The position numbers and the translations under genes were made by a program. Shown here piece by piece: positions 1 through 57,792 of a stretch of 57,792 nucleotides of DNA (the stretch's first letter is position 1; each line of letters starts with the position of its first letter). Source of the stretch: Microscilla marina ATCC 23134 (lineage in GTDB: Bacteria > Bacteroidota > Bacteroidia > Cytophagales > Microscillaceae); NCBI RefSeq assembly GCF_000169175.1, contig NZ_AAWS01000057.1:1-57792 (forward strand), read 5' to 3'. A model generated the notes under the pieces. It was not told the DNA's origin, searched no databases, and worked only from the letters and a program-made list of their open reading frames with translations.

Positions 1-828
1 TATCTTGGTGGATTCAAGGATATGGTAGATGCTGCCAAAAACAAAGAAAAAGGCTATACAGAAGAAGTAAATAATAATGGTACTGGTAATAACAACAGTC
101 AATCTGATGACTCTAACACTACTACTTCGGTAAAAGATATAAAAACTGAAAGCCTCGAAATTCCGGCAAGTAGCTATAAAGTAACCCGCCACGCACATTT
201 TGCCTTAGGGTACGACGAAAGACACGAACAAGCTGCCTGGGTAGCTTATAAGCTCGAAGCGCGCGAAACCAGAGGCAGGGCAGAGCGCGAAGATAGGTTT
301 ATACCTGACCCAAGTGTAACAACCCGCACTGCACGCCATTCAGACTATTCTGGTTCGGGATATGACAGGGGACACCTGGCACCTGCGGCTGATTTTAAAT
401 TTTCAAAAAAAGCAATGGCAGAAAGTTTTTACATGAGCAACATGAGCCCTCAAAAACCACGTTTCAATCGAGGCATCTGGAAGTCTCTCGAAGAACAGGT
501 AAGAGAGCATGTACGCAAAGACAAGGCATATTATATAGTCACCGGGCCAGTACTCAAAGGGGGGCGCTTTCGCAAAATTGGGCGCAAAACCAAAGTAAGC
601 GTGCCCAAATATTATTATAAAATTTTGCTCGACCTGGAAGAGCCTGAGATCAAAGCCATCGCTTTTTTGATGAAAAATGAGGGTTCTGACAAACCTTTGA
701 GTAGTTTTGTGGTGAGCATTGATAAAGTAGAAGAAATAACCGGGATTGACTTCTTTCCGAATCTGCCCGATGATTTAGAGAAAAAACTAGAAGCTTCTAC
801 CTCACTCAAAGGCTGGAGTTTTGACTAA
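1..828 (+). CDS. DNA/RNA non-specific endonuclease (5' partial)
   Basis: Sugar-nonspecific nuclease of the NUC1/Serratia type (beta-beta-alpha-metal fold), which cuts single- and double-stranded DNA and RNA. Counting from the ATG at base 22, the signature DRGHLAPAADF lies at about residues 115-125 with the general-base His118, and the metal-binding Asn of the FNRGIW segment is near residue 149. Residues 1-50 are a low-complexity Asn/Ser/Thr linker. The frame is open back to base 1 (reading YLGGFKD before that Met), so the true start, probably a signal peptide or membrane anchor, lies outside the window. The gene ends at TAA, followed by a rho-independent terminator, so it is the last gene of its unit. 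It probably acts outside the cytoplasm, given the linker and the toxicity of such nucleases, but no signal peptide is visible. Confidence 0.9.
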   Translation, partial: YLGGFKDMVDAAKNKEKGYTEEVNNNGTGNNNSQSDDSNTTTSVKDIKTESLEIPASSYKVTRHAHFALGYDERHEQAAWVAYKLEARETRGRAEREDRFIPDPSVTTRTARHSDYSGSGYDRGHLAPAADFKFSKKAMAESFYMSNMSPQKPRFNRGIWKSLEEQVREHVRKDKAYYIVTGPVLKGGRFRKIGRKTKVSVPKYYYKILLDLEEPEIKAIAFLMKNEGSDKPLSSFVVSIDKVEEITGIDFFPNLPDDLEKKLEASTSLKGWSFD

Positions 829-859
829 TTAAGCTGGCAAATAAGATAAAAAATAAACT

Positions 860-892
860 AGCCTGATAGCCTATGTGGGTTATCAGGCTTTT
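860..892 (+). terminator. Rho-independent terminator after the nuclease gene
   Basis: AGCCTGATA (860-868) pairs with TATCAGGCT (881-889) across a 12-base loop and is followed by TTTT. It lies 31 bases after the nuclease stop codon and just before the ligase gene. Confidence 0.8.
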
Positions 893-913
893 GTAAGTTT
901 AGACGTATAATTT

Positions 914-1936
914 ATGTTTTATATTGATAATCAAGGGATTAATGACCCAAGGATAAATCTGGCAATTGAAGAACACGTACTACGCAATTTTGCTCCCGAT
1001 CACAAATACCTTATGTTGTATGTCAACGAACCATCGGTGATTATGGGTAAGCATCAAAACATCTATGAGGAAGTAAATGTAGACTTTGTACAACAAAATA
1101 ACATCAAAGTAGTGCGGAGGGTGTCAGGGGGGGGGACTGTATACCACGATTTGGGCAACCTGAATTTTAGTTTTTTGGTGCCTCACGACTCGTCTAAACT
1201 CAACAACTACCACTATTTTCTAAACCCTATAGTAGAAGCCTTACAAAGCTTGGGAGTACCTGCCGAGATAAGCCCTCGTAATGACTTGATGGCAGCAGGC
1301 AAAAAAATATCGGGCAATGCCCAGTTTTCTACTACCAAACGTATGGTAAGCCACGGAACACTGCTATTCAATTCTGAAATTATTCATCTCTCACAATCGC
1401 TCAAAGCCAAAACAACTACTATTCAATCCAAGAGTATAAAATCGGTGCGTAGTCCAGTGGCCAACGTGTACGAATACCTCAATAGCGAACAACAAAGCGG
1501 GTTGGATATGGAACAGTTTAAAAAAGTATTGCTTCAGTATATTTTCAAAACCCAGCCCAACGAAGTCTCTACAATACCCACTTATACCCTTACCCAAGAC
1601 GATTGGGAGGTGGTAAATAAATTGGTAAAAGAGAAATACAATACCTGGGAATGGAACTATGCCCGATCGCCCAAATGTAGCATTCATAAAACGCATGATT
1701 TTGATTGGGGTACCTTGGCTGCCACAGTAGATATTAAGAAGGGGCACATACAAGGAGTAAATTTTGAAGGGGCGCACCACGGCGAATTGCAGGCAATGCT
1801 CGCCAAACTGACACACACACTTACTCAGGTCAAATTTGATAAAAACAGCCTCAAAAAAGCCATTGCCACGGCAAATATTGAGGAGGGTAAATTAAACATC
1901 AAAGAAAGCCAAATTTTGCAATTGGTGTGGCAATAA
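914..1936 (+). CDS. lplA: Lipoate-protein ligase A
   Basis: Activates lipoate with ATP to lipoyl-AMP and transfers it to a lysine of lipoyl domains, as in the E2 subunits of 2-oxoacid dehydrogenases and GcvH. The catalytic-domain signatures are in order: RRVSGGGTVYHD at residues 68-79 (lipoate/ATP-binding loop), KKISGNAQ at 130-137 with the lipoyl-AMP-binding lysine, and SHGTLLF near 146-152. At 340 residues it is full length, with the N-terminal catalytic domain and the smaller C-terminal accessory domain of bacterial LplA, so it should both activate and transfer. Its product would serve the pyruvate dehydrogenase whose E1-alpha gene lies at 15 kb, although the two are not in one operon. The ATG fits the family N-terminus. 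Confidence 0.93.
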   Translation: MFYIDNQGINDPRINLAIEEHVLRNFAPDHKYLMLYVNEPSVIMGKHQNIYEEVNVDFVQQNNIKVVRRVSGGGTVYHDLGNLNFSFLVPHDSSKLNNYHYFLNPIVEALQSLGVPAEISPRNDLMAAGKKISGNAQFSTTKRMVSHGTLLFNSEIIHLSQSLKAKTTTIQSKSIKSVRSPVANVYEYLNSEQQSGLDMEQFKKVLLQYIFKTQPNEVSTIPTYTLTQDDWEVVNKLVKEKYNTWEWNYARSPKCSIHKTHDFDWGTLAATVDIKKGHIQGVNFEGAHHGELQAMLAKLTHTLTQVKFDKNSLKKAIATANIEEGKLNIKESQILQLVWQ

Positions 1937-1984
1937 TGTGTTAGAAATATGGTACATTGAATAGGATTACGAAATTTAGAAAGA

Positions 1985-2034
1985 AAAGGGGCAGGTGGCT
2001 TTGTTAGGCATTGCCAACAAACCATTGCCCCTTT
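1985..2034 (-). terminator. Terminator between lplA and the pirin gene
   Basis: AAAGGGGCA (1985-1993) pairs with TGCCCCTTT (2026-2034); the inner TTGTT/AACAA segments can extend the stem. Read on the minus strand the hairpin ends in TTTTCTTTC, so it best serves the pirin gene, but it can stop both convergent genes. Confidence 0.6.
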
Positions 2035-2061
2035 CACTGCTATAGATTTTGTCACCAAACT

Positions 2062-2940
2062 TTATCCCTTCATTGGTACTTCCATCAATAATACCTTCGC
2101 CGCCTTATTAGCCTCAACCTCTATCTGGGGGGTATTCCATACCCCAAAACCATCTCTTTTACTAAGTTGCTGACCACTAATGGTTACCTCTCCCTCTAAG
2201 ACAAAAGCATACACTCCATTGGTCGCTTTGTTGAGCTGATAAGTGTCTTTTGTCCCTTTGTCAAACTTACCCATGTTAAACCAGGCATCCTGATGTACCC
2301 ATACCCCCTGGTCGTCTTTATTGGGCGATAGTATTTGATAAAATGCATTGTGTTTTTCTATCGCCTGCAGCGAAATCTGATCGTAACGTGGGGTTACATT
2401 TTGCGTGTTTGGAAAAACCCAAATCTGTAAAAACCTCACTTCTTCATCTTTGTTCTGGTTATATTCGCTATGATAAACCCCTGTTCCAGCACTCATTACC
2501 TGAATGTCTCCTTCTTTGATTACCGACGTAGTGCCCATACTGTCTTTGTGCTCCAGGTTGCCCGCCAGGGGAATAGAAATAATTTCCATATTGTCGTGTG
2601 GGTGCGTACCAAAACCCCGCCCCGCTGATACTACGTCATCGTTGAGTACCCGCAGTACCCCAAAATTCATTCTGTTGGGATTGTAATAATTGGCAAAACT
2701 AAATGTATGGTGGCTATCCAACCATCCATGGTTAGCGTGTCCTCTTGTGTCGGCTTTGTGCAATACTGTGTTCATAGTTTTCTCCTCTTTATTTGGTAAA
2801 TGATTAAACCCTACCTGAGCCATGAGTTGATGGTAAGTTGATTGAGCTGTCGGGGTGTTTTTGGCTTCTAACAATGAATAACCAGCCACCATTCCAGCGG
2901 CTCCCAGCAACGATTTCTTTAAAAACTTCTTTCTATTCAT
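2062..2940 (-). CDS. Pirin family protein with an export-type leader
   Basis: Bicupin of the pirin/YhhW family; characterised relatives bind Fe or another metal and some are quercetin 2,3-dioxygenases. The pirin body starts at about residue 56 (MNTVLHKADTRGHANHGW). The metal ligands of the first cupin are in place: His113 and His115 in GTHPHDNMEI, His157 and Glu159 in GVYHSE. The C-terminal cupin is present and the body has normal family length. The oddity is a 55-residue N-terminal extension starting MNRKKFLKKSLLGAAG, which resembles a Tat signal with RK in place of RR followed by a hydrophobic stretch. If used, this pirin is exported; starting at Met56 would give an ordinary cytosolic pirin. 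It lies downstream of an AraC gene in the same direction, which may regulate it. The substrate is unknown. Confidence 0.88.
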   Translation of the reverse strand: MNRKKFLKKSLLGAAGMVAGYSLLEAKNTPTAQSTYHQLMAQVGFNHLPNKEEKTMNTVLHKADTRGHANHGWLDSHHTFSFANYYNPNRMNFGVLRVLNDDVVSAGRGFGTHPHDNMEIISIPLAGNLEHKDSMGTTSVIKEGDIQVMSAGTGVYHSEYNQNKDEEVRFLQIWVFPNTQNVTPRYDQISLQAIEKHNAFYQILSPNKDDQGVWVHQDAWFNMGKFDKGTKDTYQLNKATNGVYAFVLEGEVTISGQQLSKRDGFGVWNTPQIEVEANKAAKVLLMEVPMKG

Positions 2941-3103
2941 GACAATGTTGGTTTTGGGTTTTTAATAAGTGACTGCAACCATCATCATGCTATGAGTGCA
3001 TGATATTTACTTGTAGCTTATTACATTACAAAGATGCTACATGCACTAGACTAAAGAGATATAAAAAAATGACCACATCATATAAAAAAGTCGGAAAATG
3101 AGT

Positions 3104-3949
3104 TTATCTGTTTTTTTGCTGCCTAAATTCAGAAGGGGAAACCTGGGCTTTTTTTTTGAAAAAATTGCTAAAGTGGAGAGGCTCTTCAAACCCTAGCTCA
3201 TAAGCTATTTGCTTGATATTAAGCCTTGTATGGATCAATAAGCGCTTGCCTTCAAGTATCAGCCTGTCCTGAATAAACTCTTTGGCACTTTTACCTGTCA
3301 GTTTTTTTACCGTGTGGCTCAAGTGTTTAGGCGATATAGGAATTTCGGATGCATAAGTGCCCACTTTGTGCCATTGTTGATAATGTTGCTCGACCAATTT
3401 TTTAAAATCACGAAAAATACATACCCCGTTGCTTTCTTCGTCGAGCTGGGTAGTGTCTAACAAACAACTATTGCTACAATAGATCAAAAACAGCTGAAGC
3501 AATGCACCCAAGGCACGGTTTCGGTAATGAAATGAGCTGGGCAAACAAGCCTGCATTTCTGCAATAAGGTTTTTTAACCGGGCAAAGGTATCCTCATCCA
3601 GCGAAAGCGGAGGAGTATCGCCAAACTGCCTGAAAAGGTTGATATTGGAGATAAAGCTTTCGGGGATACTATTTTCAACCAGAAAATCTCGTGAGAACGT
3701 AATCACCCAACCTTTGGGTTTGGCTTGTAAAGCTACTTGGTGTACTTGTCCGGGGTTTACAAAGAACACTTCACACCCAGCAAAAACATACGATTGATAG
3801 TCAATCACGTGTCTACCCTTGGCAACCTCTACCAGCATAATTGTGTAATAGTCGTGGCGATGTGGTACATCTGTAGAGCCTTGGGCTGCCTCATAGATGT
3901 TTTCCATTTGTTGAAGGTCAAAATTAATGTGGTGTTTACGTTGTTGCAT
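3104..3949 (-). CDS. AraC family transcriptional regulator
   Basis: 281 residues. The N-terminal half is an AraC-type cupin sensor: HRHDYYTIMLVEVAKGRH near residues 28-45, then FAGCEVFFVNPGQVHQV. The C-terminal 100 residues are the double helix-turn-helix DNA-binding domain, ending in the typical second-HTH sequence IAYELGFEEPLHFSNFFKKK and SPSEFRQ. The pirin gene follows 163 bases downstream in the same direction, so it is a plausible target, but the effector is unknown. Divergent DNA upstream carries one of the dispersed hairpin repeats (4.0-4.2 kb). Confidence 0.9.
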   Translation of the reverse strand: MQQRKHHINFDLQQMENIYEAAQGSTDVPHRHDYYTIMLVEVAKGRHVIDYQSYVFAGCEVFFVNPGQVHQVALQAKPKGWVITFSRDFLVENSIPESFISNINLFRQFGDTPPLSLDEDTFARLKNLIAEMQACLPSSFHYRNRALGALLQLFLIYCSNSCLLDTTQLDEESNGVCIFRDFKKLVEQHYQQWHKVGTYASEIPISPKHLSHTVKKLTGKSAKEFIQDRLILEGKRLLIHTRLNIKQIAYELGFEEPLHFSNFFKKKAQVSPSEFRQQKNR

Positions 3950-4007
3950 GGAGGGTTTTTTATCAGATAACTCAGAACCTCAGCACATGTTTAACAGTTT
4001 GGTGTGT

Positions 4008-4229
4008 GGCGCCCCAACAGGGCTAGATGCCGATGCATACCGGTGCTTTAAGCGACAATTCGCAAGCCCTTATATACCGATGAATATCGGTACCCCGCAA
4101 GCGGGATGTCGGCATAACCTCCACTAGGTGCACCCTGTTTAATTACGTTGAGCTTGTAGATTCGGTTCATAGGCAACTAATAAATTTATAGTGCGCTTAT
4201 TTTCAGCCAGTTATAAATTTGTTAGTTAG
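4008..4229 (-). repeat. Dispersed hairpin repeat, inverted copy (family of the 52.3 kb array)
   Basis: Read on the minus strand this stretch matches, in order, the elements of the 44.7 kb and 52.3-52.9 kb repeats: a stem AACTAACAAATTTATA (4211-4226) pairing with 4175-4190 at 15 of 16 positions plus one G-T, then GTCGCTTAAAGCACCG (the segment shared with 44.7 kb) and a final CCCTGTTGGGGC. It lies upstream of the AraC gene (start 3949) and beyond the rplT terminator. No ORF is credible here. Confidence 0.7.
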
Positions 4230-4311
4230 AAGAAGAAATGCGTGTTTGAATAGGGTAGGAATGGCATTTGGTTGGTGGGGTATTAGGGAGATATTTGTCA
4301 AAAAGACACAA

Positions 4312-4357
4312 AAAAAGGATGAAAACCAGAGGCTTACCTCTTTTTTTCATCCTTTTT
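4312..4357 (-). terminator. Terminator of the infC-rpmI-rplT operon
   Basis: AAAAAGGATGAAAA (4312-4325) pairs with TTTTCATCCTTTTT (4344-4357). On the minus strand the hairpin is followed by a T-run, 25 bases after the rplT stop codon. Confidence 0.8.
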
Positions 4358-4382
4358 GTCTTTATAAGGTAATCTTATGCGC

Positions 4383-4727
4383 TTACTTTACTTTATCAAC
4401 CACTGCTTTGAAAGCTTCAGGATGATTCATTGCTAAGTCAGCCAACACTTTTCTGTTTAGCTCAATATCGGCTGCGTGCAGTTTCCCTATAAACTGAGAG
4501 TAAGACAAGCCGTGGATGCGAGCTCCAGCATTGATACGCTGAATCCACAAAGCACGGAAGTTACGCTTCTTTACCTTTCTATCGCGGTAAGCATATACTC
4601 GTCCCTTTTCTATTGCATTTTTTGCAACTGTCCAAACATTACTCCGGCGGCCAAAGTAACCTTTGGCTTCTTTCATCATCTTCTTTCTACGACGACGAGA
4701 TGCTACTACATTTACTGAACGTGGCAT
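4383..4727 (-). CDS. rplT: 50S ribosomal protein L20 (bL20)
   Basis: 114 residues, full length for bL20. The sequence starts [26 protein letters not shown] with the basic rRNA-binding extension, and carries the family segments [19 protein letters not shown] and [17 protein letters not shown]. bL20 is an early assembly protein of the large subunit; in several bacteria it also represses the infC-rpmI-rplT mRNA. It is the last gene of that operon here, 98 bases after rpmI, and is followed by a strong terminator. Confidence 0.98.
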
Positions 4728-4825
4728 GCTAAATTACTAATTACGACAACTGGCGATCACGTACTGCGATGCTTTATGCCAGCCATCAGGTGAAATAAAA
4801 AAGTTGTTGTTAAAAATCGGGAATC

Positions 4826-5017
4826 TTAAAGATTCAACATTCTTTTAACCAATTTCTCATCAGCTTTGTCTACCAAACCAGTTTGTCCCAAACGTCTTTT
4901 TTGCTTGGTTCCTTTTTTGGTAAGAATGTGTCTTTTAAAGGCTTTTTTTCTTTTGATTTTGCCAGTACCCGTAAGTTTAAAGCGTTTTTTCGCGCTTGAA
5001 TTTTTCTTAACCTTCAT
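4826..5017 (-). CDS. rpmI: 50S ribosomal protein L35 (bL35)
   Basis: 63 residues, very basic, with the bL35 pattern [20 protein letters not shown] near the start and [17 protein letters not shown] in the middle. It lies between infC and rplT as in most bacteria. A good -7 box (TAACTTTG, 5058-5065) and a hairpin with a U-tract (5141-5193) both lie between infC and this gene, so rpmI-rplT may be transcribed partly from its own promoter, or by read-through of an attenuator. Confidence 0.97.
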
Positions 5018-5057
5018 GATCGAACAATTTAATCGAATGGCTTTGAATTTGAGCTCG

Positions 5058-5065
5058 CAAAGTTA
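5058..5065 (-). promoter_or_regulatory. Candidate -7 promoter box for rpmI-rplT
   Basis: TAACTTTG on the minus strand fits the Bacteroidota consensus TAnnTTTG exactly, 41 bases before the rpmI start. No clear -33 TTTG is seen at the usual distance, so the call is moderate. Confidence 0.45.
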
Positions 5066-5140
5066 ACAAAAAAAACAGGGAAACCTGAGAGATTTTTAGA
5101 AATTATGCTACAGCCAAACACAGGTGAGTATATAAAAAAC

Positions 5141-5193
5141 AACAACCTGACTTGATTTGAATCAATAAATGGCTCAAAATTCATCAGGTTGTT
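5141..5193 (-). terminator. Terminator or attenuator between infC and rpmI
   Basis: On the minus strand AACAACCTGA (5193-5184) and TCAGGTTGTT (5150-5141) form a perfect 10-bp stem across a 33-base loop, followed by GTTTTTTATA. It starts 22 bases after the infC stop codon. Because infC and rplT must be made together, partial termination (attenuation) is a real possibility; the long loop leaves room for a competing fold. Confidence 0.6.
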
Positions 5194-5214
5194 TATAAAA
5201 TATCTTCTAAGATA

Positions 5215-5958
5215 TTAACTTTTCTCAGGGTTGGGCTGCTTGTCTGCAGACTCACTTTTTGGAGTAGTTTCTGCATCCTTAGTAGCCTTTGCGTCCTTGT
5301 CCGCTTCTGCGGCTTTGTCAGCATCTTCTTGCCCTTCTTTATTTTTATTCCTTTTGTTTTTCTTGTCTTTCGTTGTTGCCTGAGCATCTTGTTTCGGTTT
5401 TGTAGGTTTTTTGGTAACTTTAGGAGCTAGAAATATGCTCATTCTTTTACCTTCAAGCTTTGGAAGCTGCTCTACTTTACCGTAATCTTCAAGCTCAAGT
5501 GCAAACTTTAACAACAACTGTTCACCACGTTCTTTAAAAACAATGGTACGCCCTACAAAGTGAACATAAGCTTTAAGCTTGGCGCCGCTTTCGAGAAAGT
5601 TTTTGGCGTGGTTGAGCTTAAAGTTAAAATCGTGTTCATCGGTATTAGGACCAAAGCGAATTTCTTTCATTACCACCTTCTGAGCTTTGGCTTTGAGTTC
5701 CTTTTGCTTTTTCTTTTGGTCGTAACGAAACTTAGAATAGTCTATGACTTTACAAACAGGGGGCGCTGCTTTTGGAGAAATTTCTACCAAATCCAATCCT
5801 TGGTTCCTTGCAATGTCGAGTGCTTTTTTGGTTGGATATACCCCTTGCTCTACATTGTCTCCTACGAGTCTTACCTCTGGAGCCTTAATTCTTTCATTAA
5901 CTTTGTAAGGTTCTTCGCGTCTTCCGCGAGGTCCCCTTTTTCTGGGTTGTCTGCTAAT
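5215..5958 (-). CDS. infC: Translation initiation factor IF-3, ATT start codon
   Basis: IF-3 binds the 30S subunit, prevents joining with 50S and checks the start codon and initiator tRNA. Upstream of the first in-frame ATG (5796) the frame continues with typical IF-3 N-terminal sequence: [15 protein letters not shown]-like residues, then [20 protein letters not shown] and [17 protein letters not shown]. The only sensible start is ATT at 5958-5956, preceded by AGGAGG at 5969-5964 with five bases between. An AUU start is the hallmark of infC and underlies autoregulation in Escherichia coli. The result is 247 residues: N-domain, linker helix, C-domain ([19 protein letters not shown] region), and then a charged Lys/Glu/Asp/Ala tail of about 65 residues that is longer than in most bacteria. 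thrS is not the upstream neighbour. Confidence 0.95.
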
Positions 5959-5969
5959 ATTTACCTCCT
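5956..5969 (-). promoter_or_regulatory. Shine-Dalgarno and AUU start of infC
   Basis: AGGAGG, five bases, then ATT. Bacteroidota genes rarely carry a Shine-Dalgarno sequence and none of the neighbouring genes checked here shows one this strong, so the combination with a weak start codon looks like a dedicated control site. Confidence 0.85.
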
Positions 5970-6027
5970 TGGTTTAGTGTGAATAAAATTATATCAAGAT
6001 AAAGATTGTTTAAGGGTGGTCTAAACT

Positions 6028-6035
6028 CAAACTTA
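6028..6035 (-). promoter_or_regulatory. Candidate -7 promoter box for infC
   Basis: TAAGTTTG on the minus strand matches TAnnTTTG, 70 bases upstream of the infC ATT codon. The upstream -33 element is not clear. Confidence 0.4.
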
Positions 6036-6242
6036 CTCTAAAACAATATAATGATTTGACTACAAAAAACAAGTTTTTTTCGTTGAAATCAAAGCCTAAT
6101 AACAAAACAATGATATAAAACTTTGCTTTTGTTTTTATTAATGCTCTAGCATAGAGGGTGGTAACCCATTACCTTCTATAAATATATAGTATACAATCAA
6201 ATCACAAGATTGTTTTTTCTTTTGCAGTAAAAATAGTAATCA

Positions 6243-7097
6243 TCACTGCTTTACAACAAACATTGTCAAGCCTACTTCTTGGTTTGCCATATTTTTTTGA
6301 TGGTTGTGTCGGTATAGTTTAATGGTATATCTTCCGGGCAACCATTTTATCCCAGTTACACCTAAGCCTGCCCTTTCAAACCTACTGGAGCGGTTCCAGG
6401 GCAGGCTTAGGTGTACCTTTACAGGAAAATGTTTACCCGATTGATCAAATACTTTCATCGTTACCGTGTCATTCACTTCGGGTGGGCGGGTAAAACGATA
6501 AGTAACTTGGATAAGTTGGATGTTTTTTGCCCTGTTTACTTGGCTAAAACGCTCACGTCTTGATGCTCCAGGTACTGCTCTTATATCAAAAGGGAACAAA
6601 CCAGGTAGGGTCTTTTTGAACTTGTTAACTTCTTTCTGCAAAACTATATTTTCCTGTGCAATAGTGTTACGCTCTGCCACCAATTGCTTGATTTGCCTTC
6701 GATATTCAGTAAGGAGTGTCTGACTCTTTTTCATCACCTCATCATAAATTTTTTGCAAAGAGTCTGCTTGGTCTTGTGCGCCTTCCAACAATCTTTTTAA
6801 CCTTAAACACTCTGCTCGATAACGACTTTCGCGGTAGCGGGCAGCATTGAGTAATAATTGTAGCGAATCTTTGCCAAGCTGGGTTTGCTCTTGGGCATAT
6901 TCCAACTTTATTTTATTTGTAATGAGCTTTTTATTAATTTCTTTTTGTTTATCCAACTGAATATTTTTGGTTCGATATACTCGTTTCAAACTATCTAAGC
7001 GAGCTTGTAATTGTACGATAGTTTGTGCTTTACTTATGTTGAAAGAACCTGCCCAAAATAAGGCAAATACACAAATGCGAATGAATAGGTGACACAT
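6243..7097 (-). CDS. Exported coiled-coil protein, paralogue of the next gene upstream
   Basis: 284 residues of unknown function. A signal peptide is visible at residues 1-25 (hydrophobic FIRICVFALFWAGSF, then SKAQT). A coiled coil of about 115 residues follows, containing the block ARYRESRYRAECLRLKRLL. The C-terminal half is a predicted beta domain with IRAVPGASRRERF and a conserved IQVTYRFTRPPEVNDTV segment. The upstream gene (7197-8150) has the same layout and very similar blocks, so the two are tandem paralogues, but that one has an internal membrane anchor instead of a cleavable signal. This one is therefore probably periplasmic or attached to the envelope. No family name can be given from sequence alone. 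Confidence 0.8.
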   Translation of the reverse strand: MCHLFIRICVFALFWAGSFNISKAQTIVQLQARLDSLKRVYRTKNIQLDKQKEINKKLITNKIKLEYAQEQTQLGKDSLQLLLNAARYRESRYRAECLRLKRLLEGAQDQADSLQKIYDEVMKKSQTLLTEYRRQIKQLVAERNTIAQENIVLQKEVNKFKKTLPGLFPFDIRAVPGASRRERFSQVNRAKNIQLIQVTYRFTRPPEVNDTVTMKVFDQSGKHFPVKVHLSLPWNRSSRFERAGLGVTGIKWLPGRYTIKLYRHNHQKNMANQEVGLTMFVVKQ

Positions 7098-7123
7098 AAG
7101 TTTATAACGATTAAATAAAAAAA

Positions 7124-7156
7124 GCCCCCAAAAGTACAGCTTATACTTTTGGGGGC
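7124..7156 (-). terminator. Rho-independent terminator between the coiled-coil paralogues
   Basis: GCCCCCAAAAGTA (7124-7136) pairs perfectly with TACTTTTGGGGGC (7144-7156) across seven bases; on the minus strand it is followed by TTTTTTTATTT. It ends the 7197-8150 gene and insulates the 6243-7097 gene. Confidence 0.9.
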
Positions 7157-7196
7157 AATATCATGAAAAGGTTTTAGCAACCTTTATATAAGTGGC

Positions 7197-8150
7197 TTAA
7201 CGCAAAGAGAACTCAGCAATACCAATACTTTGGTTGTTGATTCCCTGATCTACATTGGTCAAGAATAGGCGGATAGAGTAGTTGCCACGAGAGAATTTTC
7301 TGCGGGCATCACTATCTGGTTCCACAATTACTTGTTGATTGGTAGGTGTTGGTTTACCAATGTTGTTGCGGTAAGCAGGTTTCAATGGTACTTCTTTATT
7401 AGTAGCATCAAACAACTTAATCACAATGTTTTCGTTGGCAGCTGGTGCACGGGTCAATTGGAACGACACCTGAATTCGGTCAGTGTTACGCGCTTTGGTA
7501 GAAGCACTAAAGCGGTTACGCTTTAATTCACCAGGAATGGCACGCACAGTCAATGCAAACAAAGCATTTTGAGTATCATTTTTCAACTTGCTCAACTCAG
7601 CTTGCATGGTTTGGTTTTGACTTGCCAAACTGTTACGTTCAGTAGTCAATTGCTCAATTTGCTTACGGTATTCGGCAAGGGTAGAACCACTACCTGCTGA
7701 AATCTCATCATAGGCTTTTTGCAAAGAGTCTACTTTGTCTTGTGCATCTTCCAACAATCTCTTTAAGCGGGCTGCCTCTACTCTGTAACGACGCTCACGG
7801 TAACGAGAGTTGTTCAATAGCTTTTGTACTGAGTCGCGCTTGTCTTCTACTTTGTTAAGCTTGTCTTCCAACTCAAATTTTCTTTTCAAAAGCTCTTCGT
7901 TTTCGGTAGTTTTACTTGATACCGAATCTTTCAGACTTGAGCTTAGTCCCTTAAGGCTATCTACAGCTGCAGTTTTTTCCTTTTCAGTAGATTTTACTTT
8001 CTTGTAGTCTTTGTAGTATTTGTAAGTTAAAAACAAACTTACTACAAGTAGAATACTTACTACTACGAGTCCAATAGCCTGACCATTTAAACCACCTCTT
8101 GGTTCGTCCTGATCATCCACATCGTAATCCAAATTTGAATCCTCGGTCAT
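7197..8150 (-). CDS. Membrane-anchored coiled-coil protein
   Basis: 317 residues of unknown function. An acidic cytoplasmic head (residues 1-20) precedes a single membrane helix at about 24-44 (AIGLVVVSILLVVSLFLTY). A long coiled coil (about 48-190) follows, and then a C-terminal beta-rich domain with LTVRAIPGELKRNRFS and IQVSFQLTRAPAANE. Topology should be N-in/C-out, placing the coil and beta domain in the periplasm. Its paralogue at 6243-7097 shares the coil block SRYRERRYRVEAARLKRLLE (changed at several positions) and the whole C-terminal domain. A strong terminator separates the two, so they are transcribed separately. A structural or peptidoglycan-spanning role is possible, but this is a guess. 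Confidence 0.82.
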   Translation of the reverse strand: MTEDSNLDYDVDDQDEPRGGLNGQAIGLVVVSILLVVSLFLTYKYYKDYKKVKSTEKEKTAAVDSLKGLSSSLKDSVSSKTTENEELLKRKFELEDKLNKVEDKRDSVQKLLNNSRYRERRYRVEAARLKRLLEDAQDKVDSLQKAYDEISAGSGSTLAEYRKQIEQLTTERNSLASQNQTMQAELSKLKNDTQNALFALTVRAIPGELKRNRFSASTKARNTDRIQVSFQLTRAPAANENIVIKLFDATNKEVPLKPAYRNNIGKPTPTNQQVIVEPDSDARRKFSRGNYSIRLFLTNVDQGINNQSIGIAEFSLR

Positions 8151-8660
8151 GATATTATATTGATTTTAGGTTTCGCGAGTTTACAATTGTTTTTCGAAGG
8201 TTAAAGCCTTCATATTCAACTAATTTCAGCTTTAAATATATGGAAAATTATTAATCAAATAAAAATCAGCTATTATTTTTTTTTATTTAACCCTTGGCTA
8301 ATCAAATAACAACTCAAGTGATATAGTGGGTAAAAATAAATCAGGCGGGCTTTTATTGACAGTAGAGTGTCAAGCCATATAGCAATAGAGCCTGTGCTCT
8401 ATAAGCGTTTAAACGTAGATTAGTATGCATTTAATGTGGTAAAACAGAGTAACTCGATGTAGTGCAAACGGCGGTTAAGGCAAGTGATGTTGGGTGAGTT
8501 TTAGCCTGTTCTACTAAAGTAATAAGTGATAAACAATGCTTTACGTTTATAGAGAGTTTGTAGTGTAGACTCTTAAATATATGGGTGGGTAAATTACCAA
8601 CATAAAACCCTGAACGGGTAAGGCTCAGGGTTCAAAAAAACATCAAAAGATAGCGCTTGT
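8151..8660. other. Intergenic stretch with small palindromes
   Basis: No credible gene in 510 bases. Two short hairpins occur next to each other: TTGACA/TGTCAA (8356-8373) and ATAGAGC/GCTCTAT (8385-8402). A further hairpin at 8606-8632 is listed as a terminator. No other structure is seen. Confidence 0.5.
8606..8632 (-). terminator. Probable terminator of the TerB-like gene
   Basis: AACCCTGA (8606-8613) pairs with TCAGGGTT (8625-8632) across 11 bases; on the minus strand it continues with TTATG, so the U-tract is short. It lies 29 bases after the stop codon. Confidence 0.55.
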
Positions 8661-9026
8661 TTAGTAAAGCACGCTCATTTCTTTAGATACTTTGTCAATT
8701 ATTCTCTGCAAAATCACTTCATTGCGTCCTATCTTTTTAGCAAAAGCATAACACAACTCGTATTCGCGATCGTGAATTTCATGATCAACCATCATCATGC
8801 GAATGATGTATTCTAAGTGTTCCATTTGTTCGTTATATTCGTCTGGAATAATGAAATCTAAGTGGTTAATCTTATTCATTATATCACGGGCTTGGGTGCG
8901 GCTTACACCCATTCGTTGCCCGGTTTCCAGCAACATTTCTTTTTCTTCGCGGACAAGGTAGCCATCTGCTACTGCTATTTTATAAATGTTGCGGAAACAC
9001 GCCAATCCTTGTTCTTTATTTTTCAT
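8661..9026 (-). CDS. TerB-like / DjlA N-terminal-like helical protein
   Basis: 121 residues, all alpha. Two acidic helical hairpins carry the TerB-fold repeat pattern: IAVADGYLVREEKEMLLETG near residues 18-36, and MMMVDHEIHDREYELCYAFA near 77-96. The conserved Asp/Glu pairs in these hairpins resemble the metal-binding sites of TerB and the N-terminal domain of DjlA. There is no signal peptide or membrane helix, so it is cytoplasmic. There are no tellurite-resistance genes around it, and in Bacteroidota such stand-alone TerB-like proteins are common and of unknown role. The ATG fits and the gene is monocistronic. Confidence 0.75.
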   Translation of the reverse strand: MKNKEQGLACFRNIYKIAVADGYLVREEKEMLLETGQRMGVSRTQARDIMNKINHLDFIIPDEYNEQMEHLEYIIRMMMVDHEIHDREYELCYAFAKKIGRNEVILQRIIDKVSKEMSVLY

Positions 9027-9428
9027 GACATTTTTCCGTTTGTTGGTTTAGGTAAACTACTACAGTGGGACTAACTCCCCTCAATTTGTTGGATTAAAAC
9101 AAGTTTATATCTTAAACTTGTTTTTTTATGATTTTGTGATTTTTTCAAGATTTAAGACCAAAATATACTAATAAACTTTCAAAATTGCAATTTTATTACA
9201 TTCTATATGCCTAATAAGAGTAAAAAACTTTCAATTATCCTATTGTTTCAGGAAAATGTGAATATTTTTATATTTTCCAAAGCTTTGCACTTGCATACTA
9301 CAAGTATGCCTTGGGCTTATCAAACACCTGTTGGCTAAAGTGTGGCTTTAGGTGCAGTTAACGGGGATAAATGGCTTAATAAAATGTTAAATAATGACAT
9401 TGTTTTTCGTAAATAAATGCAATATGGC
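9027..9428. other. Intergenic stretch, AT-rich
   Basis: About 400 bases between the DUF493 gene and the TerB-like gene, both on the minus strand. It is strongly AT-rich with no ORF and no convincing hairpin beyond a weak CACCT/AGGTG pair near 9326-9354. Confidence 0.4.
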
Positions 9429-9704
9429 TTAAAGCATAATGACGCCTTCTATTTTGCCCACTTGTTGGTACTTTTCAATGATTTCGTCGCTTGACAACAT
9501 GACCAGTCGTACCGTAATACTGGTAAACTTTCCGTTGCTCGATTGGCGGGAGGTAATATTAGCGTCTTTGCCAAACAAAGCAGTGACTTCAGCAGCTTTA
9601 TTGGTTAAGGTAGGCACAATAAACTTGAACATATACATAACTGGGTACTGGTTGGTTTCTTCAAGCTTTTGTCGTAGCGATGCATAAAATTCTTCTGTTC
9701 CCAT
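9429..9704 (-). CDS. DUF493 (YbeD-like) family protein
   Basis: 91 residues, full length for DUF493. The ferredoxin-like alpha/beta fold is suggested by the order strand (YPVMYMFKFIVP), helix (NKAAEVTALFGKD), strand (GKFTSITVRLVML), helix (SSDEIIEKYQQVGKI) and the final EGVIML strand. YbeD-like proteins are small, cytosolic and resemble allosteric regulatory domains; their role is unsettled. The gene faces away from the TPR gene at 9860 and is not in an evident operon. Confidence 0.85.
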   Translation of the reverse strand: MGTEEFYASLRQKLEETNQYPVMYMFKFIVPTLTNKAAEVTALFGKDANITSRQSSNGKFTSITVRLVMLSSDEIIEKYQQVGKIEGVIML

Positions 9705-9859
9705 AGGTTTGTCAGTTATTTCAAAGGAAGTGGTATGTAAACGTTTTTTTACCCAAATCTAGTGATTAATTAGTTTTTTTACCAATAAGATTGCAAAAAC
9801 ACCCCTGAGTATTTAAATTGAAGAAGAACCAAAAACTTACAGACAAACCTTTACATCTC

Positions 9860-10522
9860 ATGAAACTTACCCAAACGATTTGTTTCTTGGGTATTGCCTG
9901 CCTGCTTTTTTTGCGGGTATCGGTGGTGCCAGGGCAAACTGACAATGATACCCCTCCTCCCGAAAAGAGTGTGGCTGAATTACTCAAGGAAGGAGAAGCA
10001 AAATATCAAAAAGGAGATATTTTAGGCGCGATTAAGAATTACAATGCCGTGATAGAAAAACAAGCTTATTCGGCTATAGCCTACCAAAAGCGCGCCCGCT
10101 GTAAACGTCGCATTCAAAACTACCCAGGAGCGATCAAAGATTATGAAAAGGCAATTCAACTTAAATCAGAGTTGGCAAATGCTTATATAGGTAAAGCGCA
10201 GACTTATGTGGCTATGAAAAACCACAAAAAAGCGATTAAAGACTACGCAAGGGCTTTAGACCTACAGCCACCTAAAAAGTATTTACCGTTGATTCACTAT
10301 AATAAAGGACTTGCGCACCTGGAGATCAAAGACTACAAAGAAGCCATGACAGATTTTAACAAAGCCATTGAGCTTCACCCAAAAATGGCAAAAGCGTACC
10401 TAAACCGAGGCAATATTTATTACCACTTTAATAAAAGTAAAAGAGCTTGTGCTGATTGGATACAAGCGAAAGAATTAGGCAACGAAAAAGCCATCATTAA
10501 TCTGGACAAGATTTGCCGATAA
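9860..10522 (+). CDS. Exported TPR repeat protein
   Basis: 220 residues from the ATG at 9860. An upstream TTG at 9818 would add 14 polar residues before the signal peptide, so the ATG is preferred. A signal peptide covers residues 1-26 (ICFLGIACLLFLRVSVVPGQ). Then come about five tetratricopeptide repeats, with the motifs GEAKYQKGDILGAIKNYNAV, AIAYQKRARCKRRIQNYPGA, AYIGKAQTYVAMKNHKKA, HYNKGLAHLEIKDYKEA and AYLNRGNIYYHFNKSKRA, ending in a degenerate SEL1-like helix (CADWIQAKELGNEKA). It is likely a periplasmic protein-interaction module. No partner is evident next to it. Confidence 0.85.
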   Translation: MKLTQTICFLGIACLLFLRVSVVPGQTDNDTPPPEKSVAELLKEGEAKYQKGDILGAIKNYNAVIEKQAYSAIAYQKRARCKRRIQNYPGAIKDYEKAIQLKSELANAYIGKAQTYVAMKNHKKAIKDYARALDLQPPKKYLPLIHYNKGLAHLEIKDYKEAMTDFNKAIELHPKMAKAYLNRGNIYYHFNKSKRACADWIQAKELGNEKAIINLDKICR

Positions 10523-10933
10523 CTTATCAGGTAAATAATTCGTGTTTTCAATATAGCTGGAAGGTAGGCAATTTTACAAAGCACTTGTTTCGCTCTCCTA
10601 TTCTAACCCTCACCTACCTCTTGCCTTCTGCCACAAAGTTAGTCTAATCAGCTCCCCTTAAGTGCGTCCTTGAGCTATGCCCTTGTGGGTAAATACCTAA
10701 ATAATGATTGAAAAATAAAAGAATTTTACCTCTAATTACCAGTACCTTAAACATTAAGTAAATGCCCTCTTATTTGGGATGAGTTTTGTTTTCTGACGCA
10801 CTTCAAAAATCGCGCATAGCTTAGCAAGTTTTTTTAAGTAAAGTCAGTGGGCAAAAATCGCCGAAATAACGGGTTAGGTATTTAGTGATTAAGGTACTAG
10901 AGGTTCACCACATCAAAGGTTTAGGTAGATCAT

Positions 10934-11144
10934 CTTAGGAATTGTTCAAAAATAAATTTACACTCTGAGAGGTGATTTTTCGCCTTGATACTTCGTTATT
11001 TTTAGCCGTTGGCAGAGCTCGGCACAGCGTAGCTGTAGCCATCGGTTATTGCCCGGAGCGCTGCTATGGGCGCAAAAAATAGCCTCGTCTCAAAACAAAA
11101 CCTCTACCTCAAGAATGGTAATTTAATTGCTCACCATTCCTTAG
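10934..11144 (+). repeat. MITE-like element, copy 1
   Basis: Ends are inverted: CTTAGGAAT (10934-10942) and ATTCCTTAG (11136-11144). The inner left end AAAAATAAATTTACA is shared, inverted, with the right end of copy 2 at 33.3 kb. The middle holds a GC-rich palindromic module (GGCAGAGCTCGGCACAG and CGTAGCTGTAGCC near 11010-11045) shared with copy 3. No ORF. It lies immediately before the propeller-phosphatase gene (start 11160). The rest of the gap, 10523-10933, shows nothing recognisable. Confidence 0.65.
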
Positions 11145-11159
11145 TAAACTCTATTGTCT

Positions 11160-14100
11160 ATGAAGAAAATATGCTTGATATTTTTTTATCTAGTGATGCC
11201 TGTGATTAGCGCTGCACAAAGAATGAACATTCCTTTGGTTTATAAAAATAAACTGAAAATACGAAAGTTTACGAGTGAAGAGGGGCTAAGCCAAAATATA
11301 GTACAAGATATTCTGCAAGATAGTCAAGGTTTTATGTGGTTTGCTACTACAGGTGGGCTCAACCGCTACGACGGGGCACGGTTTAAAGCGTATAAGGCTG
11401 TTTTTGGTGATTCTACAGGGTTGGTTAATAATTACATTAACCAAATAGTGGAAGATAAAAATCACCGTATTTGGATAGGAACATCTAAAGGATTGAGCAG
11501 GCTGGATTTAAAAACAGGTAGGTTTGATAATGCCCAACACCAAAAAGGAGTATCCAATAGTTTGAGTAATAATTGGGTAAATGCCCTTGGACAAGACAAA
11601 GCCGGCAATGTATGGGTAGGTACTGATAAAGGAGTAAACAAGGCAGCCACCAACTCTCACTTTCTTAAATTTCAACGTTATTTATACGCTCCTAAAGGTA
11701 CAAAAAAAGAGCGCTTTTTTATAGGAGCTATATGTCACGATAGTCAAGGAATTACCTGGGTGGGTACAAGCAAAGGCCTAAAAAAAATAGAGAGGCAAGC
11801 TGGCGGAAAGGTTTCTTTTACTCACTATCCGCTGGCTCCAGATAGTGCCCACCATAGTCCTGAATCAATCAAGAGCATTTTAGAAGATGCACAAGGGCGC
11901 TTATGGATAGGTACACGAGTTGGTCATTTGTATTTGCTTGACAAAACACGCAGTAAAGTAACATTGTTTGCCCAGGACTTGGCGAGGGTGTATGATCTGT
12001 ATCAAGACAGTAAGCAAACGATATGGGTGGGTACCGAAAATGGCTTGTGTTGGGTCAATGAAAAAACAAAAAAGATAGAACGTTTTTTTTACCCTGCTAC
12101 TCACCTGGACAATATTACCGTAAACTGTATGCATGAAGACAAATCGGGGGTGTTGTGGGTAGGTACGGCGGGTTATGGTTTGTATCATATCGACAGCAAA
12201 AGTACTAAGTTTAGCACCTATAATATTTCTCACTATACCCAAAGCCCTTTGAAAGAGAATATGGTATGGGGTATTTTTCAAGACAAAGGTGATCGTTTGT
12301 GGCTCAATTCGGCAAAAAATGGACTTTTTCATCTTAATAGAAGCACAGGGGAAATTACTAACTTTAAGCACGAGCCAGCCAACCCCCAATCACTGATCCA
12401 TTCCCAAACAAAGCGCATTGTGCAGGCACAAGATGGTTCAGTATGGGTAGTTACTAAGGGTGGGTTGAATAAATATAATGAGGTAAATCAAACGTTTGAA
12501 CGTTTTTTCATAGAAAAAAAGTACAGTCGGGCAACCAGTGTATACTGCTTGATGGCGGATAAAAAAAACGCCTTATGGATGACTACATTAGGGGGGAGGA
12601 TTTATAAACTGGATATTCGTGCCAAAAAGTTTAGTCAGGCTCGCTCCAAATACTTTGGCAATGGCTGGGCGAGCTCTATAGTAGAAGATAAGCAAGGTAT
12701 ATTTTGGATCAGTGGGCGTACTGCCATTGTGTTGTACGACCCTAAAAAACAACAAGTAGTAGAAGCCCACCGATACGACTCTGTCAATACAGTGGGATTA
12801 AAAAAGAACCGACCTTTGCAAATTTTTAAAGCACGCTCTGGGCAACTCTGGATTACTACTTATGGCGATGGGCTTGCCAAAGTAGTCTATGACAAAACCG
12901 GGCAGTTTCGCCTGCACTATTATACCCAAAAAGACGGTTTGCCTACCAATATGCTGTACAACATACTGGAAGATAAACAAAATAAATTGTGGATTTCTAC
13001 CGAAAATGGCATTGCTAAGTTTGACCCTGTGACCGAAAAATTCACCAATTACACTCCTAAAGATGGTTTGCCTAACGATGACTTTGGCGAAGGTTCTTTT
13101 TTTCATGACCCAACCACAGATGAAATGTTTTTTGGTGGGCAAAATGGTGTGGCAGCCTTTATACCTGCTGAGGTTAAACCCAATGACTATATTCCAACGG
13201 TCAGGCTCACCGACTTTCAATTGGCAAATGAATCAGTGATTCCGTCGAAAGACGCTCCACTAAAGAACACTGCCAATTACACAAAAAAAATAGTGCTTAC
13301 TTATGAACAAGCCACCGTATTTTCGTTTGAGTTTGCCGCATTGAGTTATGCCAGTTCAGACCGTAACCAATACAAGGTGAAACTACATGGGTATGACAAA
13401 AAGTGGCGAAACCTGGGCAAGCGTAACTTTGTAACCTACACTGGCATTTCTCCTGGCACCTATCACTTTAGGGTGCAAGCCAGCAACTATGATGGTGTAT
13501 GGAACACCCAAGGCTTGCGCGTAGAGCTGGTGATTTTACCTGCCTGGTGGCAAACCTGGTGGTTCAAATTAGGGTGGATTTCTTTTACCATATTTTTAGT
13601 GGTGGGCTTTTATCTATACCGGATCAATGCCATTAAACGACAAAAAAGAGTATTAGAAGAAACGGTGGTACTGCGTACTAAAGAGGTAGTAGAGCAAAAA
13701 GAAGAAATTCAAATCCAAAATGAAGAGCTTTTACAACAGCGTGAAGAAATTACGGCCCAACATCAAGCCATTGAATCACAAAATAAACTATTGACAGAAA
13801 AAAATTACCATATCAATCAAAGCATCAAAGCTGCTAAAACTATTCAGGAAGCTATATTACCTTTTGAAAGCAAGATGCAAGACGCTTTTCAACACAATTA
13901 CTTTATCTTGTATAAACCCAAAGATGTGGTATCGGGCGATTTTTATTGGCTGGGCAATGTAGGCAATAAAAAAATATTGGGGGTGATAGATTGTACCGGG
14001 CATGGGGTGCCAGGAGCATTTATGAGTATGATTGGTTTTACGATGCTCAACGAAATTGTGAATACCCAAAAAACAGACAACCCTGCCGATATACTAGAGC

Positions 14101-14570
14101 AGTTGCGTATAGAAATAAGATATACGCTCAAGCAAGATGAAACTGGACGCAGAAATGGCATGGATGCTGTTTTTATTGCCCTGGAAGCTCTAGACAACCA
14201 ACAGACAAAGGTGATTTTTGCGGGTGCCAAACGTCCTTTATGGTATATAAAACCTGGCAGTGCCACCTTAGACACAATCAAAGGTAGTTCGGTATCTATT
14301 GGGGTGATTTACCAAAACAAAAGAACTATAGAAGCCCATACGATTATATGTGATCCTAATACCTTGTTTTACCTAAGCACTGATGGTTTTACCGACCAAA
14401 ACAACGTGGTTCGTAAGAGGTTTGGTGCAGCCAATGTACACAATGCTTTACTTAAAGTAAGCCATTTATCGCTTGCCCAACAAAAACAGGATTTAGAGGA
14501 AACACTGCAAATATTTATGGAAGGGACTGAGCAACGAGACGATATACTGTTGATAGGAGTGAGGGTTTAG
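11160..14570 (+). CDS. Two-component propeller sensor with SpoIIE/PP2C phosphatase output
   Basis: 1136 residues from ATG 11160 (a TTG six bases upstream is less likely). Signal peptide 1-20; some 13 Reg_prop repeats of the pattern (L/I/V)W(I/V)GT..GL..(L/Y)D over residues about 40-690, enough for two seven-bladed propellers; Y_Y_Y domain at about 714-793; membrane helix about 798-820 after the WWQTWWFKLGW motif; coiled coil 830-905; and PP2C phosphatase from about 910. The phosphatase motifs are complete: DVVSGDFYW, DCTGHGVPGAFMS, GMDAVF, STDGFTDQNN and QRDDILLIG, so all metal-binding Asp residues are kept. The usual output of such sensors is a histidine kinase; here a Ser/Thr phosphatase replaces it. 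The periplasmic propeller probably senses an extracellular glycan or similar ligand (inference). Confidence 0.92.
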   Translation: MKKICLIFFYLVMPVISAAQRMNIPLVYKNKLKIRKFTSEEGLSQNIVQDILQDSQGFMWFATTGGLNRYDGARFKAYKAVFGDSTGLVNNYINQIVEDKNHRIWIGTSKGLSRLDLKTGRFDNAQHQKGVSNSLSNNWVNALGQDKAGNVWVGTDKGVNKAATNSHFLKFQRYLYAPKGTKKERFFIGAICHDSQGITWVGTSKGLKKIERQAGGKVSFTHYPLAPDSAHHSPESIKSILEDAQGRLWIGTRVGHLYLLDKTRSKVTLFAQDLARVYDLYQDSKQTIWVGTENGLCWVNEKTKKIERFFYPATHLDNITVNCMHEDKSGVLWVGTAGYGLYHIDSKSTKFSTYNISHYTQSPLKENMVWGIFQDKGDRLWLNSAKNGLFHLNRSTGEITNFKHEPANPQSLIHSQTKRIVQAQDGSVWVVTKGGLNKYNEVNQTFERFFIEKKYSRATSVYCLMADKKNALWMTTLGGRIYKLDIRAKKFSQARSKYFGNGWASSIVEDKQGIFWISGRTAIVLYDPKKQQVVEAHRYDSVNTVGLKKNRPLQIFKARSGQLWITTYGDGLAKVVYDKTGQFRLHYYTQKDGLPTNMLYNILEDKQNKLWISTENGIAKFDPVTEKFTNYTPKDGLPNDDFGEGSFFHDPTTDEMFFGGQNGVAAFIPAEVKPNDYIPTVRLTDFQLANESVIPSKDAPLKNTANYTKKIVLTYEQATVFSFEFAALSYASSDRNQYKVKLHGYDKKWRNLGKRNFVTYTGISPGTYHFRVQASNYDGVWNTQGLRVELVILPAWWQTWWFKLGWISFTIFLVVGFYLYRINAIKRQKRVLEETVVLRTKEVVEQKEEIQIQNEELLQQREEITAQHQAIESQNKLLTEKNYHINQSIKAAKTIQEAILPFESKMQDAFQHNYFILYKPKDVVSGDFYWLGNVGNKKILGVIDCTGHGVPGAFMSMIGFTMLNEIVNTQKTDNPADILEQLRIEIRYTLKQDETGRRNGMDAVFIALEALDNQQTKVIFAGAKRPLWYIKPGSATLDTIKGSSVSIGVIYQNKRTIEAHTIICDPNTLFYLSTDGFTDQNNVVRKRFGAANVHNALLKVSHLSLAQQKQDLEETLQIFMEGTEQRDDILLIGVRV

Positions 14571-14588
14571 AGGGGGGGCTTTTTTCAT

Positions 14589-14918
14589 AAGGAACATGTT
14601 CAAAATAAGTGTCGAGATTGAGGTCATAAACTCAAGGCTGACTGAGGCGCTTTTAGCCTTTGGCAGAGCTCAGCGCAGCAGGGCTGCAGCTATCGGTTTG
14701 CGGGCAAGGCAACATCCGGGGGATGTTGAGCCAGACCGTGGGACGGTACCACGGACAATAAAAGTAACGAAAGTCAGGAAAGAGAACCGCAGAACGAAGT
14801 TCAAGCTCTGCGAAGCTAATATGTTCTAAACCGGACAGCTTCAAAGTCCCGATTTCTTATCGGGGTTATTGTTGAGGGCTATGCCCGAAATCCCGTTTAC
14901 GGGGCGATCACGTTCCTA
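14589..14918 (+). repeat. MITE-like element, copy 3 (degenerate, longer)
   Basis: Left end AAGGAACATGTTC (14589-14601) is inverted to the right end CACGTTCCTAA (14909-14919). The interior holds TTTGGCAGAGCTCAGCGCAG, similar to copy 1, and GGATGTTGAGCCAG followed by a GGGACGG segment, similar to copy 2. Near the right end are two small hairpins, CCCGAT/ATCGGG (14848-14864) and CCCGT/ACGGG. The 77-codon frame here is not credible as a protein. It fills the gap between the propeller-phosphatase and pdhA, which converge. Confidence 0.6.
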
Positions 14919-14981
14919 AAAAAGGTAGGCTTCGATGTTACCAAAGAAACCTGCCCAGGTGTATAATAATGCTTTGGAACT

Positions 14982-16028
14982 TTAGTCCATAATATAAGGA
15001 TAGTCCTCTTGAGCATATACATCTTTGAATGCCTCAGAAGGATCAGGGTAAGGAGACTCGTCGGCAAACTTAACTGCCTCTTCTACTGTCTTTTTGATCT
15101 CCTTATCTATCTCTGCTAGGTCATCTTCGGTGGCAAACTTGCCCTTCAGAATACTTTCGCGTACTTGCTCGATAGGGTCTTGGTTTTTATATTCGTTTTC
15201 TTCTTCTTTAGTTCGGTATTTTGCCGGATCAGACATAGAGTGTCCTTTAAAGCGGTAAGTACGGAACTCAAGCAAGGTAGGACCTTCGCCAGCGCGGGCA
15301 CGCTCGGCAGCTTTTTCTACCGAAAGGTGTACTTCTTCTACTTGCATAGCGTCTACTGGCTCAGAAGGTATGTCATAGCTTTCGCCCAATTGGTATAGCT
15401 CGGTTACATTAGAGGTACGTTGCACCGAGGTACCCATGGCATACCCGTTGTTTTCTATGACAAATATCACGGGTAACTTCCAGGTCATGGCCATATTCAA
15501 TGCTTCATGAAAAGCGCCTTGGCGTACGGCACCATCGCCCATATAACACATGCATACTTTGCCAGTTTTGTTATACTTCTCGGCAAAGGCAATGCCTGCC
15601 CCCAAAGGTATTTGTCCACCTACTATACCGTGTCCTCCCATAAAGCCATGTTCTTTGTCGAACAAGTGCATAGAACCTCCTTTACCTTTAGAGATACCCG
15701 TAGCCTTGCCATACAATTCTGCCATTACTGCCTTGGGATCGGTACCCAAAGCCAGCGGATGCCCGTGATCGCGGTAAGCCGTAATGTATTTATCTCCTTT
15801 TTGTAAAGCACTTACAGCACCCGAAGCACAAGCTTCCTGACCAATATATAAGTGTAAAAAGCCCTTGATTTTTTGGCGACCATATACTTGACCACACTTG
15901 GCTTCAAACTTACGGATCAACTGCATACTACGGTACCAGTACATGTAGGTTTCCTTGTCAAATTTGTCTTTTGCGCTTTTCTTGCCCTTTCGTGCCGATG
16001 CGGTTTTTTTATCTTTGGTAGTTGCCAT
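14982..16028 (-). CDS. pdhA: Pyruvate dehydrogenase E1 component, alpha subunit
   Basis: Thiamine-diphosphate-dependent decarboxylation of pyruvate and reductive acetylation of lipoyl-E2, as an alpha2beta2 enzyme. 348 residues from the ATG at 16028 (MATTKDKK); a longer frame to 16157 would add 43 residues that look non-coding. Family signatures: GHEACASGA-like IGQEACASGAVSAL, YRDHGHPLA, GKGGSMHLF, the ThDP/Mg motif GDGAVRQGAFHEALNMA followed by VIENNGYAMGTS, and the phosphorylation-loop equivalent YRFKGHSMSDPAKYRT. The N-terminal 20 residues are basic and low-complexity. The E1-beta (pdhB) and E2 genes are not adjacent, which is usual in Bacteroidota. TACTTTCG at 16101-16108 on the minus strand is one base off a -7 box. 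Confidence 0.95.
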   Translation of the reverse strand: MATTKDKKTASARKGKKSAKDKFDKETYMYWYRSMQLIRKFEAKCGQVYGRQKIKGFLHLYIGQEACASGAVSALQKGDKYITAYRDHGHPLALGTDPKAVMAELYGKATGISKGKGGSMHLFDKEHGFMGGHGIVGGQIPLGAGIAFAEKYNKTGKVCMCYMGDGAVRQGAFHEALNMAMTWKLPVIFVIENNGYAMGTSVQRTSNVTELYQLGESYDIPSEPVDAMQVEEVHLSVEKAAERARAGEGPTLLEFRTYRFKGHSMSDPAKYRTKEEENEYKNQDPIEQVRESILKGKFATEDDLAEIDKEIKKTVEEAVKFADESPYPDPSEAFKDVYAQEDYPYIMD

Positions 16029-16202
16029 AAATTTATCAATTTTTAGAATGCTTGGATGATTGAGGTGTTTTTGTTTATCCAAATGTTTGTTGATTGCTTG
16101 CGAAAGTAATAAAATTTGTAAAATGTTTTGCATTGTTGATCTATGAAAAAATACCAAAGGGAAGGATTTTGACCTAACTTACTGTAAATAACTACAATAT
16201 TG

Positions 16203-16210
16203 TAACTTTG
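16203..16210 (+). promoter_or_regulatory. Candidate -7 promoter box for recF
   Basis: TAACTTTG matches TAnnTTTG, 99 bases before the recF ATG in the gap shared with the divergent pdhA gene. No good -33 box at the standard spacing. Confidence 0.35.
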
Positions 16211-16308
16211 AATCTGGGCAGTAGCGATCAACTGCTGGTTTTGTGTTGTGTATTGGTCATATACCTTTGATGCTGCTCTTACCCAAATTAAACCCATTAG
16301 TTTACACC

Positions 16309-17427
16309 ATGTTTTTAGAAAAAATCAATTTGCTCAATTTTAAGAATTACGAAATGCTTGACCTTGACTTTTCTTCATCGGTCAATTGCATTGTAGGTGA
16401 CAATGGCAGCGGCAAAACCAACTTGTTGGACGCTATTCACTATTTATCAATGAGTAAAGGAGCTTTTGGTGGCGGCAATACCCAACATGTGTTGCACAAA
16501 GAGGACTTTTTTATGGTCAAGGGGGTTTTTCAGGCTAAAGACCTGGACTATGAGGTAACTTGTGGGTATAAAAAGGGGCAAGCAAAGGTGTTTAAGGTAA
16601 ACCAAAAGCAGTATGATAAAATAAGCGATCACATTGGACGGTTTCCGGTGGTGTTGATTGCTCCCAACGACACTGACACCATTACAGAAGGAAGCGAACT
16701 AAGGCGCAAGTTTTTTGACAGCATTATTTCACAGCTCGACAAAAATTACCTGATCAACCTGATTCAATATACTCACCACCTTAAGCAACGCAATAGTTTG
16801 CTGAAGCAATTTGCTGAGCGCAATTTTGTAGACCGTAGCCTGATTGATACTTATAACCACAAGTTGATTGCCCTAGGCAAAGCTGTATGTGATAAACGGC
16901 AGGAGTTTATCACAGAGTTTGCGCCTATATTTCGTGAACACTACCAAGAACTGACCGAAAACAAGGAAATAACGGAGTTGGTATATCAATCACAGTTTTT
17001 AGAAGAGCACTATGCTGACGACTTTCGCCAGGCGTTGCCCGATGACTTGCGTTTGCAGCGCACTACACGTGGCATACATAAAGATGATTATGACTTTTTG
17101 ATAGATGATCACCTGTTGCGCAAATTTGGTTCGCAAGGGCAGCAAAAGTCTTATGTAATTGCGCTTAAACTCGCCCATTTTGATATTATAAAAAACTACA
17201 CGTTTATGAAGCCCATTCTTTTGCTGGACGATATTTTTGACAAATTAGACGATAAGCGGATGGACAAGCTCATGCGCAAGGTAGCAGCCCATGCTTTTGG
17301 ACAAATTTTTATCACCGATGCTCGTCCTGAACGTACTCAAGCGGTTTTTGAGCATATAGATGTAGAGAAACGTATTTTTACCATTGACAAGGGAGAGGTG
17401 GTAGATGTGATGGAAGATTTAAATTAA
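16309..17427 (+). CDS. recF: DNA replication and repair protein RecF
   Basis: 372 residues from ATG 16309 (MFLEKINLLNFKNYE); an upstream in-frame start at 16243 would add residues unlike any RecF. SMC-like ATPase of the RecFOR pathway that loads RecA at gapped DNA. Walker A GDNGSGKTNLLDAI lies near residues 33-46, the ABC signature region is around SQGQQKS (about 282-288), and Walker B is PILLLDDIFDKLD (about 303-315). Length is normal. In many Bacteroidota recF lies beside a DUF721 gene; here the DUF721 gene is 33 kb away. Confidence 0.95.
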   Translation: MFLEKINLLNFKNYEMLDLDFSSSVNCIVGDNGSGKTNLLDAIHYLSMSKGAFGGGNTQHVLHKEDFFMVKGVFQAKDLDYEVTCGYKKGQAKVFKVNQKQYDKISDHIGRFPVVLIAPNDTDTITEGSELRRKFFDSIISQLDKNYLINLIQYTHHLKQRNSLLKQFAERNFVDRSLIDTYNHKLIALGKAVCDKRQEFITEFAPIFREHYQELTENKEITELVYQSQFLEEHYADDFRQALPDDLRLQRTTRGIHKDDYDFLIDDHLLRKFGSQGQQKSYVIALKLAHFDIIKNYTFMKPILLLDDIFDKLDDKRMDKLMRKVAAHAFGQIFITDARPERTQAVFEHIDVEKRIFTIDKGEVVDVMEDLN

Positions 17428-17494
17428 GAAGTGTTTAAAATAGGCAATAGTTGCCTACCCAGCAACACACGCCAAAGAGCCTAAAAAACCTTGA

Positions 17495-18316
17495 CTAATC
17501 CAACGGAAAAAAATTACCTCCTTGTTGGTTATGGTCTTTGAGGATAAACTCGCTGGGGTTAAAGCCCGAAAAATGTTTGAATTCTTTGATAAAGTGCGAT
17601 TGATCGGCATAGCCACAGTGATAAGTGATGTCAGTCCAGGTGATTTTTTCCTGGTGTTGAATACGCTTCAAAATTTCCTGAAACCTAAGAATCCTATGAT
17701 AATATTTGGGGGTAAGCCCTACATATTTTTTAAACTGGTCGATCAAATGTTTTTGGGTGTTAGGATATGTTTCTACTGCTTGCCGGTGATTGGCCATGGG
17801 AGCTTTGTCTAAAGCATGCAATACATTGTATAGTTCGAGTGGTGCCAGTTTTCGTGGGTCAAACTTTTGCCTGAGCCAGTCATATATAGGCTCAAACAAG
17901 GCAGAAGAAGTCGATTGGTCAAGTAACTGCTGCCGCAACTGGGTAAGTTCATTGCCCCATAGTTCGGTGGCGTCAACTATCCTCCCGGTGACTTTGTGAA
18001 GAGGAAAATGCAAAAAAGGGTAAGCTCCGGCAGGTTTAAACTGAACAACGAGCATGGCAGAGCGTTGGTGTGCCGAAATAGATATATAATGGCGGTGCAT
18101 ACCTGACAGCCAGGCTTGACTAAAACAAGCGTTGACCTGTAAAGTTTCGTTGTCAAAAGTGTGTCGCTCGAAACCGTCTAATTCAAAAATAATAAACACA
18201 TGCCCAGTGGGTATTACCCGTTCAATAGAGTGGTCAGGGGTGAACTCCCTGAAGTGAAATATCGTTTCTACATAGGGGCTAAACATGGGGGGTAATGGTG
18301 CCGTTTCTAAAATCAT
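17495..18316 (-). CDS. AraC family regulator with DUF6597-type N-terminal domain
   Basis: 273 residues. The N-terminal part (PPMFSPYVETIFHFREF, RVIPTGHVFIIFELD, QWALSGMHRHY-like segment, VVQFKPAGAYPFLHFPL) is the DUF6597/XylS-like domain seen in many Bacteroidota AraC proteins. The C-terminal HTH ends with TDITYHCGYADQSHFIKEFKHFSG and NPSEFI. It overlaps no other gene and follows the 18334-18735 gene by 17 bases on the same strand, so the two are probably cotranscribed. The target is unknown. Confidence 0.88.
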   Translation of the reverse strand: MILETAPLPPMFSPYVETIFHFREFTPDHSIERVIPTGHVFIIFELDGFERHTFDNETLQVNACFSQAWLSGMHRHYISISAHQRSAMLVVQFKPAGAYPFLHFPLHKVTGRIVDATELWGNELTQLRQQLLDQSTSSALFEPIYDWLRQKFDPRKLAPLELYNVLHALDKAPMANHRQAVETYPNTQKHLIDQFKKYVGLTPKYYHRILRFQEILKRIQHQEKITWTDITYHCGYADQSHFIKEFKHFSGFNPSEFILKDHNQQGGNFFPLD

Positions 18317-18333
18317 ACTCCTATCTACTGTTT

Positions 18334-18735
18334 TTAAATAATCTTGCCCTTTTCTAATTCTTCCAGCTGAGTTTTCCAGCCAGCCAACGAATCACTTGAG
18401 TCTATGTGCCATTGGTTTTTGCTGCTGTAGCGGTAGCCAAACCATTTTTCAGGCGTATTGTCAGACACTTTTCCCTTTATCCGTAAGTAATCATCTACTT
18501 GCGGCGCATAGTCAAAGTCAAAGCAACTGCCTGCATTGAGGTGGTTAAGTATCAGGGTTTGCAGTTGTTGTTCTTGAGTGTTGTAACGCGGCATTACCGC
18601 CCTGCCTCTGCGGTGAAGTAGGGGCAACACCGAATTGCAACGTTGAAGTATCCAGCTTATTGCTGAGGGAGAGAGCGGTTGATTTTTGTCAGTTTGGCAC
18701 GTACACAGCCTAAAACCATCATTGATATTGCACAT
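18334..18735 (-). CDS. Small protein of unknown function, upstream of AraC
   Basis: 133 residues that I do not recognise with confidence. It starts MCNINDGFRLCTCQ, a Cys-containing opening resembling small uncharacterised Bacteroidota proteins, and includes KWFGYRYSSKNQWHIDSSDS and a C-terminal helix TQLEELEKGK. A shorter version from Met48 (18594) is possible. No signal peptide or membrane helix. It is 17 bases upstream of the AraC gene, suggesting one transcript. Confidence 0.5.
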   Translation of the reverse strand: MCNINDGFRLCTCQTDKNQPLSPSAISWILQRCNSVLPLLHRRGRAVMPRYNTQEQQLQTLILNHLNAGSCFDFDYAPQVDDYLRIKGKVSDNTPEKWFGYRYSSKNQWHIDSSDSLAGWKTQLEELEKGKII

Positions 18736-18890
18736 AAAGTAGTGTTTTTGAGCAGTAAGGTTGATTACTCTTTAAATTATAATACAATATACAAAGATTT
18801 GGCTTTTATATTGATGGAGAAAGTTGTATTATAAGATGAAAAATGCTTGCTATGTAAACGCGAACTATATATGCCATAAATAAAACTTAA

Positions 18891-21092
18891 ATGAATAAGA
18901 GTTTATTGATTATTTGTTGTTTGGGAGTTTGTCTGACATTACAGGCGCAAAATGCTAAAATCGACAGTTTGAGAAGTTTGTTGGCTGCCAGCAAACCCGA
19001 TACCCAGCGGGTAAACCTGTTGATTGCTTTAGGGAAAGCGCATATTCGAATATCGTCTGATACCCTAAAGAATCTCGGAGAAGCTGCCCGTCAACTGGCG
19101 CAAAAAATAAATTTTAAGCGAGGCATTGGAGAAGCAACCAACAACATTGGCATTTCTTACTACTTCAAAGGCAATTACCCTAAAGCAATTGAGCATTACC
19201 AAAAAGCCTTGAAAATATTTCAATCTGTCCAGAGCCTGCGAGGTATTTCTTCTATTTACAACAACCTGGGTATAATACAGCGACGACAAGGTAACAACAT
19301 CAAAGCCCTGGAGTATTACCAAAAAGCTTTGTCTATTCAAGAAAAGCTCAAAGACACCCGTTTGATGTCTTTTTCTTACAATAACATAGGCACCATAGCT
19401 CTTCACCAGAAAGAATACGACAAAGCCCTTGAAAACTACCAAAAGTCATTAGAGCTTAAGAAGGTATTAGGTAGTGCCAAAGGTGTTGCTACAGCCTATA
19501 ATAATATGGGGCGGGTATATGAGCTAAAAAAAGAATACGAACTAGCCCTAAGCTATTACAAAAAAGCACTACACCTTTACAATACCTCCAACTTACGTAT
19601 TGCCCCTTATTACAGCAATGTAGGCAATGCACTGATGCACTTGAACCGATTAGACTCAGCGTTGATATACCATCAAAGAGGATTAGACAAGGCCATCGAG
19701 GCAAAGGCTACCCGTTATCAAACAATGGCATTGATTGGTCTGGCAAATGTATATTACCGAAAAGGGGAGTACAACCAAGCAATAGAAGCAGGGAAAAAAG
19801 CGGTAGGTATAGCCAAAAAGATGAAGGTAACGGACTTTGTCCGAGACGCCAACCAGGTATTGTATCAAAGTCATGAAAAACTTAAAAACTATGAACGGGC
19901 TTTTAAATACCACCGAGAGTATGTAATGGCAAAAGATACGCTATTTAACGAGTCGCGGACTAAAGATATCACCCGTTTGGAGTTGAACTATACCTTTGAC
20001 AAAAAACAAGCCTTGATTAAAGCAAAGCAGAAAGCTAAAGAAGAACGGTTAAAAATAGAAAATGAAAAAAGGCTGGCGCAACAAAGGTTATATTTGTTTA
20101 GTGTTTTAGGCATTTTGTTTACAGTGGTATTGTTCAGTTTCTTTGTGTTTCGGAGTCGTCAGGTACAAAAAAAGCTCAATAGCCAACTCACCATCCAAAA
20201 AAATGACTTGCAACAAAAGAGAAACGAGCTGGTAACGCTGAATGAAGAACTGCATCAAAGTCGTGATGAAATTATAGCACAACGCGACTATATAGAAACC
20301 CAACATAAAGACCTTACTATGAATAAAGAACGGATAGATAGCAGCATACGGGCTGCGCAAACTATTCAACAAGCGGTGTTGCCTTTTGCCAAAGAGTTAC
20401 AAGAGTTGTTTACCGATTACTTTGTGCTTTATCGGCCTAAAGATGTGGTAAGTGGTGACTTTTACTGGGTAAAACAATTGTCAGAGCAAACTATAGTAGT
20501 AGTGGCAGACTGCACCGGACACGGAGTACCAGGGGCTTTTATGAGCTTGATTGGGGTCAATTTGCTAGATAAAATCATATTTCAGGAAAACATTAGCCAG
20601 CCAGCCAAAATATTAGACCGTCTCCACTTTTTGATGAACGTAGCCTTACGTCAACAAGACTCAGAAAGGCGTCAAGGAGGGATGGATGCGGTAATTTTTA
20701 GCCTTGCTCCACAAACCGATCATCATACCAAAGTAATATTTTCGGGGGCGAGAAATCCACTTTATTATAAAGTAGCCTACCAACCTGGTGTTCAGTTGCT
20801 CAAGGGTGACCGAAAGTCTATAGGAGGCATGCGCAACGACGCTGAGCAGTTTACGGCACAAGAGCTGACTTTGCCCCAAGGCAGTGTATTGTATGCGGGC
20901 TCAGACGGTTTGCAAGACCAGAACAATGTTGTGCGTAAAAAATTTGGTAGTAAACGTTTACTTAAGTTACTCAATATAATAGTAACCAAGCCAATGAACG
21001 AGCAAAGAGAACTACTGGAGAGTGAACTACAAGACCATATGCAAGGGACAGTACAACGCGATGATATTTTGTGGGTGGGGGTAAAAGTGTAA
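18891..21092 (+). CDS. TPR sensor with SpoIIE/PP2C phosphatase, tandem copy 1
   Basis: 733 residues. Signal peptide 1-20 (SLLIICCLGVCLTLQAQ); TPR repeats about 60-330 (for example GISYYFKGNYPKAIEHYQKA, NNLGIIQRRQGNNIKALEYY); a helical spacer; one membrane helix about 400-422; coiled coil 425-495; PP2C domain about 500-733 with DVVSGDFYW, DCTGHGVPGAFMSLIG, GGMDAV, GSDGLQDQNN and QRDDILWVG. The predicted topology puts the TPR domain in the periplasm and the phosphatase in the cytoplasm. It would dephosphorylate a Ser/Thr on a partner such as an anti-sigma antagonist (known role of SpoIIE and RsbU; partner here unknown). It is the most diverged of the three tandem genes and only 30 bases separate it from copy 2. 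Confidence 0.9.
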   Translation: MNKSLLIICCLGVCLTLQAQNAKIDSLRSLLAASKPDTQRVNLLIALGKAHIRISSDTLKNLGEAARQLAQKINFKRGIGEATNNIGISYYFKGNYPKAIEHYQKALKIFQSVQSLRGISSIYNNLGIIQRRQGNNIKALEYYQKALSIQEKLKDTRLMSFSYNNIGTIALHQKEYDKALENYQKSLELKKVLGSAKGVATAYNNMGRVYELKKEYELALSYYKKALHLYNTSNLRIAPYYSNVGNALMHLNRLDSALIYHQRGLDKAIEAKATRYQTMALIGLANVYYRKGEYNQAIEAGKKAVGIAKKMKVTDFVRDANQVLYQSHEKLKNYERAFKYHREYVMAKDTLFNESRTKDITRLELNYTFDKKQALIKAKQKAKEERLKIENEKRLAQQRLYLFSVLGILFTVVLFSFFVFRSRQVQKKLNSQLTIQKNDLQQKRNELVTLNEELHQSRDEIIAQRDYIETQHKDLTMNKERIDSSIRAAQTIQQAVLPFAKELQELFTDYFVLYRPKDVVSGDFYWVKQLSEQTIVVVADCTGHGVPGAFMSLIGVNLLDKIIFQENISQPAKILDRLHFLMNVALRQQDSERRQGGMDAVIFSLAPQTDHHTKVIFSGARNPLYYKVAYQPGVQLLKGDRKSIGGMRNDAEQFTAQELTLPQGSVLYAGSDGLQDQNNVVRKKFGSKRLLKLLNIIVTKPMNEQRELLESELQDHMQGTVQRDDILWVGVKV

Positions 21093-21305
21093 TAAATGCT
21101 ATAAAATAGCTTTCAAATAAATATGTATAAACGCTGTGTTACATTTTTTTTAATCCTTATTACTTGCCAGGCAGTGTATGCGCAAAACGCAAAAATAGAT
21201 AGCCTCAAGAAGTTGTTGCAACAAGCCAAAAGCGATACCCAACGAATACAGGTTTTAAATGAACTTTGTCGGTCTTTTTGGCGAATAGCACCTGATACTG
21301 CCCAA
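21057..21305 (+). repeat. 249-base identical junction repeat, copy A
   Basis: Identical base for base to 23298-23546, at an offset of exactly 2241. It covers the last 36 bases of phosphatase gene 1, the 30-base gap, and the first 183 bases of gene 2. It is the scar of the unequal recombination that produced gene 2. Confidence 0.9.
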
Positions 21306-23333
21306 AAATTAGGGTATCAGGCGCTCAGGATTGCCACCAAAATAGGGTTGAAAAGTGGCATAGCAAACGCTGAAAACAGGGTAGGGACGGCCTATCATTT
21401 TGGAGGAAACCATAAACACGCTATTTTACACTACCAGAAAGCACTGGCTATATTTCGGGCAATGAACGATAGCCTGGGTATGTCGAAAATTTATAATAAC
21501 CTGGGGATAATCAATAAGGTAAGGGGAGACTTTCTAGCGGCGTTAGGGTATCACCAAAAAAGTATGGTGATACAAGAGAAGATGGGCAATCGCAAGTTGG
21601 TATCTTCATCTAGTAACAATATGGGTAACATTTATCTGGAGCTTAAGAACTATCCCAAGGCGCTTGAGTACCTGAAAAAATCGGCAGAAATAAAAAGAAG
21701 CATAAAAAATTATGCGGGGTTAGTTAGTACTTATACCAATATGGGTAAGGCGTACACCCGCCTCAAAGACTACAAACAGGCGATGGTTTATTATAGAAAA
21801 GCGTTGGTGATAGGCAAAGAGCACCAGCACTATCAACTCATTGCTCTTACTTACCATCACATGGGCGATTTGATGTATATGCGACATAAAGTAGATTCTG
21901 CCATTTATTACCAAAAACGAGCGTTAGAGTTGAGTACGCAAGCGAAGTATCAGTATGCCCAAAATATGGTACTCAATAGTTTGGCTTTGGCATACTACAC
22001 CAAAAAAAACTACTTGACTGCTATTCAGGTAGGCAAGGAAGCTTTTGTTGCCGGGCGCCAAAGCAAGGAGTTGATTGTGGTAAAAGATGCTAGTGAAACT
22101 TTGTATAAGAGCTATAGTGCACTACAGCAATATAAAGAAGCTTTTCATTATCAAAACATTTTTGTAAGGGTCAGCGATTCTTTGTTTAATGAGTCGCGTA
22201 CTAAAGAAGTAACCCGGCTGGAAATGAATTATGATTTTCAGAAAAAACAGGAGTTGATTCAGGTAAAACAGCAAGCCAAAGATGCGCGCCTTAAGGTAGA
22301 AAATGAGAGAAGGCTGGCACAACAAAGGTTGTATTTATTCAGTGTTTTGGGGGTTTTGTTTACGGTATTAGTGGTGAGTGTCTTTATATTTCGAAGCCGT
22401 CAGGTACAAAAAAAGCTCAACAGCCAACTCACCACCCAAAAAAATGACTTGCAGCAAAAGAAAAACGAATTGGTGATGTTGAATGAAGAACTGCACCAAA
22501 GCCGCGACGAAATTATTGCGCAACGCGACTACATAGAAACCCAACACAAAGACCTGAGACAAAACAAAGAACGTATAGACAGCAGTATACGAGCTGCCCA
22601 AACTATTCAACACGCTGTATTACCCGTTGCCAGAGAGTTGCGACAGATTTTTGCAGATTACTTTGTGATTGATCGCCCCAAAGACGTGGTGTCAGGTGAC
22701 TTTTACTGGGTAAAACAATTGTCAGGACAAACTATAGTGGTAGTGGCAGACTGTACCGGACACGGAGTGCCTGGGGCTTTTATGAGTTTGATTGGTGTTA
22801 ACTTACTAGACAAAATTATATTTCAGGAAAACATTATCCAGCCTGCCGAAATATTAAACCAACTCCATTTTTTGATGAATATAGCCCTACGCCAACAAGG
22901 AGCAGAACAGCGCAGTGGTGGAATGGATGCCGTGGTTTTTAGCCTTACACCTCAGACAAATCATCATACTAAAGTAATGTTTTCGGGGGCGAGAAATCCA
23001 CTTTATTACAAAGATGCCAACCAACCTGATATCCAACTGTTGAAGGGTAACCGTAAGTCTGTAGGAGGCATACGAAACGACATAGAGCAGTTTATCTTAC
23101 AAGAGGTAGTTTTGCCTCGTGGCAGTGTGTTGTATGCAGGCTCTGACGGTTTGCAAGACCAAAACGATGCCGCCCGAAAAAAGTTTGGTAGTCGCCGCCT
23201 GCACGATTTGCTACAGGCCATTGTAAGCCAACCTTTGGCTACCCAAAAACAACGCATAGAAACCACGCTTGATCTCCATATGCAATATACTGTCCAGCGC
23301 GATGATATTTTGTGGGTGGGGGTAAAAGTGTAA
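21123..23333 (+). CDS. TPR sensor with SpoIIE/PP2C phosphatase, tandem copy 2
   Basis: 736 residues with the same order of parts as copy 1: signal peptide ending VYAQ at about residue 21, TPR array about 60-330, helix linker, membrane helix about 401-423 (LFSVLGVLFTVLVVSVFIF), coiled coil, PP2C domain with all motifs intact. Its signal peptide and first 61 codons are identical in DNA to copy 3, its TPR region differs at many positions, and its phosphatase is again almost identical. Its last 36 bases are identical to the end of copy 1 and not to copy 3 (ends VGVKV, whereas copy 3 ends VGIRL), so the gene is a hybrid made by crossover. In one active-domain position copy 2 has IDRPKD where copies 1 and 3 have YRPKD. 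Confidence 0.9.
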   Translation: MYKRCVTFFLILITCQAVYAQNAKIDSLKKLLQQAKSDTQRIQVLNELCRSFWRIAPDTAQKLGYQALRIATKIGLKSGIANAENRVGTAYHFGGNHKHAILHYQKALAIFRAMNDSLGMSKIYNNLGIINKVRGDFLAALGYHQKSMVIQEKMGNRKLVSSSSNNMGNIYLELKNYPKALEYLKKSAEIKRSIKNYAGLVSTYTNMGKAYTRLKDYKQAMVYYRKALVIGKEHQHYQLIALTYHHMGDLMYMRHKVDSAIYYQKRALELSTQAKYQYAQNMVLNSLALAYYTKKNYLTAIQVGKEAFVAGRQSKELIVVKDASETLYKSYSALQQYKEAFHYQNIFVRVSDSLFNESRTKEVTRLEMNYDFQKKQELIQVKQQAKDARLKVENERRLAQQRLYLFSVLGVLFTVLVVSVFIFRSRQVQKKLNSQLTTQKNDLQQKKNELVMLNEELHQSRDEIIAQRDYIETQHKDLRQNKERIDSSIRAAQTIQHAVLPVARELRQIFADYFVIDRPKDVVSGDFYWVKQLSGQTIVVVADCTGHGVPGAFMSLIGVNLLDKIIFQENIIQPAEILNQLHFLMNIALRQQGAEQRSGGMDAVVFSLTPQTNHHTKVMFSGARNPLYYKDANQPDIQLLKGNRKSVGGIRNDIEQFILQEVVLPRGSVLYAGSDGLQDQNDAARKKFGSRRLHDLLQAIVSQPLATQKQRIETTLDLHMQYTVQRDDILWVGVKV

Positions 23334-23546
23334 TAAATGCTATAAAATAGCTTTCAAATAAATATGTATAAACGCTGTGTTACATTTTTTTTAATCCTTA
23401 TTACTTGCCAGGCAGTGTATGCGCAAAACGCAAAAATAGATAGCCTCAAGAAGTTGTTGCAACAAGCCAAAAGCGATACCCAACGAATACAGGTTTTAAA
23501 TGAACTTTGTCGGTCTTTTTGGCGAATAGCACCTGATACTGCCCAA
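23298..23546 (+). repeat. 249-base identical junction repeat, copy B
   Basis: Identical to 21057-21305; covers the end of gene 2, the 30-base gap and the start of gene 3. The first difference after it is A versus G in the codon for residue 62 (CCCAAA/CCCAAG context). Confidence 0.9.
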
Positions 23547-25574
23547 GAATTAGGGCACCAAGCCCTCAGAATTGCTATCAAACTAGGGTTGAAAAGTGAC
23601 ATAGCAAACGCTGAAAATAGGGTAGGAGCTGCTTATCATTTTGGAGGAGATCATAAGAAGGCTACCTTACATTATCATAAGGCGCTGGCTATGTTTCGGG
23701 CAATGGGCGATAGTTTGGGTATGTCGAAAATTTATAACAACCTGGGGGTAATCAATAAGGTAAGGGGAGACTTTTTGGTGGCATTGGAATACTACCAAAA
23801 AAGTATGGCCATACAAGATAAGGTAGGTAATAGTAAGCTGGTATCTTCGTCTAGTAATAACATGGGTAACATTTATCTGGAGCTTAAAAACTATCCCAAG
23901 GCGCTTGAATACCTCAAAAAATCGGCGAAAATAAAAAAAAGAATGAAAGACCATGGGGCTTTGGTTAGTACTTACACCAACATGGGCAAGGTGTACACCC
24001 ACCTCAAAGACTATAAGCAGGCGATGGCTTATTACAGAAAAGCGTTGGCAATGGGCAAAGAATATCAATTCTACCAACTCATCGCCCTCACTTACCATCA
24101 TGTGGGCAACTTGATGTATACACGAAATAAAGTAGATTCTGCCATTTATTACCAAAAACAAGCATCAGGGTTGAGCAAACAAATGAAGCATCGGCATACC
24201 CAAAATATGGCGCTCAATAGTTTGGCTTTGGCATACTACACCAAAAAAAACTACCTAGCTGCTGTCCAGATAGGCAAGGAAGTTTTTGTTGCCGGGCGCC
24301 AAAGTAAGGAGTTGATTGTGGTAAAAGATGCCAGTGAAACTCTGTATAAGAGCTATAGTGCACTACAGCAATATAAAGAGGCTTTTCATTATCAAAGTAT
24401 TTACTTAAGGGTCAGCGATTCTTTGTTTAACGAGTCGCGTACTAAAGAAGTAACCCGACTGGAAATGAATTATGACTTTCAGAAAAAACAGGAATTGATT
24501 CAGGTAAAACAGCAAGCCAAAGATGCGCGCCTTAAGATAGAAAATGAAAGAAGGCTGGCACACCAAAGGCTGTATTTGTTCAGTGTTTTGGGGGTTTTGT
24601 TTACGGTATTAGTGGTGAGTGTCTTTATATTTCGTAGTCGTCAGGTACAAAAAAAGCTCAACAGCCAACTCACTACCCAAAAAAATGACTTGCAGCAAAA
24701 GAAAAATGAGTTGGTGATGCTGAATGAAGAACTGCACCAAAGCCGCGACGAAATTATTGCGCAACGCGACTACATAGAAACCCAGCACAAAGACCTGAGA
24801 CAAAACAAAGAACGTATAGACAACAGTATACGAGCTGCCCAAACTATTCAACACGCTGTATTGCCCGTTGCCAGAGAGTTGCGACAGATTTTTTCAGATT
24901 ACTTTGTGATTTATCGCCCCAAAGATGTAGTATCGGGTGACTTTTACTGGGTAAAACAATTGCCAGGACAAACTATAGTGGTAGTGGCAGACTGTACCGG
25001 ACACGGAGTGCCAGGGGCTTTTATGAGTCTGATTGGTGTTAACTTACTAGACAAAATTATATTTCAGGAAAACATTACCCAGCCCGCCGAAATATTAAAC
25101 CAACTCCATTTTTTGATGAATATAGCCCTACGCCAACAAGGAGCAGAACAGCGCAGTGGTGGAATGGATGCCGTGGTTTTTAGCCTTACACCTCAGACAA
25201 ATCATCATACTAAAGTAATGTTTTCGGGGGCGAGAAATCCACTTTATTACAAAGATGCCAACCAACCTGGTATCCAACTGTTGAAGGGTAACCGTAAGTC
25301 TGTGGGAGGCATACGAAACGACATAGAGCAGTTTACCTTGCAAGAGGTGGTTTTGCCCAGTGGCAGTGTGTTGTATGCAGGCTCTGACGGTTTGCAAGAT
25401 CAAAACGATGCTGCCCGAAAAAAGTTTGGTAGTCGCCGCCTGCACGATTTGCTACATGCCATTGTAAGCCAACCTTTGGCTACCCAAAAACAACGCATAG
25501 AAACCACGCTCGATCTCCATATGCAGTATACTGTCCAACGCGACGATATTTTATGGGTAGGCATCAGGCTGTAG
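23364..25574 (+). CDS. TPR sensor with SpoIIE/PP2C phosphatase, tandem copy 3
   Basis: 736 residues, the last of the trio. Signal peptide, TPR array, membrane helix near 401-423, coiled coil and PP2C domain as in copy 2. Catalytic motifs are all kept: DVVSGDFYW, DCTGHGVPGAFMS, GGMDAVVFS, AGSDGLQDQNDAARKKFG and QRDDILWVG. It ends in IRL and differs from copies 1 and 2 in the final 35 bases, which shows it carries the original 3' end of the ancestral second gene. The DNA immediately downstream holds a converging DinB-like gene 31 bases away, so no further member exists on this side. Confidence 0.9.
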   Translation: MYKRCVTFFLILITCQAVYAQNAKIDSLKKLLQQAKSDTQRIQVLNELCRSFWRIAPDTAQELGHQALRIAIKLGLKSDIANAENRVGAAYHFGGDHKKATLHYHKALAMFRAMGDSLGMSKIYNNLGVINKVRGDFLVALEYYQKSMAIQDKVGNSKLVSSSSNNMGNIYLELKNYPKALEYLKKSAKIKKRMKDHGALVSTYTNMGKVYTHLKDYKQAMAYYRKALAMGKEYQFYQLIALTYHHVGNLMYTRNKVDSAIYYQKQASGLSKQMKHRHTQNMALNSLALAYYTKKNYLAAVQIGKEVFVAGRQSKELIVVKDASETLYKSYSALQQYKEAFHYQSIYLRVSDSLFNESRTKEVTRLEMNYDFQKKQELIQVKQQAKDARLKIENERRLAHQRLYLFSVLGVLFTVLVVSVFIFRSRQVQKKLNSQLTTQKNDLQQKKNELVMLNEELHQSRDEIIAQRDYIETQHKDLRQNKERIDNSIRAAQTIQHAVLPVARELRQIFSDYFVIYRPKDVVSGDFYWVKQLPGQTIVVVADCTGHGVPGAFMSLIGVNLLDKIIFQENITQPAEILNQLHFLMNIALRQQGAEQRSGGMDAVVFSLTPQTNHHTKVMFSGARNPLYYKDANQPGIQLLKGNRKSVGGIRNDIEQFTLQEVVLPSGSVLYAGSDGLQDQNDAARKKFGSRRLHDLLHAIVSQPLATQKQRIETTLDLHMQYTVQRDDILWVGIRL

Positions 25575-25605
25575 GTGGTCATATTTCTAATCTATTACCT
25601 GGAGT

Positions 25606-26190
25606 TTATTTGCCCTTCTCCTTCAGAAACGCTTGGGTGAAGTGTTCGCGGTGTTTGGGTTTCGCAAACTTTTCTTGATTATACACTTGAGATTTACCCT
25701 TGGCAATAGACAAACTTTGCCACTGCTTGCCTTTGAGCAATTTGCCTAAAAATACAAGCTGCCCTATGTGGTAAGCATAGTGTGCCATTTGGCGATTGAC
25801 AGCCTCAGTAATGGTATGCCCCATATTGCGGATATATACTGTAGTGTCAAAGTTATCGACAGTAATGCTGGCAAGTGCCTCAAAAACCGTTTGCCAACCT
25901 TCTTCCCATTTTTGCATCAATTCTTCTCGGTTTTTAATATCAGCCTCAAACTCCGCATCTCGGTTACGCCACTCTTTTTCTCCATCCGATGTCAGAAAAT
26001 CAGACCAGCGAGAACGCATATTGCCCCACAAATGTTTTCCAATGATTGCCACCGAATTGCTTGACTCGTTGGCTTGCCAAAATAGCTCCTCGTCAGAAAG
26101 TTGTGCCATTGTTTTTTCACCCAATAACTTGTAGTATTCAAACTGTTTTTGGGCACTTTCCAGGTAATTAATGATTTGTTCAGTGTTCAT
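25606..26190 (-). CDS. DinB-superfamily protein (DUF1572)
   Basis: 194 residues, four-helix-bundle family. The DUF1572/DinB pattern is visible: ESSNSVAIIGKHLWGNMRSRW near residues 42-62 with the first metal-binding His, and NRQMAHYAYHIGQLVFLGK near 133-151 with the two later His residues. Such proteins are thought to be metal-dependent, some acting as thiol-dependent transferases or hydrolases (inference from DinB/YfiT relatives). Cytoplasmic. The next gene upstream on the same strand (PEBP-like, start 26820) ends 79 bases away, so cotranscription is possible. Confidence 0.88.
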   Translation of the reverse strand: MNTEQIINYLESAQKQFEYYKLLGEKTMAQLSDEELFWQANESSNSVAIIGKHLWGNMRSRWSDFLTSDGEKEWRNRDAEFEADIKNREELMQKWEEGWQTVFEALASITVDNFDTTVYIRNMGHTITEAVNRQMAHYAYHIGQLVFLGKLLKGKQWQSLSIAKGKSQVYNQEKFAKPKHREHFTQAFLKEKGK

Positions 26191-26268
26191 AATTTTTAAG
26201 TATTGTTGTTTGGTTTACTGATAAAAATATTTTCAGTGAATAAGCTATGAGTTCCGAAGACTACTTAT

Positions 26269-26820
26269 TTACCGCTGATAATACATTACCAAAGATGCCT
26301 TTTGTAATAAATTGGCATTGAGATAATACCCTACCATAGCGGGGCTGGCGTGTTTATCAAGCCCTAATTTTTTGGTCTTAAGTGCATATACTGTAATTAT
26401 ATATTGGTGTACCCCATGACCCTTAGGAGGACAAGGGCCGCCATACCCCGTTTTACCAAAATCAGTAATGCTTTGTACAGATTCGGCAGGAGCAAGTTTT
26501 AGGGCAAGGTTTCCTGCGTTGGCAGGCAGAGTGTGGGTGTTGGCAGGTAAGTCAAATATGACCCAATGCCACCAACCGCTGCCTGTAGGGGCATCAGGGT
26601 CGTACATAGTAATGGCAAAACTTTGAGTACCTGTTGGAGCGTTTGTCCAATTTAATTGAGGCGATTCGTTTTTACCCTTGCAACCAAAGCCGTCAAATAC
26701 ATGGGTGTTGGTGGCTTGTCCGCCTGTGTTGGTACTTTGCAAAGTGAAAGTACCTTGAGCATGAGCCAAATGACCAATGAGTAAAAGTGCAATACAAGTA
26801 AACACCAGGTGCTTTTTCAT
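26269..26820 (-). CDS. YbhB/YbcL-type PEBP family protein, exported
   Basis: 183 residues from ATG 26820 (MKKHLVFTCIALLLIGHLAHAQ, a clear signal peptide); an in-frame upstream start at 26871 would add 17 residues and bury the signal. Phosphatidylethanolamine-binding-protein fold: the ligand-site motifs are YDPDAPTGSGWWHWV near residues 76-90, FDLP, and GYGGPCPPKGHGVHQYIITVYAL near 128-150. Bacterial homologues are small, periplasmic or cytosolic, and of unclear role. GACCTTTG on the minus strand just upstream, one base off the TAnnTTTG box, is a possible promoter. Confidence 0.88.
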   Translation of the reverse strand: MKKHLVFTCIALLLIGHLAHAQGTFTLQSTNTGGQATNTHVFDGFGCKGKNESPQLNWTNAPTGTQSFAITMYDPDAPTGSGWWHWVIFDLPANTHTLPANAGNLALKLAPAESVQSITDFGKTGYGGPCPPKGHGVHQYIITVYALKTKKLGLDKHASPAMVGYYLNANLLQKASLVMYYQR

Positions 26821-26924
26821 AAATATAAATATTATTGTGTGTAGAAAAATATATTGTATTGCAAAGGTCAATAATATAAACCAAGGAGAGTATGCTCAAA
26901 AGTTCAAAGAATATCAAATTTAGC

Positions 26925-27797
26925 TCAATGTTGGCTTGTCCCCCTAAAATCGCCTGGGGTAGCCCCAAAAGCTGTTTTGAAGACTTGAATAAAGTGCGAA
27001 ATGTTTTCGAACCCTACCTCATATCCTACCTCAGTAATGTTTTTTTGAGTACTGGTCAACAAGAAACGAGCCTCTTGCAAACGTCGGCTTTGTATCCAAC
27101 GCGAAGGCGACTGTTGAAATACTTCCTTGAATTTGCGTTTGAAAGTAGACAAACTATACCCACCCAAAAACGCCAATTGTTCCAGCGGCATAGGTTCGCG
27201 GTAGTGTTGCTCCATCAACTGAGTAAGCGATATAGCCTGATCGTTTTGCAGGCTTTTCAAGAAAGCTTTAAAGGAGCTTCCTTTCGCTCCCTGGCTCAAT
27301 ATCCAAAACAACTCCTGTAGCTTAATTTTAAGCATATCGTCAAAGTTGGGGGGTAAGTCAGCCCCAAAATAGTTGGTAAGCGAGTGGCTAAACACTTGGG
27401 TGTGATCTGAAGTGGCCAACTTAAACAGCGAAAGAGAAGCCGAAGCAGTAGGGGAGGAGTGACCCAGTAAAGGAGCAGATAACTGTTGGGCAATGTCATC
27501 GTTAAAAAACACCATCAGACTAGAGTAATACTGAGCCGTTTGGGCAAACTTCTCAGACATAAGGTATTGTCCCTTGCGAATAAAGAAACCTTCACCAGCC
27601 TTTAACTGTATTTTTTGCTGGGGTGCATACACTTCTTTATGTCCCTGTAGTAGCAATACCAACAAGTTGCTGTTGAGCTGAACATTGGCTTTGTCTGCTT
27701 CTTGTGGGCTTTTATACAAAATCAGGTGTATGCCTATTTGTGAGTATATTTTTTGATCGTATTTCTCGAAAATATGAGGTAAGTTCCAGATTTGCAT
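26925..27797 (-). CDS. AraC family transcriptional regulator
   Basis: 290 residues. The N-terminal part is a cupin-like sensor (LLVLLLQGHKEVYAPQQ, AGEGFFIRKGQYL). The C-terminal 95 residues are the AraC HTH pair: PLEQLAFLGGYSLSTFKRKF, then NITEVGYEVGFENISHFIQV and the end TPGDFRG. It is transcribed away from the arginine operon (start 28100) and towards the PEBP-like gene, which starts 105 bases downstream on the same strand; it may regulate either. Confidence 0.9.
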   Translation of the reverse strand: MQIWNLPHIFEKYDQKIYSQIGIHLILYKSPQEADKANVQLNSNLLVLLLQGHKEVYAPQQKIQLKAGEGFFIRKGQYLMSEKFAQTAQYYSSLMVFFNDDIAQQLSAPLLGHSSPTASASLSLFKLATSDHTQVFSHSLTNYFGADLPPNFDDMLKIKLQELFWILSQGAKGSSFKAFLKSLQNDQAISLTQLMEQHYREPMPLEQLAFLGGYSLSTFKRKFKEVFQQSPSRWIQSRRLQEARFLLTSTQKNITEVGYEVGFENISHFIQVFKTAFGATPGDFRGTSQH

Positions 27798-28099
27798 GAC
27801 AATCTAAAGTTTGGTTTTACTTAAAAAAGGCTAAAAACGATTAGAACATTAAGAATCATTCACAAAATATGGTAGCTGATCGCTCATTACACTGATATAT
27901 ACCAGTACTCCCAGCCTGCCGTTACTTATTGCTCCAAACTTTTGTTTTTTCAGGTTTTTCTCCTAGCTTCATTCCTGTATTGATAAGCTTCCCCCTTATT
28001 TGACTATCCAGGTCAAATCCAGGGGGTATTTTTTTAATATACCAACAAATTTTAGCGTATAGCAGTACGCCGCAAAAATACAAAAGTTCAACAAAACAC
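27798..28099. other. Divergent leader between AraC gene and arginine operon
   Basis: 302 bases without a gene. It must hold the promoters of both units, but no exact TAnnTTTG box was found at a good distance from argF'. A short hairpin (GGTCAAATCC run near 28010) followed by GGGGGTATTTTTTT at 28022-28035 could be a leader terminator, with weak support. Confidence 0.35.
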
Positions 28100-29101
28100 A
28101 TGAAACATTTCATTACCTCTGCTGACACAGACAGTGTCCCTCAATTGGTGCAAAAAGCCTTGGATGTAAAACGAAATCCACGCCGCTACGATCAATTGGG
28201 GCGTTATAAAACTTTAGGTTTGTTATTTTTCAACCCAAGCCTACGCACTCGCTTAAGTACCCAAAAAGCTGCCCAAAACTTAGGAATGTCGGTAATGGTG
28301 ATGAATTTTGATAAAGATGGCTGGCAGCTTGAAACCGAAGAAGGAATAGTAATGAACGGTGGTAACGCTGAGCACGTAAAAGAGGCTGCCGCTGTGATAG
28401 GACAGTATTGCGACATTGTGGGGTTGCGTACTTTTGCCCGTTTGCAAGATGCTCAAGCCGATTACGAAGAAAAAGTTATTCATCAGTTCAGGCAGTATGC
28501 GGGCGTTCCAGTAGTGAGCCTGGAGTCTGAAATAAGGCACCCCCTGCAGTCATTGACCGACTTGTTGACTATAGAGTACCACCGGGCAAAAGCCAAGCTT
28601 AGTGGAAGACCCAAAGTAGTATTAAGCTGGGCGCCCCACATCAAGGCATTGCCTCAGGCTGTAGCCAACTCGTTTTTAGAGTGGACGGCACTAATGGACT
28701 ATGAGGTAATGCTGACCCACCCCACAGGAGCTGAGCTTTCGCCTGAGTTTACCCAAGGTGTAACCATAGAGTACGACCAGAAAAAAGCATTGAAAGGGGC
28801 AGATTTTGTGTACATAAAAAATTGGTCGTCTTTTAGTAACTATGGACAAGTAATACAAGCGCCCGACTGGAAAATAACTCAAGAAAAGATGGCTTTGACC
28901 AACCGTGCCAAATTGATGCATTGTTTGCCAGTACGTCGCAACCTGGTCATAGATGATGCGGTGCTGGACAGTGCCCAATCAATTGTGATAGAGCAAGCAG
29001 GCAACCGCGAAACTGCTGCGCAAACTGTATTGATAGAGTTGCTCAAATACTTGCAAACCCAAGACGAACCCAGCGACCTTGCCCAATCATTGATTTTGTA
29101 A
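28100..29101 (+). CDS. argF': N-acyl-L-ornithine carbamoyltransferase (Bacteroidota ArgF')
   Basis: Transfers a carbamoyl group to an acylated ornithine (N-acetyl- or N-succinyl-ornithine) rather than to free ornithine; this is the arginine route described for Bacteroides. 333 residues. The carbamoyl-phosphate motif FFNPSLRTRLS is at about 43-54, HPLQSLTD at 147-154, and HCLPVRRNLVIDD near 273-285 supplies the second active-site loop. The loop 86-93 (NGGNAEHV) is where the single residue that decides acetyl versus succinyl specificity should lie; I could not align it safely, so substrate choice is open. First gene of argF'-argB-argE-argH; argB follows after 8 bases. argG, argC and argD are outside the window. 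Confidence 0.9.
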   Translation: MKHFITSADTDSVPQLVQKALDVKRNPRRYDQLGRYKTLGLLFFNPSLRTRLSTQKAAQNLGMSVMVMNFDKDGWQLETEEGIVMNGGNAEHVKEAAAVIGQYCDIVGLRTFARLQDAQADYEEKVIHQFRQYAGVPVVSLESEIRHPLQSLTDLLTIEYHRAKAKLSGRPKVVLSWAPHIKALPQAVANSFLEWTALMDYEVMLTHPTGAELSPEFTQGVTIEYDQKKALKGADFVYIKNWSSFSNYGQVIQAPDWKITQEKMALTNRAKLMHCLPVRRNLVIDDAVLDSAQSIVIEQAGNRETAAQTVLIELLKYLQTQDEPSDLAQSLIL

Positions 29102-29109
29102 ATAGACTC

Positions 29110-29886
29110 ATGGAAAAACTCACTATAGTAAAAGTAGGTGGAGGTATATTAGATGAGCCTACTCAACTTGATGCCTTAATTCTTCATTTTGCCCAAATAA
29201 ACGGCCATAAAATATTGGTGCATGGCGGGGGCAAAGTAGCTACTCAAACTGCCAAAAGGCTAGGCGTAGAAACTCAAATGGTAGATGGCAGACGGCTGAC
29301 CTCTACCGAAATGCTAGAGGTAGTGGTGATGGTATACGGTGGTTTGGTAAACAAAAGGGTGGTAGCTAAACTTCAGGCTAAACAATGCAATGCTGCGGGG
29401 TTTACGGGTGCCGATGCTAACATCATTCTTGCCGAAAAACGCCCCATCAAAACCATTGATTATGGTTGGGTGGGGGATGTAAAAGAAGTAAATACCGAAG
29501 TGCTCAAAGGTTTGTTGTCCCAAGGCATTGTTCCGGTAATAGCCCCATTGACCCACGACAAGCAAGGAAATTTGTATAATACCAACGCCGACACGATGGC
29601 CTCAGTATTGGCAACAGCACTGAGCAGTTTGTATCAAGTACGTTTGTGGTATTGTTTCGAAAAGCCTGGGGTGCTTGCCAATGCGCAGGATGACAATTCA
29701 GTGATTGAGCACCTCTCGACGCAGCTTTACCAAACCTATCAACAGTCAGGGGTGATTACCGATGGCATGCTCCCTAAATTAGACAATGGCTTTGCAGCCT
29801 TGCGTCAGGGAGCACAAGAAGTAATTATTGGTACTACTACCGCGCTAGGGGCAGATGCTTTTGCGGGTACCAGGTTAGTATTGTAA
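29110..29886 (+). CDS. argB: Acetylglutamate kinase (or acylglutamate kinase)
   Basis: Phosphorylates the gamma-carboxyl of N-acetylglutamate (or its N-succinyl counterpart in species using the succinylated route). 258 residues, amino-acid kinase fold: KVGGGILDE at the N-terminus, KILVHGGGKVATQTAKRLG near 36-54, FTGADANII near 98-106, IAPLTHDKQGNLYNTNADT near 144-162 and GVITDGMLPKLDNGFAALR near 214-232. No N-terminal regulatory helix of the arginine-inhibited hexameric type is seen, so feedback control is uncertain. It begins 8 bases after argF' and is followed by a gap of 183 bases carrying the AATTCGTAATT repeat. Confidence 0.95.
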   Translation: MEKLTIVKVGGGILDEPTQLDALILHFAQINGHKILVHGGGKVATQTAKRLGVETQMVDGRRLTSTEMLEVVVMVYGGLVNKRVVAKLQAKQCNAAGFTGADANIILAEKRPIKTIDYGWVGDVKEVNTEVLKGLLSQGIVPVIAPLTHDKQGNLYNTNADTMASVLATALSSLYQVRLWYCFEKPGVLANAQDDNSVIEHLSTQLYQTYQQSGVITDGMLPKLDNGFAALRQGAQEVIIGTTTALGADAFAGTRLVL

Positions 29887-29887
29887 T

Positions 29888-30060
29888 GGCTTTTTTATTC
29901 GTAATTAGGACTGTACGAAGCCTTGTAAACTTCTGACTATCAGCTATACGTAAGATTTTGTACACTCGTAATTAGCTTACGCAGAGCTCCCTCTGGTCAG
30001 CTCAATCATTCGTAATTCGTAATTCTCAAATTCGTAATTAAACCATTCATAATTGACTCA
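29888..30060 (+). repeat. AATTCGTAATT repeat array, first arginine-operon gap
   Basis: Between argB and argE. Copies of TTCGTAATT occur at 29898, 30008, 30015 and 30030 and nearby, plus the module AGCTTACGCAGAGCTCCCTC at 29976-29995, which recurs at 31510-31529. It must be part of the operon mRNA if argE is cotranscribed. Confidence 0.75.
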
Positions 30061-30069
30061 CTACAAACA

Positions 30070-31131
30070 ATGTTCAACAAAGAACCCTACATCAACTTAT
30101 TAAAAGCGCTCATTGCCACCCCTTCGTTTAGTCGTGAAGAAGACAAAACCGCGACTGTCATAGAGCACTTTATCCGGCAACGGGGATTGCCACCCCAGCG
30201 GGCAGGCAACAATGTATGGGTAAAGTCGAGCCAGTTTGAGGCAGGCAAGCCTGTAGTATTGCTCAATTCGCATCACGATACGGTAAAACCCGTGCAAGGC
30301 TGGCAACGCAATCCGCACGAACCCAATGAGGAAAACGGAACTATTTTTGGCTTGGGCAGCAACGATGCCGGGGCTTCGTTGGTGTCATTGTTGGCAACAT
30401 TTGTATACCTCAATGCCTTGCCTCATCGAAGCTATAATTTGATTTATGCGGCTACTGCCGAAGAAGAAATTTCGGGTAAAAATGGCATTGCCAGCATTTT
30501 GGAGCAATTGGGTACTATAAACCTAGGCGTGGTGGGCGAACCTACCCAAATGCAAATGGCTATAGCCGAAAAAGGTTTGGTAGTGATAGACGGCGAAGCC
30601 AAAGGCAAAGCCGGACACGCCGCCAGAAACGAGGGCGAAAATGCCATCTATAAAGCCTTGCAAGACATTCAATGGATACAAAACTATGCCTTCCCTAAAA
30701 AATCGGAGTGGTTGGGGGCAGTAAAAGCGACTGTTACCCAAATAGAAGCGGGTTATCAGCACAATGTAGTGCCTGATAGCTGCAAGTTTGTAATTGATGT
30801 ACGTACTCAGGAATGCTACAGTAACCAAGAGGTAGTAGATGTATTGCAACAACATACCCAAAGCACCCTCACCCCACGTTCGTTGCGGCTCAATTCGTCA
30901 GGTATTTCGGTAGACCATCCTATTGTGCAAAAAGGCAAAGCCCTGGGGTTGTCTTGTTATGGTTCGCCTACCTTGTCCGATCAGGCATTGTTGCCTTTTA
31001 CTACCATCAAAATAGGGGTAGGCGATTCGGCTCGCTCGCATACTGCCAACGAATACATTTTACGCAAAGAAATAGAACAAGGCATTGACACGTATTGCCA
31101 GTTGTTGGAAGGGCTGGAAATTTTTAATTAA
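30070..31131 (+). CDS. argE: M20 family deacylase, acylornithine/acylcitrulline deacetylase
   Basis: Zinc-dependent M20 peptidase-family enzyme. In the acylated route of Bacteroidota it removes the acyl group from acylcitrulline (inference from the operon). 353 residues. Metal and catalytic motifs: LLNSHHDTVKP at about 58-68, GLGSNDAGASL near 95-105, AATAEEEISGKNG near 128-140, GVVGEPTQMQMAIAEKGL near 153-170, and the final His in SARSHTANEYI near 325-335. The dimerisation domain starts near GKAGHAARNEGENAI. It lies between two repeat arrays: 183 bases after argB and 543 before argH. Confidence 0.9.
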   Translation: MFNKEPYINLLKALIATPSFSREEDKTATVIEHFIRQRGLPPQRAGNNVWVKSSQFEAGKPVVLLNSHHDTVKPVQGWQRNPHEPNEENGTIFGLGSNDAGASLVSLLATFVYLNALPHRSYNLIYAATAEEEISGKNGIASILEQLGTINLGVVGEPTQMQMAIAEKGLVVIDGEAKGKAGHAARNEGENAIYKALQDIQWIQNYAFPKKSEWLGAVKATVTQIEAGYQHNVVPDSCKFVIDVRTQECYSNQEVVDVLQQHTQSTLTPRSLRLNSSGISVDHPIVQKGKALGLSCYGSPTLSDQALLPFTTIKIGVGDSARSHTANEYILRKEIEQGIDTYCQLLEGLEIFN

Positions 31132-31132
31132 T

Positions 31133-31635
31133 TACGAGTTGAACAATTACGAATGGATCAATTACGAATTACGAATGGACGCAAAGCTTTTTAATTACGA
31201 ATTACGAATGCTTCAATTACGAATGGACGCTAAAAACTAGTGTCTACTGACTCCGGACTAAATTATGAGTGGCTTCGCCCAATTCGTAATTCGTAATTCG
31301 TAATTCTCAAATTCGTAATTATTAAACTGACTCCGGACTAAATTATGAGTGGCTTCGCCCAATTCGTAATTCGTAATTCGTAATTCTCAAATTCGTAATT
31401 CTTAAACTGACTCCGGACTAAATTATGAGTGGCTTCGCCCAATTCGTAATTCGTAATTCTTAAACTGACTCCGGACTAAATTATGAGTGGCTTCGCCCAA
31501 TTCGTAATTAGCTTACGCAGAGCTCCCTACGGTCGGTTCGTAATTCGTAATTCTCAAATTGACTCTGGGCTAAATTACGAATGGCTTCGCCCAATTCGTA
31601 ATTCGTAATTCTCAAATTCGTAATTCTCAAACAGA
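31133..31635 (+). repeat. AATTCGTAATT repeat array, second arginine-operon gap
   Basis: Between argE and argH. The first part has AATTACGAAT copies (the opposite strand of the motif); the second part has five longer units beginning CTGACTCCGGACTAAATTAT or a variant at 31247, 31327, 31407, 31465 and 31559, with spacings of 80, 80, 58 and 94. Each unit ends in GGCTTCGCCC followed by runs of AATTCGTAATTCG. No ORF spans it. The units fold readily because AATTCGTAATT is nearly its own complement. Confidence 0.85.
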
Positions 31636-31674
31636 TGCAAAGCGCAGCTAAAAACTATTAACTAAAATAAAACT

Positions 31675-33024
31675 ATGGCAAAACTCTGGGATAAAGGTAC
31701 CAATAGCCACACTGAGGCAACCCAATTGATAGAAAACTTTACGGTAGGCAAAGACCGTGAACTGGATGTGTGGCTGGCACCTTTTGATGTGCTGGGCTCA
31801 GTGGCACACATTCGAATGCTCGAAAGCATAGGTTTGCTCGATACAACAGAGCTTACCCAACTTGTGGTGGCTTTGGCAGATATTTATCAGGCAGCACAAT
31901 CGGGTAACTTTATTATTGAGGCAGGCATTGAAGATGTACACTCACAGGTAGAGATGATGCTTACCCAAAAACTGGGCGATGTAGGTAAGAAAATTCACAG
32001 TGGACGCTCACGCAACGACCAGGTATTGCTTGACCTGAAGCTGTATATGCGGCACGAGATCAAAGAAGTTGTGCAACTTACTACTGCTTTGTTTGAACAA
32101 TTGATGCAGCTAAGCGACCAACATAAAAATACCTTGTTGCCTGGCTACACCCACTTGCAAGTAGCCATGCCCTCATCGTTTGGGTTGTGGTTTGGGGCTT
32201 ACGCCGAAAGCCTGACCGACGACTTGTTGTTGCTACAGGCAGTTTACCGCATTGCCAACCAAAACCCTTTGGGCTCGGCGGCGGGTTATGGTTCTTCGTT
32301 TCCGCTTGACCGCCAAATGACGACTGACTTGTTGGGTTTTGAGCGGCTCAACTACAACGTGGTATATGCGCAAATGGGCAGGGGCAAGGTAGAAAAAAAT
32401 GTGGCGTTTGCTTTGGGAGCCATTGGGGGTTCGTTGGCAAAAATGGCAATGGATGTATGCCTATACATGAACCAAAATTTTGGTTTTATTACTTTTCCCG
32501 ATCACCTCACCACCGGGTCGAGCATTATGCCTCACAAAAAAAACCCAGACGTGTTTGAACTCATTCGTGCCAAAGGCAATAAGCTACAGGCACTCTCCAA
32601 TGAGATATTGATGATTACCGCCAACTTGCCTTCAGGCTATCACCGCGACTTGCAGTTGATCAAAGAAAACTTCTTGCCTGCTTTTGCTGACCTTAAGGCT
32701 TGTTTGCAAATCGCTACCTATATGTTTCAACATATTCAAATCAAAGAGGATATTCTCAAAAGTGAAAAGTACAAGTATTTGTTCAGCGTAGAAGAAGTAA
32801 ACAAACAAGTGTTAGCAGGTACCCCTTTTCGTGAGGCCTATAAAAACGTAGGGTTGGCAATAGACGCAGGTAACTTTGACCCTGACCAAAGCATTGCCCA
32901 TACCCATATAGGCAGCATTGGCAACCCTGGCAACCAACAGGTACAGCAAAAAATGCAGCATATCGTTCAAAGCTTTGATTTTGCCAGCGTTACTCAGGCT
33001 TTAGACAGGCTTTGGGAGCTGTAG
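31675..33024 (+). CDS. argH: Argininosuccinate lyase
   Basis: Splits argininosuccinate to arginine and fumarate, the last step of the pathway. 449 residues, fumarase/aspartase superfamily: HSGRSRNDQVLLDL near 102-115, GYTHLQVAMPSSFG near 156-169 and the superfamily signature GSSIMPHKKNPDVFELIR near 280-297 with the catalytic Ser on the mobile loop. Complete. It follows the repeat-filled gap and ends the arginine cluster; no terminator hairpin is visible right after it. Confidence 0.96.
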   Translation: MAKLWDKGTNSHTEATQLIENFTVGKDRELDVWLAPFDVLGSVAHIRMLESIGLLDTTELTQLVVALADIYQAAQSGNFIIEAGIEDVHSQVEMMLTQKLGDVGKKIHSGRSRNDQVLLDLKLYMRHEIKEVVQLTTALFEQLMQLSDQHKNTLLPGYTHLQVAMPSSFGLWFGAYAESLTDDLLLLQAVYRIANQNPLGSAAGYGSSFPLDRQMTTDLLGFERLNYNVVYAQMGRGKVEKNVAFALGAIGGSLAKMAMDVCLYMNQNFGFITFPDHLTTGSSIMPHKKNPDVFELIRAKGNKLQALSNEILMITANLPSGYHRDLQLIKENFLPAFADLKACLQIATYMFQHIQIKEDILKSEKYKYLFSVEEVNKQVLAGTPFREAYKNVGLAIDAGNFDPDQSIAHTHIGSIGNPGNQQVQQKMQHIVQSFDFASVTQALDRLWEL

Positions 33025-33137
33025 TGGGCAAGAACGTAAGTGATCTGAGGTAGGGTAAGGGCATACCTGTCTGGTTTTAAAATACTGGCAGGTATAAATT
33101 TTCTCAAAGTTCGGCAATGTTTGAATTGTGAGACAGC

Positions 33138-33336
33138 CTTAGGAATGGTGTAAAAATAAAGTTCTATAGTAACGCCAAAATATTTTGTTGGCAGGAGAGG
33201 CAGGGCAATATCCAGTGGATGTTGAGCCAGCCCTGCGGGACGGCGTCATAGCAGCGCTACGGCAAGTTTTTTTAACGAATTCTGTCAGCGAAAGATGACG
33301 TTAAAAATGTAAATTTATTTTGGTACTATTCCTTAG
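33138..33336 (+). repeat. MITE-like element, copy 2
   Basis: Ends CTTAGGAATGGTG (33138-33150) and ATTCCTTAG (33328-33336) are inverted; the similarity extends inward for about 26 bases with about 20 matches. The middle has GGATGTTGAGCCAG and a GCGGGACGG segment, shared with copy 3. It is 114 bases after the argH stop codon. The flanking 33337-33648 shows nothing recognisable. Confidence 0.65.
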
Positions 33337-33648
33337 AAAAATAATGATGCATAGGGAGGAAAGATCATCTGTAAACTACTTACAGCTCTGACTTATCAGG
33401 GAAAAATAATTTTTGTCCATTCCTCCACTACAGTTTTTGTTAAATTTCATCAAGCTCATGTTGCTTTTATCCATTTCTGCTATTAACTTATAGAGGTGAA
33501 AGTTTTATTTTTCAATCACACGTTTGACAAAACAAACTACACCCCTGCCAATGTGTACTTGCTAAAAGCTTATCAGGCGACAACATCATTTACCAACCAG
33601 TGCTTTATATTATTTAAGTTATATAGCAAACACTTAATATGATAACTC

Positions 33649-34083
33649 ATGTCTACTGTTCAACTATCGGATGAAAGCAATAAGTATTTTTCTTCGTTTT
33701 ATGACGAAGAACTGAAGTTGTATGAACTTGTTTGGCACAAAGCAAGCGAATATATGGAAGAGCACGAGTACAAAGCGCTCATGCAGGCAGATCGTGATAA
33801 GGTGTTGAAAAACTATGAGCAGTTAAACTTTATTTTGATCAATCTTACCGAAAGGTTAGACACCATGTCGCCCGAATTGCAGGAGTGGTCAAGTAAAAAT
33901 GTATCAGTATATATTTTTGAAAAATACAATATACTCAAAGTTGCCGTTGTAAATAGTCGGGATTTTTCTACTCAGTTTTCGCTTGAGCAGGCATTAGAGG
34001 AAGACAAGGAAAGCGAAAATATTACCAAGTATTTTGACAAAGCAGAAGATGCAAAAGCTTGGTTATTCAATGTTGACAAATAA
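33649..34083 (+). CDS. STAS/SEC14-like (SpoIIAA-like) protein
   Basis: 144 residues, cytoplasmic, no signal peptide. It resembles small SpoIIAA/SEC14-like proteins common in Cytophagales: YDEELKLYELVWHKASEYM, then MSPELQEW near 78-85, a beta-strand ILKVAVVNSRDFSTQFSLEQ, and the typical end ITKYFDKAEDAKAWLF. The phosphorylatable Ser/Thr of true anti-sigma antagonists is not clearly placed, so a partner-switch role is only a suggestion, though the window does hold four SpoIIE-type phosphatases. It is 90 bases upstream of the SUKH-like gene on the same strand. Confidence 0.55.
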   Translation: MSTVQLSDESNKYFSSFYDEELKLYELVWHKASEYMEEHEYKALMQADRDKVLKNYEQLNFILINLTERLDTMSPELQEWSSKNVSVYIFEKYNILKVAVVNSRDFSTQFSLEQALEEDKESENITKYFDKAEDAKAWLFNVDK

Positions 34084-34173
34084 AATCGTGTTCGTTGGTT
34101 TATTCCTGAAAAAGTAACTTATTTGTGTGGTCACAAACCAAGGAATACCTTCATAACCTAATTAGTATGCATT

Positions 34174-34674
34174 ATGGCTGACTGGAAAAAAGCTCTACAG
34201 GTAATGGCAGATAAAAAAAGACCCAAAGAAGACTTTCCTTTGATGGGGTATGAGGTGTACACCCCCTCTACTAACCCCTCTTTTCCTGCTGAACTGCCCC
34301 ATTCTGATGATATTATTACCTTTTACGAGTTGTGTGATGGAGGTATGCTGGGCGATCTTATCTGGTTTCAATTGTATGAACTTCCTCAAAAAAACTCTTT
34401 TTGGCAAATGTCACTCAAAGACATTTACCCCAACAACCTCCCTCCAATTTTTGCTGAAATACACTTGGTAGTGGCTGAAAACACCCAAGAGTTCCCCCTG
34501 ATTTGGGACAAAAGCACCAATCAGCTAGACTTGTTTGATATGAACAAGCTGGAGTGGGTACGTACCCGCAAGCATTTTGACGAATTTATGTGCGAACTGT
34601 TTGATGCTGAAGTTCAATCAGTGTTGGACGACTCGTGGGGTACTGCGCTTATTCAACTTGAGCGCATGCTATAA
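34174..34674 (+). CDS. SMI1/KNR4 (SUKH)-like protein
   Basis: 166 residues, cytoplasmic. Features of the SUKH superfamily: an N-terminal helix, LPHSDDIITFYELCDGGMLG near residues 41-60 (the ELPxDYxxFLxxxNGG-type motif), then strand-rich WFQLYEL, and FDEFMCELF near the C-terminus. SUKH proteins include immunity proteins of polymorphic toxins, but there is no toxin gene next to it; many stand-alone members exist with no known partner. Confidence is moderate because the match is judged by eye. Confidence 0.55.
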   Translation: MADWKKALQVMADKKRPKEDFPLMGYEVYTPSTNPSFPAELPHSDDIITFYELCDGGMLGDLIWFQLYELPQKNSFWQMSLKDIYPNNLPPIFAEIHLVVAENTQEFPLIWDKSTNQLDLFDMNKLEWVRTRKHFDEFMCELFDAEVQSVLDDSWGTALIQLERML

Positions 34675-34794
34675 TGGGGCAAAAACGCTTGATAATCCAC
34701 ACTTCTTTTAAAAAAATGTTCTTGGCTGTAATGTATGGAGGTTTGATTCGTCTCTCTTTATACAATCATTGATTTATCAAAACCATATACACCC

Positions 34795-35577
34795 ATGTAT
34801 AAAGTAAAAACAGTTATTATTTTAGGAATTTTAGCCTTGGTGTGTCAGGCACAAGCACAAGAAGTAAAAGAAAAAAAGATGGCCTTTGATGGCGCCCGCT
34901 CGGTATATCTTCACTTATCGCTGGGCAACAGCATTACGGTAAAAGGGTGGAACAAAAACGAGGTATATGTAAAAACTTCGGTAGAGATCAACGGAGGCAA
35001 ACTCAATAAAGCCTTAAGTATGTCTTATGAGAAACTAGGAGATGAAATTGTTATAAAGTCGAAGTTAGATTACGACCTTTTGAAAAAAGGTAAAAAAGAA
35101 GACTGCAGCGACAACTACCACAACTATAGCTCAAGTGTAAACGGGGAACGTTTTTATACTTGCTACAAAATCACCCATGAGATAATGATGCCCCGAAATG
35201 CCGCGTTGAGGGTCAAAACTATTAATAATAAAATAAATCTTGAAAGTTTGACGGGCAATCTTAAAATAAATACTGTAAATGGCAGTATCAATATGACAGC
35301 GCAAAGCATACAACCTAGCCAAGCGCTGAAGTTTAACACCGTAAACGGGAAAATTGATTTAACAGTACCTGCCAGTGCCAACACACAAGTGAAAATGTCT
35401 ACAGTCAACGGACGAATTTATAGCCATTTTGAGGTGCCTCAAAAAACTAAAAATGGCATGCGTAGAATAGGAGGAAATAGGTATAACCAACGTGTAAAAC
35501 TTACATTAGGCGACGGTGCTGCGTCTACCGTGCTCTCTACAGTCAATGGTCGTATTTATTTGCGTAAAGGTAAATAA
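34795..35577 (+). CDS. Exported DUF4097-type beta-repeat protein
   Basis: 260 residues. Signal peptide 1-21 (VIILGILALVCQAQAQ). The C-terminal half is the DUF4097 beta-helix-like repeat with recurring TVNG motifs: INTVNGSINM, FNTVNGKIDL, MSTVNGRIYS and LSTVNGRIYL, about 20-40 residues apart. Such proteins are often paired with ECF sigma/anti-sigma or membrane-stress genes in Bacteroidota; no such partner is next to it here. It is envelope-located. It ends in KGK just before a strong palindrome at 35682-35708. Confidence 0.8.
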   Translation: MYKVKTVIILGILALVCQAQAQEVKEKKMAFDGARSVYLHLSLGNSITVKGWNKNEVYVKTSVEINGGKLNKALSMSYEKLGDEIVIKSKLDYDLLKKGKKEDCSDNYHNYSSSVNGERFYTCYKITHEIMMPRNAALRVKTINNKINLESLTGNLKINTVNGSINMTAQSIQPSQALKFNTVNGKIDLTVPASANTQVKMSTVNGRIYSHFEVPQKTKNGMRRIGGNRYNQRVKLTLGDGAASTVLSTVNGRIYLRKGK

Positions 35578-35681
35578 AAGTGCCAGTAAGACTAAGAAAG
35601 AGGACTTCCTTATAAAGCCCAAGCATTTAAAAAGGAGGGTACTTTGAAAGTTTAGGTTTACCTAATTACTTAGCAAAAAAA

Positions 35682-35708
35682 ACGGGACTAATCAATGATT
35701 AGTCCCGT
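35682..35708 (+). terminator. Palindromic terminator after the DUF4097 gene
   Basis: ACGGGACTAATCA (35682-35694) pairs perfectly with TGATTAGTCCCGT (35696-35708), 13 bp with a one-base apex (effectively a four-base loop). It lies 104 bases after the DUF4097 stop. The eight A residues on its left form a U-tract on the minus strand; on the plus strand the tail is only TGTTGTC. It probably works both ways. The rest of 35578-36195 has nothing recognisable. Confidence 0.7.
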
Positions 35709-36195
35709 TGTTGTCTAAAACATAAAACAAATAAAACGTAGATCAAGCCTATTACAAGCAATTTTTATTATGCTGATTATTTGTCCTCTGAACTACAAAA
35801 AACCAGATAGGTTGTGTTAAAAAAAAGTTGAAAAACTTGAGCAATCTTACTTATCAAACGCTGTTTATGCGTTGGTTATTATTATTTATTAAAGGCATGT
35901 GTTAGCTAATGTACTTTAACTTCCCCCATACTTAAGTCAAAAATAAGGAAAACAACTAATAATTAGGCGAGATACCAGATAATAATATAAACTATAGTTC
36001 AAACAGCGGGCTAAGTAGTGTTGAAACAAACTTTCCAAACACTCCCCAAACACTCCCCTTCTCAGGTAAAAACCCACCCTTCAGCGAGTAAATCCAAACT
36101 ACCACCGTTTTTATGAGTATATTGATTGACTGAAGCACCCTTTGATTAATACTTGATTATCTTTAATCACTGTATTTTACTACCAATGATTGAAG

Positions 36196-36203
36196 TATAT
36201 TTG
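36196..36203 (+). promoter_or_regulatory. Candidate -7 promoter box for the LytS-type kinase gene
   Basis: TATATTTG matches TAnnTTTG; the ATG follows 12 bases later, implying a very short or leaderless 5' end. Confidence 0.4.
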
Positions 36204-36214
36204 TAACTATTTAT

Positions 36215-37282
36215 ATGAATAAACCCTTGTCTTTTGTCCTCAATGTAAACAACCGTTTGTATACCCACCTTTTGTTTTGGCTGGTATATTATATATACAG
36301 GGTAGGTTTATACATTGATGTGTATGATTATACGCATTTTGTGCAGTTTTTTGAGTTATTCGCCAAAGCCTTTGCCGTATACCTGAACCTATATGTGTGG
36401 ATGCCCTACTTGCTCAAAAAAAAACGTAACTTTGCTTATGGGGTAAGCTTGCTGGGTACTTTGTTGGTGGCAGGGGTGATACAAACCGAAGTAGTAAGAC
36501 AAATGATGCGGGCTGGTATTTATACAAAGTTTGAGTTATCGTTATATTCTGTACATAAAATTTTTAGCATGGTCACCAACATAGCAGTAGTAGTAGGGTA
36601 CACCAGTTTAATTAAAATCTTGAAAAGTAGCTATCAGAATCAACAAATCAACCAACAACTCAAGCAAGAACGCCTCGAAAACGAGCTTAAGTTTTTGAAA
36701 AGCCAAATCAACCCTCATTTTCTGTTCAATTCGCTCAACAACCTATACTCCCTTATTTTGTGGCAGTCAGACAAAGCCAAAGATGTGGTGCTTAAAATCT
36801 CCGATTTACTCAGTTATATGCTGTATGAAACCAACCAGGAAATGGTGCCTTTAGAAAAAGATATCAAATACCTGAAGGGATTTATCGAGCTTGAAAAACT
36901 GCGTTTTGGTGATGAACTCACGGCTGTTTTTACTACTCATGGTACATTTGATGAAGTGCATATTCCGCCAATGTTGCTTCTTCCACTGGTAGAAAACGCC
37001 TTTAAACATAGTGTAGGCAATGGCGACGACCCAGTAAACATTAGTATGCAGTTGAGGTATGCAAATACTCAGCTTATTTTTGAAGTAGAAAACAGTATTG
37101 TCGCTCCTCCAAGCGAAGCCACTCATACCGAAACAGTCCATAACTCAGGTATAGGCTTGCACAATGTACGGCGTCGTCTGGAACTATTATACCCAAACCG
37201 GCATACATTGACAACCAAGCCTTCGCCCACCAGCTATTGGGTACGTATGGAAATAGATTTGAGTCATAAAACTAATGCCTGA
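36215..37282 (+). CDS. LytS-type sensor histidine kinase
   Basis: 355 residues. Four membrane helices fill residues about 16-135 and there is no large extracellular domain. A coiled coil (about 140-162) leads to the HisKA-internal-region motif QINPHFLFNSLNNLYSL with phospho-accepting His168, then the ATPase with the N-box LLPLVENAFKHSVGNGDDPV near 248-267 and the G-box GIGLHNVRRRLELLYP near 312-327. It overlaps the response-regulator start by 8 bases (ATGCCTGA), so the two are translationally coupled and are cognate partners. Confidence 0.93.
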   Translation: MNKPLSFVLNVNNRLYTHLLFWLVYYIYRVGLYIDVYDYTHFVQFFELFAKAFAVYLNLYVWMPYLLKKKRNFAYGVSLLGTLLVAGVIQTEVVRQMMRAGIYTKFELSLYSVHKIFSMVTNIAVVVGYTSLIKILKSSYQNQQINQQLKQERLENELKFLKSQINPHFLFNSLNNLYSLILWQSDKAKDVVLKISDLLSYMLYETNQEMVPLEKDIKYLKGFIELEKLRFGDELTAVFTTHGTFDEVHIPPMLLLPLVENAFKHSVGNGDDPVNISMQLRYANTQLIFEVENSIVAPPSEATHTETVHNSGIGLHNVRRRLELLYPNRHTLTTKPSPTSYWVRMEIDLSHKTNA

Positions 37283-37997
37283 TATGAAAACAAAATGCCT
37301 GATTGTAGACGATGAACCACTGGCTATCAGAGTATTAGAGAAATATATCCAAGACATAGACTCGCTGGAGCTGGTAGCGTCTTGTCGTTCGGCTACCAAA
37401 GCCCTTACCTATGTAGCTACTCAGCCTATAGAGGTGATATTTTTAGACATACAAATGCCTCGTCTTACGGGAATGGCTTTTGCCAAAAGTTTGCAACGCC
37501 CCCCAAAAATTATTTTTACCACTGCTTACCGCGATTTTGCCGTAGAGAGCTATGAGGTAAACGCAGTAGATTATTTGGTGAAGCCCATTTCGTTTGAGCG
37601 TTTTTTTTTGGCAATTCAAAAACTCAACCTTGCCTTAAGTGACTCCCCCGGAGTAGCAGTAACCTCTCCTAATGTTACTGATGACACTTTGTTGATTAAG
37701 TCAGACAAAAAACAGCACGTAGTCAGGTTGGAAGATATCCATTATATCGAAAGCGTGAAAGATTATGTAATTGTACATACCCCTGGACAAAACCTGGTAT
37801 CTTACCAAAGCCTTACTCAGGTAGAAGCTGCTTTGCCGCCAACTTATTTTCTACGGGTACATCGTTCATTTATTGTTAACCTGCACCACATCAAGGCGTT
37901 TAACACCACTAGTATAGTGTTGGCAAACACCGAAATGCATATTGGACGCACCTACAAAGAAGAGGTGTTTCAAAAACTGAATGACTTTTTTTCGTGA
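37275..37997 (+). CDS. LytR/AlgR-type response regulator (REC-LytTR)
   Basis: 240 residues. Receiver domain 7-120 with the acidic pair VDDEP (11-15), phospho-acceptor Asp58 in FLDIQMP, and the conserved Lys in VKPISF near 102-107. The LytTR DNA-binding domain covers about 138-240 (ESVKDYVIVHTPG, LPPTYFLRVHRSFIVNLHHI). A second Met at residue 4 is an alternative start. The kinase upstream overlaps it by 8 bases. Targets are unknown; in this phylum such pairs are very numerous. Confidence 0.93.
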   Translation: MPDMKTKCLIVDDEPLAIRVLEKYIQDIDSLELVASCRSATKALTYVATQPIEVIFLDIQMPRLTGMAFAKSLQRPPKIIFTTAYRDFAVESYEVNAVDYLVKPISFERFFLAIQKLNLALSDSPGVAVTSPNVTDDTLLIKSDKKQHVVRLEDIHYIESVKDYVIVHTPGQNLVSYQSLTQVEAALPPTYFLRVHRSFIVNLHHIKAFNTTSIVLANTEMHIGRTYKEEVFQKLNDFFS

Positions 37998-38127
37998 AAT
38001 CTATAAGTAACAAACAACGGCTAAAAACTACCCAACAGCTGCCGTTACTCTCCCTTTGTCCTCTCTTTGAAAATCACTGGTTTTATATGCGTGTACCCTA
38101 ACATATACCTTATGAAACCATATAACC

Positions 38128-38634
38128 ATGATTATTTTAAAAATTATTGGCTTGCTCGGAGGGCTTGCCTGGGGGCAAATACCATTTACCACTTCTACTA
38201 CTCATCACACCAACCAAGTAACCATCAGAGGAACCAGCCAGCCCCAGAAAATAAAGGCGATGGTAGACTATTATTTAGACTATTGGCAGTTAGACAGTTT
38301 ACACTTGTTGGTAGAGTACTCTAACAGCTTGCCCCGACCGCTCAAGGGGTATACTCAATATGTTGAACATAAAAAATGGGGGGTAAAACAAGCTATTATC
38401 AGAATTAATGCAAGGCTTTCGCCAAAAGAACAAGGTTTGACCATTGCCCACGAAATGATTCACGTAAAACAGTTTAGGCGTGGTGAATTGCAGTTGGCAG
38501 GAAAAACCGGGTATCGATGGAAAAATCACTCGTATCGAGCAATTGCCAAAAAGGCTTACCACACAAGAGCCTGGGAGAAAGAAGCCTTTCGTCTGGAGAA
38601 AAAACTCTATTTATTGTATCTGAAAAACCGATAG
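38128..38634 (+). CDS. Exported zinc metallopeptidase-like protein (HExxH)
   Basis: 168 residues. A short signal peptide covers 1-17 (ILKIIGLLGGLAWGQ). The zinc motif is AHEMIHVKQ with HEMIH at about residues 111-115, and a following Glu or His is probably the third ligand within the basic helix KNHSYRAIAKKAYHTRAWEKEA. The fold resembles the SprT or minigluzincin type, but the family is not certain. It probably acts in the periplasm or outside. It is followed by a terminator at 38642-38681. An overlapping frame starting at 38067 has no such features and was dismissed. Confidence 0.78.
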   Translation: MIILKIIGLLGGLAWGQIPFTTSTTHHTNQVTIRGTSQPQKIKAMVDYYLDYWQLDSLHLLVEYSNSLPRPLKGYTQYVEHKKWGVKQAIIRINARLSPKEQGLTIAHEMIHVKQFRRGELQLAGKTGYRWKNHSYRAIAKKAYHTRAWEKEAFRLEKKLYLLYLKNR

Positions 38635-38641
38635 TTGTTTT

Positions 38642-38681
38642 ACCTGCCCTTGCTTATTTGCTGGAGCATGGGCAGGTTTTT
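38642..38681 (+). terminator. Rho-independent terminator after the HExxH gene
   Basis: ACCTGCCC (38642-38649) pairs with GGGCAGGT (38670-38677) across 20 bases, followed by TTTTTC. Confidence 0.75.
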
Positions 38682-38740
38682 CTTGGTTCAACTATGTGCA
38701 AAGGTTTTGACCAACCAGTAAGTCATCTTGACTTCAGGTT

Positions 38741-41700
38741 CTAAAACCTCGCGCCTACCACGATCGGTTTTTTGTATCGATTTTTCTCTCCATTAAGCGA
38801 AAAAGTTTCTATATAAATAATATAATACCCCATGCCCGCCTTTTGCCCGGCATCGTTGGTGCCATCCCAGGTATAAAACCCTTCAGTAGCTGCCAAGTCG
38901 TTTTGCGCCAGCGTTTTTATTTTGCGCCCGTACTTGTCAAACACAGTCAAGCTAATTGTAATGCCACTTTGGGCAAACTTATAGTTAATCGTGGTAAAAT
39001 CGCGGTCACCATCGCCATTGGGGGTAATGGCCGAAAAATCTAACGAAACAGGGTCTCCCACTCCATCTGTACGAGTTTGTGAATTTCGATAGCCAGGCGT
39101 AGCAAAACCTTCGCTACTTGCCGCCGAGTGCCAACTATTGGGTGTATTGGTCAAGGCAGTAAAGCGTATTCGTTCGAGCGAAACCCCATTTTTATCGTCT
39201 ATCAAAGAGAAGTGAAAATCGTCTTTATAATCAAACCGTTGCATGAGTTTATCTTCATTGTTGATCAAAATTACCGAACCCTCATCGTCGTTATAGCCGG
39301 GTAGCGTAGGCATCACCAAAAAAGTAGAATCAGGCGCTTTAGGGTAATTGCTCTGAATATTGGCTTTGTCGGTAGTCAATATGCGGTAATGTTGAGGGGG
39401 CAATACATTGTTTTCGGTGGTCATTGCCTTTTGGTTGGCAACATTACCATCACTGTCAACATTGGCAAGTTTCCAATCCTTAAGGTTGATAAACTTATCA
39501 GAGACATTATAAATCTCCACAAAATCTACTCCTCCGGTTCGTGGGTTAAACAATACCTCATTGAGCACAATGTCGGTCGCATCGCCTTGTTCGGTAACGG
39601 CAAAAGTAGTACTGTTTTTACTGGCTATAGTATTGCCACTGCAGTCCAGTGCATTGTTTATTATCAGGGTATACACCGTTTTTAGCTGTAGGTCAGTGGC
39701 TACCTTGAGTTTTACTTGTTTAAACTCCGGGCTTATTATTTCTACCCCTGCTACACTTGCCCCATTGTTCAAGGCATAAGTAGCACTGGCAAGGCTCGTG
39801 CTGTCCATTTTTTCGTTAAATGTCACCGTGATGGTATCTTTTATAAAAGCCTCTGCCTTCAGTATTTGGGGAGCGTTTTGGTCGGGATTGGCAGCTTTTA
39901 CCGAGTTAACTTTGCCAGGGGTTCCACCAACAGTTGCTGTGGCAGCCTTCCAGTTGTCGAGCTCACCGCAAGGGTTGCCTGTATCTATCATTTCCAGGGT
40001 ATAGCCTCCATCTTCTTTCGTGTCGTCCTGGTACCAACTATCCCGGTAATGCACACTGTGTAATAGCTGACCAGCCGCATTGCGCAAAACCAGCAACTCG
40101 CCGCTGTTGGCCAGTGAAGGAAAATTGCTGATGCCCAAAACCCTGCCAAAAAAACTCAAATCATCTACCGCCGAACTGGTAGTCAATATCAAATATTCGC
40201 CTGGAAATACAGGGGTTTGATTGGCAACAATGGCTGTGTCAGAGCCATCTGTCAATAATACCCCCTTAAGTTCGATTACCTTGCCCGATCGGTTGAGTAT
40301 TTCAACAAACTCTCTTTCGGGCAAGCCAATGGTAGGAGAGGGGTCAGCCATGAGTTCCGTGATGACAAGCTCGTGGTAAGTAGGCGTTGAACCTTTGCCA
40401 AACCTTGCCGTTGTTCCACTCAGGGCATTGCCAATGCAATCGGTCAGGTTGGCAGTAGTAATAGTATAAGCCACCCCTGTTTGCAAGCTTCCGCTAAACT
40501 GTACCTCTACTACTGTATAAGCTGGAGCTATTGCTGTTACAGACTTGACCGTTAAGCCATTGTCGAAACTATAGTGAAGCGCAGTTTTTAGTTTTACACT
40601 GTCCATAGGCTCGCTAAATTGAATGGCCAGCGTGGAATCATTTTTCAAAGAAGTAAGGTTAATCGTAGGTGCTTTTTGGTCTGGTGTAGTGTCGAAAACT
40701 GAGTTTTGCGCCCCTGGAGTACCCCCCGAAGCACTGCTCGAAGCCGTCCAGTTGTTGGTGCCTGTACACCGGGTAGTAGGATTCATTTGTTCCAGGCTAT
40801 AGCCTCCGTTGCTTTTGTTGTTGTCGTTGTACCACTCATCGCTGTAGTTTACCCGGTCTACCACCTGGTCGCTGGCATTGGTCAACGTAAGCACCTCGCC
40901 ACCGTTGGTAAGTGTGCCCGACCCTCCCCACGACAATACATTGCCCGAAAACAAACCCTCGTTGCCCGGACTGGTCAAGACTACAAACTCGCCTGACTTA
41001 AGTACAAATGTCGGAAAACCACTGGTATTTACCCCGTCCAGTTTCCACCCGCTAATGTCTATAGGCCGATTGGTAGCATTAAACAGTTCTACAAACTCTA
41101 CCTCTGGCAAGCCTACCTGTGGGCTGGGGTCGGCAAAAATCTCATTGATTACGATGTCTCTCTGGCTGGGGGTATAGGGCGCCAGGTATTGAAAACCCTG
41201 ACTGGCGCTGGTGATGGCATTGTTTGCCAGGTCTTTTACATTTTCAATAGTGAGGGTATAATTGGTTAAGTCGATCAAAGGGCTGCCCAAAGTGAGGTGT
41301 GCCAATGCTTTGTTGGTACCGTCCAGCGTAGCTGTAGCGGGGTTGCCTATGCCATTGTCTATGCTATAGTTGGTCAGGGTTTCGGCGGTAGTTTGGTCTA
41401 CATTTTCGTTAAAAGTAACCTCTACGGTAGTGGCCGAAAGCACCTGTACACTGGCTATAGTAGGTGGGGCAATGTCTATGGTAAAGTTACTGGTTTGGGC
41501 AGTAGTAATGGCATTACCAAAAAGGTCAGCTACATTATTTACTGTCAAGGTATTGCTTGTCGCAAAACTGTTGCTAAAAGTAAGGTGTACCAATGCCTTA
41601 TTGGTACCATCCAGGATAGCCGTAGTTGCATTGCCTACCCCGTTGTTTACACTATAGTTGCTGGCTGTTTCGGCAGTGGTTTGGTCTACCTCTTCGTTAA

Positions 41701-42394
41701 AAGTAACGTCTAGCTGGGTAACCGAAGTAGCACTTGTGGTGTTTATTTGGGGTGGTTGCGATACGGCAATATTATCAAAAAATATTTTATCTTTTCGAGT
41801 ACTGGTATATACACAATATACCCCAAAGTGAGTAGAGGCAGTAAAATCGTTGTCAGTAACAGAACCTATATTGGTTGAAAAGTCGGTGTCTCCTGTTAAG
41901 TCAGCCTTCAACGTCCAGTTGCCTGATGCCGATCTGGTAACCCTTACCCCTATATTGTTAGATGAAGCATTCATTACCCCACCCGATCCAGCAATGATTA
42001 CAGTACGGGTAGCATCGTTTTGTTTCACCAAGTCTATGTCGTCACCACTACGCCCAAATTCTACATAATAGCCCTTAAGTACAGCAGCGCTTAGGTCTGC
42101 GTTGTCGCTCATCAAGTATACCCTGCTGTAGTTAGAGCCACTGGGGTTATAGGTCATTCTTACCCGAAAAACCCACTCGTTGGTAGCTGTAGAAGGAGTA
42201 GACAAATAACTGGTGCCCGCCCCTGCATCGTTGTTTCTGAGCTCACCACCTACTACAGTAAAAATAGAGGTATTGCCCGACCACACGGGGTCAGCAGTGA
42301 AGTTTCCATCTGTAAAATCGTCGGTAAACTGAGCAATGCCCGCCCAGGGAAGCAAAACAAAAAAAAGGAGGGTAAAGAGTTGTTGATGTCTCAT
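38741..42394 (-). CDS. Large secreted protein: Ig-like and lamin-tail domains with T9SS-type C-terminal domain
   Basis: 1217 residues from ATG 42394 (MRHQQLFTLLFFVLLPWAGIAQ signal peptide); a longer frame to 42682 only reads through a dispersed repeat. After an N-terminal laminin/concanavalin-like region (about 22-205) come bacterial Ig-like (SbsA-type) modules with VTFNEEVDQTTAET near 230 and 328, FSEPMDS near 595 and FNEKMDST near 860. Three lamin-tail domains start near 411 (DIVINEIFADPSP), 673 (LVITELMADPSP) and 945 (DIVLNEVLFNPR). A final FlgD-like domain (from about 1123: ITPNGDGDRD, then YTWDGTNDAG) has the look of gliding-motility or type IX secretion C-terminal domains. It is probably surface-bound. 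Lamin-tail domains sometimes accompany secreted nucleases or phosphatases; no enzyme domain is present here. Confidence 0.9.
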   Translation of the reverse strand: MRHQQLFTLLFFVLLPWAGIAQFTDDFTDGNFTADPVWSGNTSIFTVVGGELRNNDAGAGTSYLSTPSTATNEWVFRVRMTYNPSGSNYSRVYLMSDNADLSAAVLKGYYVEFGRSGDDIDLVKQNDATRTVIIAGSGGVMNASSNNIGVRVTRSASGNWTLKADLTGDTDFSTNIGSVTDNDFTASTHFGVYCVYTSTRKDKIFFDNIAVSQPPQINTTSATSVTQLDVTFNEEVDQTTAETASNYSVNNGVGNATTAILDGTNKALVHLTFSNSFATSNTLTVNNVADLFGNAITTAQTSNFTIDIAPPTIASVQVLSATTVEVTFNENVDQTTAETLTNYSIDNGIGNPATATLDGTNKALAHLTLGSPLIDLTNYTLTIENVKDLANNAITSASQGFQYLAPYTPSQRDIVINEIFADPSPQVGLPEVEFVELFNATNRPIDISGWKLDGVNTSGFPTFVLKSGEFVVLTSPGNEGLFSGNVLSWGGSGTLTNGGEVLTLTNASDQVVDRVNYSDEWYNDNNKSNGGYSLEQMNPTTRCTGTNNWTASSSASGGTPGAQNSVFDTTPDQKAPTINLTSLKNDSTLAIQFSEPMDSVKLKTALHYSFDNGLTVKSVTAIAPAYTVVEVQFSGSLQTGVAYTITTANLTDCIGNALSGTTARFGKGSTPTYHELVITELMADPSPTIGLPEREFVEILNRSGKVIELKGVLLTDGSDTAIVANQTPVFPGEYLILTTSSAVDDLSFFGRVLGISNFPSLANSGELLVLRNAAGQLLHSVHYRDSWYQDDTKEDGGYTLEMIDTGNPCGELDNWKAATATVGGTPGKVNSVKAANPDQNAPQILKAEAFIKDTITVTFNEKMDSTSLASATYALNNGASVAGVEIISPEFKQVKLKVATDLQLKTVYTLIINNALDCSGNTIASKNSTTFAVTEQGDATDIVLNEVLFNPRTGGVDFVEIYNVSDKFINLKDWKLANVDSDGNVANQKAMTTENNVLPPQHYRILTTDKANIQSNYPKAPDSTFLVMPTLPGYNDDEGSVILINNEDKLMQRFDYKDDFHFSLIDDKNGVSLERIRFTALTNTPNSWHSAASSEGFATPGYRNSQTRTDGVGDPVSLDFSAITPNGDGDRDFTTINYKFAQSGITISLTVFDKYGRKIKTLAQNDLAATEGFYTWDGTNDAGQKAGMGYYIIYIETFSLNGEKNRYKKPIVVGARF

Positions 42395-42570
42395 GATTTG
42401 GGGCAATTTGTAATATACACTAAATACAACTCCCAAAATAGGCGGGATTTTTTTATAACTCAAAACCTCACAGGTTAACATTTGGTGAAAAACAGCGGTA
42501 ATTGATGTTATAAAATCCTCCTGTTCATTCCTTGATGCGCCTTTGGGCAACAGCCCACGGTTTATAGTTG

Positions 42571-42759
42571 ATAGCTGATTCGAGTAAATGTTCACCTTAT
42601 TAAATGCTGTAAACCAGTATTTTATATTAAGATTGCGTACTCGCTTTATTTTCAAAAGTGTGTCGGTTTTATGCCTAAACACCCAATTAAATAGTTTTTA
42701 AATTCATAAATAACTGATGACCAGCAACCAACTTTGACTAAAATCACTGCAGAGTATTG
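42571..42759 (-). repeat. Inverted partner of the 52.1 kb repeat (189 bases)
   Basis: Its reverse complement matches 52062-52307 from CAATACTC to CGAATCAGCTAT with few changes, but lacks two inserts of about 30 bases found there. The pair brackets about 9.3 kb in inverted orientation. It lies between the surface-protein gene and the nitroreductase-like gene. Confidence 0.85.
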
Positions 42760-42784
42760 ATATTGTTAGCAAGCATATAAACCA

Positions 42785-42818
42785 ACAAGCCATATTTCTC
42801 GATAGAAATATGGCTTGT
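42785..42818 (-). terminator. Terminator of the iodotyrosine-deiodinase-like gene
   Basis: ACAAGCCATATTTC (42785-42798) pairs perfectly with GAAATATGGCTTGT (42805-42818) across six bases, 23 bases after the gene on the minus strand. The U-tract is poor (TGGTTTATAT). Confidence 0.65.
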
Positions 42819-42841
42819 CAATTCTTCAAATGATTTCGTTT

Positions 42842-43516
42842 TCAATCATAATATACAATGACATCTTCCTTGCCCTTGCGGGTAAGGTCGGGCACAGTAG
42901 GATTGTCTGCTGGGTAGCCCACCGGAATCAACAAAAAAGCACGTTCGTTTGCCGGGCGGTCGAGTAAGTTAGATAAAAAGTTCATCGGACTGGGAGTATG
43001 GGTCAAGGCAACCAATCCCGCATGATGAATGGCCGCCAGCAAAAAACCACCCGCCAGGCCTACCGACTCATTTACATAGTAGTTGTTTTTTTTCTTGTGC
43101 TCTTCTTCGGTTTCAAACACCCGCTTAAACACTACAATCAGGTAGGGAGCAATTTCTAAAAAAGGTTTGTGCTCGTTGGTAGCAAAAGGCTCCAGGTCTT
43201 TGAGCCATTCGTCCGACATACGCCCATTGTAGTTTACCTCTTCCTCTGCTTCGGCGGCTTCCCGTATTTTCTTTTTTACTTCAGGGTTCGACACCACACA
43301 AAAAGTCCAGGGTTGTTTGTGGGCACCCGAAGGAGCCGTAGAAGCGGTCATAATAATGTGATCGATTACTTCACGCGGTACAGGCTTGTCTGAAAACTCC
43401 CGAACGGTGCGTCGTTTGTCCATAAATTCATAAAACGACTGACTACGTACTTTCATTTCTTCCTCGCTGTAAGTGTCGCGCACATAAGGAATAAAGTTTT
43501 CTGTTTGTTCTGACAT
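42842..43516 (-). CDS. Nitroreductase-fold flavoprotein, iodotyrosine deiodinase homologue
   Basis: 224 residues from ATG 43516; a GTG at 43543 would overlap the promoter. FMN-dependent nitroreductase superfamily. It shares the iodotyrosine deiodinase (IYD) signature: RRTVREFSDKPVP at 35-47, TASTAPSGAHKQPWTF near 57-72, then the substrate lid with Glu92, Tyr96 and Lys117, which have exactly the spacing of Glu157, Tyr161 and Lys182 of human IYD. The C-terminal half (YYVNESVGLAGGFLLAAIHHAGL, LLDRPANERAFLLIPVGYP) is also IYD-like. Bacterial IYDs dehalogenate halotyrosines; a marine host would meet such compounds. The nearby genes give no pathway context. Confidence 0.85.
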   Translation of the reverse strand: MSEQTENFIPYVRDTYSEEEMKVRSQSFYEFMDKRRTVREFSDKPVPREVIDHIIMTASTAPSGAHKQPWTFCVVSNPEVKKKIREAAEAEEEVNYNGRMSDEWLKDLEPFATNEHKPFLEIAPYLIVVFKRVFETEEEHKKKNNYYVNESVGLAGGFLLAAIHHAGLVALTHTPSPMNFLSNLLDRPANERAFLLIPVGYPADNPTVPDLTRKGKEDVIVYYD

Positions 43517-43542
43517 TGTTAATTTTTTAAGATGATTTTTCA

Positions 43543-43550
43543 CAAAAATA
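43543..43550 (-). promoter_or_regulatory. Candidate -7 promoter box for the IYD-like gene
   Basis: TATTTTTG on the minus strand matches TAnnTTTG, 27 bases before the ATG, with a TTG about 18 bases further upstream as a possible -33 element. Confidence 0.5.
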
Positions 43551-44010
43551 AAAAAGAAAAAGGTTTCTCAATGGGAAAAGCAACGAAATGCCCAACAAAC
43601 AGCAGAAAAAGAAATCGATATATAAAAGCCATTACACGCTCAACCACTTTGTTTGCCTTGTGTATCTGATAGTAGTTGGGTGGGAAAATCCTTTGTTTGG
43701 TGTTAGCAGAAACACAGCCTCACCTCAAGCCAAAACTCCCCAATGAAAGGGAGTTTGCTTTAGTATTTTTTATCTGAAGTCAGCTTACCATGTTCATACA
43801 ATTTTTGCCGCAATAGCTTGCCCATGTTGTACCAGGTTTATTTTTCTAGGGTGCGGTATGCAGGTCTACAGTTAGGTTCTTTTTGTAGTTTTACTAAACA
43901 TAAAGAAGGTCAAATTGCCGCATAGGTACTTGAATATCCTTGCGGATTATTGGATGAAGTACCATAACAAAAGTGAAAATGGTTACTCATCATACATAAT
44001 GGCACAAAAA
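43551..44010. other. Intergenic stretch, no gene seen
   Basis: About 460 bases upstream of the IYD-like gene. Frames here are short and show no recognisable motif. No repeat match to the rest of the window was noticed. Confidence 0.4.
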
Positions 44011-44045
44011 AACAAACCCCACAAACAGTGCTTGTGGGGTTTGTT
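44011..44045 (-). terminator. Orphan terminator-like hairpin
   Basis: AACAAACCCCACAA (44011-44024) pairs perfectly with TTGTGGGGTTTGTT (44032-44045) across seven bases. On the minus strand it is followed by a run of T (AAAAAA upstream of 44011), so it would stop minus-strand transcription, yet no minus-strand gene lies between it and 44872. The plus-strand tail has no U-tract. The region 44100-44650 beyond it is AT-rich with no gene recognised. Confidence 0.55.
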
Positions 44046-44652
44046 GTGTTGGAGTTGCCAACACACATTAGGTTGTAATTTTGTTTACATAGTTTAGTAA
44101 TTGTTAAGATTACATTATTAGGTATTTGTGAGTTTTTAAATAGTAGGTTTTATAGACTCTAATATTAGGTTGTGTAAATTAGTACTTTTAATAGTAGAAA
44201 GGTTAACAATGACATTAACAAATAATTATCAAACTCCGAATGTTTTACCTGTGTGTAGGGTATAAGTTCCTGTACAGTAGATAATTGTAGGTTGGTAATA
44301 GGTGTTGATATAATTAAAAACTTTTCCTTATTTTGGGTACTGATTATAAAGAACGGAAAAGCTACCCCAAAAGGTTATAAAAATTTATAAAGCCTGTATT
44401 TTGATGCACCAAATGCAAGGTTGAGTTTATAAAAGGCAACCATTGGCAGAAAATATGACCAAATGCAGGTGCTGTAGGGGTTTGGCTACTGGCAATGTAT
44501 AGAAAAAAACGAAGAAATGTAGCCAATGCGGATGGTTTTTGTTCTGGTGTAAATATTGCACCAAAACCAATACCTGAAAACCTACGCTATATAAAGCCCA
44601 ATGGTGATTTTATGTATCAATAATTGATGTGTATGCCCAACCCTTGACGCTG

Positions 44653-44830
44653 CTTTTAACTACGGTTTGTATAAATTGCTAAAAGTCAACGTGATAGAAA
44701 AAATGTAGTTACTTGTGAATCGAATCTATAGCTTACTATGATGAGTTCAACGTAGTTAAACAGGACTTGCGACTTGTCGCTTAAAGCACCGATACACATC
44801 GGCACCTAAGGACTTGCCCCTGTTGAGGTT
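44653..44830 (+). repeat. Dispersed hairpin repeat, 44.7 kb copy
   Basis: Starts CTTTTAACTACGG and holds the loop segment AAAGTCAACGTGAT, the second stem arm TGTAGTT (44704-44710), and GCGACTTGTCGCTTAAAGC (44770-44788), all shared with the tandem array at 52.3-52.9 kb; its GTCGCTTAAAGCACCG segment is also in the inverted 4.1 kb copy. It ends GCCCCTGTTGAGG, 40 bases before the propeller gene. Confidence 0.7.
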
Positions 44831-44871
44831 TCTAAGAGTACCAGATTTGCTGACACAATCAACAAAAAAAT

Positions 44872-47559
44872 ATGAAACTAAAGACTTTATGGATAGTAGT
44901 AGCATTACTTATAGTCTTATTGCCACAGGCACACGCCCAAAAAGGAGCCGTATTTGTTGAGCATTATGGCAACCCTATAGCTAACCTTACTACCCAAAAC
45001 AAAGCCATTGTGCAAACCTTGCAAGGCGATATGCTCATAGCCAATGCTCAAGGAGTAGTACACTATAACGGGCACCAATGGCAACGCATAGATGTGAAAG
45101 CCACCGTATATGATTTACTGACCGATTCGGCTACTGTATTTACCGCTGGGCGGATGAGCTTTGGCTACCTAAAGCGCAACCCTACCGGACAGCTTGTATA
45201 TGCCTCGCTCACTACTACCCACAAGAAACTGCCCAAGCGTCCAGGCAATTTTTATTCGATAGGCAAAACCAACCAACATATATACTTTTTGAGCAAAAAA
45301 TTACTGGTAGAAGTAGACAAGAAGAAGTTAAAGGTTACTCGGTTTTGGCAAAGCCAGCCCCAAAAGCCTTACCAGGGATTGGTCACGTTTCAAAACAAAG
45401 TTTTTGTAAACATTGCAGGCGAAGGACTCCATCAGCTTGGGGGCAAAAAACTGACCCCTACCTTGAAAGGATCTAAAGGTGCCAAGTTTAAAGACATACA
45501 AATTACGTCTGCTTTTGCCTCTAAATACCTGCCTTTTTTTACGGCAAGCGACAACTTCGTGTATCGTTATGACGGTACGCTGTGGCAAAAGCTGGTCTTG
45601 CAAGACCAAAAATACCTTCACGAACACACCCTCACCACAGGCAACGCCATTGGGGAAAAATACCTGGCACTGGGTACCCTTGATGCGGGCGTGCTGGTAG
45701 TAGAAGCCAATACAGGCAAAACTTTGTTTGTGATTAACGACCAGACAGGGCTGCCTGACGACGAAATACTAGCCATAGGAGTAGATCAGCAACTGGGACT
45801 GTGGATAGCCCATTCGCTGGGTATTTCGAGAGCAGCGCTTAATGTGCCAGTCAAGGGTTTTGGGCATTACCCCGGTTTGCTGGGTAGTATGACTGCCGTA
45901 ACTCATTGGCAAGACAAAGTATACGTAGCTACCAACGAGGGGGTCTTTTACTTGCACAAAACCGAAACTTATGCGGAGCTTATCAAACATATTACCCACG
46001 AGAAAGTAGAGAAAAAAAAACCGGTAGTGACCAAAATAGTGACCGAGGTAGGCGGAGGTACAGTAGTGGGCAACTTAATCAATAAGGCGTTTGGCAGAAA
46101 GAAAAAGAAAAGAGTGATTTACCGAAAGGTGCCCCAGCGACAGGTAAAAACAGCCACCTCGCAGGTAACCAAAGAGCTGTTGCAAAAGCGCCTTTACAAC
46201 TTGCGGTCTTTCCCTTATTTTTATCAAAAAGTTGCCGGGTTTGATGGCAAAGTCACCCAACTGCTTGCCCTGCCCAACCAATTGCTTATTGCCAGTAATA
46301 ATGGTTTGTATAGCTACCAAAACAAACGGGTAAAGTTAGTGTTGCCCAAGGTGTATGTACACCATCTTTTGTATCAAGACGAGCTACTGTTGGTGGCCAC
46401 CAGTAAGGGGCTGATAAGCTTGCAAAACAAGGCCAGCGCCTGGGTGGTACACGATCGTTTTTCCCAACTAAAGTTACCTGTATATTCGGTAGCCAAAATT
46501 AAGAATAACTTGTGGTTGGGCAGCGAAAACAAAGCTGCCAAAGTACAACTAAGTGCAGACAACCACTACCAGCGTCATCAAGTGTTTGAGCTGCCTCAAT
46601 ATTACCTTGAAAATGTACAGGTGGCAAACTTGCAAAACAAACCTGTGTTGTTTTTGTCTGATGGAGTATATCGTTTTAATGTAACCAAAAAACAGTTTGA
46701 ACGTGATCGGCTGCTCAAAATGCTCAATTTACCTTATCAAACCATTCAGCACCAAGACAAGCACATCTGGACTAACTTTAGGGGGCGTTGGGTAGACATG
46801 CAAAGTTTAAAAACCACTCAATATTTGTCATTATTCACCAAAATATCAGACATTTACCAAGACAAGCAAGGTTTTCTTTGGGTGATTCACGACAACGGTT
46901 TGCATAAACTAGGGCTCTCGTATACCCTTAGAGGCAAGCGGCTCAATGTGTTGGTAAACCGGGTGTTTGACCATCAGAACAAGGATTTGCCCTTTGACAA
47001 AATACGGGTACACCAGGGAACCAAAGCCTATGGAGTAAACATACGTTTAAAAGTGCCTTATTATCTCAACGAAACCTCGGTAGAGTATCAATATAGAATG
47101 AAAGGCGGTAAAAAAGGCTGGAGTAAATGGCAAAGTTCGCCCTTGTTAACTTTTAATATGTTGCCAAGAGGCAAGCATACTATAGAGGTAAGGGCACGCA
47201 ATGGGCTGGGCGAAGAAAGCCGCATTAAAGAAGTGAAGGTGAAAATTATTCCACCCTTCTGGAAAACCTGGTGGTTTTACCTGATAGAGGTATTGGTGTT
47301 GTTGAGCCTGGTGTTTGCATCGGCAGCTTCCAGTCGATTCCAAAAATTTGAACGCTACTCTTACATACTTACTTTTGTGACCATTATCACAGTGTTTGAG
47401 TTCATTGTATTGTCACTGGAGCCGTCAGTAGACGAGTTTTCGGGAGGAGTGCCCGTGTTTAAGTTGTTTATGAATATTATATTGGCTATATCGCTCAACC
47501 CTATCGAGCGAAAGCTTGCCATGTGGCTGAGCAAAAGTAAGCACAGGAAGTATAATTAG
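44872..47559 (+). CDS. Propeller / Y_Y_Y protein with three C-terminal membrane helices and no output domain
   Basis: 895 residues. Signal peptide 1-22 (LWIVVALLIVLLPQAHA). The long body has weak Reg_prop-type repeats (for example LPDDEILAIGVDQQLGLWIA, QDKQGFLWVIHDNGLHKL) that are more degenerate than in the 11.2 kb gene, and an unusual basic insert around residues 375-425. A Y_Y_Y domain lies at about 713-795. Then come three membrane helices: after FWKTWWFYL near 803, near 830 (YILTFVTIITVFEFIVL) and near 865. The protein ends in a short basic tail. No histidine kinase, phosphatase, cyclase or DNA-binding domain follows, so it would need a membrane partner. Confidence 0.8.
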   Translation: MKLKTLWIVVALLIVLLPQAHAQKGAVFVEHYGNPIANLTTQNKAIVQTLQGDMLIANAQGVVHYNGHQWQRIDVKATVYDLLTDSATVFTAGRMSFGYLKRNPTGQLVYASLTTTHKKLPKRPGNFYSIGKTNQHIYFLSKKLLVEVDKKKLKVTRFWQSQPQKPYQGLVTFQNKVFVNIAGEGLHQLGGKKLTPTLKGSKGAKFKDIQITSAFASKYLPFFTASDNFVYRYDGTLWQKLVLQDQKYLHEHTLTTGNAIGEKYLALGTLDAGVLVVEANTGKTLFVINDQTGLPDDEILAIGVDQQLGLWIAHSLGISRAALNVPVKGFGHYPGLLGSMTAVTHWQDKVYVATNEGVFYLHKTETYAELIKHITHEKVEKKKPVVTKIVTEVGGGTVVGNLINKAFGRKKKKRVIYRKVPQRQVKTATSQVTKELLQKRLYNLRSFPYFYQKVAGFDGKVTQLLALPNQLLIASNNGLYSYQNKRVKLVLPKVYVHHLLYQDELLLVATSKGLISLQNKASAWVVHDRFSQLKLPVYSVAKIKNNLWLGSENKAAKVQLSADNHYQRHQVFELPQYYLENVQVANLQNKPVLFLSDGVYRFNVTKKQFERDRLLKMLNLPYQTIQHQDKHIWTNFRGRWVDMQSLKTTQYLSLFTKISDIYQDKQGFLWVIHDNGLHKLGLSYTLRGKRLNVLVNRVFDHQNKDLPFDKIRVHQGTKAYGVNIRLKVPYYLNETSVEYQYRMKGGKKGWSKWQSSPLLTFNMLPRGKHTIEVRARNGLGEESRIKEVKVKIIPPFWKTWWFYLIEVLVLLSLVFASAASSRFQKFERYSYILTFVTIITVFEFIVLSLEPSVDEFSGGVPVFKLFMNIILAISLNPIERKLAMWLSKSKHRKYN

Positions 47560-47897
47560 CCGTTTTTGAGGATAAACAAACTGGTGCATGGTCGCACAAT
47601 TGGCCAAGGCAAAGTAAAAAAAACATCAGACGCTAATTTGCATTTTCATAGAATTTATTCCATTTTTGAAGCAAATTTTGCTATTAAAATAAGCAATTGT
47701 TAAAAATAATAGCAATTATTTGGCAAAGTTGCATTGTATTAAAGTCTAAAACCAAGGCACAACATTTTACTAATCTTGGGGCTAACCCCATACACTATCA
47801 GTGAGATATATACTATACAAAGACTGATATACACTGGCACCCAATGTGGTGAGTAGAGGAATGGTTGCCTTGTTACTATAAAAACAAAATCAAACAA
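47560..47897. other. Intergenic stretch before parC
   Basis: About 340 AT-rich bases with no gene, no repeat match and no clear promoter box. Confidence 0.35.
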
Positions 47898-49889
47898 ATG
47901 GCTAGTCAGGAGAATAAAGTTACAATTTCGGAAGTCTACAAAGACTGGTTTTTGGATTATGCTTCGTATGTGATTCTTGAGCGTGCTGTACCATCGGGAT
48001 ATGATGGACTGAAACCGGTACAACGCCGGATTTTGCACGCAATGAAAGAGATGGATGATGGGCGCTATAACAAAGTAGCCAATGTAATAGGGCAGGCAAT
48101 GCAGTACCACCCCCACGGAGACGCGTCTATTGGGGATGCATTGGTAAATATGGGGCAAAAAGACTTGCTGGTAGATACACAAGGAAACTGGGGAGACATC
48201 AACACGGGAGATAGTGCAGCCGCACCTCGTTATATAGAAGGGCGTTTGTCTAAGTTTGCCCTGGACGTAATCTTTAACCCCCAAACCACCGAATGGCAAC
48301 TCTCTTATGACGGTAGAAAAAAAGAACCTGTAAACCTTCCGGTAAAGTTTCCTTTGCTGTTGGCGCAAGGTACCGAAGGCATTGCAGTAGGGCTTGCCAC
48401 CAAAGTAATGCCGCATAACTTCAATGAGTTGATTGATGCCTCGATAGAATTGTTGCGGGGCAATGAGGTCACAATTTATCCTGATTTTGCTACGGGGGGT
48501 ACGATGGACGTCACCAACTATAGGCATGGGGTAAAAGGGGGCAGACTAAGGGTAAGGGTAGACATAGAGCAAGTAAGCCGGAAGATTTTGGCTATTAAAA
48601 ATGTGCCTTATGGAGTAACTACCGAAAACTTGATAGAGTCCATCAAGAAAGCCAACGATGCCAATAAAATAAAGGTGAAAAAAATTATTGACAACACTGC
48701 CAAAGATGTAGAAATACAAGTGCACTTGTCAACCGGGGTAGAGCCTGAGCAAACTATAGATGCCTTGTATGCCTTTACCAATTGTGAGGTGAGTATTTCG
48801 CCCAATGCCTGTGTGATTCTCGACGACAAGCCTTGTTTTATCAAGGTAGAAGAGTTGCTCAAGATCAACACTCAAAAAACCAAAGACCTGTTAGAGCAGG
48901 AGCTGCTCATTAGAAAAAGCGAGCTACAAGAGAAAATGTTGTATAGCTCGCTTGAAAAGATATTTATCGAAAATCGTATTTACCGCGATATTGAAGAGTG
49001 CGAAACCTGGGAGGCAGTGCTCGAAACCATAGATAAAGGGCTGAACCCCTTCAAGCAAGACTTTTACCGCGAAATAGGAGAAGAAGACCTGATCAGGTTA
49101 ACCGAAATAAAAATTAAACGTATTTCTAAATTTGACTCTTTCAAAGCAGACGAGTTGATGAAGCGCCTGGGCGATGAGTTGGCAGAAGTAGAGCGTAACT
49201 TGAAAAGCCTGACCAAGTATGCCATTCGTTATTTCAGAGAGCTGAAGAAAAAGTATGGCAAAGACCGTGAGCGTCGTACCATTATCCAAGAGTTTGAAGA
49301 CATCAATGCCAAAGATGTGGTAATCAATAATCAAAAACTATATGTCAACCGTGAAGACGGTTTTATTGGTTATGGACTCAAAAAAGATGAGTATGTAGTT
49401 GACTGTTCAGACATCGACGAAGTGATTACTTTTTGTGAAGATGGCAAGTACAAAATAGTAAAAATTGCTCCCAAGGTGTTTATTGGCAAAAATATTATCC
49501 ACGTGGCAGTGTTCGACAAGTCGGACAAAAACCTGGTATACAATGCCATTTACCGCGATGGGGTGTCGGGCAGGGCTATGGCAAAACGTTTTCAGGTAAA
49601 AGCAGTTATCAGAGACCGAGAGTATGATGTGACCAAGGGGACCCCACGCTCGAAGTTGTTGTACTTTAGCATAAACCCCAAAGGCGAAACCGAGGAGGTG
49701 TCGGTGCGATTGACCAGGGCATCGAAAGCCAAAAACAAGCTCATTACCTACGACTTTGCCGAGATTGATGTAAAGGGCAAAAGTGCTCAAGGCAATATTG
49801 TTACCAAACATCCAGTACAAAAGGTGAACAAATCGAAAAGTAACACGGTGCGGGTAGAAAAGCCCAAAAGCCCCGATTTGTTTGATTAA
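47898..49889 (+). CDS. parC: Topoisomerase IV subunit A (GyrA/ParC type), short form
   Basis: 663 residues from ATG 47898 (MASQENKVTISEVYKDWF). DNA-cleaving subunit of a type IIA topoisomerase. The breakage-reunion domain is complete: QRRILHAMKEMDDGR, VIGQAMQYHPHGDASIGDAL (quinolone-determining region) and the catalytic Tyr112 in SAAAPRYIEGR. A coiled coil and tower follow to about residue 480. The C-terminal DNA-wrapping domain is cut down to the first part (KGNIVTKHPVQKV-like segment near 640) and a short Lys-rich end. Usual ParC/GyrA length is about 750-900, so 100-250 residues are missing. There is no frameshift: a terminator follows 28 bases after the stop. parE is not adjacent. Confidence 0.9.
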   Translation: MASQENKVTISEVYKDWFLDYASYVILERAVPSGYDGLKPVQRRILHAMKEMDDGRYNKVANVIGQAMQYHPHGDASIGDALVNMGQKDLLVDTQGNWGDINTGDSAAAPRYIEGRLSKFALDVIFNPQTTEWQLSYDGRKKEPVNLPVKFPLLLAQGTEGIAVGLATKVMPHNFNELIDASIELLRGNEVTIYPDFATGGTMDVTNYRHGVKGGRLRVRVDIEQVSRKILAIKNVPYGVTTENLIESIKKANDANKIKVKKIIDNTAKDVEIQVHLSTGVEPEQTIDALYAFTNCEVSISPNACVILDDKPCFIKVEELLKINTQKTKDLLEQELLIRKSELQEKMLYSSLEKIFIENRIYRDIEECETWEAVLETIDKGLNPFKQDFYREIGEEDLIRLTEIKIKRISKFDSFKADELMKRLGDELAEVERNLKSLTKYAIRYFRELKKKYGKDRERRTIIQEFEDINAKDVVINNQKLYVNREDGFIGYGLKKDEYVVDCSDIDEVITFCEDGKYKIVKIAPKVFIGKNIIHVAVFDKSDKNLVYNAIYRDGVSGRAMAKRFQVKAVIRDREYDVTKGTPRSKLLYFSINPKGETEEVSVRLTRASKAKNKLITYDFAEIDVKGKSAQGNIVTKHPVQKVNKSKSNTVRVEKPKSPDLFD

Positions 49890-49916
49890 TGAGGAGCTTG
49901 CTAAAATTAAAAGCAT

Positions 49917-49960
49917 AAAAAAAACGGGAGTAAGTCTAAAGACCTGCTCCCGTTTTTTTA
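49917..49960 (+). terminator. Bidirectional terminator between parC and the PCD gene
   Basis: AAAAAAAACGGGAG (49917-49930) pairs with CTCCCGTTTTTTTA (49947-49960). T-runs on both strands serve the two converging genes. Confidence 0.9.
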
Positions 49961-49976
49961 TGTTGTTTGTGCGGCT

Positions 49977-50207
49977 TTACACCAACTCATCAATCAAAGC
50001 CGCCAGTTTTTTATCTTTATCGGTGACAGTATTACCCGCGTCGTGTGTAGTAAGTTCAATTTCCACTTTATTATACACATTAGACCAGTTAGGGTGATGA
50101 TCCATTTTTTCGGCAATCAAGGCAACACTCGACATAAAGCCAAAAGCTTCTACAAAGTTTTTAAATTCAAAAGTTCTTTTCAGTTTATTGTTTTCTTCCT
50201 TCCACAT
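49977..50207 (-). CDS. Pterin-4a-carbinolamine dehydratase
   Basis: 76 residues, the short form. Dehydrates 4a-hydroxytetrahydrobiopterin; known as PhhB/DCoH. The active-site motif is [20 protein letters not shown] near residues 33-52 followed by TTHD, giving the three catalytic His. No aromatic amino acid hydroxylase lies nearby. TACATTTG at 50246-50253 on the minus strand is a candidate -7 box. Confidence 0.92.
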
Positions 50208-50245
50208 AATAATTTGGGTGATTGAGTGAATAATTTGAGAAAGTT

Positions 50246-50253
50246 CAAATGTA
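50246..50253 (-). promoter_or_regulatory. Candidate -7 promoter box for the PCD gene
   Basis: TACATTTG on the minus strand matches TAnnTTTG, 39 bases before the start codon; -33 element not clear. Confidence 0.4.
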
Positions 50254-50348
50254 AGGAATCATTAAAAATAAAGCTTTACTCTATTGGTTATTTTGTAGGG
50301 GGAAATTGTACAGTGTACCAAGTTAAAATAGCCTTGTGGCAAGAAGGC

Positions 50349-50675
50349 TTACCTAAAAACAATTTCCTGGAGTTTTTCTTCGCCTAGGTTGTGGTTAATA
50401 CGGTCTAAAATATTGGTTTTGCGCATCAATAGCTCGGTACGAAGCGGTGGAGAAGAAATCTTGATAAAAATTGTATGGTTTTTTATATAAACCCACTCAG
50501 TTCGGCAGGCTACCTCTTCGCCCATTAGGTCGCCCCATACTTGTATAATGTGGGCTTCATCATACTTGTTTTTGATCTTATAATTATTTAACAGCTCATA
50601 TACTGCATCTTTCATGGTAGTGGTAGAGGCTTTTCGGGGTTGGTTTTTATGATTGCGAAATAAGTAATCTGACAT
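50349..50675 (-). CDS. DUF721 protein (DciA-like)
   Basis: 108 residues, full length for the Bacteroidota DUF721 family. Pattern: MKDAVYELLNNYKIKNKYDE, then IIQVWGDLMGEEVACRTEWV and LRTELLMRKTNILDRINHNLG. DUF721 includes DciA, a helicase operator in bacteria lacking DnaC; this family member is the short, KH-like core without extension. Its relation to recF (often a neighbour elsewhere) is broken here. A -7-like box TATTTTTG lies at 50748-50755 on the minus strand. Confidence 0.85.
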   Translation of the reverse strand: MSDYLFRNHKNQPRKASTTTMKDAVYELLNNYKIKNKYDEAHIIQVWGDLMGEEVACRTEWVYIKNHTIFIKISSPPLRTELLMRKTNILDRINHNLGEEKLQEIVFR

Positions 50676-51058
50676 ATATTTAAATTAAAAATTTTCGAGG
50701 AAATAGGGTTACACTCAATAATTTGACCTTTTTGCTAAAATAGATAACAAAAATACAAAAACAACGCTCATATTGCTAATTAAATGAGCAGTATTTCAAC
50801 GCTAAAAATCACCTCTTTTAGAGATGAATCAGCGCTTGTTTAAAGCGTTCGTTTACAGGAGGTTTTGAACAAGCGCCAAAAAGTGCGCAAAGCTAAGGGA
50901 TTAAGAAGTATGGCACAAGCCAAAAAACTAAACACTTTCTGACGACTATTCAAAAACCTTTGTAAATTTACCCCTCGCTTGTAAGGTATTTGATTAGGCA
51001 GCACCCTGAGGTAGTTATTCAATATTTACTTACAAACCCCAAAACTTAAACAAATAGG
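50676..51058. other. Divergent gap between DUF721 and methyltransferase genes
   Basis: 383 bases without a gene. It holds the candidate -7 box for DUF721 (50748-50755, minus strand). Nothing else is recognised. Confidence 0.4.
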
Positions 51059-51943
51059 ATGCTAATGGATAGGAAATATATTTTCTCATTATTGCTGGTG
51101 TTGAGCGGTGTTTTTTTTACTGTGACAAACGTGCAGGCACAAGACAAAAAAGAGAAGGATAAAGACAAAATAGAACTTTACCAGAGGTATACACCCATTT
51201 CGTGGTTTTATAACGAATATTGGGCACAGCCATTTGCTACTACTGCAATACAAAGCCTTCATACGGTGCTTTTTCCACGGATTAATTCCAATGCCAAAAT
51301 ACTTGACTTAATGTGTGGCAGTGGACGTGTGACCAACGCCTTGAAAAAACGAGGTTACAAAATGACAGGGTTAGATGCTTCAGAAGGCATGCTCAATTTT
51401 GCCAGAGTAAACGCTCCCGGAGTACCTTTTATGTTAGACGATGCCCGTCTTTTTGATATAAAAGATGAGTTTGACGCTGTCATCTGTATGAATAACGGGT
51501 TGAACCATATCTTGCAATGGAAAGAGTTGGTAATGGCGTATAGCAAGGTGTATGCATCGCTCAAAAAAGGAGGTTACTTTGTGTTTGATATGAGCCTGGA
51601 GGAGCACTACAAAAATTCATTCTCTAAGCAACGCAATTGGGTAGAGCGCGACAATTTTTCTTGTTTGTATAACTTTAATTACAATCCTCAAGAGCGTTTG
51701 GGGGCTATAGATTTTGTGATGTTTTTGGCAAAACAACCTGCTAAAACTCCAGAAGAAAAAGCGGCGCAGGTATGGGGGCGCGTGTCGTGGAGGGTAACCC
51801 AATACTGTTACTCGCACCTTAAGATTATAGATGCGCTTGAAAAAGTAGGTTTTACTGTAATTAAAGTATACGACGGGCAAGATGACTTGAAAAGAGGCGC
51901 CTACAACAAAGGGCGAAGATACTATTTGTGCCAAAAGAAATAG
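51059..51943 (+). CDS. Class I SAM methyltransferase with an N-terminal signal peptide
   Basis: 294 residues. The N-terminus is a clear signal peptide (RKYIFSLLLVLSGVFFTV, then VQAQ at about 25-28), followed by a Lys/Asp-rich spacer. The methyltransferase core then starts: motif I ILDLMCGSGRVTNALKKRG near residues 81-99, GLDASEGMLNFAR near 105-117 (acidic end of beta2), a motif-II-like AVICMNNGLNHIL near 139-151, and LKKGGYFVFDMSL near 170-182. The fold looks intact. An exported SAM methyltransferase is odd because SAM is cytoplasmic. A short start at Met3 does not remove the signal; the first Met after the spacer would be residue 93, inside the core. Confidence 0.8.
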   Translation: MLMDRKYIFSLLLVLSGVFFTVTNVQAQDKKEKDKDKIELYQRYTPISWFYNEYWAQPFATTAIQSLHTVLFPRINSNAKILDLMCGSGRVTNALKKRGYKMTGLDASEGMLNFARVNAPGVPFMLDDARLFDIKDEFDAVICMNNGLNHILQWKELVMAYSKVYASLKKGGYFVFDMSLEEHYKNSFSKQRNWVERDNFSCLYNFNYNPQERLGAIDFVMFLAKQPAKTPEEKAAQVWGRVSWRVTQYCYSHLKIIDALEKVGFTVIKVYDGQDDLKRGAYNKGRRYYLCQKK

Positions 51944-52061
51944 TTATGGAGGGCAGGTTTTTAACAGACTTGCTTTTTTTATTTGAATTTTGTCTGCCTA
52001 AGTCCAACATTGGTAAACAAATCTGAATAGGCAAGGTTATTTTTATAGTTTTACTCAATTA

Positions 52062-52307
52062 CAATACTCCGCAGTGATTTTAGTCAAAGTTGGTTGCTGA
52101 TTAACTTTGTTGAGTTCGCCAGAGGCTCGGTTATCAGTTATTTATGAATTTAAAAACTATTTAACTGGGTGTTTAGGCATAAAACCGAAACACTTTTGAA
52201 AATAAAGTGAGTACGCAATCTTAATATAAAACACTGATTGACTTCATTGAGCTCACAAGTTCGGTTTACAGCATTTAATAAGGTGAACATTTACTCGAAT
52301 CAGCTAT
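52062..52307 (+). repeat. Inverted partner of the 42.6 kb repeat (246 bases, two inserts)
   Basis: Matches the reverse complement of 42571-42759 apart from two inserts. Insert 1 lies about 52100-52130 (ATTAACTTTGTTGAGTTCGC then CAGAGGCTCGG) and insert 2 about 52233-52260 (ATTGACTTCATTGAGCTCAC then AAGTTCGG). Both follow CTG and are related to each other. Confidence 0.85.
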
Positions 52308-52324
52308 GGACTATCGACTAAATA

Positions 52325-52865
52325 CTTTTAACTACGCTTTTCATAAATCACTGAAAATCAACGTGATATAAAAGTGTAGTTACTTGTGGAACAGGGTCTA
52401 GCTTGCCCCCTGTCGGGGCTTTTAACTACGCTTTTTGTAAGTTATTGAAAATCAATGTGATACAAAAGTGTAGTTACCTGTGGAACAGGGTCTAGCTTGC
52501 GACTTGTCGCTTGAAGCTTGCCCCCTGTCGGGGCTTTTAACTACGCTTTTTGTAAGCTGCTGAAAATCAACGTGATACAAAAGTGTAGTTACCTGTGGAA
52601 CAGGGTCTAGCTTGCGACTTGTCGCTTGAAGCTTGCCCCCTGTCGGGGCTTTTAACTACGCTTTTCATAAGTCACTGAAAATCAACGTGATATAAAAGTG
52701 TAGTTACTTGTGGAACAGGGTCTAGCTTGCCCCCTGTCGGGGCTTTTAACTAACAAATTCATAAACCACTGAAAATAAGTATACTATGATTTTGTTAGCT
52801 GTCTCTGGAACAGGAGGCAACTTGAAGCTTGTTGCTTAAAGCTTGCTCCTGTCGGTGCTATGGAC
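52325..52865 (+). repeat. Tandem array of hairpin repeat units
   Basis: Four similar units start at 52325, 52419, 52534 and 52649 (spacings 94, 115, 115), and a diverged fifth at 52743 (94 after the fourth). The 115-base units have an extra 21 bases that contain the palindrome GCGACTTGTCGC. Each unit forms the stem AACTACGCTTTT/AAAAGTGTAGTT around a loop with TGAAAATCAACGTGAT, and ends in GCCCCCTGTCGGGGC. In the fifth unit the stem arms have both changed (AACTAACAAATT with ATTTTGTTAGCT) and still pair at 10 of 12 positions. No ORF. Confidence 0.85.
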
Positions 52866-52910
52866 TATTGCAATTACTGAGTCATCATTAAATATACACC
52901 AAATATCACG

Positions 52911-53384
52911 ATGGACAACAATCACTTATTTATAGAAGCAGTACGCAGTGGTAACCTGAGCACAGTTAAGCAACACCTGAGTAAGTACCCCAATGCTGTC
53001 AATCAAAAAAACGCTCAAGGTTTTACTCCTTTGATTTTGGCGGCTTATTATGATCAATTGCCTGTAGTAGCTTATTTGATTGAGCAAGGCGCTGACATTT
53101 CGGATGTAGATGCCTCTGGCAATACCGCATTGATGGGGGCTTGTTTTAAAGGCTATGAGCAACTGGTGAGCCAGCTTATTGCCTTGGGAGCTGATGTAAA
53201 CGTGCGCAATGTACAAGGAGCAACTGCTTTGATATATGCGTGTATGTTTGATAAGCAAGCCATTGCCCAGTTACTGCTGGAACAAGGAGCAGATGCTTCT
53301 ATCAAAGATACCCAAGGCAAAACTGCCCTTGACCATGCCAAAGCCAAAGGGCTAAAGTGGGGAGAAGAACTACTACAGGTCTGA
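52911..53384 (+). CDS. Ankyrin repeat protein
   Basis: 157 residues of nearly pure ankyrin repeats, about four to five: NHLFIEAVRSGNLSTVKQHL, QGFTPLILAAYYDQLPVVAY with LIEQGADISDVD, GNTALMGACFKGYEQLVSQL with LIALGADVNVRN, QGATALIYACMFDKQAIAQL with LLEQGADASIKD, and GKTALDHAKAKGL. Small cytoplasmic protein-binding module. It has no signal peptide and no partner domain. A terminator follows at 53417-53443. Confidence 0.92.
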   Translation: MDNNHLFIEAVRSGNLSTVKQHLSKYPNAVNQKNAQGFTPLILAAYYDQLPVVAYLIEQGADISDVDASGNTALMGACFKGYEQLVSQLIALGADVNVRNVQGATALIYACMFDKQAIAQLLLEQGADASIKDTQGKTALDHAKAKGLKWGEELLQV

Positions 53385-53416
53385 ATAGCGAATGATTTGT
53401 CGACAAGTAAGAGAAG

Positions 53417-53443
53417 CCGCTTTATTTATAAAGCGGTTTTTTT
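53417..53443 (+). terminator. Rho-independent terminator of the ankyrin gene
   Basis: CCGCTTTA (53417-53424) and TAAAGCGG (53429-53436) across four bases, then TTTTTTT. Confidence 0.9.
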
Positions 53444-53496
53444 GTAATAGAATGCCTGTAAATGTGCCAAATCCTTTGTATCTTTCATGAGACTAC

Positions 53497-53934
53497 ATGA
53501 TGACTATGACAAATCAAGGATATTCGGGAACTCCATTGGTAAAAAAGCTCGGCATTAAGTCTGGGTTTCGAATGTATGGCTATCAGTTGCCACAAGATTA
53601 TTTTCATTGGTTTGACAGCCTGCCCGAAGACCTCCACCTTTTGCCCGAAGAACCATTTGAAGATATACTGGCTGAATCGCTGGATTTCGTGCATGCGTTC
53701 GTCACAGAAAAAAAAACACTCGAAGAAATACTGCCTTTGGTGAAAACCAAAATAAAAAAGAATGGCATGGTATGGGTATCGTGGCCTAAGAAAGCCTCTA
53801 AGGTAGTGACTGATCTCGATAGCCACTTGGTGCGTACATACGGGCTTGAGTGTGGGTTGGTAGACGTAAAGGTGGCAGCTGTAAACGAGGTATGGTCGGC
53901 AATTAAGTTGATGTACCGGGTAAAAGACCGCTAA
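53497..53934 (+). CDS. DUF3052 family protein
   Basis: 145 residues; starts at 53497, 53500 or 53506 are all possible (MMTMTNQGYSG). The family opening GYSGTPLVKKLGIKSG is present, followed by YQLPQDYFHWFDSLPED, a middle FVTEKKTLEEILPLVKTKIKKNGMVWVSWPKK, and the end CGLVDVKVAAVNEVWSAIKLMYRVKDR. The fold is probably Rossmann-like alpha/beta; the function is unknown. TATCTTTC at 53479-53486 is one base off a -7 box. Confidence 0.82.
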   Translation: MMTMTNQGYSGTPLVKKLGIKSGFRMYGYQLPQDYFHWFDSLPEDLHLLPEEPFEDILAESLDFVHAFVTEKKTLEEILPLVKTKIKKNGMVWVSWPKKASKVVTDLDSHLVRTYGLECGLVDVKVAAVNEVWSAIKLMYRVKDR

Positions 53935-53943
53935 AAAAAGTTT

Positions 53944-53992
53944 GAGTCTGCGTTTAGGCGAAACGAAAAAAACAAGCTCCTGGAGCAGACTC
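53944..53992 (+). terminator. Hairpin between converging DUF3052 and CDGSH genes
   Basis: GAGTCTGC (53944-53951) pairs with GCAGACTC (53985-53992); an inner palindrome GCTCCTGGAGC lies at 53976-53986. No U-tract, so termination is only probable. Confidence 0.45.
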
Positions 53993-54010
53993 AGAAATAA
54001 ATAGGGTTAC

Positions 54011-54250
54011 TTATAGTTTGGAGTGAGATCCGTCACACAAAGGCTGCCCATTGGTGTGTTTGCAACCACAAAAATAGACCGTTTTGTCTTCGTCAAATGA
54101 TTGTTTGTGTGGGGTAAACTCAGAACCTTTGTGTTTTCCGTCACAAAAGGGTTGATTGGCGCTCTCTCCACAACTACACCAGAAGTAATTCTTGCCAGCC
54201 ACTACATCTACAGCATAAGGGGTTTTTTGAGCAATTTTTGGATTAGCCAT
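54011..54250 (-). CDS. Double CDGSH iron-sulfur protein
   Basis: 79 residues with two CDGSH domains, each able to bind one 2Fe-2S cluster by 3 Cys and 1 His: CSCGESANQPFCDGKH near residues 25-40, and CGCKHTNGQPLCDGSH near 61-76. This is the mitoNEET/Miner2-like tandem type. Cytoplasmic. It is likely an electron- or cluster-transfer protein; no specific partner is adjacent. Confidence 0.92.
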   Translation of the reverse strand: MANPKIAQKTPYAVDVVAGKNYFWCSCGESANQPFCDGKHKGSEFTPHKQSFDEDKTVYFCGCKHTNGQPLCDGSHSKL

Positions 54251-54600
54251 AATAATAGATATTGTTTTAAATTTAATTGAACATTGGTTACAGCGATAAC
54301 CCCTAAGCCAGCTAAATAGTTACTGAATAAAGATATTTAGAATTAGAAAAAATCTAAATAAGACAATACCGGTAAATGCCACCATTTTATACTGCTAATG
54401 GGTTGTTTTTCAGGTGCATTTTTGCAAACCATAGTATAAAGATGTTATTTTGATGTTTGACACCAATTTGAAACGAAAAGTCCACTTTTATTCTTCATCT
54501 ACCCTGGTTTATCTGGGCATTTGCTGTGCAAAATCAAATGACCTGTGCAGCGAATGATTTGCTGCAGCAGGACTTTTCAACTTTTTTGAAAACTATACGA
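54251..54600. other. Intergenic stretch, no gene seen
   Basis: 350 bases between the CDGSH gene and the acylase gene. AT-rich, no repeat match, no clear promoter box. Confidence 0.35.
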
Positions 54601-57081
54601 ATGAAGATATTTCGCTTTGTAATTCTTTTTTCTTTTACGTTGGCACTTACTTATGTGCTCAATAGTAAATTTGAGAATACTCCTTGGCAAAAAGTGAATC
54701 AAATGCCTGCCTTGGGGAAATTTTTCAATCCTTTTGAAGGTTTTTGGCAAAATGCCGAGTCTAAAAAAGTAAGCGAGAAAGTTGACTTGCAAATACCTGG
54801 TTTGCACGACAAGGTAGAGGTTGTGATAGATGATCGGATGGTACCGCATATTTTTGCCCAAAACAACCACGACTTATACATGGCGCAAGGCTACATTACA
54901 GCACGGTTTCGTTTATGGCAGATGGAGTTTCAAACTTATGCTGCTGCAGGCAAATTGTCTGAAATACTGGGAGCAAAATACATCAACTACGATCGGTACC
55001 AACGTCGTATTGGGATGTTGTATGCCGCCGAAGTAGCGGTCAAAGAAATGATGGAAAACGAAACTTCTCGCGTGGTAGTAACTGCCTACAGCAAAGGAGT
55101 AAATGCCTACATTCAACAGTTAGAACCCAAAGACCTCCCCCTTGAGTATAAGTTGCTGAGCTATACACCCCAACCCTGGAGCCCACTTAAAACTGCTTTG
55201 CTGCTAAAATATATGGCTAAAACACTGACCATGCGTAGCCATGAACTGGAAATGACCAATGCATTGCAAAAACATGGCAAAGCAGTGATAGATGAGTTGT
55301 TTCCCAATTACCCACTTCGTCATGATCCCATCATTCCGGCAGGTACCAAATGGAACTTCAAAGAATTGAAAATACCCAAACAACCCACCAAATATGTACC
55401 CGAAGATTTGCATAAACAATTGATGGAGAAACGATTGACTGAAAAACAAGCGGCAGGAGTTGGTAGTAACAATTGGGCCATTAGTGGTGATAGATCGGCC
55501 ACTGGTTATCCTATACTTGCCAACGACCCTCACCTAAAACTCAATTTGCCTTCTATTTGGTTTGAGGTACAATTGGTAAACCCCAATGTAAATGTGTATG
55601 GGGTGAGCTTGCCAGGTACACCTTGTGTTGCGATTGGGTTTAACGAGCAGGCAAGCTGGGGAGTAACCAATACTGCGGCTGATGTGATTGATTTTTATCA
55701 GATCAATTTTAAGGATAGCACTTTACGTGAATATTATTACGACGATAAATGGAAGACTACTACCCTGAGGATAGATACAATTAAGGTGAAAAACAAATCA
55801 ACAGTTTACGATTCTATCTATTTTACACATTATGGACCAGTAGTGCTTAAGCCAGGTGAAAAACATTTTTATGGTACCAGAGGGCTTACCCACCCTGGCT
55901 TGGCCATGCGTTGGCTTGCTCACGACCCTTCCAACGAGTTGCTGGCTTTTTATCAGCTCAACCGGGCAAAAAGTTACCGCGATTACACCAAAGCATTGGC
56001 TGGTTATGCTTGCCCTGCCCAAAACTTTGTATTTGCCAACAACCAAAAAAATATTGCCATTACTCCCAAGGGAAAGTTTCCGATTAGATGGAAAGAACAA
56101 GGCAAGTTTATTTTAGATGGGTCAAACCCCGACCACGAATGGCAAGGCTGGATTCCTAATAAGTACAACCCTACCATCAAGAACCCTGAAAGAGGTTTTG
56201 TAAGCTCTGCCAATCAGTTTCCGGTAGATACGCTTTACCCTTATTACCTGCATTGGAGCTATGCCACTTATGAGCGAGGCATGCGAATTAATGAGCAATT
56301 GGCACAAATGAAAAAAGCTACCCCCGATAGTCTGATTGCCTTGCAAAACGACAATTTGAACCTGAGAGCAAGAGACTTATTACCTGAAATGCTCAAGCAT
56401 ATAGATGTAGCCCAACAAAAAGGCTTGTATAAAGATGTTTTTGATAAAATCAAGGCTTGGGATTATCAGCAGGTAAGCAAGGCGGTAGGTCCTACGGTGT
56501 TTAGGTATTGGTGGAGGTATTTGTACCAGGCTATTTGGGAAGACAATTTTCCTGCTGATAGCATGATGATTTACCCAAAGGCAGACAAGACTGGAGATTT
56601 AATTTTGCTCAATGACTCTATTCCTTCCCGGTGGTTTGACAATGTAAGAACTACTCAGATAAAAGAAACGCTGGGCGATTTGGTAAACAGTAGCTTTAAG
56701 CAAGCCGTTGACTCTTTGAAAAAATACTATGGAAACAAAGTAACGGACTGGACTTGGGCTAAAGAAAAAACAACGACACTTTTGCACCTTGCTCGTTTGA
56801 AACCTTTTAGTGTATTGAACCTGCCCACCAATGGAGGTGCCCGCATTGTAAACGCTACCACCGAAAGAACTGGTCCTTCATGGCGCATGGTAGTAGCTCT
56901 AGGCAAAAGACCTAAAGCTTATGGTATTTATCCTGGAGGGCAATCTGGTAACCCCGGAAGTTTTTATTATGATAATTTTATCAAAGATTGGCAAAAAGGC
57001 AAACTGAAGCGCTTAATATATATGCAAAGCTACAAAGAAAGTGGCAAACGACTGAAAGTAAGAATGACCCTAAATAAATAG
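54601..57081 (+). CDS. Penicillin acylase (Ntn hydrolase) family protein
   Basis: 826 residues from ATG 54601 (MKIFRFVILFSFTLAL, signal peptide or anchor); an in-frame upstream start at 54526 would add 25 residues before it. The precursor is cut by itself at the new N-terminal nucleophile: VGSNNWAISG, with Ser289 as catalytic residue after Gly288. Further markers are NDPHLKLNLPSIWFEV just after it, IGFNEQASWGVTNTAAD near 340-356 and the later RPKAYGIYPGGQSGNPGSFYY. The predicted spacer between alpha and beta chains precedes residue 289. Such enzymes hydrolyse amide-linked acyl chains, including penicillins, acyl-homoserine lactones and other N-acyl compounds; specificity cannot be read from sequence. 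Periplasmic. Confidence 0.92.
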   Translation: MKIFRFVILFSFTLALTYVLNSKFENTPWQKVNQMPALGKFFNPFEGFWQNAESKKVSEKVDLQIPGLHDKVEVVIDDRMVPHIFAQNNHDLYMAQGYITARFRLWQMEFQTYAAAGKLSEILGAKYINYDRYQRRIGMLYAAEVAVKEMMENETSRVVVTAYSKGVNAYIQQLEPKDLPLEYKLLSYTPQPWSPLKTALLLKYMAKTLTMRSHELEMTNALQKHGKAVIDELFPNYPLRHDPIIPAGTKWNFKELKIPKQPTKYVPEDLHKQLMEKRLTEKQAAGVGSNNWAISGDRSATGYPILANDPHLKLNLPSIWFEVQLVNPNVNVYGVSLPGTPCVAIGFNEQASWGVTNTAADVIDFYQINFKDSTLREYYYDDKWKTTTLRIDTIKVKNKSTVYDSIYFTHYGPVVLKPGEKHFYGTRGLTHPGLAMRWLAHDPSNELLAFYQLNRAKSYRDYTKALAGYACPAQNFVFANNQKNIAITPKGKFPIRWKEQGKFILDGSNPDHEWQGWIPNKYNPTIKNPERGFVSSANQFPVDTLYPYYLHWSYATYERGMRINEQLAQMKKATPDSLIALQNDNLNLRARDLLPEMLKHIDVAQQKGLYKDVFDKIKAWDYQQVSKAVGPTVFRYWWRYLYQAIWEDNFPADSMMIYPKADKTGDLILLNDSIPSRWFDNVRTTQIKETLGDLVNSSFKQAVDSLKKYYGNKVTDWTWAKEKTTTLLHLARLKPFSVLNLPTNGGARIVNATTERTGPSWRMVVALGKRPKAYGIYPGGQSGNPGSFYYDNFIKDWQKGKLKRLIYMQSYKESGKRLKVRMTLNK

Positions 57082-57318
57082 TTTTGAGCGATAGTACTTG
57101 AGAGTTCTATAAAATAAAGTTATCTTTAGGTAGGCTTATCTGGCAAACAATTGGGTATTTGATTGACCCAAAAAGTGAATTGCAAGATGAAGGCATAAGG
57201 TGTTTGGTCTTGAAGTAATATTAAGCGAAAGAATAGCGTTGAAGAAACATATAGTTTGCTTGTACCTTGGTACAGTGGTATATAAGACCTGCATTCACAA
57301 AGCAAAAAATTTGAAGAG

Positions 57319-57792
57319 ATGAAAAAGTATCTTGTTTTTTTTTACATCAGCATACTCATATCCTGCAGTTGTTTTGAGTTACACGCCCAGAAACAGGTCG
57401 CAGTAAAAGGTTTTATTGTAGATAAAAAAGGCAAGGCACTTCAGAATATAGACATTAGAGACTTTAATGGAAATCACATTACGTTTACCGATTTTAAGGG
57501 GTATTTTCAGTTTTTATACGCCAACGAACTTGTCTTTGAGTTACCTTTTCAGGTAAAACAAGACGATAAACCTCCCTACACATTTAAGTATTCGGGCAAA
57601 GAATTGACCCTGCAAATTACCAACAAAGGGTTGGTAGATATTACCGGAAAAAAACTGGTCATAATAAAGAAAGATACTACCAAAACCACCGATACCAGCC
57701 AAAAAACTACTCCTCCTGTTTCTTTACCTGTGGTAACAAAGAAAATAGAAAAAGATGCTCCTTCTGTAGTAAAAATAAAAAGCTATCGCAGC
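57319..57792 (+). CDS. Exported protein with carboxypeptidase-regulatory-like domain (3' partial)
   Basis: The first 158 codons from ATG 57319 run to the window edge without a stop. Signal peptide about 1-24 (YLVFFYISILISCSCF, then HAQ). The segment VAVKGFIVDKKGKALQNID, then ITFTDFKGYFQFLY is the CarboxypepD_reg-like beta-sandwich that often opens TonB-dependent receptors or envelope proteins. A Thr/Lys/Pro-rich linker follows. Its real length and function lie outside the window. Confidence 0.75.
   Translation, partial: MKKYLVFFYISILISCSCFELHAQKQVAVKGFIVDKKGKALQNIDIRDFNGNHITFTDFKGYFQFLYANELVFELPFQVKQDDKPPYTFKYSGKELTLQITNKGLVDITGKKLVIIKKDTTKTTDTSQKTTPPVSLPVVTKKIEKDAPSVVKIKSYRS

Follow-up and report, generated by a model that had tools for sequence, protein, structure and literature searches.

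The closest described systems are insertion sequences (ISs) of the IS110 family that work with a bridge RNA, IS621 among them. In the sections of PMC11208160 and PMC11187229 used here, these elements are described with a recombinase that carries the PF01548 and PF02371 domains, a noncoding region upstream of its gene, a CT core, and RNA loops that match the target and the donor. Mini-ISs of the family made in the laboratory are mobilized in trans with ends of 29 bp and 16 bp, and those of ISEc21 and ISEc11 consist of short IS ends around a cargo, with transposase and RNA provided in trans (PMC11187229, same sections). Dispersed palindromes have also been linked to this family. REP palindromes are reported as targets of IS110-family elements, which lie at a fixed point of the repeat (PMC1525189, in the part used), and QMITE2, a small palindromic element with its own inverted repeats and with direct repeats of 7 to 11 nt, is a hot spot for an IS1111 element, described solely as a target in the part of PMC5896051 used. 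No report of natural IS110-family mini-elements was found in the portions of open-licence PubMed Central text searched, which included PMC11578231, PMC3718332, and PMC5896051.

Here we analyze an array of hairpin units in a stretch of 57,792 nt, referred to as the window, together with an IS of the same genome, named ISMic110 in this analysis. ISMic110 has the domain pair, the upstream noncoding region, the CT core, and the loop matches of the IS621 type, but its target guide equals its donor guide, its protein is nearer to the long IS110 subgroup than to IS621, and the units that accompany it have no gene. The units resemble the laboratory mini-ISs in their short ends; however, the latter are engineered, whereas the units are natural, repeated in the genome, and arranged in arrays. 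As with the REP targets, an IS occupies one constant position in a dispersed palindrome, but here the palindrome has both ends in common with the IS and has similar insertion junctions. Like QMITE2, the unit is small, dispersed, and palindromic, and a place where an IS is repeatedly found.

RESULTS

Hairpin units and their carrier

The window contains five tandem hairpin units between positions 52325 and 52857 (Table 1). Each of them starts CT|TTTAACTA, and the 3' ends directly before the next CT read TGTCGGGG in units 1 to 4 and TGTCGGTG in unit 5. The folding of all five units beats that of dinucleotide shuffles (z from -3.35 to -4.13), and the unit ends show a GC hairpin with T after it. 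The right end of the unit includes the motifs ACAGGG/CCCTGT and GCCCC/GGGGC. The pairing counts of the first-pass annotation were borne out, with 12 of 12 pairs in units 1 to 4 and 10 of 12 in unit 5, and its inverted copy at 4.1 kb proved to be a minus-strand unit whose 16-nt arms (4175-4190 and 4212-4227) are 94% complementary.

Table 1. Positions of the hairpin units and of their carrier in the window
Feature	Positions	Strand	Remarks
Carrier MITE-A	52062..52870	+	809 bp; contains the whole array; orthologous site empty in sister genome G001
Left target-duplication copy	52056..52061	.	CAATTA, 6 bp (possibly 7 bp)
Right target-duplication copy	52871..52876	.	CAATTA
Carrier 5' part	52062..52324	+	Repeated in G001
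Unit 1	52325..52418	+	Class H1, 94 bp; begins with core CT
Unit 2	52419..52533	+	Class H1, 115 bp
Unit 3	52534..52648	+	Class H1, 115 bp
Unit 4	52649..52742	+	Class H1, 94 bp
Unit 5	52743..52857	+	Class H2, 115 bp; followed by core CT and carrier end ATGGACTATTG
Solitary H2-type unit, hairpin part	4161..4232	-	Model match
Solitary unit, hairpin part	44653..44724	+	Model match; absent from the first-pass list

The carrier of the array, MITE-A, has imperfect terminal inverted repeats (CAATACTCCGCAG / CTATGGACTATTG). At the orthologous locus, the sister genome of the same genus (Microscilla; G001, a draft of 760 contigs) reads TTTTACTCAATTACTGAGTC, compared with TTTTACTCAATTA[52062...52870]CAATTACTGAG in the window. 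The array entered the window as a block with MITE-A. The 5' part of the carrier (query positions ~1060-1335) was covered by more than 20 among the 50 G001 matches listed, and at the spot equivalent to window position ~54010, where the window has no insert, G001 carries another insert of the MITE-A family. The end of the carrier was also found without and with a unit: it reads AAATA CT ATGGACTATTG at locus L047 and AAATA CT TTTAACTAAC...GGTG CT ATGGACTATTG at L129, the unit having entered exactly at CT.

Several further features of these repeats were observed. Members of the MITE-A family (window 52062-52870, L044, L047, L048, and L049) have the imperfect inverted ends CAATAsTCC, with duplications of 6 to 7 bp in the cases read and no clear duplication at L049. 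The right half of many units holds more nested palindromic modules (ACCGATATTCATCGGT, CCGAATCTACAGC...GTTAAA, and GCCGACATCCCGCTTGCGGGG) that look like smaller inserts having entered the units (L096, L098, L107, L120, window 4161-4232, and others). For its part, the window region 31130-31631 consists of heptad-like tandem repeats (AATTCGT; ACTGACTCCGGACTAA) resembling the sequence ACTnnnG, the landing place of many units.

Paired changes in the arms

The arms were compared in 123 model matches from 73 fetched loci of two genomes, that of the window (G000) and G001. An anchor rule left out 16 rows, six of them divergent H3-type stems, and the remaining 107 rows gave 57 distinct arm pairs, or 54 after the removal of three misregistered ones. 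In these 54 pairs, 92.7% of the 648 cells were paired, compared with 78.0% on average after shuffling (sd 1.0). Changes on both sides were present in 73 cells, compared with 22.3 (sd 3.5) in the shuffles; slid controls reached 54.2% pairing at most. Two-sided change affected nine of the 12 pair positions. Three stem classes were distinguished, H1 (TACGCTTTT), H2 (TAACAAATT), and H3 (TACCGATTTT), the last one only among the rows left out, and much of the paired change is a difference between classes. Within classes, two-sided changes were observed at four pair positions in H1 and three in H2, with broken pairs present too.

The co-varying arms had been taken in the first-pass annotation as the mark of a selected RNA or DNA cruciform. 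That the arms are kept complementary was supported; paired change is, however, no proof of either structure, since alike recognition of the two ends of a mobile element yields the same pattern. Judging from the sequences, complementarity may be kept either because one strand folds or because two sites are recognized in the same way, and the arms of the unit resemble the repeats just inside the left and right ends of an IS110-family element. The Rfam 15 search of window positions 51900-53500 gave no match near the gathering score (best, 22.9 bits; gathering score, 100), and the search of the IS region gave no match.

Distribution of the units

At least 150 matches to the unit model were found in G000 (9.77 Mb), and at least 150 in G001. 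An exact 28-mer pattern, searched in a collection of 84,980 species that may omit records of the window's own genome, matched G001 alone. Among 59 Cytophagales genomes, unit matches (E 1e-5, stricter filters) were obtained in two, G000 and G001, and in none of the 57 others, which lie outside the genus. At E 0.01, four of 15 other genomes (L032, L033, L034, and L035) gave weak matches around GTAAnnnnCTGAAAATCAA, in the inner core of the unit, and the unit model supports only that at L035 (E 0.0015).

Insertion sites and junctions

Flanks of 32 of the 53 fetched G000 loci were searched in G001; 25 matched, and with L135, a tandem protein repeat, removed, 24 comparisons were made. Four of these showed a clean empty site in the sister with a single target copy (L101, L103, L104, and L108). 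The unit was likewise absent from the sister at L131, L134, L132, and L113, with other bases or a different insert there. At L118 and L138 the alignment passes through the unit, which is common to both genomes, and the other loci compared showed larger or different inserts or alignments that end early.

The right junction was read by eye at 34 of the 53 loci, six of which, with an adjacent unit, were excluded. The 28 solitary sites so obtained read CT|nnnRACTA on the right side and show only a purine bias on the left. This junction rule is obeyed at the carrier end and on the right side of the 28 sites; the sister has no CT at three of the four clean empty sites, its bases at the position of the core (CT in G000) being TT at L108, CA at L101, CT at L103, and TT at L104. 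At L101 and L108 the right copy is identical to the left copy and not to the single copy of the sister. Across the 28 sites, the agreement between left-end and target 8-mers was 154, compared with a mean of 147.5 for shuffled pairs (p 0.006).

The core mismatches, together with the likeness between left end and target, suggest that the exchange may be wider than CT. Target duplication, conversion, wider exchange, or later mutation could each explain these observations. A plain target duplication of 8 to 10 bp for the solitary units, hinted at by L101, L108, and L110, was not chosen because it is the right copy, and not the left one, that agrees with the empty site at L103, at L104, and at the end of the carrier.

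An IS110-family element that shares its ends with the units

A search of G000 for Transposase_20 yielded 18 matches, six of them within ~2.3 kb of a unit; eight others, fetched with ~1.5 kb of flanks, had no unit. The six unit-adjacent matches correspond to a single IS of 1746 bp, ISMic110, which occurs at seven places in G000 with a printed identity of 100%, one copy being cut by a contig end. Its protein of 458 aa matches DEDD_Tnp_IS110 (PF01548, 63 bits) and Transposase_20 (PF02371, 44.3 bits), both above cut-off, and carries the motif G--P----SG. By both domains, ISMic110 belongs to the IS110 family. The IS1111 group has subterminal inverted repeats and a noncoding region downstream, whereas that of ISMic110 lies upstream; an imperfect subterminal repeat was seen by eye.

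The frame of the transposase is open over 460 codons in the C53 copy, split into two frames in the C44 and C67 copies, and interrupted by stops in the aligned frame in C98 and C11. In the set L205 and L207 to L214, the frame is open in one copy and a homopolymer run differs in the other copies read, which may reflect either slippage or sequencing error.

Both ends of ISMic110, CT|TTTAACTACCGATTTCATAAGTACCCTG on the left and GGTAGTTGCCTGGGGAACAGGCAAACCTGTCGGGG on the right, resemble those of the units. The resemblance of the right end was above all 3000 shuffles for H1 and had a p value of 0.003 for H2. Beyond nucleotide 10, the left end matched three of the four unit types with p values of 0.006, 0.0027, and 0.0003, the match to the fourth being no better than shuffles (p 0.20). 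In all six readable copies of ISMic110, the right neighbour starts CTTTTAACTA (CT|TTTAACTA); it is a unit in four cases and another copy of the IS in two. With shared ends and the same right junctions, the unit resembles an IS that has lost its middle part, and the stem resembles the subterminal repeats of the IS.

An IS110-family element of G001 (L206; C4:111210-112490), 36% identical to ISMic110 and with a weak unit-like match (E 0.069), was considered as the partner of the units in that genome and rejected, its ends being different by eye. This IS seems to sit within unit-like right-end sequence, with CCTGACAGGGG on one side and GACAGGG on the other.

Putative guide segments in the noncoding region

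The noncoding region upstream of the ISMic110 transposase gene measures 321 nt. It aligned with that of an IS relative in another genome (G004; 59% identical) with a score of 84, compared with a mean of 38.8 and a maximum of 59 in 200 shuffles, and also with a G001 fragment, 73% identical, that lies close to the end of a contig. Stem-loop folds are predicted in both full noncoding regions, those of ISMic110 and the G004 element. The ISMic110 region contains CTTAAAAG twice, which was reached by one of 5000 dinucleotide shuffles. Candidate guide segments were picked at the positions homologous to this repeat after the motif had been noticed; the comparison is thus post hoc, and the match between guide and target is not a blind test.

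Written in unit orientation, the loop 1 segments are CTTTTAA in ISMic110, CTACCGA in the G001 fragment, and CTAAGAC in the G004 element, and the DNA to the right of the elements reads CTTTTAACTA, CTACCGACTA, and CTAAGACCAA, respectively. In this post hoc comparison, segment and right-hand DNA match over 7 nt, including the CT core, in all three ISs, compared with 2 to 3 nt in the six cross comparisons. The boundary of the element was set by alignment in ISMic110 and the G001 fragment; in the G004 element it was set by eye at GGGGG|CT and is not independent.

Loop 2 of ISMic110 is also CTTTTAA, the same as loop 1, and fits the core plus the left end of ISMic110 itself. The contig with the G001 fragment does not include the left end of that element. 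Loop 2 of the fragment is CTTCCAT, which agrees with how H3 units start: at four distinct places (five matches, two of which are one place), an H3-type unit opens with CTTCCATCTA, the one at L118 being without a right arm. The left end of the G004 element was not recognized. One guide half was recognized per loop; read in the direction of the transposase gene, this half occupies the side of the loop opposite to that in IS621 and ISEc21, in the order given in the sections of PMC11208160 and PMC11187229 used.

DISCUSSION

The insertions, the junction sequences, the ends shared with the IS, and the guide matches described above are shown by the sequences themselves. From these sequences, it is probable that the hairpin units are natural, gene-less mini-elements of an IS110-family IS of the bridge-RNA type, whose self-fitting guide would build tandem arrays. 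A unit would consist of the right end of the IS with some 40 bp of its left end directly attached, and this would bring the subterminal inverted repeats together as the stem. We infer that the units are mobilized in trans: the bridge RNA would be made, and with it the DEDD recombinase would excise a unit as a circle, which would then insert at a CT core followed by nnnRACTA. Both RNA loops of ISMic110 carry one and the same segment, complementary to CTTTTAA, in which the core is followed by the left end of ISMic110 itself. With a target guide equal to the donor guide, the left edge of every inserted element would be a new target, and insertions one after another would then produce a tandem array. 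Arrays would grow in this way rather than by unequal crossing-over, which could also lengthen them. In the window, the array occupies the end of a further small mobile element, MITE-A, which came in as one block.

The junctions between units bear on this model. In G000, 18 of the 24 unit-unit junction rows begin CTTTTAA and six begin CTTCTAA, rows that are not independent because similar arrays recur in carrier copies. All six rows of G001 begin CTTCTAA (two are probably one place, without a recognizable right end on the left). No IS with a guide for CTTCTAA was found in the 760-contig draft of G001, where neither the 36%-identical IS nor the fragment, which has another guide, fits the commonest left ends of the units. 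The mini-element reading needs an IS with a CTTCTAA guide in that genome; this is its main gap. Our confidence in the reading was lowered by the core mismatches at the sister sites.

The main rival holds that the units are independent palindromes, REP-like or MITE-like, moved by another enzyme, perhaps with a duplication of 8 to 10 bp, and that the IS110-family element is a parasite that targets their left edge. Palindromes and MITEs have been described as targets of IS110-family elements (PMC1525189 and PMC5896051, in the parts used), G001 is rich in units with no fitting IS found, and both the likeness between left end and target and the two empty-site comparisons that look like duplications would agree with it. 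However, the units have the right end of the IS, which a sequence that is only a target would not require; the junctions of units and IS are the same; and H3 units have a left end that agrees with loop 2 of the G001 fragment. We regard this rival as rather unlikely.

A host function, for instance that of a terminator selected for its fold with mobility as an incidental property, would account for the paired arm changes, G-U pairs included, for the GC hairpin followed by T, and for the location of the arrays, none of 53 being inside an open reading frame of at least 100 aa. Yet the genes around these 53 arrays reveal no orientation bias (17 ++, 17 --, 11 convergent, 4 divergent, and 4 unplaced), units are present or absent between sister genomes, and no Rfam match was obtained; we do not favour a terminator or leader that acts in one direction, and we hold the host reading as a whole to be very improbable. 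Even slighter is the probability that the units are REP elements moved by a RAYT or an IS200/IS605 (HUH) transposase, the RAYT type being the partner that the first-pass annotation had proposed to look for. The units are indeed high-copy palindromes between genes, and RAYT-like genes occur in both genomes (the score was 70.3 bits, under the NCBIfam cut-off of 80), and IS200-type genes are present; but none of the 11 loci searched, six RAYT-like and five IS200-type, holds a unit. Moreover, the two RAYT-like genes of the window's genome lie, by eye, among other palindromes. An IS200/IS605 partner was rejected on the lack of unit model matches in its five loci and on copy ends that differ from those of the units by eye.

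Two side observations concern these genes. The RAYT-like genes at L190 and L192 each have short palindromes of their own (TTGGTC...GACCAA; TTGCTTGTG...CACAAGCAA), unlike the units by eye. At L040, an IS200/IS605-type TnpA gene lies beside a frame of 459 codons that is IscB-like by eye.

Returning to the mini-element reading, a broader proposal can be made, which we regard as evenly balanced: a self-targeting bridge RNA and mini-elements mobilized in trans may together form a self-propagating landing-pad system, with tandem arrays, well over 100 matching sites, and unit ends that track the guide of the local IS in each species. IS110-family recombinases are studied as programmable enzymes, and from mini-elements that occur naturally one could learn which ends are sufficient outside the laboratory. 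Some arrays of bacterial palindromes would, if the reading is true, have a simple origin in a guide that equals the end of its own element.
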